From Lachnospiraceae bacterium (GTDB taxonomy: Bacteria; Bacillota; Clostridia; Lachnospirales; Lachnospiraceae), in contig JAGBLN010000038.1 of NCBI GenBank assembly GCA_017635395.1, forward strand, positions 1 to 37,306: a stretch of 37,306 bases of DNA, written 5' to 3'. Below, one piece after another: positions 1-37,306 of this stretch. The position numbers and the translations under genes were made by a program. A model generated the notes under the pieces. That model was not told the origin of the DNA and made no database searches. It worked only from the letters and a program-made list of their open reading frames with translations. The stretch's first letter is position 1; each line of letters begins with the position of its first letter.

Positions 1-44
1 ATACCTTCGGTTTTCTGATTGTATTAACTTACATATCCGGCAAT

Positions 45-431
45 TTACATATACTGAGAAAATGCCTCAAGGAATGTAACTCCGCCAACAAAGATTATAT
101 AAATCAGCATGCCGGCTGACAGCAGAAGACCTACAATGCCACAGATGATACCTGCTATACTAAGGCCCTTTGACTGACCCTTCTTCTGTGCAACAACACC
201 AAAGATTATAGCCATTATTGCAGGAATAATGGTAATACCCATTGTACAATAGCAGCATACAATTGAAACTATGCCACATACAAGAGACGTAATAGCAAAA
301 CCACTGCTCTGCTTCGGCTCCTGAGGCATTCCGCCATTATAACCATAATTTCCGTTAGGCATACCACCCTGATATCCGTTATTCATAGGGCCGCCCTGAT
401 TTCCATAATTGTTGTAGCCGTTATTGTCCAT
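45..431 (-). CDS. DUF4190-type small membrane protein with Gly/Asn/Tyr-rich N-terminus
   Basis: A 128-residue protein. The first 40 or so residues are almost all Gly, Asn, Tyr, Met and Pro (NNGY, GGMPNGNYGYNGG) and look disordered. A hydrophobic part follows, with two likely membrane segments near residues 46-76 and 88-116, split by the short basic loop QKKGQSKG. A low-complexity soluble head followed by two hydrophobic segments with repeated ITSLVCGI / LSIAGIICGI motifs is typical of DUF4190 proteins, whose function is not known. The start is supported by AAGGAGG a few bases before ATG. It lies downstream of the PFOR gene on the same strand but is separated from it by a hairpin terminator, so it is probably transcribed alone. 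Role not inferred. Confidence 0.75.
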   Translation of the reverse strand: MDNNGYNNYGNQGGPMNNGYQGGMPNGNYGYNGGMPQEPKQSSGFAITSLVCGIVSIVCCYCTMGITIIPAIMAIIFGVVAQKKGQSKGLSIAGIICGIVGLLLSAGMLIYIIFVGGVTFLEAFSQYM

Positions 432-547
432 TGTTTTCCTCCTTAATGATCAGTGACAATTAGCGTATCTCCACATAGCTGCGCCGGGTTCATAACAAAA
501 ACACTCAACGCAACCATACTGTCCCATTTTATCATATCTGATCTCGA

Positions 548-583
548 ACGTCAAAATCCGGCGGACATTTTTGCCCGCCGGAT
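548..583 (-). terminator. Terminator after the PFOR gene
   Basis: A 9-bp perfect stem (ATCCGGCGG at 556-564 paired with CCGCCGGAT at 575-583) has a 10-base loop. On the minus strand it is followed by TTTTGACG. It starts 38 bases after the PFOR stop codon. The T-run is short, so strength is uncertain. On the plus strand a CTTTT also follows, so it may act both ways, but no plus-strand gene approaches it. Confidence 0.7.
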
Positions 584-620
584 CTTTTAATTAAGTATTA
601 GCTATGAAACTGTTTTCAGC

Positions 621-3600
621 TTAGTTCTTTGAATACAGTTCAACGAGATTTGAAAGGTGAGTAAACCTCTCCTTTGCAGCCTCTTCTGCTTCCTTGAAGA
701 GCTCTCCTGCCTTCTCCTTATTAACCTTGGAAAGAGCGGTGTAACGAGCTTCTCCGCCGATGAAGTCAGCGTAAGGAACTGTTGCAGCCTTGGAATCAAG
801 AGTGAACTTCTTCTCAGCAGTAGGATTGAACCTGAACAGATGCCAGTAACCAGCATCAACAGCCTTCTTCTCTTCTGCCATAGCAGCGCCCATACCAGCC
901 TTAATTCTGTGGTTGATACAAGGAGCATAACCAATGATGAGTGAAGGTCCATGATAGCTCTCAGCTTCCTTGATAGCCTTAACGAGCTGGTTAGGATTAG
1001 CACCCATTGCAACCTGTGCAACGTATACATAACCGTAGCTCATTGCTATACCTGCAAGATCCTTCTGCTTGATAGCCTTACCGCCTGCAGCGAACTGAGC
1101 AACGGCACCGATAGGAGTAGCCTTTGAAGACTGTCCGCCGGTATTTGAGTAAACCTCAGTGTTGAATACGAATACGTTTACATCCTCACCGGAAGCAAGT
1201 ACGTGGTCGAGACCACCGAATCCGATATCGAATGACCATCCGTCACCACCGAAGATCCACTGTGACTTCTTAGCAGCGTAATCCTTGTTCTTGATGATCT
1301 CCTTAGCATGTGCGCTGGAATCATTTGCGATAGCAGCAAGGAGCTTGTCTGTAGCTTCAGTATTCTTTAAGGTCTCATCGAATGTAGCAAGGTACTCATC
1401 GATAGCAGCCTTGATGTTAGCATCAGATGTCTCAGCAGCAAGTGCCTCAACCTCATCCTTTACATTGCCGCGGAGTGTCTTCTGTGCAAGATACATACCG
1501 AAACCGAACTCTGCGTTATCCTCGAAGAGTGAGTTAGCCCATGCAGGACCCTGACCCTTCTTGTTGGTTGTGTAAGGTGTTGAAGGTGAAGAGTTACCCC
1601 AGATGGATGAGCATCCGGTTGCATTTGCAATGTACATTCTGTCACCATACAGCTGTGTAACGAGCTTAGCATAAGGCGTCTCACCGCAGCCTGCGCATGC
1701 GCCTGAGAACTCAAGATAAGGCTGTCTGAACTGTGATCCCTTAACGGTATCCATTCCGAACTTGCTTATTACTTCTGCCTTCTCATCAAGCTCTACAGCG
1801 AAATCGAAGTACTTCTGCTGTGCCTTGAGTGCATCATCAAGAGTCTGCATAGCAAGAGTCTTAACACCGGCCTCAACATTCTTAGGAGCCTTATTAGCAG
1901 GACAAACATTTGCACAAGATCCGCATCCAAGGCAGTCCATCTGAGATACAACGATGGAGAACTTGTATCCGGGCATACCTGTAAGTTCCTTAAGCTGCAT
2001 GCCTTCAGGAGCCTTAGCTGCTTCTTCATCAGTAAGAGCAACGGAACGGATAGCTGCGTGAGGACATACATAAGAGCACTGCTGACACTCGATACAGGTA
2101 TCAGGATTCCATACGGGAACTGCTACGGAAACTCCGCGCTTCTCGAATGCTGCTGTACCTGAAGGTGTAGAACCATCAGTGTAAGTCATTGTTACGGATA
2201 CAGGGATGCTGTTACCTTCCTGTGAAGATACAGGGATCTGGATGTTGTTTACGAAATCCTGAACTTCCTTGCTTCCCTTTGTAGCCTTAGGATAATCAAG
2301 ACCTTCGTCAGCACCGTTAGCCCATGAATCAGGAACCTTAACTTCTACGACGCCGGTAGCACCGAGGTCGATAGCATTCCAGTTCTTCTGAACTACGTCA
2401 TCACCCTTAAGACCATAGGTCTTCTTAGCGGCAGCCTTCATAAGCTCGATAGCCTTCTCCTCAGGGATGATGCCTGTAAGCTTGAAGAATGCGGACTGAA
2501 GAATAGTATTGATTCTTGTAGGTCCCATGCCGGACTCGATACCAAGCTTTGTACCGTTGATGGTATAGAACTTGATCTTGTGGTCATAGATGTACTTCTT
2601 AACCTGGCCGGGAAGATGGCTGTCAAGCTCTTCGCCTTCCCAAGGGCAGTTGAGGAGGAATGTACCACCGTCAACAAGCTCCTGAACCATGTTGTACTTT
2701 CTTACGTATGCAGCATTGTGGCATGCTACGAAATTAGCCTTATGGATAAGGTAAGTAGACTTGATGGGCTTCTTACCGAATCTTAAGTGAGACATTGTGA
2801 TACCGCCAGACTTCTTTGAATCATAATCAAAGTATGCCTGTGCGAACATGTCTGTGTTGTCACCGATGATCTTGATGGAGTTCTTGTTTGCGCCGACTGT
2901 ACCGTCTGCACCGAGACCCCAGAACTTACAGCAAACTGTTCCTTCAGGAGTTGTAACAAGAGGCTCACCTGCATCAAGTGAAAGATGTGTAACATCATCG
3001 TTGATACCAAGTGTGAATTTCTTCTTATCTGTGTTGTGATATACAGCAACGATCTGCTCGGGTGTAGTATCCTTTGAACCAAGACCATAACGGCCTGTGA
3101 ATACCTTAACGCCTGCGAACTTGTCATCACTCATAAGTGCACTCTTAACATCAAGTGCCAGAGGCTCGTCGATACATCCGGGCTCCTTTGTACGGTCAAG
3201 TACAGAGATAGTCTTTACGCTTGCAGGGATAGCACCTAAGAATGCTTCTACAGAGAAAGGTCTGTAAAGTCTTACCTTGATAAGACCAACCTTCTCGCCC
3301 TTTGCAGCAAGATAATCGATAGTCTCTTCGATAGTATCGTTAACAGATCCCATTGCAACTATTACATGCTCTGCATCAGCAGCACCATAGTAGTTGAAAA
3401 GCTTGTAATCTGTACCGATCTTAGCATTGATCTTGTCCATGTATTCCTGAACGATAGCAGGAAGCTCATCATAAGCAGTGTTGCAAGACTCTCTTGACTG
3501 GAAGAAGATATCAGGGTTCTGAGCGGATCCCATTTCACGAGGGTGATTAGGATTAAGAGCACCTGCTCTGAACTCCTCGATAGCCTTCATATCGATGATG

Positions 3601-4178
3601 TCATCGAAATCCTCATTTGACCAGATATCGATCTTCTGAATCTCGTGAGAAGTGCGGAAACCATCAAAGAAATTAATGAAAGGAAGACGTCCCTTGATAG
3701 CTGCAAGATATGCAACAGGTGTAAGGTCCATAACTTCCTGAACGGAAGACTCGCAAAGCATTGCACAGCCTGTCTGTCTGCAGGCATATACATCGGAGTG
3801 ATCACCGAAGATATTAAGTGCATGTGATGCGATACAACGTGCAGCCACATTTACAACGCCCGGGAGTCTCTCACCGGCTATCTTATACAGGTTCGGGATC
3901 ATAAGAAGAAGACCCTGAGATGCTGTGTAAGTTGATGTGAGTGCACCGGCTACCAGTGAACCGTGTACAGTACCGGAAGCACCTGCTTCGGATTCCATCT
4001 CGACGATCTTAACCGTCTTGCCGAAATAGTTCTTCCTGCCCTGAGTTGCCCACTCGTCGGTGTGTTCCGCCATAGGTGATGACGGGGTGATGGGATAGAT
4101 GGCAGCTGTATCTGTAAAGATATAACCAGCATGTGCGGCAGCTTCGTTACCATCCATCGTCTTCTTGCTTCTTGCCAT
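621..4178 (-). CDS. nifJ: Pyruvate:ferredoxin (flavodoxin) oxidoreductase
   Basis: Decarboxylates pyruvate to acetyl-CoA and CO2, passing electrons to ferredoxin or flavodoxin. It is the main pyruvate-oxidising step of fermentative anaerobes and acts in the cytoplasm. The protein is 1185 residues, the usual length of the single-chain homodimeric form. The N-terminal thiamine domain has YPITPSSPMAE near residue 28. Two 4Fe-4S motifs follow: CIECQQCSYVCP (695-706) and CLGCGSCANVCP (749-760). The C-terminal half has further cluster cysteines (CAGCGE near 828; C856) and the thiamine-binding stretch GGDGWSFDIGFGG. The ATG at 4178 follows AAGGAGGAAATAAAT; the open frame extends 25 codons further upstream, but those codons have no ribosome binding site and do not look like PFOR. 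It appears monocistronic, with a promoter at 4269-4297 and a hairpin terminator downstream. Confidence 0.97.
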   Translation of the reverse strand: MARSKKTMDGNEAAAHAGYIFTDTAAIYPITPSSPMAEHTDEWATQGRKNYFGKTVKIVEMESEAGASGTVHGSLVAGALTSTYTASQGLLLMIPNLYKIAGERLPGVVNVAARCIASHALNIFGDHSDVYACRQTGCAMLCESSVQEVMDLTPVAYLAAIKGRLPFINFFDGFRTSHEIQKIDIWSNEDFDDIIDMKAIEEFRAGALNPNHPREMGSAQNPDIFFQSRESCNTAYDELPAIVQEYMDKINAKIGTDYKLFNYYGAADAEHVIVAMGSVNDTIEETIDYLAAKGEKVGLIKVRLYRPFSVEAFLGAIPASVKTISVLDRTKEPGCIDEPLALDVKSALMSDDKFAGVKVFTGRYGLGSKDTTPEQIVAVYHNTDKKKFTLGINDDVTHLSLDAGEPLVTTPEGTVCCKFWGLGADGTVGANKNSIKIIGDNTDMFAQAYFDYDSKKSGGITMSHLRFGKKPIKSTYLIHKANFVACHNAAYVRKYNMVQELVDGGTFLLNCPWEGEELDSHLPGQVKKYIYDHKIKFYTINGTKLGIESGMGPTRINTILQSAFFKLTGIIPEEKAIELMKAAAKKTYGLKGDDVVQKNWNAIDLGATGVVEVKVPDSWANGADEGLDYPKATKGSKEVQDFVNNIQIPVSSQEGNSIPVSVTMTYTDGSTPSGTAAFEKRGVSVAVPVWNPDTCIECQQCSYVCPHAAIRSVALTDEEAAKAPEGMQLKELTGMPGYKFSIVVSQMDCLGCGSCANVCPANKAPKNVEAGVKTLAMQTLDDALKAQQKYFDFAVELDEKAEVISKFGMDTVKGSQFRQPYLEFSGACAGCGETPYAKLVTQLYGDRMYIANATGCSSIWGNSSPSTPYTTNKKGQGPAWANSLFEDNAEFGFGMYLAQKTLRGNVKDEVEALAAETSDANIKAAIDEYLATFDETLKNTEATDKLLAAIANDSSAHAKEIIKNKDYAAKKSQWIFGGDGWSFDIGFGGLDHVLASGEDVNVFVFNTEVYSNTGGQSSKATPIGAVAQFAAGGKAIKQKDLAGIAMSYGYVYVAQVAMGANPNQLVKAIKEAESYHGPSLIIGYAPCINHRIKAGMGAAMAEEKKAVDAGYWHLFRFNPTAEKKFTLDSKAATVPYADFIGGEARYTALSKVNKEKAGELFKEAEEAAKERFTHLSNLVELYSKN

Positions 4179-4268
4179 ATTTATTTCCTCCTTATTAAAT
4201 TTTATGATGCCAAGAACAGAAAAAAAGAACCCGACACCATTATGCAAGTACAAAATATGTCGCTTGCT

Positions 4269-4297
4269 ATCTTACCATTAAACGTCGAAAAAGTAAA
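4269..4297 (-). promoter_or_regulatory. Probable sigma-A promoter of the PFOR gene
   Basis: On the minus strand TTTACT (4297-4292), a 17-base spacer and TAAGAT (4274-4269), with TGG before the -10 giving an extended -10 element. The predicted transcript has a leader of about 84 bases before the ATG at 4178. Confidence 0.5.
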
Positions 4298-4304
4298 CAA
4301 AAGC

Positions 4305-4319
4305 CGTGCATAATGCACG
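4305..4319. promoter_or_regulatory. 15-bp palindrome just upstream of the PFOR promoter
   Basis: CGTGCAT-A-ATGCACG is a perfect inverted repeat, 7+1+7. It ends 7 bp upstream of the predicted -35 box of the PFOR gene, a position where an activator or repressor could bind. It could instead be a weak hairpin after the upstream nucleosidase gene, since GCTTTTG follows it on the minus strand. The binding protein is unknown. Confidence 0.4.
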
Positions 4320-4339
4320 ACTATTTTTGGTTATTTTGT

Positions 4340-4373
4340 CTAACGCAAATTAGATATATCTATTGCAAGTTAG
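4340..4373. promoter_or_regulatory. 34-bp imperfect palindrome between mtnN and the PFOR gene
   Basis: CTAAC at the left end pairs with GTTAG at the right, around a perfect 12-bp core TAGATATATCTA (4351-4362). The rest of the arms match only partly. It lies 32 bp past the mtnN stop codon and about 43 bp upstream of the predicted PFOR -35 box. Spaced, symmetric arms suit a dimeric regulator. No regulator is assigned. Confidence 0.35.
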
Positions 4374-4404
4374 GCATGTATTACCGTTTTGCACGGTATT
4401 CAGA

Positions 4405-5127
4405 TCACTTACCATACCTTCCGATAAACATATCCACCAGTTCGGCAGTATTGTCTGCTGCCATCCTGCTGAATTCACCGTAATCCATTGTAGAATCCTC
4501 GTTTGCCGAATCCGATATGGCCCTGACCACGCCAAACCTGACTTCATTTACGCAGCACACCTGTGCTATGGCCGCGCCTTCCATCTCGCAGGCAACCGCC
4601 TGGAATTCGTCTACTATGGACTTCTTAAGCCCGCTGTCAGCCACGAAGATATCACCGGAAGCAACTGTTCCCTTTATGGCATGAAGGGCCTTTTTCCCTT
4701 CCTTTTCGCGCTCAAGGTTAACCAGTTCCAGGCATTCCTTTATAAGGTCTATGACTTTGGAATTTGCAGGGAAGAACCTGTAATCACTGCCGTAAAGCTG
4801 GCCCTTTTTTAAGCCCAGTGCCGTCACATCCATATCGTGCTGCACCAGCTGTTCGGCCATCACGATGTCACCTATGGAAAGATCCGTACTAAGGCTTCCT
4901 GCCACTCCCACGTTCAGTATCACCTCGGGGTGAAAATTGTCAATCATAGCCTGGGTGCAGATTGCCGCAAAAACCTTTCCGGCACCGCTCACGGCCATTA
5001 CCACATCTGCTCCCTTTTTCTTTCCCAGGGTATAAACAACACCGGCATGTTTTTCTTCTGTTATGTCAGTCATGCCCTCCCTGATCTTCTCAATCTCAAG
5101 CTCCATTGCACAAATAATACCTATCAT
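4405..5127 (-). CDS. mtnN: 5'-methylthioadenosine/S-adenosylhomocysteine nucleosidase
   Basis: Hydrolyses the glycosidic bond of methylthioadenosine, S-adenosylhomocysteine and 5'-deoxyadenosine, recycling by-products of methylation, polyamine synthesis and radical-SAM enzymes. In bacteria with LuxS it also feeds autoinducer-2 synthesis. The 240 residues show the family start MIGIICAMELE (general acid/base region, E9), the ribose-binding methionine-glutamate pair in CEMEGAA (E183), and the catalytic aspartate in ISDSA (D206). GVAGSL near 74-79 is also typical. ATG follows AGGAGGAATT. It is the last gene of the long minus-strand run; 59 bp separate it from the upstream AlgX-like gene. A short TACCGT/ACGGTA stem follows its stop without a T-run, so no clear terminator is seen. 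Confidence 0.95.
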   Translation of the reverse strand: MIGIICAMELEIEKIREGMTDITEEKHAGVVYTLGKKKGADVVMAVSGAGKVFAAICTQAMIDNFHPEVILNVGVAGSLSTDLSIGDIVMAEQLVQHDMDVTALGLKKGQLYGSDYRFFPANSKVIDLIKECLELVNLEREKEGKKALHAIKGTVASGDIFVADSGLKKSIVDEFQAVACEMEGAAIAQVCCVNEVRFGVVRAISDSANEDSTMDYGEFSRMAADNTAELVDMFIGRYGK

Positions 5128-5186
5128 AATTCCTCCTTCTGCCGCATCTATACGGCTTTACAGTTCAACCCGGACACAGATCCGCT

Positions 5187-6341
5187 TTATTTTCCTTCTT
5201 CCGCAAGCGGTGATGTCTCATCCCAGGCAAGCAGTCTCTCCGGCAGGTATCTTTCTGCCGACTCCCATATCAGATACTTTGGCTTAGTGGTCTGTATCAG
5301 CGGCAGGTCATAATTATCATGCGTCGCCACATAAGTATATTTAAACGCCCCTGCCATGTAATAGTAAAATCCGGAGAATGAATCACATTTTATTACCAGT
5401 GTATCTCCTTCTTCCCTGTCCGTCATAAGACGCAGTATCTTTGAATCAGGCTCCGAAAAAATATGATATTCAATTATTTCCGGTGTCCGATCCACATAGC
5501 CGCTTAACTGATATTCCGTATCTTCACCGAGAACATCTGTCATCTTTATCAGCCGTTCAAGGTCTGCCGCATATCCCATTGGCGCCTGCTCCAGATCATC
5601 AAGATCGGCAGTCTTTATGCCACACAGCTCATCCAATAAAACTCCGGCTGTCACATAGGCCCCCCTGTGGTTCCAATGAGTATCATAGCGGAAATAAATA
5701 TCCTTACACGTACCATTATCCTCATCTTCCGCCTTTTGTGCAAGCATTGCTTCCGTGGGATCGATTATCACAAGATCCGAGTTTGCCCGCAGATAATCCT
5801 CTATCTGCTGCATACAGCTGGGATCCGCATGTGTTCCATACCTTTCCGGCATATATTCCGGATAAATCGTAGATTTGTTTGGAATGAACAAAAATACAAG
5901 CGTGGTTCCCCTTGCTTTCAGTTCATCACTTGTTGCGGTCAGGTCCGCACAGATCTTTGCCAGCTCCTCTTCCGTCAGGAGATTCTCCCCGGTATAGTCT
6001 GACAGGGGATCGCCTTCGGTTTCGCTGTTAAAATAGAGGAAATTATTTTTTCCCACTATTACTTTTCCTATTTCGCCTTCACGGAAAGCATACATGTCTA
6101 TTGAATTATTTGCCGTGATCAGCTGGCTCCTGAAGGGCAGATGGTCTTCAATATATGATGTCACTGCTCCCGGATATTCAGACAGGGCAGTTTCCTCTCC
6201 CGGCCACACTGCCAGAGGCCTTCCCTCACCTGTAGGATCAGCGTCCGCCAGGACAGGCGAAAGCACCAGCCATAAGGGATATGGCAGGAAAAGAAAAATT
6301 ACCATCATGACAATCCAGCATATTTTTACGCTTTTTTTCAT
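5187..6341 (-). CDS. AlgX/AlgJ-like (DHHW family) SGNH acetyltransferase partner of the MBOAT protein
   Basis: A 384-residue extracytoplasmic protein with one N-terminal membrane anchor (residues 9-30). The domain resembles the AlgJ/AlgX/DHHW family, which moves O-acetyl groups onto secreted polysaccharides after an MBOAT protein carries them across the membrane. The catalytic Asp-His pair sits in DTHWNHRGAY (D220, H222), and a nucleophile serine probably lies in CDSFSG (S321), in the order expected for SGNH-fold members. VIVGKNNFLYF near 94-104 is also family-like. The gene is 57 bp downstream of the MBOAT gene. No strong ribosome binding site precedes the ATG (AAAGG is 12 bases away), so initiation may be weak. 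The acetylated polymer cannot be read from the sequence. Confidence 0.8.
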   Translation of the reverse strand: MKKSVKICWIVMMVIFLFLPYPLWLVLSPVLADADPTGEGRPLAVWPGEETALSEYPGAVTSYIEDHLPFRSQLITANNSIDMYAFREGEIGKVIVGKNNFLYFNSETEGDPLSDYTGENLLTEEELAKICADLTATSDELKARGTTLVFLFIPNKSTIYPEYMPERYGTHADPSCMQQIEDYLRANSDLVIIDPTEAMLAQKAEDEDNGTCKDIYFRYDTHWNHRGAYVTAGVLLDELCGIKTADLDDLEQAPMGYAADLERLIKMTDVLGEDTEYQLSGYVDRTPEIIEYHIFSEPDSKILRLMTDREEGDTLVIKCDSFSGFYYYMAGAFKYTYVATHDNYDLPLIQTTKPKYLIWESAERYLPERLLAWDETSPLAEEGK

Positions 6342-6398
6342 TCTTTAATACAACCTTTTTATCACAGATCAACAACGATTATTTTCACTGTCCCTCAC

Positions 6399-7820
6399 CT
6401 AGAACCTGAAATATATAAAGGGATTATAAGTTCCGGCCGCAAGGGTTATCACGCAGTAAACAAATATCAGTCCGCAGAATATCAGTTCCGCTATGCTGCC
6501 CTTCCATTTCTCGGTAAGGTTAAGCTTCTGTCCTGCAAGCTGCAGCGGCCCGCATCCGATAATAGCAAGAATCCCTATTATGACTTTCTTTGCAGAAAGG
6601 AACCTGTAGGTCACATACGGAACAAGCTCCGGCGCATCATATATAAGGAACATCTTCTTTCCCAGAACATATATCGCATTCTGGGCTGTCGTAGTAGAAA
6701 ACATCACCCAGCCGATCACAACAACAAACAATGTATATATGTGTCCCACGATCCGGTGCTTATCCAGCCATTTTTTCAGGAATGCCCTCTCTATCACCAT
6801 AAAGAACGCATAATAGATTCCCCAGAGCACAAACTGGTATGCTGCCCCATGCCAGAGTCCCGTCAGGAAAAAAACTATCGCAAGATTTATACAGGTTCTA
6901 ACCTTACCCTTTCTGCTGCCACCCAACGGAATATAAACATACTCCCTGAACCATGCGCCTAATGTCATATGCCATCTGCGCCAGAACTCGCTGACAGAAG
7001 CTGACATATAGGGATAATTAAAATTCTCCGGAATGGTAAAACCAAACATTTTACCCAGACCGATAGCCATATCGGAATATCCGGAAAAATCATAGTATAT
7101 CTGCAGTGTATAGAATATCGCGCTGGTCCAGGCATAAAGTGGAGCCATCTGCTCCCCCTCCATACTCCAGAAATACGCCGTAGTCTGGGCAAGGGTATTG
7201 GAGATTATCACCTTCTTTGCAAGACCATATATAAAACGCCTGAAACCTTCTATTGTAAGATCTGCATTAACATCACGTTTGGACAGCTGCGCTTCCATAT
7301 CCTCATAACGGACTATGGGACCGGCTATCAGCTGCGGGAAAAATGAAATATACAGTGCAAGGCTGAACAGATTTTTCTGTGCCGGATACTTTCCCCTGTA
7401 CAGATCTATGATGTAACTCATAGCCTGGAAAGTAAAAAACGATATACCGATGGGCAGAGAAATGTATTTCAGTTCAAGTGGCGCATTTCTGAAAAAAGTG
7501 TCATTCAGGATACCGATGAAAAAATCGCAGTATTTATAATAGCCCAATAATAAGATGTTCCCGACAATTCCAAGTATCAACCAAGTCTTTTTTAACGTTA
7601 ATTTTGACGACTCTTCAGCCTTGCCGATAAGCAGTCCTGTCACATAATTAAAGAGTATGGAAAAGATCATAAGAAGAACATACACCGGCTCTCCCCATGC
7701 ATAGAAAACAAGACTTGCCGCAAGCAGCAGCAGGTTACAGACCCGGCCCCTGAAAACTCTTGACAGAACAAGAGTCAAAGGCAAAAACACCCATAAAAAT
7801 ATCATCGAACTAAAAACCAT
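6399..7820 (-). CDS. MBOAT family membrane O-acyltransferase (AlgI/DltB-like)
   Basis: A 473-residue polytopic membrane protein that begins MVFSSMIFLWVFLP, the usual start of AlgI-type proteins. It has many hydrophobic segments, the cytoplasmic-facing FWRRWHMTLGAWFREY motif (H284) and the conserved catalytic histidine in GLWHGAAY (H324). Family members take an acyl group, usually acetyl, from a cytoplasmic donor and deliver it across the membrane for transfer to an exported glycan. The adjacent AlgX/AlgJ-like gene supports O-acetylation of a surface or secreted polysaccharide. The start codon lies 10 bp after the rmuC stop, so the two are very likely co-transcribed. DltB itself is less likely because no other dlt genes are present. 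Confidence 0.9.
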   Translation of the reverse strand: MVFSSMIFLWVFLPLTLVLSRVFRGRVCNLLLLAASLVFYAWGEPVYVLLMIFSILFNYVTGLLIGKAEESSKLTLKKTWLILGIVGNILLLGYYKYCDFFIGILNDTFFRNAPLELKYISLPIGISFFTFQAMSYIIDLYRGKYPAQKNLFSLALYISFFPQLIAGPIVRYEDMEAQLSKRDVNADLTIEGFRRFIYGLAKKVIISNTLAQTTAYFWSMEGEQMAPLYAWTSAIFYTLQIYYDFSGYSDMAIGLGKMFGFTIPENFNYPYMSASVSEFWRRWHMTLGAWFREYVYIPLGGSRKGKVRTCINLAIVFFLTGLWHGAAYQFVLWGIYYAFFMVIERAFLKKWLDKHRIVGHIYTLFVVVIGWVMFSTTTAQNAIYVLGKKMFLIYDAPELVPYVTYRFLSAKKVIIGILAIIGCGPLQLAGQKLNLTEKWKGSIAELIFCGLIFVYCVITLAAGTYNPFIYFRF

Positions 7821-7830
7821 ATATCAATCC

Positions 7831-9543
7831 TTATTCTGTATCATCATCAACCGGATCTACCGTAATTGAGCCTGATACATCTTCATCATCATTAAAATCT
7901 GTCACCATACCGGGCAGCACATTTATATCCTGCTGCTCCAGCGTCTGGACAGATGATAGCTTTCTGGTCAGCGCCTTGGTACGGGTAGTCATCAAGGCGT
8001 CCAGATCCTTACTGGTAAGGTCAAGGTGCTTCTGCATCTTAACCAGCTGCTCGGAAAATTTGTCAAACTCAGTCTTAACATCCGCAAGAACTTTCCAGAC
8101 CTCATCGCTTCGTTTCTGAATGGCCAGGGTCCTGAATCCCATCTGCAGGCTGCTTAACATCGCACCCATGGTACTTGGGCCTACGATATTTACCTGATAT
8201 TCCTTCTGAAGGATCTCAACCATTCCTAAATTTACCGCTTCGGAATACAATCCTTCGAACGGAAGAAACATTATACCAAAATTCGTGGTATAAGGTACAG
8301 CAACATACTTTTCCCTTATATCCTTTGCTTCCTGCTTCATCACTGTTATCAATGCTTTTTTAGCCGTTTCTATTGCACTTCTGTCCGCACTGTCATATGC
8401 ATCCTGCAGCTGGCGATAGGAATCGCCCGGAAATTTTGAATCTATGGGCAGGTATATGCACCCGCCATCATTTCCGGGAAGCTTTATGGCATACTCTACC
8501 CTGTTGCTGCTACCGGGAATTGTAGCCACATCCGTCTCATACTGTTCGGGACTTAATATTTCGGAAAGAATAGCCCCCAGCTGATACTCGCCGAGTATTC
8601 CTCTGGTCTTGACACCGGAAAGCACCTGCTTGAGTCCGCCCACATCTCCGGCAAGACTCTTCATTTCACCAAGCCCCTTATAAACCTGCTCCAGCTGGTC
8701 GCTTACATTCTTGAAGGACTCATTTATGCGCTTGTTTAAAGTATCTGTAAGTTTTTCTTCTACTACACCCTTTATCTCCTCAAGCCTCTTGTCCGTCCTG
8801 TCGCCCAGTTCCTTAAGACGCTTTTCATTATTCTCATTAAGCTCAGATATTTTCCTGTCATTATTGTTTCTTATTTCCGTAAGATTTCTTTCCGTACTCT
8901 CGCGAAGATTTTTTATGGACTCATTTGTCTCCTCTTTGAATCCCTTTACTTCCCTGGCAGTACCTTCTTTTATCTCGGAAAGGCTGCGCTCCATATCCTC
9001 CGTCTGCTTCTTCATTACAGAATCCAAAGTATCAAGTTTGAGCTTTATAAGCTCATTCATGGACTCCTGGCTGGATTTCTGGGACTCTGTAAGCTTGCTT
9101 CCCAGTCTGTCCTGAGCGGTCACCAGTTCTTCTTTCAGTTTTGCCGAGGATGATGTAAGATCATCCTTGAGTGCTACCGATGAAGCAGTAAGTTCCTGCT
9201 TAAGTGTCCCCTGTGAATTCATGACATCCTGCTTAAGTGCGGACTGGGAAGTCATAATATCCTGCTTAAAAGCCGCTTGTGACGACATAATATCCTGTTT
9301 GAAAGAGGCCTGGGATGTAATCAACTCCTGCTTCAGTTCAGAATTCTTCTGCCCCTGCTCGCTCCTTAACGCAGACATCTCACGGCTTACATGATCCTCA
9401 ATGTCCCGCCTGATGCCGTCACATTCATCCTGGACATCCTGAAGCTTCAGGACTTCTGTTTTTTTGTCAGCGAAGCTCCGTATTATTATGATGATATTAA
9501 GTATTACAATAAGTATAAGAAGTATTGCGATAATATAATCCAT
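7831..9543 (-). CDS. rmuC: RmuC-type DNA recombination protein, membrane-anchored coiled coil
   Basis: A 570-residue protein with one N-terminal membrane segment (residues 3-25), a very long coiled coil (about 30-290) and a C-terminal RmuC domain (about 300-510), seen in GILGEYQLGAILSEILSPEQYE and in IDSKFPGDSYRQL. RmuC proteins are linked to limiting inversions at short inverted repeats in E. coli and contain a PD-(D/E)XK-like nuclease fold; the biochemical role is unsettled. Residues about 70-160 hold a run of near-repeats of 11 residues of the type (S/T)SQAxxKQDIM, an unusual undecad coiled-coil pattern. The acidic tail is Asp-rich. It is positioned between a DUF3783 gene and the MBOAT gene in the long minus-strand run. 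ATG is preceded by AAGGG. Confidence 0.88.
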   Translation of the reverse strand: MDYIIAILLILIVILNIIIIIRSFADKKTEVLKLQDVQDECDGIRRDIEDHVSREMSALRSEQGQKNSELKQELITSQASFKQDIMSSQAAFKQDIMTSQSALKQDVMNSQGTLKQELTASSVALKDDLTSSSAKLKEELVTAQDRLGSKLTESQKSSQESMNELIKLKLDTLDSVMKKQTEDMERSLSEIKEGTAREVKGFKEETNESIKNLRESTERNLTEIRNNNDRKISELNENNEKRLKELGDRTDKRLEEIKGVVEEKLTDTLNKRINESFKNVSDQLEQVYKGLGEMKSLAGDVGGLKQVLSGVKTRGILGEYQLGAILSEILSPEQYETDVATIPGSSNRVEYAIKLPGNDGGCIYLPIDSKFPGDSYRQLQDAYDSADRSAIETAKKALITVMKQEAKDIREKYVAVPYTTNFGIMFLPFEGLYSEAVNLGMVEILQKEYQVNIVGPSTMGAMLSSLQMGFRTLAIQKRSDEVWKVLADVKTEFDKFSEQLVKMQKHLDLTSKDLDALMTTRTKALTRKLSSVQTLEQQDINVLPGMVTDFNDDEDVSGSITVDPVDDDTE

Positions 9544-9559
9544 CTTTTTCCCTTCTATG

Positions 9560-9598
9560 CTATGCCATTATGCTATGTCATTACACTATGCCGTTATG
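9560..9598. repeat. Three tandem 13-bp repeats between rmuC and the DUF3783 gene
   Basis: Copies read CTATGCCATTATG (9560-9572), CTATGTCATTACA (9573-9585) and CTATGCCGTTATG (9586-9598). They fill the gap just upstream of the rmuC ribosome binding site, and the third covers the stop codon of the DUF3783 gene. A slipped-strand origin is likely; a regulatory role is possible. Confidence 0.7.
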
Positions 9599-9995
9599 CA
9601 CCTGCCATGGCATCAGCTTCTGACCGCAGTTCCTGATACAGTGCCCTGAAAGACCACCTTAAGTTATGCACCGTAGCCATTGCAGTAAGCCGTATCCTAG
9701 GTATTCCGGACTTTTTCATACCGTCAAAAAAAGTCTCCATTTCTTCATTTGTAAAACCATATAATAACAGTAACGGTTCCACCATGTCCCGTCTGTGTAT
9801 CCAGACATCAGGAGCAGGAGAAAAAACTGCATCCGCATCTGTTCCCGCCGCAGGGATACGGAGCAGTTCCCTCAATTCATTCCGAAGCTCTGTTTTTTCG
9901 ACCTGAATATAAAGAACATTCTGTTCCTTCGCAAGGTTCCTTAACATTACTTCGTAAGGTGTATCTTCCAACTTATATACCAGTATCTTTTTCAC
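9594..9995 (-). CDS. DUF3783 domain protein
   Basis: A 133-residue soluble protein. The C-terminal half fits DUF3783: LLLLYGFTNEEMETFFDGMKK followed by GIPRIRLTAMATVHNLRW and then RALYQELRSE, the pattern of a helix, a strand with the A-x-x-T-x-x-N-x-x-W motif, and a final helix. The family has no established function. It starts with GTG at 9995; the stop of the upstream NrnA-like gene overlaps this codon (GTGA), and GAGG lies 7 bases before it, so translation is probably coupled. The Asp/Ala/Pro-rich middle (about 48-66) looks like a linker. Coupling to the phosphoesterase hints at a shared process, but none is known. Confidence 0.75.
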   Translation of the reverse strand: MKKILVYKLEDTPYEVMLRNLAKEQNVLYIQVEKTELRNELRELLRIPAAGTDADAVFSPAPDVWIHRRDMVEPLLLLYGFTNEEMETFFDGMKKSGIPRIRLTAMATVHNLRWSFRALYQELRSEADAMAGA

Positions 9996-11044
9996 AAGTA
10001 TTCCTCAACTTCCTGCCTGCATAACCGCATTACTTCCTCAAGGATATTCTTTGGATCACCGTCCATCTCTGCCCCGGCTGCATTGTCATGTCCACCACCG
10101 CCAATCTTTCCGCATATCCTTGCAGCATTAACCGGCAACCTCGATGTAACTGATACCCGGCATACTCCCGGCCTCATCTCACGCACCAACACATGAGCAT
10201 GGGCAGGCCCCTTGTCAGGCTTACATATCTGATCCACAGTATTCATAAAGTCACTTAGCTCAGGATCAGTAATGGAATGATGCGCATAATCCAGGGCAGT
10301 CACATAACTTCCTATAACTTCATTGTCGTCTGAAAAAACCAGCCTGTCATAGACTTCTTTTTCCATGCCGATCTGCCCCGGCGTCTTTCTCATATAATGA
10401 TGCCTGCCTATATCCACTATGTCAGCTCCACATCCGGCCAGCTCCGCAGCAGCTTCAAGAGAAGCGGCGTTTGTAGACATTGAACGGAAACATGACACAT
10501 CTGTCACAAGTCCCATATACAAAAGATCAGCTATCTGCTTTGTTATAGGTACCCGCATAAGTTTCAGCAGCTTTAAAATGATTTCGGCACAAGATGCCGC
10601 CTCCGGTTCCACATGTCTATACGGCGCCGGCATATGGCCATCCTCTGAGATCAGGTTTGTCACATGATGATCCAGCACAAAGTCAATTCCTACTTCTGAA
10701 TTCCTTCCCAGCCGATGTGCCGTAGCCGTATCTACAGCTATCCTTAATGTCCGTCTGGCATTTCCGGCATACAATATCCGTTCAGCCGCCTCGGTCTGGT
10801 ACCTGTACATTTCAGGAACATGCTCATTGCCTATGACTTTCACGCAGGCTCCCAGGGAAGAAAGTCCCAGGGCAAGTGCGTAGGCAGAGCCTAATGCATC
10901 GCCATCCGGCCTTTTATGGTAGTATATTTCAAAACCCCAGACACTGTCGCCTACATAGTCCAGCAGTTTCTCAGCTATTGCTTCTAACGGAATTTCCTTT
11001 TCCATTAGATTGTCTTTCAATGGATTACCAGTCTTTTCTGTCAT
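9992..11044 (-). CDS. nrnA: NrnA-like DHH/DHHA1 phosphoesterase (oligoribonuclease / pAp phosphatase type)
   Basis: A 350-residue DHH-family phosphoesterase. Metal-binding motifs are in order: HKRPDGDALGS (H43, D47, D49), AVDTA (D105) and DHHVTN (D125-H127). The DHHA1 C-terminal signature GGGHDNAAG lies near residue 316. NrnA proteins degrade short RNAs from the end and dephosphorylate 3'-phosphoadenosine 5'-phosphate; relatives hydrolyse linear pApA or cyclic-di-AMP. The lack of an N-terminal membrane/PAS/GGDEF part rules out GdpP. The ATG at 11044 has AAAGGGG before it; a second Met at residue 14 has none. The last base pairs overlap the DUF3783 start codon. Confidence 0.88.
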   Translation of the reverse strand: MTEKTGNPLKDNLMEKEIPLEAIAEKLLDYVGDSVWGFEIYYHKRPDGDALGSAYALALGLSSLGACVKVIGNEHVPEMYRYQTEAAERILYAGNARRTLRIAVDTATAHRLGRNSEVGIDFVLDHHVTNLISEDGHMPAPYRHVEPEAASCAEIILKLLKLMRVPITKQIADLLYMGLVTDVSCFRSMSTNAASLEAAAELAGCGADIVDIGRHHYMRKTPGQIGMEKEVYDRLVFSDDNEVIGSYVTALDYAHHSITDPELSDFMNTVDQICKPDKGPAHAHVLVREMRPGVCRVSVTSRLPVNAARICGKIGGGGHDNAAGAEMDGDPKNILEEVMRLCRQEVEEYL

Positions 11045-11067
11045 ATGTACCCCTTTTTCCTTTCCCC

Positions 11068-12303
11068 TTAAAATAACGGAAAATGTCCTACCATTACATG
11101 AAGAAAATACAGCCCGCCTGCAGCAGTCAGGTAAACAAAAAATACTGCAGACGAAGTTACAAATATTAAATCTTTCCTGTCGGCTGATTTGCCGTTCTTC
11201 TTATTTTCAATAATGCTGCTTAAGATTTCTTTTACCATATAGAAACTTGCCATGTAGAATATGTAGTTCCCGAACTGTGCACCCCAGGAAAAATTCTCAT
11301 CATGCCATCTGTCGCCGCCTTCAGCAAGGAACATATAATAAAACATCTCCACTGCCCATAGAACCCAGGCCAGGATGTACCAGTAATATTTTCCTGCATC
11401 CTTCTTCACCCTAGCAAAACAGTATATAAGGACAGCCAGCGGATAAATAATGAACAGCCCCAGCTTAACGGCAGGATTCCCGTTTATCGATGCCACGGTA
11501 AACGGATCAAAAACTATGCTGGCCTCCTGTGCCGCATCGTCGCTGTATAAAAGCTTATTCTGATAAAAAATGACTGCGGCTGCGGGAAGAAAAGAAGTCC
11601 CAAATAAAACTATGCGCTTTACCACATTAAAATTCTTTATGTTGCGAATAAAGTCAATAATAAATATGACAAGGGCTATAGGCGCAATTGCTAAAAAGAA
11701 ACTGGGCTTAGAGGCTGTCGACAGTATTAACAGCAGCGTAAACGCCACCCAGTCTTTAAGCTTAATTCCTTCCTTATATGAGCGGTACATCTTAAGGTAA
11801 AGGGCAAAAGCCGGAACCGAGAACAGGCGCATTGTAGTATAAGTATCGTTGTGCCAGCTGTTCATCGGCATATTTCCATAATAAAAATGTGGAAATGCAA
11901 ACGGGACTACCACCGATATGATGAACATAAAGCCAACCGTGTACCATCTGAACAGCATCTTTGCATCGTCGTCTGTCTTGCAGCCGTTTATCTCATCCAG
12001 TGAAAGAAAAAATCTGTATACCACAAACACAGTGGCACTTTCTGCAAGCCCCATAAATACTGCAATGCCTACTGTATTGCCAAACGCCAAATGCAATAGG
12101 TAAAAAATCAGCGAGTTAAGTGAATAAATCACGCCTTCTTCATTTATAACCCATACTATATGGGTAATAAGGTCCGCCGCATATTCACCGGTAACGCCTG
12201 TAGGTACGCTCTGCCTGTAAAACAGGTAAACCGACGCAGCTGTCAGTGCGATCCACACCAAAACAAACAATATTTTTTCTGCTTTTCTTATAAAATCCGG
12301 CAC
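11068..12303 (-). CDS. Polytopic membrane protein of unknown function, possibly GT-C-like
   Basis: A 411-residue protein with around nine or ten hydrophobic segments (roughly 11-30, 62-78, 80-100, 121-140, 161-172, 186-196, 201-219, 229-246, 281-298, 308-326, 380-402). An extracytoplasmic loop holds HFYYGNMPMNSWHNDTY, and STASKPSFFLAIAP lies after a membrane segment. The layout, with polar residues after the first membrane segment and a Lys-Pro-Ser motif in mid-protein, resembles GT-C-type membrane glycosyltransferases that use polyprenyl-linked sugars, but no catalytic Asp/Glu motif can be named with confidence. It starts with GTG at 12303, eight bases after GGAG, three bases past the CYTH stop. 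Neighbouring acetyltransferase genes would fit a role in surface glycans; this is inference. Confidence 0.6.
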   Translation of the reverse strand: MPDFIRKAEKILFVLVWIALTAASVYLFYRQSVPTGVTGEYAADLITHIVWVINEEGVIYSLNSLIFYLLHLAFGNTVGIAVFMGLAESATVFVVYRFFLSLDEINGCKTDDDAKMLFRWYTVGFMFIISVVVPFAFPHFYYGNMPMNSWHNDTYTTMRLFSVPAFALYLKMYRSYKEGIKLKDWVAFTLLLILSTASKPSFFLAIAPIALVIFIIDFIRNIKNFNVVKRIVLFGTSFLPAAAVIFYQNKLLYSDDAAQEASIVFDPFTVASINGNPAVKLGLFIIYPLAVLIYCFARVKKDAGKYYWYILAWVLWAVEMFYYMFLAEGGDRWHDENFSWGAQFGNYIFYMASFYMVKEILSSIIENKKNGKSADRKDLIFVTSSAVFFVYLTAAGGLYFLHVMVGHFPLF

Positions 12304-12306
12304 GTG

Positions 12307-12771
12307 TTACTCTCCGCTACCAAATATTTTACGAGACATAGTCGAATTGTGGTACTCGGTTTCATTGGTTACATCTTCCCCAAACCACTCCAGCGGAACA
12401 AAGGCCATTGCCTCCTCCTCTGTTTCAAATTCGACCTCAGCCACTACCAAAGGAGCAAAGGGCTTGTCAAAGACATCCAGCTCTATGGTAAGTGAAGTAC
12501 CCTCTATAGGAATAAGGTATCTCTTCTTACTTATTACATTTCCGTCAGCCTTGGCTACCAGATGCTCATAGGATTCCTTTGTAAGCGGAAGATTGTATTC
12601 CTCCCTTGAAAGAAACCCCTTTCCCTTGTAGGTCAGGTAGTATTCATCGTCTGACCTTCTGACCCTTACTACCGGATCAGTGCTCAGATACCCCTGCTCT
12701 ATCATATGAAAAGGATATTCTTCTATATTATCAGGAAGCTTTTCGATCAAAAACTTTCTCTCTATTTCCAT
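12307..12771 (-). CDS. CYTH domain protein (triphosphate tunnel enzyme)
   Basis: A 154-residue CYTH protein. It opens MEIERKFLI, the ExExK motif (E2, E4, K6) that binds the triphosphate and metal in the family's beta-barrel tunnel. VRVRRSDDEYYLTYKGKG supplies further basic residues (Arg, Arg, Lys), and LTIELDVFD and VVAEVEFETEEEA provide the acidic metal-binding strands. Known members hydrolyse inorganic triphosphate, thiamine triphosphate or act as class IV adenylate cyclases; the short form seen in Firmicutes is usually a triphosphatase, so substrate is left open. It is the first gene of the long minus-strand run (next gene 3 bp away) and lies back-to-back with the ECF sigma gene. Confidence 0.88.
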   Translation of the reverse strand: MEIERKFLIEKLPDNIEEYPFHMIEQGYLSTDPVVRVRRSDDEYYLTYKGKGFLSREEYNLPLTKESYEHLVAKADGNVISKKRYLIPIEGTSLTIELDVFDKPFAPLVVAEVEFETEEEAMAFVPLEWFGEDVTNETEYHNSTMSRKIFGSGE

Positions 12772-12821
12772 ATTATCTCCTGCACAATAAAACTGCTCTT
12801 GACACTAAAATAATATATACT

Positions 12822-12850
12822 TTGACACTCTCAGTAGATAATTGTATCAT
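12822..12850 (+). promoter_or_regulatory. Strong sigma-A promoter for the ECF sigma operon
   Basis: TTGACA (12822-12827), a 17-base spacer and TATCAT (12845-12850). It would start transcription near 12857, about 85 bases before the sigma gene. The same TTGACACT octamer occurs 23 bp upstream (12799-12806), possibly by chance. A housekeeping-type promoter means the sigma factor need not depend on itself. Confidence 0.65.
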
Positions 12851-12941
12851 AATAGTTGAATTTTTAAAAAATAGCCATAAAAATGATATACCCGTCCGTA
12901 TCTATATCAGATAGCAGAGACGGGACCTAAATGGAGCACCA

Positions 12942-13481
12942 TTGACAGAAATCGAATTTCAGGAAAAAATCTCTGCTGTTGCAGCCGGTGACAGAAATGC
13001 TCTCCGGGAAATATACGATGAATATCTGCCCTATATCTATACGGTAGTTTATGGCGTTGTGGGAAATAAGGAAGATGCAGAGGACCTGGCGGCTGACTGC
13101 TTTGTTCGGATATGGGAAACTGCAGACAGATTTAAGCCCGGTAACGGCCACAAGGGATATTTAGCAACCATTGCCAGAAATATGGCCATAGATTTCATCA
13201 GGAAAAAGAACCGTGAAATGCCTATGGACGAACTCCCCGAGGATGATTCGGGCGGCAGCCCGCCGACAGCCGGCGAGGACACTAATGTAAATGTGATAAG
13301 CGTACGTGATGCCATCGCCACACTTAGCCCGCCGGAGCAGACAGTAGTAAATATGAAGATACTGTCAGACATGACCTTTAAAGAAATAGCAGAGTCATTA
13401 GGGCAGCCTATAGGAACAATAACCTGGCGGTACAACGAAGCAATAAAGAAACTCAGAACAACACTTGGAAGTACAGCCTGA
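12942..13481 (+). CDS. ECF-type RNA polymerase sigma factor
   Basis: A 179-residue sigma-70 family protein of the extracytoplasmic-function group. Region 2 covers about residues 24-93: YDEYLPYIYTVVYGVVGNKEDAEDLAADCFVRIW, then YLATIARNMAIDFIRKKNRE, which binds the -10 element. A Pro/Gly/Asp-rich linker follows (about 95-115). Region 4 covers about 124-175, with LSPPEQTVVNMKILSDMTFKEIAESLGQPIGTI as its helix-turn-helix. It directs polymerase to a small set of promoters and is normally held by the anti-sigma factor next to it. The only usable start is TTG at 12942, five bases after GGAG; the frame is closed by TAG 28 bases upstream and holds no ATG. A four-codon frame ATGGAGCACCATTGA (12931-12945) overlaps this start. 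Confidence 0.93.
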   Translation: MTEIEFQEKISAVAAGDRNALREIYDEYLPYIYTVVYGVVGNKEDAEDLAADCFVRIWETADRFKPGNGHKGYLATIARNMAIDFIRKKNREMPMDELPEDDSGGSPPTAGEDTNVNVISVRDAIATLSPPEQTVVNMKILSDMTFKEIAESLGQPIGTITWRYNEAIKKLRTTLGSTA

Positions 13482-13511
13482 TCGCAAAGATCGAATTTGG
13501 AGCAACTGTTT

Positions 13512-14342
13512 ATGGATGAGAAAATTCAGGACAATAGCATATTTGAAGCTGAACTCTCAGATTGCTACAGAGAAGAACTGCTAACAGATATCCCTGATAT
13601 CTGGGACAAAATTAACGCGCGCCTGGACAGTGTTTCCGCAGTTCCGTCCGCAAGCGATCCAGTTGCAGACAGCACCACCAATACCAACAGTAATATTTCA
13701 TCTGCTTATTTACCGAATGAAGATGCTGCTCCTGTTATACGCTACAATAAAGCAGCAGCCAAAAGCAGCCGCGGCCGTAATATCAGCTCTGCACTTGGCC
13801 ACTTTATCCCTATTGCAGCAGCCGTTGTGGTTTTGTGCATTTGTGTTCCTGTATTTATAAAACTACAGCACGGTAGCAAAACAGAAAGTGCAACTGCCAC
13901 AGCAGACTTTACACCGACATACGAAAACAGTTCGGACAGCGTCACATTGGATGGCGGCGATATAACAAATGGCTATTCTGAAGAAAGCAAACAAGCAGAA
14001 AATTCATTTTATTCTGCGGACGAGACACGCGAGAATACATATGCGGGAGAGTCCGAGGAATACTATGATGACGCTGAAACTGAATCAGCAGTGGAATCTG
14101 TCGCTTCAGATAATTATGAAAGCGGAATATATATCAAGATTTATGTTGTACCGGATACAGATTATTCTAAAGTTGCAGAACTGATAACTGAATATGGTCT
14201 TAAGCTTGAATCTGACAGTTCAGAACCTAATACCTATAAGCTTTTCCCGGAGCATAATATGGATGAGAAGGAACTATCGAGCTTATGTGACAAGCTCCGA
14301 CAATATGATTTTATTGTACAGGCAACACTTATAAATAACTAA
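13512..14342 (+). CDS. Probable membrane-bound anti-sigma factor
   Basis: A 276-residue protein with a cytoplasmic N-terminus, one membrane segment near residues 98-117 (FIPIAAAVVVLCICVPVF) and a Ser/Glu/Asp-rich outer region ending in a folded domain of about 70 residues (IYIKIYVVPDTDYSKVAELITEYGLKLE onward). The N-terminal LLTDIPDIWDKINARLD is the short helical motif seen at the start of many Firmicute anti-sigma proteins, although no zinc-binding HxxxCxxC motif is present. The ATG at 13512 has TTTGGAG nine bases before it; a TTG at 13497 is in frame but has no ribosome binding site. It begins 30 bp after the sigma gene and ends in the shared terminator. Signal sensed is unknown. Confidence 0.75.
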   Translation: MDEKIQDNSIFEAELSDCYREELLTDIPDIWDKINARLDSVSAVPSASDPVADSTTNTNSNISSAYLPNEDAAPVIRYNKAAAKSSRGRNISSALGHFIPIAAAVVVLCICVPVFIKLQHGSKTESATATADFTPTYENSSDSVTLDGGDITNGYSEESKQAENSFYSADETRENTYAGESEEYYDDAETESAVESVASDNYESGIYIKIYVVPDTDYSKVAELITEYGLKLESDSSEPNTYKLFPEHNMDEKELSSLCDKLRQYDFIVQATLINN

Positions 14343-14372
14343 AAAAGCGGTGCATCTCGCACCGCTTTTTTT
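14341..14372. terminator. Two-way intrinsic terminator between the anti-sigma gene and malQ
   Basis: GCGGTGC (14347-14353) and GCACCGC (14359-14365) form a 7-bp stem with a 5-base loop, flanked by six A on the left and seven T on the right. It serves the plus-strand sigma/anti-sigma pair and the minus-strand malQ gene, whose stop lies at 14378. Confidence 0.93.
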
Positions 14373-14377
14373 ATGCT

Positions 14378-15856
14378 CTATCTTCCGTATAACACAGCCA
14401 TTTCTTTTATATTCTCCGCCAGATCCTTTGTATAAGCATCTGCCTTCATCCGCCAGCACCAGTTGCCGCCAAGAGTTGACGGAGTGTTTATCCTAGCATT
14501 TGTTCCGAGCCCCAGATAATCCTGCATAGGAATAATCGCAGTATCCGCAACGCTCATCATTGCATGCCTTATCAATGTATAATTAAAATTCTTAGCACTC
14601 TTTATTCCCATATAGTCCCTGGCAAATTTTTTATCCTTCGCCCCTGCACTCTCATACCAGCCAATAGACGTATCGTTATCATGAGTACCCGTATAGACCA
14701 CGCAGTTCTTATTATAATTGTGGGGGAGGTAATTATTCTCCTCATTGCAGTCAAAAGCAAACTGAAGAACTTTCATTCCCGGAAATCCGGTCTTATCAAC
14801 AAGCTTAAATACCGCAGGAGTCAGATAGCCAAGGTCTTCTGCAATTATTTCCTTTTTCCCTAAGGCTTTCTTTACAGCAGCAAAGAAATCATAACCCGGT
14901 CCCTTTTCCCAGTGACCGAATTCCGCTGTAGGATCACCATAAGGAATATTATAGTAGGATTCGAATCCCCTGAAGTGGTCTATCCTTACAACATCATATA
15001 ATGAGAAACACATTTTAAGTCTGGATATCCACCATGCATATCCTGACTTCTTGTGGTAATCCCAGTCATAAAGCGGGTTGCCCCACAGCTGACCTGTGGC
15101 AGAAAAATAATCAGGCGGGCATCCTGCCACACCGGTAGGATCGTTATTATCATCCAGCTGGAACAGTTCAGGATTGGACCAGGTGTCCGCACTGTCATAT
15201 GCAACATAAAGCGGGATATCACCTATAATCTTTATTCCTTTTTCATTTGCGTAATCTTTAAGTTCGAACCATTGCTTATAGAAATAGTACTGTATGAACT
15301 TATAGCACAAAAGCTCATCAGAATACTTCGGATCTTCTGCATATTTTTTTATTGCAGGCTTTGAATGTTTTCTTATTTCATCCGGCCAGTAAATAAAACT
15401 CTTGCCCTTAAAGTTTTCTTTCAATGCCATGAACAGAGCATAATCATCCAGCCAGAATTTATTTTCCTTTGTGAATTTTATAAAATCCTTATCCTCAGAA
15501 ATTTTACTTTTAAGAAATGCCTTCTTTAATATTTTAAACCTGTTCTTATAAACTTTTTCATAATCAACTTTTTCCGGATCATCTCCCCAGTCCTTGCTCT
15601 CGCAGTCTTTTCTGCTTATCCATTTTTTTTCAATGAATTCCTCGAGATCCACAAAGTAAGGATTGCCAGCAAAAGTTGAAAAAGACTGATAAGGAGAATC
15701 ACCGTATCCTGTAGGACCCATAGGAAGAACCTGCCAGTACTTCTGCCCTGCACTCGCTAAAAAATCTACAAATTCATATGCTTCTTTTGAAAAACATCCA
15801 ATGCCATATTTGGATGGTATCGACGTGATAGGTAAGAGAATTCCGCTTCCCCTCAT
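14378..15856 (-). CDS. malQ: 4-alpha-glucanotransferase (amylomaltase, GH77)
   Basis: Transfers alpha-1,4-glucan chains between maltodextrins, releasing glucose; with phosphorylase it breaks down glycogen or maltodextrin in the cytoplasm. The 492-residue length is normal for the short bacterial form. It begins RGSGILLPITSIPSKYGIG with QVLPMGPTGYGDSPYQS near 42-58. Catalytic residues are visible: nucleophile D293 in VVRIDHFRGFE, acid/base E340 in IIAEDLG, and D393 in YTGTHDND. The ATG at 15856 follows GGAGGATGCT. A sigma-A promoter and a LacI-type palindrome sit just upstream, and the same palindrome occurs at lacI-glgP, so control by the 23062-24081 regulator is likely. Single-gene transcript, ended by the shared terminator. 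Confidence 0.96.
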   Translation of the reverse strand: MRGSGILLPITSIPSKYGIGCFSKEAYEFVDFLASAGQKYWQVLPMGPTGYGDSPYQSFSTFAGNPYFVDLEEFIEKKWISRKDCESKDWGDDPEKVDYEKVYKNRFKILKKAFLKSKISEDKDFIKFTKENKFWLDDYALFMALKENFKGKSFIYWPDEIRKHSKPAIKKYAEDPKYSDELLCYKFIQYYFYKQWFELKDYANEKGIKIIGDIPLYVAYDSADTWSNPELFQLDDNNDPTGVAGCPPDYFSATGQLWGNPLYDWDYHKKSGYAWWISRLKMCFSLYDVVRIDHFRGFESYYNIPYGDPTAEFGHWEKGPGYDFFAAVKKALGKKEIIAEDLGYLTPAVFKLVDKTGFPGMKVLQFAFDCNEENNYLPHNYNKNCVVYTGTHDNDTSIGWYESAGAKDKKFARDYMGIKSAKNFNYTLIRHAMMSVADTAIIPMQDYLGLGTNARINTPSTLGGNWCWRMKADAYTKDLAENIKEMAVLYGR

Positions 15857-15866
15857 AGCATCCTCC

Positions 15867-15878
15867 GAAAACGTTTTC
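15867..15878. promoter_or_regulatory. LacI-type operator at the malQ promoter
   Basis: GAAAACGTTTTC is a perfect 12-bp palindrome with the central CG typical of LacI/GalR-family operators. It overlaps the predicted malQ start of transcription and lies next to the ribosome binding site, a place where a bound repressor would block transcription. A one-mismatch copy lies at 24165-24176. Confidence 0.75.
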
Positions 15879-15883
15879 TATTG

Positions 15884-15911
15884 ATTATAACATACGAACA
15901 TTTTTCGTCAA
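15884..15911 (-). promoter_or_regulatory. Sigma-A promoter of malQ
   Basis: On the minus strand TTGACG (15911-15906), a 16-base spacer and a consensus TATAAT (15889-15884). Transcription would start near 15877, inside the operator. Confidence 0.75.
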
Positions 15912-15958
15912 GATTATTCGCAGCGGTCCGTACCCGTCTATTGGTTTCACATCAAATG

Positions 15959-15987
15959 AAAACAGCACATACATGATGTGCTGTTTT
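15959..15987. terminator. Intrinsic terminator after the KKATTA-repeat gene
   Basis: A 12-bp stem, AAAACAGCACAT (15959-15970) with ATGTGCTGTTTT (15976-15987), and a 5-base loop. On the minus strand the stem ends in TTTT and follows the stop at 16017 by 30 bases. It is symmetric and could work on either strand. Confidence 0.85.
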
Positions 15988-16016
15988 GCTTGATATGAAT
16001 ATTTAAATTTACCGGA

Positions 16017-16304
16017 TTACTTCTTAGCAGTAGTCTTCTTAGCAGCCGGCTTCTTAGCAGGTGCAGCCTTCTTGGCAGTTGTAGCTTTCTTAGCTGTTGT
16101 TGCTTTCTTAGCTGTTGTTGCTTTCTTAGCTGTTGTTGCTTTCTTAGCTGTTGTTGCTTTCTTAGCTGTTGTTGCCTTCTTAGCTGTTGTTGCTTTCTTA
16201 GCTGTTGTTGCCTTCTTAGCTGTTGTTGCCTTCTTAGCTGTTGTTGCTTTCTTAGCAGGTGCTGCCTTCTTAGCTGCTGTTGCAGTCTTCTTTTCTGCTG
16301 CCAT
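16017..16304 (-). CDS. Lys/Ala/Thr repeat protein, histone H1-like
   Basis: A 95-residue protein made almost only of Lys, Ala and Thr. After MAAEKKTATAAKKAAPA come ten exact copies of KKATTA (residues 18-77), then KKAAPAKKPAAKKTTAKK. It is strongly basic, with no hydrophobic core. Such sequences resemble the tails of eukaryotic histone H1 and bacterial H1-like proteins (HctB, AlgP-type), which bind DNA without sequence preference; RNA or polyphosphate binding is also possible. Expression is well supported: a consensus promoter, GGAGGAAAATT before the ATG, and a strong terminator. It is a single-gene unit between malQ and hslO. The repeat number probably varies between strains because the DNA repeats are nearly identical. 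Confidence 0.75.
   Translation of the reverse strand: MAAEKKTATAAKKAAPAKKATTAKKATTAKKATTAKKATTAKKATTAKKATTAKKATTAKKATTAKKATTAKKATTAKKAAPAKKPAAKKTTAKK
16074..16253. repeat. Ten tandem 18-bp coding repeats
   Basis: Ten copies of an 18-bp unit (plus strand TTCTTAGCTGTTGTTGCT or close) encode KKATTA. Copies differ mainly at third codon positions, for example GCT against GCC near 16171 and 16209. No spacers are present, so it is a minisatellite within a gene and not a CRISPR array. Confidence 0.9.
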
Positions 16305-16360
16305 AATTTTCCTCCGTAAAATAATTGATGAAAAAAATAATAAATTCCTTTACAATCACG

Positions 16361-16389
16361 ATTTTATCTTATTATGTAAATCATTTCAA
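16361..16389 (-). promoter_or_regulatory. Sigma-A promoter of the KKATTA-repeat gene
   Basis: On the minus strand TTGAAA (16389-16384), a 17-base spacer and TAAAAT (16366-16361), about 57 bases before the ATG at 16304. Confidence 0.65.
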
Positions 16390-16417
16390 CTATTTTTGTT
16401 GATTTTTCAATGTTTTT

Positions 16418-17284
16418 TCAGCATTTTATAATGTTTTTTAATTCATCTATTGTGAATTCATAATCTTTTTCGCAAAAATCGCAATGCAATTTTATGTTTT
16501 CTCCATCATCGATCATTGACTGCAGCTCCTTCTTACCAAGGCTTATCAGTGCCTTTGTTACACGTTCAATAGAACAGTTGCAATAGTACCTTACTGCCAT
16601 ACGGTCTTCAATCTTAACATCATCAAGAAGCTCATTCATTATATCTTCCATGCTTTTCCCTTGTTCTACTTCCTGTGTAACAGAGGAAAAAGATGCTAAT
16701 CTTTTTTCTATAAGGCTAAGAGTTTCATCTGACGCAAATGGCATTACCTGAATAATGAACCCGCCGGAATGCTTTACGGTTCTGTCCCGGTCTATCAGTA
16801 CACCCAGTGCGACAGACGTGGGGATCTGTTCGCTTTCCGCAAAATAGTATGTAAGGTCCTCTGCTATCTCTCCGGAATGCAACAGTGTCTGTCCCACATA
16901 TGGTTCTTTTATTCCCATATCTCTTATTACAGAAAGCATTCCGTTGCCAATTCCTCTTCCTACATCAAGATGTCCGTCTTCACGAAGCGGAAGATCCACA
17001 TGATTATTGTAAGCAAGACCTTTAACATTTCCGTTTGGATCTGCGGTAACTGTGAGACTCTTTATGGGACCGTCACCATCTATCTTTAATGTGATGATAT
17101 CCGACTCATCTTTTCCCATTGCACCCATCATAAGACCTGCAGTAAGAAGCCGTCCTAAAGCCGCAGTACAAAGAGGAGACAGATCATGGATCTGTCTCGC
17201 TTCATCAACCGTATCTTTTGTGTATGCTGCAAAGAACCTTATCTGGTCACCAAATGCGGTTCCTCTTATCATCTCATCTTTCAT
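16418..17284 (-). CDS. hslO: Redox-regulated chaperone Hsp33
   Basis: A holdase chaperone switched on when oxidation releases zinc from a C-terminal cysteine centre and forms disulfides, protecting unfolded proteins in the cytoplasm. At 288 residues it has the usual size. The four zinc ligands are present: CNC (C235, C237) and CDFC (C268, C271). The core shows IRFFAAYTKDTVDEAR, LLTAGLMMGAMGK and VLIDRDRTVKHSGGFIIQVMP. The ATG at 17284 follows AAGGTG. It starts 11 bp after the cyclase gene stop and is probably co-transcribed with it. In an anaerobe it likely serves in brief oxygen exposure. An extra cysteine is the last residue (C288); its role is unknown. Confidence 0.96.
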   Translation of the reverse strand: MKDEMIRGTAFGDQIRFFAAYTKDTVDEARQIHDLSPLCTAALGRLLTAGLMMGAMGKDESDIITLKIDGDGPIKSLTVTADPNGNVKGLAYNNHVDLPLREDGHLDVGRGIGNGMLSVIRDMGIKEPYVGQTLLHSGEIAEDLTYYFAESEQIPTSVALGVLIDRDRTVKHSGGFIIQVMPFASDETLSLIEKRLASFSSVTQEVEQGKSMEDIMNELLDDVKIEDRMAVRYYCNCSIERVTKALISLGKKELQSMIDDGENIKLHCDFCEKDYEFTIDELKNIIKC

Positions 17285-17295
17285 ATAGTTGCACC

Positions 17296-19254
17296 TTATT
17301 TTGTTTTTTTATTATTTTTTCTGATCATGCTTTCCGCATCCATGCTGTACTGTGCATGATGCTTCTTCTTTATCTCATACATCTTCGTGTCGGCGATCGC
17401 CAAAGCTTCCTTTATCGCAAAGTCTTCATTGAAAGCTGTGGTATATATACCGTAGCTCGCTAATACTCTGTAATCCTTTCCGGACTTTTCATTATACTCA
17501 TCAAGGGAAGCATCAATCTTCTTTACAATACTATCTTTATCGCACTCACCCATGATAACGGAAAAGATTTCATCACCGCCAAACCTGACATTGAATGCAT
17601 CTTCCGGGCAGGACCTCTTTACAGAATCAGCAAGAGCCGCTATAGCCTGATCACCTTCTTCATGACCGAAATTATCATTAATAGCCTTAAGGCCATCCAG
17701 ATCATACATAATAATGGTAACAGGAGTTCCTGAATTCTTCTTTTCTTCCTGAATATGATCAAAGAAACTGTTGAATCCGTTCCTGTTGTAAAGCCCTGTC
17801 AGAAGGTCATGTTCGTAATAGTCATTTACCTGCTTTACAAGATTCTTCTGATAGCTCATATTGATGTAGCTGCCTATACCCATGCAAAGGGTTCCTGTGG
17901 TACTTGCAGTCCTGGTGTATCTTGTATTATCACAGTCAGCATAGTTGTAGCAGACATATCCCATGGGGATATTCATGTAATCAAGTGAATTAAAAATAAG
18001 CGGATTTCCCGTTTCTACCATACTTGAAAAAAGTTCATTCGCAGGACTCATTATGGTCTGACCTTCCTCAAGCTGACAGATGGTACGGCGCTCATCCATA
18101 TTCACATACATGGTAAGATCCCCGGGATCCAGCTTCTTTTCCATAGATTCAAAATAATACTCGTCCGTGCTGAAACAGTTCTTATTAAGAACCAGCAGCA
18201 TATTACCCATTATATCCTGATCATAAAGCTTCCTGTCATTGAGCCTGTCAATCATTTCTTCCGGAGTCTGGCTTGCCTGCATATCCATTATTATCTTGTA
18301 CATCATCTGGATATCATCCTGATGCCTGTAGAATCCGAAGTTGAAATTATTAAGAAGGACATCATTATCTATCGCAGTGGTAGGATCACCGGTTGACTCA
18401 TTTGTAACCAGAGTCGGCATGACTTTTGTACATCTTATATCATCCGGTAAGATCTGGCCATCAAAAATGCCCTCGATATAATCTACAGTAGCTTCCGCAA
18501 ACGCCGGAGTCAGACAGGTTGCAGTTGTTATTTTGGGCGAAACCATAAAGACTTCATCCAGGCCGTCAAAACCTGTTATGATCAGATCATCAGGAATGGA
18601 GTATCCGCTCTGCTGGAAGACTTTGCTGACATTTATTGCCATGATATCGTTGGCACAGAACAGCGCATCCGGAATGTCACCGGATGAAATGATACGCTTT
18701 GCCTCACCTATGGCAGGCACAGCCCAAAACAGACCGTAGCTTACCATGCTTTCATCAAAGGTAAATCCATACTCGGTTATAACTTTCCTGAATGCCTCGA
18801 TCCTCTCGTCGGAAAACCTGTTATTGGGAATACCTGCCATGATATGCGGTTTCCTGATATCTTTATTTTCCAAGACATACCGCACTACATTTTCAAAACC
18901 GGCCTGATAATCGAAGACGATACTGGACGCGCCCTCATAATCTCCGTCAACAACAAGAACCGGCAGGTTATGTTTTTTTGCGTTTGCAATAACCTTCTCC
19001 GTGACAGTGCGGCACTTTATCTTTTCGTCCATTATGACGACAACATCCGCAAGCTCATACGGAATACTTTCAAAAACTGCTGCTTCAGCCGGTATGGTAG
19101 TTTCATTCCAATAGATATCCGCATTGACCGCAAAAACCAAAAGTACAGCATCCATCTTGGTAATGTACTCATTGACCTGCTCAATATAATCATGCACCTG
19201 AGAATCAAATATCCTCGAAGTACACAGGACAACTATTTTCTTGCTCCCAACCAA
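17296..19254 (-). CDS. Diguanylate cyclase with LacI-type ligand-binding sensor domain
   Basis: A 652-residue protein. Residues about 5-285 form a LacI/PBP-like ligand domain without helix-turn-helix and without a signal peptide: KKIVVLCTSRIFDSQVHDYI, then PDALFCANDIMAINVSKVF and PDDLIITGFDGLDEV, the usual family motifs. A middle region (about 300-470) may be GAF-like. A GGDEF domain ends the protein: HDLLTGLYNRNGF (482-494), metal-binding YDLDGLKAIND, and RFGGDEIF with GGDEI at 559-563. This should make cyclic-di-GMP. The place of the inhibitory RxxD motif reads PEDA, so product inhibition at the I-site is not expected. The start is TTG at 19254, nine bases after GTGAGG. It lies 42 bp after the sulfhydrylase gene and 11 bp before hslO. 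Confidence 0.9.
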   Translation of the reverse strand: MVGSKKIVVLCTSRIFDSQVHDYIEQVNEYITKMDAVLLVFAVNADIYWNETTIPAEAAVFESIPYELADVVVIMDEKIKCRTVTEKVIANAKKHNLPVLVVDGDYEGASSIVFDYQAGFENVVRYVLENKDIRKPHIMAGIPNNRFSDERIEAFRKVITEYGFTFDESMVSYGLFWAVPAIGEAKRIISSGDIPDALFCANDIMAINVSKVFQQSGYSIPDDLIITGFDGLDEVFMVSPKITTATCLTPAFAEATVDYIEGIFDGQILPDDIRCTKVMPTLVTNESTGDPTTAIDNDVLLNNFNFGFYRHQDDIQMMYKIIMDMQASQTPEEMIDRLNDRKLYDQDIMGNMLLVLNKNCFSTDEYYFESMEKKLDPGDLTMYVNMDERRTICQLEEGQTIMSPANELFSSMVETGNPLIFNSLDYMNIPMGYVCYNYADCDNTRYTRTASTTGTLCMGIGSYINMSYQKNLVKQVNDYYEHDLLTGLYNRNGFNSFFDHIQEEKKNSGTPVTIIMYDLDGLKAINDNFGHEEGDQAIAALADSVKRSCPEDAFNVRFGGDEIFSVIMGECDKDSIVKKIDASLDEYNEKSGKDYRVLASYGIYTTAFNEDFAIKEALAIADTKMYEIKKKHHAQYSMDAESMIRKNNKKTK

Positions 19255-19296
19255 CTTTTAAAGCCTCACCTGAATATAATACAAAACTTCAAAATA

Positions 19297-20577
19297 TCAG
19301 AATTCCAATGCCTGCTTCAGATCATCAATAAGATCTGCCTTGTCCTCTAAGCCGCAGCTCATTCTTACCATGCCTGCAGGAATACCTGCCGCATTAAGCT
19401 GCTCCTCCGTCATCTGACGGTGTGTTGATGTTGCCGGATTCAGACAGCAGGTTCTTGCATCAGCGACATGGGTTTCAATGGCAGCCAGTTTTAATCTCTT
19501 CATAAAGCTTTCTGCTGCAGGCCTGCCGCCCTTCAGTACGAATGATACTACCCCGCATCCGCCGCCGCCGAGATATTTCTGTGCAACATCATAATACTTA
19601 TTGCTCTTAAGTCCGGGATAATTAACAGACTCAACCTTATCATGGCTCTCAAGGAATTCTGCAATAGCCTGACCGTTCTCCACATGTCTGGGCATCCTTA
19701 CATGAAGTGACTCAAGACCGAGATTGAGAAGGAATGCATTCTGGGGAGACTGTATGGAACCAAGGTCACGCATTATCTGTGCGGTAGCCTTTGTAATAAA
19801 TGCCCCTTCCTTTCCAAACTTCTCGGCATAGGTGATGCCATGATAGGAATCATCCGGTGTGGTAAGTCCCGGGAAAAGATCCGCATGTGCCATCCAGTCA
19901 AACTTTCCTGAATCAACTATAGCACCGCCTACAGCCGCGCCATGTCCGTCCATATATTTAGTAGTAGAATGAGTAACGATATCTGCCCCCCACTCAATAG
20001 GCCTACAGTTTACAGGCGTAGGGAAGGTGTTGTCTATAATAAGGGGCACACCATGTGCATGTGCAGCCTTGGCATAAGTCTCTATATCAAGGACAGTAAG
20101 CGCAGGATTTGCAATGGTCTCGCCGAATACCGCACGGGTATTTTCCCTGAATGCAGCATTGAGTTCTTCCTCGCTTGCATCAGGTGCAACAAAAGTCACA
20201 TCTATTCCCATTTTCTTCATGGTAACGCTTATGAGATTGAATGTTCCGCCGTATATTGATGAAGAAGAAACTATATGGCTTCCGCATTCACAAATATTGA
20301 AAAGTGAATAAAAGTTTGCAGCCTGTCCTGATGATGTCAGCATGCCTGCAGTACCGCCTTCAAGCGCAGCGATCTTGGCTGCTACATAGTCATTTGTAGG
20401 ATTCTGAAGTCTTGTATAAAAATAACCGCTTGCCTCCAGGTCAAAAAGCTTACCCATATCTTCACTGGTGTCATACTTAAAAGTAGTAGACTGTATGATA
20501 GGTATCTGCCTCGGCTCTCCGTTTGACGGTGTATATCCTGCCTGCACGCATTTGGTATTTAATCTGTAATCGCTCAT
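19297..20577 (-). CDS. metY: O-acetylhomoserine aminocarboxypropyltransferase (sulfhydrylase)
   Basis: A PLP enzyme that makes homocysteine from O-acetylhomoserine and sulfide (or methionine with methanethiol), so it joins sulfur assimilation to methionine synthesis. The 426-residue length and the motifs CVQAGYTPSNGEPRQIPIIQST (family start), RLQNPTNDYVAAKIAALEGG and HSTTKYMDGHG (PLP lysine K207) favour MetY over the shorter cystathionine gamma-synthases. ATG follows TTTGGAGGGAAAAT. A promoter lies at 20631-20660, and the transcript begins in a hairpin that also ends glgP. No SAM riboswitch is seen. The cyclase gene follows by 42 bp. Together with mtnN it indicates an active methionine/SAM cycle, though the two genes are far apart. 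Confidence 0.93.
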   Translation of the reverse strand: MSDYRLNTKCVQAGYTPSNGEPRQIPIIQSTTFKYDTSEDMGKLFDLEASGYFYTRLQNPTNDYVAAKIAALEGGTAGMLTSSGQAANFYSLFNICECGSHIVSSSSIYGGTFNLISVTMKKMGIDVTFVAPDASEEELNAAFRENTRAVFGETIANPALTVLDIETYAKAAHAHGVPLIIDNTFPTPVNCRPIEWGADIVTHSTTKYMDGHGAAVGGAIVDSGKFDWMAHADLFPGLTTPDDSYHGITYAEKFGKEGAFITKATAQIMRDLGSIQSPQNAFLLNLGLESLHVRMPRHVENGQAIAEFLESHDKVESVNYPGLKSNKYYDVAQKYLGGGGCGVVSFVLKGGRPAAESFMKRLKLAAIETHVADARTCCLNPATSTHRQMTEEQLNAAGIPAGMVRMSCGLEDKADLIDDLKQALEF

Positions 20578-20593
20578 ATTTTCCCTCCAAAGT

Positions 20594-20630
20594 AAAAATA
20601 GCCGTTATTCCGGCACGGAATAACAGCTAT
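20594..20630 (-). terminator. glgP terminator overlapping the metY leader
   Basis: A long stem, 20598-20612 paired with 20616-20630, has one mismatch and a 3-base loop; on the minus strand it ends in TTTTT. It follows the glgP stop by 70 bases and ends only a few bases before the metY ribosome binding site. Because the metY promoter lies directly before it, the same hairpin forms the 5' end of the metY message. Confidence 0.75.
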
Positions 20631-20660
20631 ATTTTATCACTTGTACGGTAAAATTTCCAA
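20631..20660 (-). promoter_or_regulatory. Probable extended -10 promoter of metY
   Basis: On the minus strand TTGGAA (20660-20655), an 18-base spacer, and TGA-TAAAAT (-10 at 20636-20631). Transcription would start within the first bases of the 20598-20630 hairpin. Confidence 0.5.
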
Positions 20661-20700
20661 TATTAATAAGGATTTCCCCTGCATCCGCAATACACGAGGA

Positions 20701-23025
20701 TTATAAGTTATCCTCATTCTTAAGCTTCCAGATATCCCTGTTGTACTCGGCTATGGTACGGTCGGATGAGAAAAAGCCTGCCTTTGCGATATTTGTAAGG
20801 CTCATCTGCTGCCACTTTCTTCTGTCCTCAAAATCGGCAAACATGCGGTCCTTGGTCTCTATATAGTCCTCCAGGTCTATAAGGGTCATGAACCAGTCCT
20901 TATTAAGCAGCTCTTTGTACAGCCGCTCCAGGTTTTCTTTCTTTCCGACAGCCAATGCCTGCTTGCCCACAATGAAATCTACAGCCTCTTTTATCACGGG
21001 ACTCTTCTTGTAATAATCCTTTGATACATAATCAGCATCTTCATAATGCTTTATGACAGTATCGCTGTCCAGACCGAACTCGTAGATATTCTCAGGACCT
21101 ACCAGATCTCTTATCTCCACATTTGCACCGTCAGCTGTTCCTATGGTAACGGCGCCGTTAAGCATGAACTTCATATTACCGGTTCCCGATGCTTCCTTGC
21201 TGGCAAGTGAGATCTGCTCGGAAATATCACATGCGGGAATAAGCTTCTCCGCATAGCTGACATTATAGTTTTCAACCATCACAAGCTTCATGTACTTGTT
21301 CACATCAGGATCGTTATTGATGATCTCCTGAAGCACCAGAAGCAGATGTATGATATCCTTTGCTATTACATACGCGGGCGCTGCCTTTGCTCCGAAGATA
21401 AAGCTGATGGGTCTTACGGGCTTTTTGCCGCCCTTTATCTCCAGATACTTATGGATGATGTACAGGGCATTCATCTGCTGCCTCTTGTACTCATGAAGCC
21501 TCTTGATCTGTATGTCAAATATTGACTCAGGATCAAGCTCCACGCCTTCGTGTTCCTTAATGTATGCTGCAAGTACCTTCTTGTTCTCCTTCTTGATATT
21601 CTCAAGACGGTTAAGTACTGCATCATCCTCCTTATATTGAAGGAGTTTTTCAAGCTCATCTGCATCCTTCTTGAAATCCTCACCGATAAGCTCAGTGATC
21701 ATATCCGACAGGGAATGGTTGCAGGAAAGAAGCCAGCGCCTGAAGGTGATACCGTTGGTCTTATTGTTAAACTTCTCGGGATAGATCTTATAAAAGCTGT
21801 TGAGCTCCGTATTTTTAAGGATCTCGGTGTGTATGGCAGCAACACCGTTTACGCTGAAACCGAAATGGATATCAATGTGCGCCATATGCACCTTCTTGTC
21901 CTTATCGATGATCTGAACCTTTTTGTCTTTATACTTGGCTGCCACTCTCTTGTCCAGCTCCTTTATGATGGGCACAAGCTGGGGCACAACCTTCTCAAGA
22001 TACTCAAGGGGCCACTTCTCAAGGGCTTCGGCAAGAATAGTGTGGTTGGTATAAGCACAGGTCTTTGACACCACTTCGATCGCTTCATCCATGGTAAATG
22101 CTTTGTCATTTACAAGAACCCTTATGAGCTCGGGGATGATCATGGTAGGATGGGTATCATTTATCTGGATGACAGCATGCTCATCCAGATGGTGCAGATC
22201 ATAATCATGCTCTTTCATATCCTGCAGTATCAGCTGGGCCGCATTGCTTACCATGAAATACTGCTGATATATCCTTAAGAGATTTCCTGCCTCGTCGGAA
22301 TCATCCGGATAAAGGAAAAGAGTAAGATTCTTTTCAATATCCTCTTTATCGAAATCAATTCCTTCCTTAACTATGGATTCATCAACAGACTCCACATCGA
22401 AAAGGTGGAGCTTGTTTATTCCGTTGTCATAACCGATGACATCCAGGTCATACAGTCTTGAAACCACTTCCCTGTCACCGAACTTTACTTTGAATCTGGT
22501 ATCGGTCTTATGGAGCCATGAATGCTTTTCTATCCAGGGATTTTTCTCAGCCATCTGAAGATGATCTTCGAATACCTGCTTGAAAAGTCCGAAGTGATAG
22601 TTAAGGCCGATTCCGTCGCCCGGAATACCCAGGGTTGCGATCGAATCAAGGAAACATGCTGCAAGTCTTCCCAGTCCACCGTTTCCGAGAGAAGGTTCCG
22701 GCTCCATCTCCTCTATCTTTGCCAGATCCTTGCCCTTAGCGGCAAGCAGCTCCTTCACTCTGTCATAAAGTCCCAGGTTGATAAGGTTGTTGGAAAGCAG
22801 CTTTCCGATGAGGAACTCTGCCGATATGTAATAAAGCTTCTTTTCTCCGTTTATGACATCACTGGTAGTCATAAGGGTTTTGGTCATATGAAGCAGACAG
22901 TCATAACACTGCGCATCATCACATTCCTCAAAGCTCTTTGAGAAATATTTCATTGCAAAATCATCAAGCTGCTGTTCAAGTCTTCCCTCTAAGACCTGTC
23001 TCTGCATGTTAGGTAAAGTGTGCAT
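20701..23025 (-). CDS. glgP: Glycogen/starch/alpha-glucan phosphorylase
   Basis: Cuts terminal glucose from glycogen or maltodextrin with phosphate, giving glucose 1-phosphate. At 774 residues it is slightly shorter than E. coli GlgP (about 815). Motifs include [19 protein letters not shown] (110-128), [24 protein letters not shown] (285-293), [12 protein letters not shown] (421-432) and the PLP site [14 protein letters not shown] with lysine K619, followed by [13 protein letters not shown] follows AAAGAGGAGATAAAA. It begins 36 bp after the LacI-family regulator gene and so is probably its operon partner; it closes with a strong hairpin. With MalQ it gives a minimal route for use of stored glycogen. 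Confidence 0.97.
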
Positions 23026-23061
23026 TTTTATCTCCTCTTTCCTCTTCCTTATATAAACTAT

Positions 23062-24081
23062 TTATAAAGTATTCTTGCCCCATTCCTCTTCCCTGCGAAG
23101 TACATCCTCGTACTCCGGCATGGTCAGCTCATGAGGCATGACGATATTTCTTCCTTCTTCTCCCTGCAGGAGCCTTACCGCTTCCCTTACTGCCTCCGCC
23201 GCTATCCCGGCAAAGTCCTGCTTCACGGTATGCATCTTCTGCGCCGCATAGGACATAAGCCCTATCCCGTCAAATCCGCATATGGGATGATACACATCCA
23301 TCTCTTTCAATGCGAACATCGCGCCTATTGCCATAAGGTCTGATGCGCAGGCTATCATGTCTGTATCATTTCCTTCTTTGAAGGTTATCTCCCTGGCTTT
23401 TCTTTCGCTGAAGTCCGCATATTCTATCTTCAGCTTCAGCTTATGCTTATTCGCGAACTCCTTTATACCCCTAATGCGTCCTTCTGTCACATAGGCATTT
23501 TTCTTACCGGCTATATACAGTACCCGGTCGCCGCTAACCTGCGGAAAGGTTGCTTCAGCCACATCAAACTGTGCCTGTTTCTGATCGATCCAGACAGATG
23601 ATATCCCCTCTTCTGCAATGGGAGAATCCACTATCACTGTCTTGAAGCATTTTCTATATACCACTTCCTTAAGCACATTGTCGTCTTTATTGAAACCAAA
23701 GAATATCACCGCTCCTATGCCTAAGGACTGAAACTCTCCTATTATTTCGTCGGCAGTCAGGTCATCCAGCATGGAATAAAAATATGTCCTTACTGTCAGC
23801 CCCTGTTTTTTTGCTTCTTCCAGCGCCCCTGAAAGATACCTCATGTCCAGCTCATCTATGGACTGAGACTGTTCCACTGAATTGATAACCAGTGCTATCC
23901 TTATACGCGTTTTGGAAGAAAGTGCGGCTGCAATGGCATTAGGCACATAGTGCAGCTCCTGTATTGCGTCATTTACCGCCTTCTTTGTCTTCTCGCTGAC
24001 ATTCGGATAGCCGTTCAAGACCTTTGATACGGTCGATATGGCCACACCCGATCTGTCCGCAACATCTTTTATCGTAACCAT
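23062..24081 (-). CDS. LacI-family repressor, probable regulator of glgP and malQ
   Basis: A 339-residue regulator. The N-terminal helix-turn-helix (VTIKDVADRSGVAISTVSKVLNG) and hinge helix (VPNAIAAALSS) are followed by a periplasmic-binding-type ligand domain: RIALVINSVEQ, then MIACASDLMAIGAMFALKEM and ICGFDGIGL. The ATG at 24081 has GGGG seven bases upstream; an in-frame TTG at 24087 falls almost on the ribosome binding site and is less likely. The gene heads an operon with glgP. A LacI-type operator lies just upstream of its own promoter and an almost identical one at malQ, so self-control and control of glycogen/maltodextrin use are likely. The effector, perhaps maltose or a maltodextrin, is not known. 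Confidence 0.92.
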   Translation of the reverse strand: MVTIKDVADRSGVAISTVSKVLNGYPNVSEKTKKAVNDAIQELHYVPNAIAAALSSKTRIRIALVINSVEQSQSIDELDMRYLSGALEEAKKQGLTVRTYFYSMLDDLTADEIIGEFQSLGIGAVIFFGFNKDDNVLKEVVYRKCFKTVIVDSPIAEEGISSVWIDQKQAQFDVAEATFPQVSGDRVLYIAGKKNAYVTEGRIRGIKEFANKHKLKLKIEYADFSERKAREITFKEGNDTDMIACASDLMAIGAMFALKEMDVYHPICGFDGIGLMSYAAQKMHTVKQDFAGIAAEAVREAVRLLQGEEGRNIVMPHELTMPEYEDVLRREEEWGKNTL

Positions 24082-24132
24082 TCCCAAACCCCGAGAAAAA
24101 ATATAGTGCCATCCAATTTTGGCGCTTAAAAT

Positions 24133-24161
24133 ATTTTAGTAGTAATCGCTCTAAAATTCAA
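24133..24161 (-). promoter_or_regulatory. Promoter of the lacI-glgP operon
   Basis: On the minus strand TTGAAT (24161-24156), a 17-base spacer and TAAAAT (24138-24133). It gives the pair its own transcript even if the upstream signalling operon reads through. Confidence 0.65.
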
Positions 24162-24164
24162 GTG

Positions 24165-24176
24165 GAAATCGTTTTC
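24165..24176. promoter_or_regulatory. LacI-type operator upstream of lacI-glgP
   Basis: GAAATCGTTTTC differs at one base from the malQ operator GAAAACGTTTTC. It ends 4 bp from the -35 box of the lacI promoter. That position could exclude polymerase or allow activation. Confidence 0.65.
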
Positions 24177-24199
24177 TGTCGGTTCCATCCACAAATACA

Positions 24200-24979
24200 T
24201 CAACGCAGCTTTTTCCCTAATACATCCAGGATATCTGCCTTCGTGGTGGATTTAAGGATATATCCGTTCGGCCTTAAGCTCATAACACGTGATACAGCCT
24301 CCTTCGTACCGACACCAGTTAAGAATATGACCGGAATATGAGCCGTTGCCTCCTCCTGCCTGAGCATCTGCAGCACCTGGGGGCCGTCGACCACAGGCAT
24401 CTCATAATCCAGAAGTATTAAGTCTACTTTTTCATCTTCAGGCACTTTCAGAAGGAAAGTGATCGCCTGCATACCAGCAGTGACTATATCTACACGGTAT
24501 TTTTCCTTGATCCATTCCCTTACCATCTTTGCATATGAAGGATCGTCGTCTACTATCAATATCCTTTTCTTTACGAATACAGCTTCGGATTTTTCCATCT
24601 CCGCCGTAACGGTCTTTTCCAAAACCTTCATGTCTATAGGCCTGCTTAACCAGCTGTAATTCCTGAGATCCGAAATCTCACTCCGGAGATCATCCTGATA
24701 CTTTTCCTCACCTATTACAACCATCTTCTGGTTACTGCCTGCTGCAGCCTCGACTATAAGCTGGAGCTTTTTCTTTTTCATCGGATCATCCATTATGTCA
24801 CCCGGAAGGTATAATATAAACATAGCCACCCGTCCTGCCAGACGCCTTGCCTCATCTTCAAGATGTTCCGCAACCGTGGTTACCGAATATTCCATGTCGG
24901 TCAGCTTTCTTTCTATTCCCTTTACCACCACGCTGTACTGGAACATCAGTATCGCAATCTCTTTTCCTGTTTCACCCAT
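24200..24979 (-). CDS. Double-receiver response regulator without output domain
   Basis: A 259-residue protein. The C-terminal receiver (about 138-259) is complete: acidic pocket in ILIVDDDPSY (D144-D146), phospho-acceptor D191 in LILLDYEMP, T221 in VIFLTG and K243 in GYILKST. The N-terminal 130 residues look like a degraded receiver, with AILMFQYSVVVKGIE, VAMFILYLPGD, KMVVIGEE and SWLSRPIDMKVLEKTV, and no phospho-aspartate. No DNA-binding or enzyme domain is present, so it likely acts by protein contact or as a phosphate sink in the relay. The ATG at 24979 follows GGAGGATAAAT; an ATG 15 bases upstream overlaps that ribosome binding site and is not the likely start. It is the last gene of the six-gene signalling run, 30 bp after the symporter. 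Confidence 0.85.
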   Translation of the reverse strand: MGETGKEIAILMFQYSVVVKGIERKLTDMEYSVTTVAEHLEDEARRLAGRVAMFILYLPGDIMDDPMKKKKLQLIVEAAAGSNQKMVVIGEEKYQDDLRSEISDLRNYSWLSRPIDMKVLEKTVTAEMEKSEAVFVKKRILIVDDDPSYAKMVREWIKEKYRVDIVTAGMQAITFLLKVPEDEKVDLILLDYEMPVVDGPQVLQMLRQEEATAHIPVIFLTGVGTKEAVSRVMSLRPNGYILKSTTKADILDVLGKKLR

Positions 24980-25009
24980 ATATTTATCCTCCATATTTTT
25001 TTACGATTT

Positions 25010-26545
25010 TTAATCGTCTTCTTTTTGAACCATCCTGACAGCTTCTTTTTGTATATCCGGGTCATATGAGAGCATAGGCTCCACATCATTCCCTTTTATC
25101 CTTCTGTCCGCATAGTTTCTTGTAAGCTTTATTATAAGAGGAGCCTGCACCAGCAGCCCTATCAGGTTCGGGATCATCATCAGGCCGTTAAAGGTATCCG
25201 AAATATCCCATGCCAGGTTTGATTCCATAACGGCACCGAATATTATAAGACCCACAAAAATGAAACGGTATATCTTTGCCGCCTTTACTCCGAACAGATA
25301 CTCCGTAACCTTGGCACCATAGTACGACCATCCCATAACCGTTGTAAAAGCAAAGAGCGTGACGGCCACCACCACAAACCACTCGCCAATCATACCGAAA
25401 TTCGAACCGAAAGCCTGGGCCACCAGTGTGGCATCATTCACCCCCTCAGCAGCCAGGCCGGTATTCAGGTCTATGGCACCCGAGTTCAGTACAACTATCG
25501 CTGTCATGGTACATATCACGATGGTATCCAGGAAAACCTCTGCAATGCCCCACATTCCCTGTCTCACCGGTTCCCTGTTGCAGCTTGTACTATGGACCAT
25601 AACGGATGAGCCAAGTCCTGCCTCATTTGAAAACACACCTCGCTTGCAGCCGTTCTTTATCGTATTTAAAGCTATCTGCACGGCAGTTCCCGCTGCACCG
25701 CCCTTTATGGCAGCAGGGCCCAGCGCAAACTTAAAGATCGATACAAAAACCGCCGGGACACTTCCTATGTTCATGACGATCACTACGAGACATCCGGCTA
25801 TATAAATGATGGACATTGCCGGCACCAGTGTTTCCGACACTGCGGCAAGTCTTCTGAAACCGCCCAGGATTATCAGTGCTACGGCGAACATAAGTGTAGC
25901 ACCTATAAACCAGTTTACAACGGATACACCCATGATTGTTCCGACATCCACATTGGCCAGGAAAGTTGATGCCAGTGCGTTTTCCATGTTAATGGTGATC
26001 TTGTTGATCTGGCCCATATTGCCTATACCGAATGAAGCAAGTACCGTAAAGATACAGAATAGTATTCCCAGTATCCTGCCTAACTTTTTGCAATGCTTTA
26101 TTCCGCCAAGACCGTCCTGCAGGTAGTACATAGGTCCGCCGGACCAGGCTCCGTCCACATTTCTGCGCCGGTAGTATACTCCCAGAAGATTTTCTGAGTA
26201 TTTCACCATCATTCCGAAAAAAGCCGCAACCCACATCCAGAATACAGCCCCCGGACCGCCTACGCATATGGCCGTGGCTACTCCGGCTATGTTACCTGTA
26301 CCTATGGTTGCACATAACGCAGTACAGAAAGCACGGAAAGGCGACAATGCACCTGCATCATTTATGATACGTCCTTTTCCATCGATCACGCCAAAGGTAT
26401 TCTTCCACCAGTGCCTTATATGCGTGATCTGGAAAAAACCTGTTATTAGGCTGCATATTATACCGGTCCCTAAAAGCAGGGAAAGGCCAAAAGTTCCCCA
26501 GGCAAATCCATTTAACGCTTCATTTATCTCTACTACAATTCCCAT
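25010..26545 (-). CDS. AGCS-family alanine/glycine:cation symporter
   Basis: A 511-residue membrane protein that takes up alanine or glycine with sodium or protons. The family signatures are clear: LSPFRAFCTALCATIGTGNIAGVATAI followed by GGPGAVFWMWVAA in the N-terminal third, GAWSGGPMYYLQDGLG in the next loop, and KRGVFSNEAGLGSSVMVHS in the middle. About 10 or 11 membrane segments are present. The start codon lies 6 bp past the stop of the DegV-containing kinase, and the double-receiver gene follows 30 bp downstream. A transporter within a kinase operon may act as a co-sensor or respond to the same signal. There is no riboswitch upstream. Alanine is the best guess for substrate. Confidence 0.93.
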   Translation of the reverse strand: MGIVVEINEALNGFAWGTFGLSLLLGTGIICSLITGFFQITHIRHWWKNTFGVIDGKGRIINDAGALSPFRAFCTALCATIGTGNIAGVATAICVGGPGAVFWMWVAAFFGMMVKYSENLLGVYYRRRNVDGAWSGGPMYYLQDGLGGIKHCKKLGRILGILFCIFTVLASFGIGNMGQINKITINMENALASTFLANVDVGTIMGVSVVNWFIGATLMFAVALIILGGFRRLAAVSETLVPAMSIIYIAGCLVVIVMNIGSVPAVFVSIFKFALGPAAIKGGAAGTAVQIALNTIKNGCKRGVFSNEAGLGSSVMVHSTSCNREPVRQGMWGIAEVFLDTIVICTMTAIVVLNSGAIDLNTGLAAEGVNDATLVAQAFGSNFGMIGEWFVVVAVTLFAFTTVMGWSYYGAKVTEYLFGVKAAKIYRFIFVGLIIFGAVMESNLAWDISDTFNGLMMIPNLIGLLVQAPLIIKLTRNYADRRIKGNDVEPMLSYDPDIQKEAVRMVQKEDD

Positions 26546-26551
26546 CAGGCC

Positions 26552-29500
26552 CTAACCTTTCCTGAGCACTTCCAAAACGCCGTCATAATCATACTGGCCT
26601 GCCTTTTCGAAAACAGCCTCATATTTTTCCTTTTCGTTTTCAGGTATCGAATAGTCCTTCAGTTCGTCAAATATCTGATCCATTGCATCACAGTCCATGG
26701 CTTCAGCAGCTTCTTCAAGCCCCTCGTATACTCCCTGCATCAGATATTCATCGGCAACAGGCTTGTCGGAATCATCTTCCTTTTTCATGAGGGGACTGAG
26801 CAGCGACTTATACGTCTGGTATTCTTCCAAAAATGCAGTATTATTAGCCTTGATGTAAGCAATGTCATCTTCCTTGCCGGCCATTTCAAGCAGGCGTGCA
26901 TTTTCAGAGAGTTCCATTGCGCCTATAAGCTTTGCAGAGCTTTTAAGGGCATGAACCTTTATCGTGTAATTTTTCCAGTCACCATTCTCATAGAAACGAG
27001 TCAGTTCAGCAGACTTATCATCTATTGAATCATAGAATATCTGAAGCACTGTCTTGAAGGCCTCTTCGGATCCGCTGTTCTTAATGGCGATACTTCCGTC
27101 TATTCCGTCTATATTGTCATACCATTCAGAAGATTTTGTTTCATCAGTTTTTTCACCGTCAGAATGATCAGCATCTTCTATTACAGCCTCCGTATCGTCC
27201 TGTTTCTCCTCATAGTGTTCCTCCTGCTCTTGCCCGTTGTCGAAACTTTCCTCGCCATGCCCATCCTCAAGAACGGTTTCACCTACAAAGTATGAACCCA
27301 GATTATAAGACTTATTGGATTTAACAAAATAAAATATGCCCAATGTTCCGGGACCGCAGTTGGAAGATATAGCCGCTGATGCCTGCTTAAAGATCACTCT
27401 TTCAAAGTAGGCATACTTGCTGACTTCTTCCTTAATCCACGCAAGCATATCAATCGAAACATCCACATATGTTATAAATACAACTTCCGGATCCGGTATT
27501 ACATCAACAGGAAATGCTTTGGAAATATATTTTCTGTAAGCCCGTTTCCGGTCTCCCATCCATACTCCGCCAACCTTAACCTTATCATCAGATATCCTGA
27601 TACAAGGATGCAGATTAAGGGCATGAGCCATACGGTCCATCTCGCCGCTTATGATCCCTCTTTTAGCCATGTATTCAGTCTGATCTATGACAAAGCTGCA
27701 CTTCAAACGGTGTTTTACTGTTTCAAGCTCATCAACAATATCATCAACAGGCATACCTGTCTGTACAAGCTTCTGCGCTATAAGAACCAGAATACCCGCT
27801 GCTGATGAGATACCGCCAGAATTAATGACCTTCACATTATCAAACGCTTTCGCCGCTTCCGAAGACCGCTTGTAATCTTCACTCATACCGGTAGTAATCG
27901 CGATATGGATAAGGTGATGGGCATGCTTAAGCGTGGAAGCGAAGAACTCCGTGTAAGCTGCTTCATCCGGCGGAGCCGACTCAGCGCTCTTTCCTGCATT
28001 AATATAGCGTATCAGCTCATCAGAGCCCATCTGCACGCCATCCTTAAATATTCCCTCCTCAGTCCTTATCATAAAAGGAAGAATCGAAATCCCCTGTTTC
28101 CTGACGATTGAATCCGGAATATCACACATGCTGGTACAAGTAACTATAACCTGCATTTTACCGGAATGACTTGACGTAGCATGAATATCCTCATTCGTGC
28201 CAATCATACGGCTGCCACTTATGATCAGCTTTTCCCCGGAGATAAATCTTATCATCACTTTTTCAAGTGCATCCCCGGATACCGGTTTTACTAAATGACC
28301 GTCAAAGCCTGCGCGGTTATACAGCTCATGATTTTCTCCGCCGGCATTTGCGGTAAGTACTACAACAGGAGTATTTCGGTTTAATCCTCCCGACTGCATA
28401 CGCAGCCTCTCCATACACTCTATGCCATCCATTTCCGGCATAAGGTGATCCATGAGGATAACATCATAATGGTACCGCAGAGAAAAATCCAGCGCATCCC
28501 TGCCGCTTAATGCTTTATCAATGGTGACACCGGAATCTGCCAGCAGTCGGCTCTCCACTTCAAGGTTCATCTCATTATCATCCACTATGAGTATGCGAGC
28601 CTCGGGAGCATGGAAGCTACACTCATACTTTGTACGGTCCGCAATGTTCTGATTATGGATATTCACTTCACCGATCTTTGTGGCACCAGAAACACCCTGC
28701 ATAACAGAAAATGTAAATGTAGAACCCTCACCGTAAACACTGCTTACACTGATAGTGCCCCCCATAAGTTCTGCCAGCTGTTTTACAATAGACAATCCCA
28801 GTCCGGTACCTTCTATGTGATGGTTCTTCTCCTCGTCAACGCGCTTAAATACATCAAATAGATAGGGCAGCGCCTCTTTCTTGATTCCCATTCCGGTATC
28901 GCTTACGGAAATAGTCAGCTCAACAGCATCTTCGCCTTTTGCCTCACTTTCCACACGAAGCTCAACGTTTCCTGAAGACGTATACTTTACAGCATTATTC
29001 AGCAGATTAAGTACCACCTGCTTTATACGGACTTCATCACCATACAGTACCGCCGGCACATCCGGATCTACGATCACATTAAATTTCAGGTCTTTTTCAT
29101 TTGCCCGGTGCCAGATCATATTCACCAGTTCAGAAAGCATATCAGCCACCCGATAATCTACGGGAACAATATCCATTCCTCCAGCTTCCATCTTGGAAAA
29201 ATCCAGAATGTCATTGATTATCGCAAGCAGCATTTTTCCGGATCCCTGTATTCCGTTGGCATCCTTAATAATTTCATCCGATGCATCCGGGTCCCTGAGT
29301 ATCAGCTCGTTCAAACCCAGAATAGAATTAATAGGGGTACGGATCTCATGGCTCATGCTTGAGAAAAAGCGGTTCTGTGCCCGGGTCAGTTCCTCTGCCT
29401 TGTCAGCCGCATCACGCGCCCTCTTATTCTCACCCTTATAAAGCCTGTTCTGAAACCATGTCATGGCAAAGCAGATAGTGCCCACCATTACAAGTGAAAG

Positions 29501-29995
29501 ATATGAATCAAAATAGAACATTTCTTTTGAATGTTCATAGATCAGCTCCGGATAGTAGTAATTCACAAGATAAAAAACAAGTGATTCGATAACTAACAGA
29601 ACCAGCATCACATTTCGCCAGCTTCCCGTAAGGACAAGGCCGACGTAGATAAAACCGAAAATAAACCACAGCACACCGCCGCCATGCAGCCCGCCGCCAA
29701 AGAAAAACAGTCCCGGAAGTATCAGGAATATAAGCGTTAAAACGGTGATCTTGATAACAAGTCCGATTTTATTTCTTTTCAATCCTATATAGTCTACGAC
29801 AGGGACAAAAATAAGCGTTGCTATCAGCACTATATTTTCTATGGGGTTCTCATTCATTATAAGATCCCCGATAAGTGCCACAAACACTACTACCTCCGAT
29901 ATTATGGAAAGGCCAAGATAAACACGCTCGGAAAATTCCCACTCCGGATCCTTTATCACATTGATCAGACTTTTTACGAAACTTTTGTTATCCAT
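26552..29995 (-). CDS. Hybrid histidine kinase: six membrane segments, HisKA, HATPase, REC, DegV-like domain, Hpt
   Basis: A 1147-residue protein. Six membrane segments lie in residues 27-182. HisKA follows with phospho-acceptor H216 (SHEIRTP), then the ATPase domain (DTGMG 366-370, GTGLGLS 396-402), and a receiver (D472/D473, D516, T548, K570). Residues about 614-890 match DegV: VIVTCTSMCDIPDS at the start, LIHIAITTGMSEDYKRS, VKVINSGGISSAAGI, YMAKRGIISGEMDRMAHALNLHPCI (the usual GGRIS/LNIKPI block) and SNCGPGTLGIFYF at the end. An acidic linker (about 905-955) leads to Hpt with H1015 (VHALKSSA) and a 64-residue tail. DegV proteins bind fatty acids. The ATG overlaps the stop of the upstream kinase (TAATG) with GGGAGG before it. 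Confidence 0.92.
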   Translation of the reverse strand: MDNKSFVKSLINVIKDPEWEFSERVYLGLSIISEVVVFVALIGDLIMNENPIENIVLIATLIFVPVVDYIGLKRNKIGLVIKITVLTLIFLILPGLFFFGGGLHGGGVLWFIFGFIYVGLVLTGSWRNVMLVLLVIESLVFYLVNYYYPELIYEHSKEMFYFDSYLSLVMVGTICFAMTWFQNRLYKGENKRARDAADKAEELTRAQNRFFSSMSHEIRTPINSILGLNELILRDPDASDEIIKDANGIQGSGKMLLAIINDILDFSKMEAGGMDIVPVDYRVADMLSELVNMIWHRANEKDLKFNVIVDPDVPAVLYGDEVRIKQVVLNLLNNAVKYTSSGNVELRVESEAKGEDAVELTISVSDTGMGIKKEALPYLFDVFKRVDEEKNHHIEGTGLGLSIVKQLAELMGGTISVSSVYGEGSTFTFSVMQGVSGATKIGEVNIHNQNIADRTKYECSFHAPEARILIVDDNEMNLEVESRLLADSGVTIDKALSGRDALDFSLRYHYDVILMDHLMPEMDGIECMERLRMQSGGLNRNTPVVVLTANAGGENHELYNRAGFDGHLVKPVSGDALEKVMIRFISGEKLIISGSRMIGTNEDIHATSSHSGKMQVIVTCTSMCDIPDSIVRKQGISILPFMIRTEEGIFKDGVQMGSDELIRYINAGKSAESAPPDEAAYTEFFASTLKHAHHLIHIAITTGMSEDYKRSSEAAKAFDNVKVINSGGISSAAGILVLIAQKLVQTGMPVDDIVDELETVKHRLKCSFVIDQTEYMAKRGIISGEMDRMAHALNLHPCIRISDDKVKVGGVWMGDRKRAYRKYISKAFPVDVIPDPEVVFITYVDVSIDMLAWIKEEVSKYAYFERVIFKQASAAISSNCGPGTLGIFYFVKSNKSYNLGSYFVGETVLEDGHGEESFDNGQEQEEHYEEKQDDTEAVIEDADHSDGEKTDETKSSEWYDNIDGIDGSIAIKNSGSEEAFKTVLQIFYDSIDDKSAELTRFYENGDWKNYTIKVHALKSSAKLIGAMELSENARLLEMAGKEDDIAYIKANNTAFLEEYQTYKSLLSPLMKKEDDSDKPVADEYLMQGVYEGLEEAAEAMDCDAMDQIFDELKDYSIPENEKEKYEAVFEKAGQYDYDGVLEVLRKG

Positions 29996-32043
29996 TATGC
30001 CTGACCTCCCTTCCCTCTTACTGTTCCGGAAAGTTCATGCATCATTACTCTTTCAAAATCCGCAATATTAATGGGTTTTGCAATAAAGCCGTCAAAACCT
30101 TCCTGCATAAACATTTCTCTTGCACCGGAAACAGCATTTGCAGTAAGAGCGATAACTATAACCTTTTTATTCTGTTCGCTGGCTATGGCCTTGATCCATT
30201 TCATAGCTTCCACGCCATCCATCTCCGGCATCATATGATCCATGAAGACGACATCATAATCATTATTCCTGAATTTGCTGATGGCTTCCTTTCCGCTTCC
30301 TGCAGTTTCAATTATCATTTCGTATTCGCTAAAGAGTCCTGTTGCCACCACCAGGTTCATAGGCTCATCGTCTACAACCAGCGCTTTCACATTCCTGAAT
30401 ACAGGCCTTTCGCTCTGTGTCGCATCTTCAAGATTTCCCACATCAGTTCCTTCATTCAAAACCTTGATCAAATGATAGGCATAAAGCGGCTTAGGAATTA
30501 TCAGAACCCTGCTGCCGGGACTGGACTTGAATCCCGAAGCAGCTGCTACAGCAACTACAACTTTCCCCTTGCTAAGTTCATCAAAATAGTCCGGGTTCTC
30601 TTCATACTCACTCTGTCCCATGAATATAAATGAAACATCCAGTTTCTTCCTCAGGCGCTCAATTTCCTTGATGCTCTGTGCCGAATAAAGCGGAACGTGT
30701 ATTCCCATTGCAAGATTTGTCGCCATATAACGGTAAAAATCACGCACCCTGGGAACCTGATACTTATCCATCCTGACATGGAAAAGAATATCTCCAGAAA
30801 AAGTTCCAGAAAGCATAAGGCACGGCGTCTTATCAGCAACTTTCTGAGGCAATGTGACACGCACGGTAGTTCCTGTTTTCAGTTCACTTTCAATCTTTAC
30901 GAAACCGCCCATACGGTGAGCAAAACCATACACTATAAACAGTCCTAAGCCTATTCCACCTGAACTCCTATTTCTTTTTTTATTAACCTGATACATTCCC
31001 TGGGACAGGGAGGCGATCGCCTTTCTGTCCATGCCTATGCCGGTATCAGTCATCTCAATGCACAGATTCACGCCGTAATCCGTTTCCTCTGCAAACATTT
31101 TCACGTAGATACCGCCACGCCTGGTGAACTTCACTGCATTCTCCAGAAGATGCCTGAATATCTTATGGATCTTTTTGACATCACCGTGCATCTTGGCCGG
31201 AACCATAGGATCCATATCAACAACAAGCTCCAGATTCTTCTCATTTTCCAGCAGACGGAAACTTGTTACCACATCATTGATCAGTGATGTGCTCATATAA
31301 TCATTTTCCTCAAGTATGACCTTGTTGCGCTTGCATTCCGTATAATCCTGAATATCCTCTATCTGATAAGCTAACCTCATACCAGCAGTTTTGATGGAAA
31401 CGGCCTCTTCCCCCACATCCTTTTTCATGAGCATTTCAGACATACCGTTTACTACATTTACAGGAGTACGGAGTTCATGAGAAATATTTGTGAGAAAGTC
31501 TTCCATATCCGCATCTACAGCTTCTATCCGTTCATCTTTTTCCACTTCGGACTGCATCCTTTCAGCCCTGTCCTTAACTATTCTCACACAGCAGAAATAA
31601 ACCAGCAGAACAACGCTGACATGCAGAATTATCTTCGCATTATCGAGCTTATTGAAATCATAGGTCGAATGGCTCATTGCAATAAATAACTGCGTGAACA
31701 GAAGAATAAAAAATTCCGTAAGAAAAGTATTCAGCATATAAATGCTGTTAACAAATGAAAAAACCGCAAGGGCAAACAGTATTACAACCGCTATATCAAA
31801 TAAACTGGTTTCATGAACACCGTGATAAAAAATTGTCAAAACGGCATAGATAAAATAGCAGACCTTGCGAATCCCTAGTGACGGCTGGCCCATAATCTGC
31901 ATTATCCATAGGCCTACCGTTGCAATGACAATCCGTGGCGGCACCCAGAATTCCCAGCCCATAAGGATGCTCACGGCCGCAAGCCCCAGTCCGCCAGGTG
32001 ATATCAGCATCAACAGAAGTCTTTCATTTTTTTTCTGATCCAT
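29995..32043 (-). CDS. Hybrid histidine kinase: six membrane segments, HisKA, HATPase, pseudo-receiver, REC
   Basis: A 682-residue kinase. Six membrane segments in residues 9-156 leave almost no outside domain, so it probably senses the membrane or partners. HisKA has H189 in NISHELRTPVN; the ATPase domain shows N302, DTGIG (333-337) and GGIGLGLF. A degraded receiver-like stretch (about 408-530, LMLSGTFSGDILFHVRMD to RVLIIPKPLYAYHLIKVL) lacks the acidic pocket. The C-terminal receiver is complete: VVDDE (D558, D559), FMDHMMPEMDG (D602), T634 and K656. There is no Hpt domain, so transfer may go through the Hpt of its neighbours. ATG follows a GGGGGAG; the gene lies 22 bp after the REC-GGDEF gene and overlaps the next kinase by one base. 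Confidence 0.92.
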   Translation of the reverse strand: MDQKKNERLLLMLISPGGLGLAAVSILMGWEFWVPPRIVIATVGLWIMQIMGQPSLGIRKVCYFIYAVLTIFYHGVHETSLFDIAVVILFALAVFSFVNSIYMLNTFLTEFFILLFTQLFIAMSHSTYDFNKLDNAKIILHVSVVLLVYFCCVRIVKDRAERMQSEVEKDERIEAVDADMEDFLTNISHELRTPVNVVNGMSEMLMKKDVGEEAVSIKTAGMRLAYQIEDIQDYTECKRNKVILEENDYMSTSLINDVVTSFRLLENEKNLELVVDMDPMVPAKMHGDVKKIHKIFRHLLENAVKFTRRGGIYVKMFAEETDYGVNLCIEMTDTGIGMDRKAIASLSQGMYQVNKKRNRSSGGIGLGLFIVYGFAHRMGGFVKIESELKTGTTVRVTLPQKVADKTPCLMLSGTFSGDILFHVRMDKYQVPRVRDFYRYMATNLAMGIHVPLYSAQSIKEIERLRKKLDVSFIFMGQSEYEENPDYFDELSKGKVVVAVAAASGFKSSPGSRVLIIPKPLYAYHLIKVLNEGTDVGNLEDATQSERPVFRNVKALVVDDEPMNLVVATGLFSEYEMIIETAGSGKEAISKFRNNDYDVVFMDHMMPEMDGVEAMKWIKAIASEQNKKVIVIALTANAVSGAREMFMQEGFDGFIAKPINIADFERVMMHELSGTVRGKGGQA

Positions 32044-32065
32044 TACTCCCCCTACTTAAACCCAT

Positions 32066-33406
32066 TCAGGGCCCCTCATTAAAGTCAATAGTATCAGCAT
32101 TATGCCGTATCTCAAACAATGCGGAATACTCCGTCTTTTCCCATTTAGCCATAATACGGCCCACTACTATATCCACGGCTTCCTGGCCCATCTCCGGGAG
32201 CAGCAGGAAGAACATGTTCTGTCTGCTCTGGAAAATGATATCCGTTCTGCGAAGGCTTTCCTGAAGTATTTCTCCAAAACACATGACTGCATCCGCAAGC
32301 TGGGCTTCACCAGATTTCACATCAACAGCGAAAAGCATCTTGCAGGCCCTTGACTTATATCTTTTCAGGAAACGGACAATGAAACGGTAGTTTGCCGAAA
32401 AAGCATCCTGTCCAAGGATCATGGCCCCCTTTCCTGCACCTCGCTCTTCTACGAGCCTCGTAACTCGAATCAGTTCCCTTCCCAGATCATTATCAGAATC
32501 CTCTACATCCGTATGCGAACTGTACACTTCATAGCCGTGTTTCCCGTTCTGCTTCACCCTATACAGACTGCTGTCGGCATACTGAAAAAGTATAGGATAA
32601 TCTGTACCGAATTCAGGCACGAAAACAACGCCGGCAGATATACCCAAAGGGATTCCGAAATCCTCTCCCATAAGCTTTTCCGCTTCCGATGTCAGAAGGT
32701 CATTGAGCCTGTTTACAAGATCCTCAATATGGCTCAATTCTTCCATCCCATTCATGAAAAGCATGAATTCGTCGCCGCCTATCCTGCTGGCAACATCATT
32801 CTCCCTGATGCTGCGCCGCACGATGCCAGCAAAAGCCCCTAGCACCTTATCGCCCATATCATGCCCGTAGAGATCATTTACAAGCTTAAAGCTATCAAGA
32901 TCCAGCACAATAAGGGCACCTGTACTTTTTTCGCACAGGGCTGAAATCTTTTCTGTTCCGCTGCTCTTATTTAAAAACCCGGTAAGCTTATCTATAGATG
33001 CTTCTTCGACCAGGTTTTCAATCATCCTGCCGTTTTTTACCGTGTTATTGATACGACTGATTAAGATTTCCCTGTCAAACGGCTTTCTTATGAAATCCGA
33101 TGCACCTGCAACCAGGCCGCGCTTTTCGGTTTCTGCATCTTCATCACCTGTAAGAAAGATTACGGGTGTAGGAAGCCTATCTAGATTTTTCTCCTGCTCC
33201 CTTAAAAGCCTTAAGGCCTCAAACCCATCCATTTCGGGCATCATAATATCCAGAAGTATCAGATCCGGCTCATTCTTTTCCATGAACCTGAGCATATCCT
33301 GACCGGACCTCATACAGGACACTTTCATACCCTGCGATGTCAGCAATTTTCTTGCATTTGTAAGGCTCAGGGCCTCATCATCCACTACTGCGATCCATTC
33401 CTGCAT
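32066..33406 (-). CDS. Response regulator diguanylate cyclase with a second, degenerate GGDEF-like domain
   Basis: A 446-residue protein. The receiver has D9/D10, phospho-acceptor D53 (LLDIMMPEMDG), T86 and K108. The GGDEF domain (about 136-295) has DKLTGFLNK, LDLDSFKLVND, active site IGGDEF (G210-F214) and a proper inhibitory site R201-E-N-D204 five residues before it, so cyclic-di-GMP synthesis under product control is expected. Residues about 325-440 look like a second GGDEF fold: MLFAVDVKSGE, then RRTD (386-389), IIFQS and RQNMF in place of GGDEF. The RxxD spacing is kept while the active site is lost. ATG follows GAGGGGATTTAACG, two bases after the stop of the upstream kinase. Confidence 0.92.
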   Translation of the reverse strand: MQEWIAVVDDEALSLTNARKLLTSQGMKVSCMRSGQDMLRFMEKNEPDLILLDIMMPEMDGFEALRLLREQEKNLDRLPTPVIFLTGDEDAETEKRGLVAGASDFIRKPFDREILISRINNTVKNGRMIENLVEEASIDKLTGFLNKSSGTEKISALCEKSTGALIVLDLDSFKLVNDLYGHDMGDKVLGAFAGIVRRSIRENDVASRIGGDEFMLFMNGMEELSHIEDLVNRLNDLLTSEAEKLMGEDFGIPLGISAGVVFVPEFGTDYPILFQYADSSLYRVKQNGKHGYEVYSSHTDVEDSDNDLGRELIRVTRLVEERGAGKGAMILGQDAFSANYRFIVRFLKRYKSRACKMLFAVDVKSGEAQLADAVMCFGEILQESLRRTDIIFQSRQNMFFLLLPEMGQEAVDIVVGRIMAKWEKTEYSALFEIRHNADTIDFNEGP

Positions 33407-33408
33407 CG

Positions 33409-36213
33409 TTAAATCCCCTCTTCTTTTGACAAAAGACTCACAATACCATCATAATCATATTGCGAATATGCATCCTTTAGCTTTTCATACAGATCCGCAT
33501 CCTTCTGCGGTATGCTGTAAGCATCCATTTCTTCGAAAACACCTTCCAGCCTGTCACAGTCCATCTCCTCAGCAGCCGCAAGGAGCTCTGCAAATACTTC
33601 GGACATTATGTTTTCATCAGCCTCAGGCTTATCTGATGTGTTTTCTTCTTTTCCTATGATAGGTTCAAGCAAGCCTTTAAACCGCCTGTACTCTTCCATA
33701 AAACCGCTGTGCTGTGCACGGATATATACAATATCTCCGCCCTTGCCCGCATCCTCAAGCTTCTGGGCCTTTTCCCCGAATTCCGTTGCTCCGATTATTC
33801 TTGCGGAGCTCTTAAGCGCATGCACCTTTATCGTATAGCTCTTATAATCACCGGCATCATAATACTGATCCAGTTCTTCCGCCTTCTCATCAATGGAATC
33901 ATAGAACACCTTTAATAATACCCGGTATGAGGACACATCACCGCTGTTAATGATTCCCTTTAATACATCAACATTTGCATCCGCAAGCTCTGTCATATCC
34001 TCGGGAATGGATAAATCTTCTTTCTTTTCAGGCTCTGCTTCTTCGATGCTTACCCCTGACACTATTATCTTCTCTGCCGGAAGATAGCGTACAAGCATTT
34101 CTTCCAGTTCTTCCGAATCGATGGGTTTTGAAAGATAATCATCAAAACCTGCCTCAAGATACTTTTCCCTGGCTCCCGATATGGCGTTAGCCGTCAGGCA
34201 GACCGCAGGTACTGTGGAATTGGGATTCTCTTCGTCTTCCTTTATGTCATGGAGAGTCTCTATGCCATCTTTTACAGGCATCATATGATCCAGGAAAAGC
34301 ATGTCGTATCTGTTTTCCCCAGAAAGCTTAACGCCTTCGATACCGTCATTTGCCGTATCGACACGCATTCCCAGCAGCTTGACCAGACTCTTGAATACTA
34401 TGAGATTCATGGGATTATCATCCACCACAAGTATGCGTGCATCGGGTGCTATAAAGCGTTCTTTATAACGCTCCTTTGATTCCAGATGCTCCCTGTAGGA
34501 TGCTTCATAATCTCCGATGGGAGTCCAGTCCTTAACTTTCTGTTTCAGTTCAAAGCTAAAGCAGGAACCTTCTCCGTATACGCTCTCAACATCTAACTCC
34601 GAGCCCATCAGTTCAAGCAGGTTGGATGTTATATTCATTCCAAGGCCTGTGCCCTCAATGTTCCTGTTTCTGCTTTCCTCGATACGTTCAAACTTAGAAA
34701 AGAGCTTTGCGATATCCTCTTCTTTTATACCGATGCCGGTATCCTTTACCGATACTTTAAGAAGGACGGCATCATCGGCATCCCCTGTTTTTTCATATCC
34801 GACTTTCAGTAAGACACTGCCCTTTTCCGTATATTTGACGGCATTGGTCAGCAGGTTAGTTATTACCTGCTTTACACGGAGTTCATCGCCTACCAGAAGT
34901 TTCGGGGTGTTATTATCGATCTCAAGCTTAAACAGCAGACCCTTTTTTTCAGCCCTTAAGTGCACCATGTTTACCAGGTCGCTTATGGTTGCCGAAAGAT
35001 CGTATTCCGCCGGATTGATCTCCAGCTTTCCTTCCTCTATCTTTGAAAAATCAAGAATGTCATTGATAAGTCCCAGCAGATTTTTACCCGCAGTCCTGAT
35101 GTTCTCGGAATAATAGACTATCTGCTTGTCGTCGCTCTCCCTGAGGATCATCTCGTTCATGCCAAGGATCGCATTTATTGGCGTGCGGATCTCATGGGAC
35201 ATATTGGAAAGAAATGCCGATTTAGCCTCGTTGGCTGCAATTGCAGTTGTTGACATATGGAGATATCTTCCGGACCGCCCCATAATGATACCGATTATTA
35301 TGACCGTTACGATGATCGCTGTAATGGTCGCAAGAAGTATCTTATTCAATGAACCGAAAACCCTTGTGGCATCCTTGACGGAAACACAGTACCAGCCATT
35401 CTGTATTTCCGAAGCGTACACAATGTAATAAGCGCCATCATGCTGGAATTCAAAGGAATTCCCTTCCATCGTCTGAAGTCCTCTGACAACGGATGCACCC
35501 AGGGTACCGTTTTCCTCAAAATAATTCTTTCCATTCTCCGAAGCATCGGAATGAGATACCACAACCCCCTTATCGTTAAGGATCATCTCAATATCCGAAT
35601 ATCCGCCTTTAACCGCATCCTCAGTAAGTTTCTGTACCTGATCCAGAGACACATCAACAGAAATAACACTCACCCCGTCGCAAAGCGTCTTGCCAAGAGC
35701 AAGCATGACATTTCCCGACTGCATATCCACATAGGGATCCAGTATAGTGACTTCACCGGGATTTTCCATAGGTTTCGTATACCAGGGACGGATCACGGGA
35801 TCATAATCTGCAGGCGGTTCCCAGTAGGTCCCGCTGAAAAACCTGCCGTTAATGTATCCGTACAGACCTGTAGAATTCTCCATGACCGCGCTCTTTATGG
35901 CAGTTGACTGGTCCACAAGAAAAATCTGGATCTCATCGTCAGACCTGTGCTCCGTTATCATTCCGTCCAGGGTATATGCAGTAAGCTTTATGGAATCTAT
36001 GTTTGTGGAAAGATACTTGTCAAACTGTTCGGCTGATTTCTGGGTGGTCAGCTCACCTTCCCTGATGATGTTTTCACGCTTTTCATTGTAGAGCATACGA
36101 TAGTACAGTATGATGATACCCGCGAAAAAAACGATCACCAGAATGGTAACTATAATGTTCCTTATGGTAAGATTGATTCCTTCTTTATCTTTCTGACCAC
36201 CAAGTGTTTTCAT
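33409..36213 (-). CDS. Hybrid histidine kinase: dCache sensor, HisKA, HATPase, REC, Hpt
   Basis: A 934-residue kinase and the first gene of the signalling operon. Two membrane segments (about 18-38 and 291-312) frame an outside double-Cache domain, with FFSGTYWEPPADYDPVIRPWYTKPMENPGEVTILDPYVD typical of small-ligand Cache sensors (amino acids or acids). HisKA has H340 (MSHEIRTPINAILG); the ATPase domain has DTGIG (491-495) and GTGLGMN (521-527); the receiver has D598/D599, D642, T674, K696; Hpt has H798 (VHALKSSARIIGA). A 64-residue tail (about 867-930: AAEEMDCD, AYSIP, QYDYDG) is shared with the DegV-containing kinase. The ATG has no strong ribosome binding site. The promoter lies at 36298-36327. 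Confidence 0.94.
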   Translation of the reverse strand: MKTLGGQKDKEGINLTIRNIIVTILVIVFFAGIIILYYRMLYNEKRENIIREGELTTQKSAEQFDKYLSTNIDSIKLTAYTLDGMITEHRSDDEIQIFLVDQSTAIKSAVMENSTGLYGYINGRFFSGTYWEPPADYDPVIRPWYTKPMENPGEVTILDPYVDMQSGNVMLALGKTLCDGVSVISVDVSLDQVQKLTEDAVKGGYSDIEMILNDKGVVVSHSDASENGKNYFEENGTLGASVVRGLQTMEGNSFEFQHDGAYYIVYASEIQNGWYCVSVKDATRVFGSLNKILLATITAIIVTVIIIGIIMGRSGRYLHMSTTAIAANEAKSAFLSNMSHEIRTPINAILGMNEMILRESDDKQIVYYSENIRTAGKNLLGLINDILDFSKIEEGKLEINPAEYDLSATISDLVNMVHLRAEKKGLLFKLEIDNNTPKLLVGDELRVKQVITNLLTNAVKYTEKGSVLLKVGYEKTGDADDAVLLKVSVKDTGIGIKEEDIAKLFSKFERIEESRNRNIEGTGLGMNITSNLLELMGSELDVESVYGEGSCFSFELKQKVKDWTPIGDYEASYREHLESKERYKERFIAPDARILVVDDNPMNLIVFKSLVKLLGMRVDTANDGIEGVKLSGENRYDMLFLDHMMPVKDGIETLHDIKEDEENPNSTVPAVCLTANAISGAREKYLEAGFDDYLSKPIDSEELEEMLVRYLPAEKIIVSGVSIEEAEPEKKEDLSIPEDMTELADANVDVLKGIINSGDVSSYRVLLKVFYDSIDEKAEELDQYYDAGDYKSYTIKVHALKSSARIIGATEFGEKAQKLEDAGKGGDIVYIRAQHSGFMEEYRRFKGLLEPIIGKEENTSDKPEADENIMSEVFAELLAAAEEMDCDRLEGVFEEMDAYSIPQKDADLYEKLKDAYSQYDYDGIVSLLSKEEGI

Positions 36214-36297
36214 GCCTATTTGCCAATACCCTTTATATAATTTATATTTACTCTAAAAGAGACATTTTATCTTCAGAGTATAAAATCCCGATTAAAT

Positions 36298-36327
36298 ATT
36301 ATATCACATAGGAGCCCTCAGAAACAA
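36298..36327 (-). promoter_or_regulatory. Promoter of the six-gene signalling operon
   Basis: On the minus strand TTGTTT (36327-36322), an 18-base spacer, and TGA-TATAAT (-10 at 36303-36298), an extended -10 element. It would give a leader of about 75 bases before the ATG at 36213. Confidence 0.6.
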
Positions 36328-36446
36328 ACCACCATATTTGATATTATCGGCGGATTGCGATATACTTTTAGTTAAGTTTATCCGGGATATGCCGATATAT
36401 AATGCAGAGTTACCCGGACATGTATTATTTTTGCGGAGTTAGGATT

Positions 36447-37169
36447 ATGAATATAAAAGCATACAGAAAAAATAGAGGTTTTACACTCGTAGAACTTATA
36501 GTTGTACTTATCATACTGGCGATACTTGCCGCCATACTTATCCCTTCACTTATCGGGTATATAGACAAGGCACGGGAAGGAAAATACCTGGCCAATGCAA
36601 AAGCCTGCAAGGATGCCGCACAGGCTAAATTCGTAGAGCAATACGGCATGAACGGAGAAGTGGCTGCTGATTATCCCATTGTTTCCGGACTTACTGTTGG
36701 TATTGGCAATGACGGAAAATGTATCAGCAAAAACGGTGACTTGGATGTAGTCTATAACGATTTTGGAAAAGACATCCTTTCCATGGCCGGCGTAGATCCC
36801 TACTTTTTTATGGTAGCGGTAGGAAGCAACCAGGAAACAAAAAAAGTTCCCAAGGATACAGGAGGAGATACACTTTCCACATTCGATAAATATACGGTGT
36901 ATTATGCTATATATATAGAAACCAAGGATGCACCCGCCTGGTATTACTATAATGGCGAATGGACCACTGCAAGCCCCAGAAAAGATACAACAGGCGACGG
37001 TCTTGCTTTCAATGATAACAATGTGGTTAATAAAGGACCTCTTAAAAATAAGCGTCTGCAGTATTACCTGATAGCAAACAAAAATACAAAATACCCGTCA
37101 AATAAAAACAACCAGGACAAAACCGTTGGCACTAAAGATTTCTGGAACTGGGTAAACGACCTTGATTAA
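36447..37169 (+). CDS. Type IV pilin-like prepilin protein
   Basis: A 240-residue protein that begins MNIKAYRKNRG|FTLVELIVVL, a class III signal peptide cleaved by prepilin peptidase after Gly. The mature N-terminus has F1 and E5, needed for methylation and assembly, followed by the hydrophobic helix IILAILAAILIPSLIGYIDKAR. The soluble part is larger than that of typical ComGC pseudopilins and has Gly/Asp/Asn-rich loops and many Tyr. ATG at 36447 follows GGAGTTAGGATT; an ATG 45 bases upstream (36402) is in frame but overlaps a TATAAT and would extend the leader. Its neighbour, 36 bp downstream, encodes a lipoprotein, so this may open a pilus locus beyond the window. Confidence 0.88.
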   Translation: MNIKAYRKNRGFTLVELIVVLIILAILAAILIPSLIGYIDKAREGKYLANAKACKDAAQAKFVEQYGMNGEVAADYPIVSGLTVGIGNDGKCISKNGDLDVVYNDFGKDILSMAGVDPYFFMVAVGSNQETKKVPKDTGGDTLSTFDKYTVYYAIYIETKDAPAWYYYNGEWTTASPRKDTTGDGLAFNDNNVVNKGPLKNKRLQYYLIANKNTKYPSNKNNQDKTVGTKDFWNWVNDLD

Positions 37170-37205
37170 AAGTTCATTATAGTTAACACGAGGGAGGAAA
37201 CTATT

Positions 37206-37306
37206 ATGAAAAACAGAAAGATCATGGCACTTCTTCTGTCTGCTACACTGGGGCTCTGTGCCATCGGCTGCTCTGACATAAATGCTGAAGATACGGATCC
37301 GTCAAA
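37206..37306 (+). CDS. Start of a lipoprotein gene, cut by the window edge
   Basis: The 33 visible codons begin MKNRKIMALLLSATLGLCAIGCSDINAED: a basic start, a hydrophobic stretch and a lipobox-like AIGC, so the mature protein would be anchored through Cys20. The ATG follows GGGAGGAAACTATT. It starts 36 bp after the prepilin gene on the same strand and is likely in its operon. Function cannot be read from this fragment. Confidence 0.7.
   Translation, partial: MKNRKIMALLLSATLGLCAIGCSDINAEDTDPS

Follow-up and report, generated by a model that had tools for sequence, protein, structure and literature searches.

A phosphorelay-linked clade of DegV domains and a possible acyl-ligand input to a two-kinase system in Lachnospiraceae

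The window (the whole stretch of DNA analysed, 37,306 nt of contig JAGBLN010000038.1 from the Lachnospiraceae bacterium assembly GCA_017635395.1) encodes a hybrid histidine kinase with a DegV domain lying between its receiver and its Hpt domain. We call this protein DHK (DegV-containing hybrid histidine kinase). Its DegV belongs to a single clade associated with phosphorelay kinases, and carries residue changes by which a likely sensor can be told from an enzyme substrate. Judged from sequence, the best reading is of a FakB-derived domain that would bind an acyl ligand without being a substrate and would gate a two-kinase phosphorelay; we give this slightly better than an even chance. The linked DegV is probably a means of sensing a lipid-like molecule from within the cell. 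To our knowledge, the sensing by bacteria of their internal pool of free fatty acids is little understood. On this reading many genomes have a known carrier of single fatty acids built permanently into phosphosignalling and, if that is true, rumen and gut Lachnospiraceae gain a read-out of the internal free-acyl pool. DHK is a defined protein with which lipid control of a histidine kinase can be tested. The hosts of linked DegV, gut and rumen bacteria, include Butyrivibrio.

The open reading frame and its parts are as follows.
26552..29995, minus strand: DHK, ORF of 1147 aa, order TM-HisKA-HATPase-REC-DegV-Hpt
29549..29929, minus strand: membrane region made up of some five hydrophobic segments (residues 23-149; Kyte-Doolittle scan)
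29180..29380, minus strand: HisKA, residues 206-272, with H216 (Pfam)
28703..29041, minus strand: HATPase_c, residues 319-431 (Pfam)
28259..28594, minus strand: receiver (REC), residues 468-579, with D516 (Pfam)
27326..28135, minus strand: DegV, residues 621-890 (Pfam; sites mapped against FakB1)
26867..27049, minus strand: Hpt, residues 983-1043, with H1015 (Pfam)

The DegV region matches PF02645 with 122.2 bits (cut-off 27, E 3.2e-35) over profile positions 7-278 of 280, and TIGR00762 with 133.7 bits against an NCBIfam cut-off of 99.7. The curated cut-offs are therefore exceeded over the whole domain, and DHK contains a member of the DegV family. It also matches solved DegV/FakB structures by sequence (2dt8, E 2.6e-21; FakB1, E ~5e-11), and would be expected to adopt their fold. 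The Hpt domain is closer to threshold, at 26.5 bits for a Pfam cut-off of 24.6. HisKA, HATPase_c, REC and Hpt, each but the ATPase with its phosphoacceptor residue, identify the remainder as a hybrid kinase with an Hpt domain; H216, D516 and H1015 are the expected phosphoacceptors. H216 and D516 are invariant in all 41 sampled proteins (that of the window and 40 relatives), and HisKA, HATPase, REC and DegV were found by Pfam in every one of them. The proposal of the initial annotation that a DegV domain is built into a hybrid kinase between REC and Hpt is borne out by these matches. It also knew of no described example of such a domain order, and we found no description of the order TM-HisKA-HATPase-REC-DegV-Hpt in the open-access literature searched.

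In FakB the fatty-acid tunnel is built by three insertions, according to excerpts of PMC8892158 and PMC9136124; in FakB1 numbering these are a (27-62), b (164-185) and c (264-273). By sequence alignment all three are present in DHK, with 34, 22 and 10 residues compared with 36, 22 and 10 in FakB1. Segments a, b and c keep their length throughout the linked DegV, the one exception being a row cut by a contig end.

In the trees, the 172 phosphorelay-linked DegV group together in a single clade that excludes the 32 free DegV, irrespective of the order of fusion. The support for this clade is 100/100 in the careful tree (79 rows, 53 linked) and 99 in the FastTree tree (205 rows, 172 linked). With L004 and L005 set aside because they duplicate other loci of the set, the 220 DegV records were reduced to 207 on removal of near-copies at 97% and to 204 when three short pieces were dropped; the label 'adjacent' was assigned once the neighbour gene had been seen. 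The free copies comprise sequences that match the fused domain or that of the window well, the three of the window genome and a few chance finds, and since they were chosen as good matches the contrast of linked with free should be conservative. In the careful tree the first branch of the linked clade consists of four of the five separate-gene forms, so the association of DegV with the system has persisted across fusions of several kinds. Two classes are distinguished below: that of the window, with its own Hpt (84 rows), and that without its own Hpt (75 rows, three of them ending at a contig end).

DHK lies in a collinear set of genes.
33409..36213, minus strand: third hybrid kinase, HK-REC-Hpt, 934 aa (Pfam)
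32066..33406, minus strand: REC-GGDEF protein, putative diguanylate cyclase output (Pfam)
29995..32043, minus strand: partner hybrid kinase, 682 aa, TM-HisKA-HATPase-REC, its stop overlapping the DHK start by one base (Pfam)
25010..26545, minus strand: AgcS-type sodium:amino-acid symporter, 6 bp downstream of DHK (PF01235, 421 bits; TIGR00835 above cut-off)
24200..24994, minus strand: receiver protein, 264 aa, last gene of the set (Pfam)

A homolog of the partner kinase is encoded directly upstream of DHK in 140 of 143 relatives. No Hpt was found in the 682-aa partner of the window, and the kinase pair generally has just one: it lies in DHK in 74 of 138 units and in the partner in 59 (together 133/138), and in none of the 138 do both proteins have it. 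The own-Hpt label changes six times on the FastTree tree with all rows and only twice once L032 and L089 (both odd) and the rows truncated at contig ends are left out, so this pattern rests on few events. None of 28 free DegV loci had a homolog of the operon proteins within 4 kb (at least 70% coverage, same strand). DUF6976, downstream, gave no match in the PDB.

Excerpts of PMC8892158 and PMC9136124 describe Thr62, Ser95, Ser171 and His270 as holding the carboxylate in FakB, Arg205 as docking FakB to FakA and the membrane, and Arg173 as required for phosphorylation; in the former, both arginines are described as completely conserved in FakB. The equivalent sites in DHK are S673 (T62), S705 (S95), R779 (S171), I781 (R173), M813 (R205) and N879 (H270). 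The assignment of the ESAPP serine to Thr62 comes from an ungapped alignment with 1pzx and from multiple alignments, while one HMMER alignment shifts it by one column. In the carboxylate network Thr62 is thus replaced by Ser, Ser95 is kept and His270 becomes Asn. The initial annotation took the motif ITTGMSEDY as a sign that the usual binding-site residues differ. This is not so, as Ser95 is kept there, and a binding site differing as a whole is ruled out by S705 and S673. The differences lie instead at His270, Arg205 and Arg173, and DHK lacks the arginine pair of FakB.

The same changes run through the clade, although the counts are not independent because sequences within it are related. His270 is replaced by Asn in 162/172 linked and 0/32 free DegV. 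Arg205 is kept in 2/172 linked sequences, Lys203 in 0/172 and Arg173 in 46/172 (6/84 in the own-Hpt class); each is present in 32/32 of the free copies. The class with its own Hpt has Ser or Thr at position 62 in 84/84 and Ser95 in 83/84, and Lys or Arg at 171 in 75/84. In the class without, Ser95 is found in 38/75, and together with Ser/Thr62 likewise in 38/75. At the site of Trp180, which inserts into the membrane in FakB1, all 32 free copies have a hydrophobic residue and 59/84 of the own-Hpt class have Lys or Arg. We note that the loss of His270, Arg205 and Lys203 had been missed on first inspection of the sequence.

These features are consistent with a FakB-derived module that no longer serves fatty-acid metabolism and is now a fixed component of a two-kinase phosphorelay. 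The DegV retains the acyl-tunnel segments and the hydroxyl pair for a lipid head group. It lacks the basic wedge through which FakB contacts FakA and the membrane; in the own-Hpt class the catalytic arginine has gone too. Its proposed ligand is an acyl compound inside the cell, either a fatty acid or something closely related to one, and binding would alter the passage of phosphate from DHK and its partner through a single shared Hpt. Phosphate would then reach the downstream receivers, the 264-aa REC protein and REC-GGDEF. The fuller proposal, that this clade of FakB paralogs is a dedicated intracellular lipid-sensing input whose acyl-loaded domain gates two kinases via one shared Hpt, is more tentative, and we place it a little short of even. 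The earlier suggestion of an intracellular lipid sensor is partly supported, by the association of one clade with phosphorelays, the kept tunnel insertions and, in the own-Hpt class, hydroxyls, and the lost FakA-substrate residues. Some observations count against sensing. Since Ser95 is present in only about half of the class without its own Hpt, carboxylate binding may have been lost in some members of the clade. Asn cannot balance the carboxylate charge as His270 helps to do in FakB1, although Lys or Arg at 171 may compensate. Finally the membrane-docking residues are lost, which bears on how a lipid would enter.

The loss of His270, Arg205 and often Arg173, and the relaxation of Ser95 in the class without its own Hpt, could also be explained if the DegV were a dead scaffold, spacing or dimerizing REC and Hpt or recruiting another protein without any small molecule. 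There is a precedent in the C-terminal domain of FakA, which in the excerpt of PMC9136124 is FakB-like, has no tunnel and binds FakB, so that the fold serves as a protein-docking module. However, the three insertions absent from FakA_C are kept in the linked DegV, the head-group hydroxyls are almost invariant in the own-Hpt class, and His270 has given way to one residue rather than to a mixture. We consider a scaffold rather unlikely, though it is the alternative that survives best.

A ligand other than a fatty acid (for instance a different acylated metabolite, a signalling lipid, or a small molecule that is not a lipid) would fit the change on the head-group side brought about by Asn at 270 and the loss of Arg205 and Lys203. 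It might also fit the amino-acid symporter gene, which is linked in 38 of 53 own-Hpt units with enough flank. That linkage is confined to this class (0/36 in units without their own Hpt), and this weakens the symporter as a clue to the ligand. The tunnel segments are kept moreover, and Lys or Arg at 171 would still allow contact with an acid. We regard such a ligand as unlikely.

The window genome encodes a protein matching TIGR03599 (YloV) with 555 bits, which we take to be FakA. Given the homology of its DegV to FakB, DHK might therefore be a tethered FakB, with FakA phosphorylating a kinase-bound fatty acid and coupling lipid activation to signalling. The near absence of Arg205, required for docking to FakA, and the scarcity of the catalytic Arg173, Met and Ile respectively in the window, make this very improbable. 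On the same grounds, and because His270 is gone from DHK as well, the evidence speaks against the earlier alternative of lipid presentation to a kinase where that kinase is FakA. The genome keeps three free-standing DegV, which remain for the ordinary job. Nor is a true identity as FakA-like_C (PF13684) supported, as the tunnel insertions are present. PF13684 matches 1 of the 41 proteins (E 9e-5), and in L106 it reaches 25.8 bits for a cut-off of 23, far below the 160.6 for DegV. Profile comparison of the DHK DegV with the FakA-type protein of the genome gave no significant match.

A survey of the family, as the initial annotation had proposed, indicates that the acyl-sensor candidate is not a one-off. 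At least 96 open frames of 480 aa or more (that of the window and 95 others) contain such a DegV, in at least 69 of 397 family genomes; this is a lower bound, at most six candidates being scored per genome. The order kinase-receiver-DegV is found in 90 of the 96, 20 of these with Hpt and one interrupted by a stop. In the other six, DegV precedes the kinase (three), a weak kinase match has no detected receiver (two), or the order is DegV-Hpt (one). Among the matches listed, the fusion also occurs in three genomes of genus g646 in another Clostridia family (f179), so the clade is not confined to one family. Lachnospiraceae bacterium AB2028 has DHK with 97% DegV identity and identical gene order, and we take it to be an isolate because its record carries no metagenome-assembly mark. 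The same is true of the records of Butyrivibrio sp. NC2007, XPD2006, XPD2002 and VCD2006, where a DHK gene follows the same partner kinase. While the window genome is a draft (58 contigs, 72.6% complete), a frameshift, assembly or binning artefact can be dismissed as already refuted by AB2028, the four Butyrivibrio records and the number of frames, and a chimera by AB2028 and the four domains common to all 41 proteins.

The linked DegV resembles FakB and free DegV (PF02645, TIGR00762; S. aureus FakB1) in profile family, in its tunnel segments and, in the own-Hpt class, in the Ser/Thr62-Ser95 pair. It differs in having Asn for His270, in the loss of Arg205 and Lys203 (and of Arg173 in that class), in its fusion to or encoding beside kinases, and in forming a separate clade. 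Like the C-terminal domain of FakA (PF13684), it is a FakB-related domain in a kinase protein; by contrast FakA is a metabolic kinase, and its domain has no tunnel in the excerpt of PMC9136124. DHK shares the order HisKA-HATPase-REC-Hpt on the membrane with tripartite hybrid kinases such as BarA, TorS and ArcB, which are the best NCBIfam matches of its kinase part, all below cut-off. It departs from these in the DegV domain placed between REC and Hpt, in the further hybrid kinase encoded directly upstream, and in the one Hpt for the pair. SaeS is not known to contain a DegV domain. PMC5539427 describes the S. aureus SaeRS histidine kinase system as modulated by cellular fatty acids, and its likeness to DHK lies in this link of a fatty acid to a histidine kinase system.

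The initial annotation described DHK as a hybrid histidine kinase with a DegV domain set between its receiver and its Hpt domain. Pfam finds the domains in that order, each above its curated cut-off:

26552-29995, minus strand: DHK open reading frame, 1147 aa
residues 206-272: HisKA
residues 319-431: HATPase_c
residues 468-579: receiver (REC)
residues 621-890: DegV (122 bits against a cut-off of 27)
residues 983-1043: Hpt

The NCBIfam DegV domain model also scores above its cut-off (133.7 against 99.7), so that the profile comparison proposed in the annotation confirms the DegV assignment. By sequence the domain matches solved DegV and FakB structures, the best being 2dt8 (2.6e-21). About five hydrophobic segments lie N-terminal to the kinase. 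The predicted phosphoacceptors are H216, D516 and H1015, of which H216 and D516 are invariant in all 41 aligned proteins (DHK included).

DHK is one of a set of same-strand genes separated by between a 1-bp overlap and 22 bp. In transcription order its companions are:

33409-36213, minus strand: HK-REC-Hpt protein (Pfam), first
32066-33406, minus strand: REC-GGDEF protein (Pfam), second
29995-32043, minus strand: partner hybrid kinase, no Hpt detected by Pfam, third and just before DHK
25010-26545, minus strand: AgcS-type symporter, just after DHK
24200-24994, minus strand: 264-aa receiver protein, after the symporter and ending the set

The gene order is identical in Lachnospiraceae bacterium AB2028, where the DegV domain has 97% identity. 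The genome also encodes a FakA-type protein and three free-standing DegV proteins. In the 264-aa receiver protein, about 140 aa N-terminal to the receiver domain have no Pfam match and by eye look like a degenerate receiver. Of 80 named loci, 36 have a homolog of the DUF6976 gene (PF22396; e.g. L065:11943-12905, 321 aa), in most cases as the next gene after the DHK homolog and often preceding the AgcS symporter; its product has no PDB match. The 6-bp gap between DHK and the symporter in the window leaves no space for it.

The annotation had called for a survey of DegV-REC-Hpt fusions in Lachnospiraceae. A search for DegV fusions gave at least 96 open frames, each 480 aa or longer and carrying a DHK-type DegV, in at least 69 of 397 genomes of the family, and 90 of the 96 have the order kinase-receiver-DegV. 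Across 398 genomes of the phylum, the fused forms among the matches listed were confined to this family, except for a 580-aa frame (G367) in which the DegV belongs to the free type. Among 391 genomes of the class, three from one genus of another family carry the system too (L209-L211). These copies lie about 0.9-1.0 changes per site from the nearest forms of the Lachnospiraceae family, and either horizontal transfer or ancient vertical descent could explain them. Record titles name Lachnospiraceae or Butyrivibrio for almost all of the 80 named loci (two are Eubacterium sp. and one 'uncultured bacterium'), and where a title gives the source it is in many cases a ruminant gut.

We collected 204 DegV domains, 172 linked to a phosphorelay and 32 free-standing. 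The linked domains comprise 84 of the REC-DegV-Hpt class to which DHK belongs, 75 kinase-REC-DegV proteins that lack Hpt, 8 fusions of other kinds and 5 domains encoded as genes of their own, each adjoining a kinase gene. The last were found by their fused-domain-like scores: seven of the eight short-frame matches above 246 bits were fetched, yielding the five separate genes, one DegV-Hpt protein (L107) and one form with a receiver piece that is truncated by the contig end (L112). All five overlap the kinase gene or sit within 10 bp of it on the same strand, and a 300-bp search around 25 free DegV genes met no kinase gene on the same strand (in two cases there is one on the opposite strand, and in one case a same-strand kinase gene lies 922 bp away). 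No homolog of the operon proteins (70% coverage, same strand) occurs within 4 kb at any of 28 free DegV loci. The linked domains form one clade against the 32 free ones, with support of 100/100 in a careful tree (79 rows, 53 linked) and 99 in FastTree (all 205 rows). In the careful tree the first branch holds four of the five separate-gene forms. One DegV lineage joined in different places to the same kind of relay is good evidence that DegV works in the relay.

Several individual architectures were observed, those of L113, L107, L119, L114 and L201 belonging to the fusions of other kinds. L113:5808-10544 (1578 aa) has an N-terminal DegV followed by dCache sensor, HK, REC and Hpt, and is apparently one kinase with one internal and one external input. 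L107:7887-9131 and L119:8737-10194 are DegV-Hpt proteins encoded next to a hybrid kinase and lacking a kinase domain of their own; the Hpt of L119 scores under the Pfam cut-off. In the kinase-DegV proteins L114:7951-10563 and L201:4790-7378 the kinase part matches weakly and no receiver is detected; they may be degenerate kinases. In L166:2544-4232 a stop codon interrupts the DegV region, and L145:5817-7226 is a DegV of the free type, retaining His270 and Arg205, whose N-terminal region of 190 aa matches no Pfam family.

A partner homolog lies directly upstream of the DHK relative in 140 of the 143 loci with room for it, 73 with a 4-bp overlap. Two of the misses (L115, L116) show an Hpt encoded by its own gene and a partner in two pieces, the second of them with Hpt; in the third (L060) the partner piece is shortened. 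Of 138 intact pairs, 74 carry the Hpt in the DHK homolog and 59 carry it in the partner; no pair has it in both proteins, and five have it in neither. Of these five, L022 has a separate adjoining Hpt gene, L020 adjoins a receiver-Hpt gene that is truncated where the contig ends, and L120 (7751-13140) is a tandem of two DegV kinases between two Hpt-carrying hybrid kinases; L032 and L089 are without explanation. For 41 pairs Pfam places Hpt in 17 DHK-type proteins and 18 partners, our own profile in 19 and 19. The pattern fits two kinases feeding one Hpt. We note that the own-Hpt label changes just twice on the tree (cut rows left out), so the many pairs represent few independent events, alongside the separate-gene and DegV-Hpt arrangements.

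According to the FakB1 portions of PMC8892158 and PMC9136124, the fatty-acid carboxylate is held by Thr62, Ser95, Ser171 and His270, Arg173 is needed for phosphorylation, and Arg205 serves docking to FakA and the membrane; both arginines are described there as completely conserved in FakB. Position 270 is Asn in 162 of 172 linked domains and in none of the 32 free ones (all His). Arg205 is present in 2 linked domains, Arg173 in 46 and Lys203 in none, against 32/32 free for each. Ser or Thr occupies position 62 in 153 linked domains, and Ser95 is found in 131. Within the 84 rows of the DHK class, Ser/Thr62 is found in all, Ser95 and Asn270 in 83 each, Lys or Arg at 171 in 75 and Arg173 in 6. 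Where FakB1 has its membrane-inserting Trp180, all 32 free domains carry a hydrophobic residue; Lys or Arg stands there in 59/84 of the DHK class and 26/75 of the class without Hpt. The three fatty-acid-tunnel insertions keep their length in linked DegV (one cut row excepted). These lengths and counts indicate that the tunnel segments and head-group hydroxyls are retained, while the FakA/membrane wedge is lost. The hydroxyl pair (62 and 95) is kept in just 38/75 rows of the class without its own Hpt, which tells against a single ligand for the whole clade.

Most likely, DHK and its partner would phosphorylate their own receivers and pass phosphate to the one Hpt, and from there to free receivers (the 264-aa protein and REC-GGDEF). 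From its tethered position between the REC and Hpt domains, DegV would probably bind an intracellular acyl ligand and alter phosphate flow. Docking to FakA would be unnecessary, as would a membrane wedge of its own since DHK is already membrane-tethered. The FakA-type protein and the three free DegV proteins would keep ordinary fatty-acid activation.

The annotation knew of no described example of this domain order. None was found in titles and abstract starts among the matches listed for open-access papers on the DegV/EDD domain with kinase terms. The fusion is absent from the relevant portions of papers reporting DegV as a hemolysin III gene neighbour (PMC3146951), a free DegV within a deleted region (PMC12688256) and degV presence in a genome (PMC3533761). 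To judge from these papers, a known carrier fold has here taken on a new role inside a phosphorelay, and it bears a diagnostic residue signature. In S. aureus, cellular fatty acids inhibit SaeRS (as outlined in PMC5539427), which is a precedent for the principle of fatty-acid control of a kinase system, not for the DegV part. FakA_C, as described in part of PMC9136124, has no tunnel and lacks the three tunnel-building insertions, whereas these are present in linked DegV.
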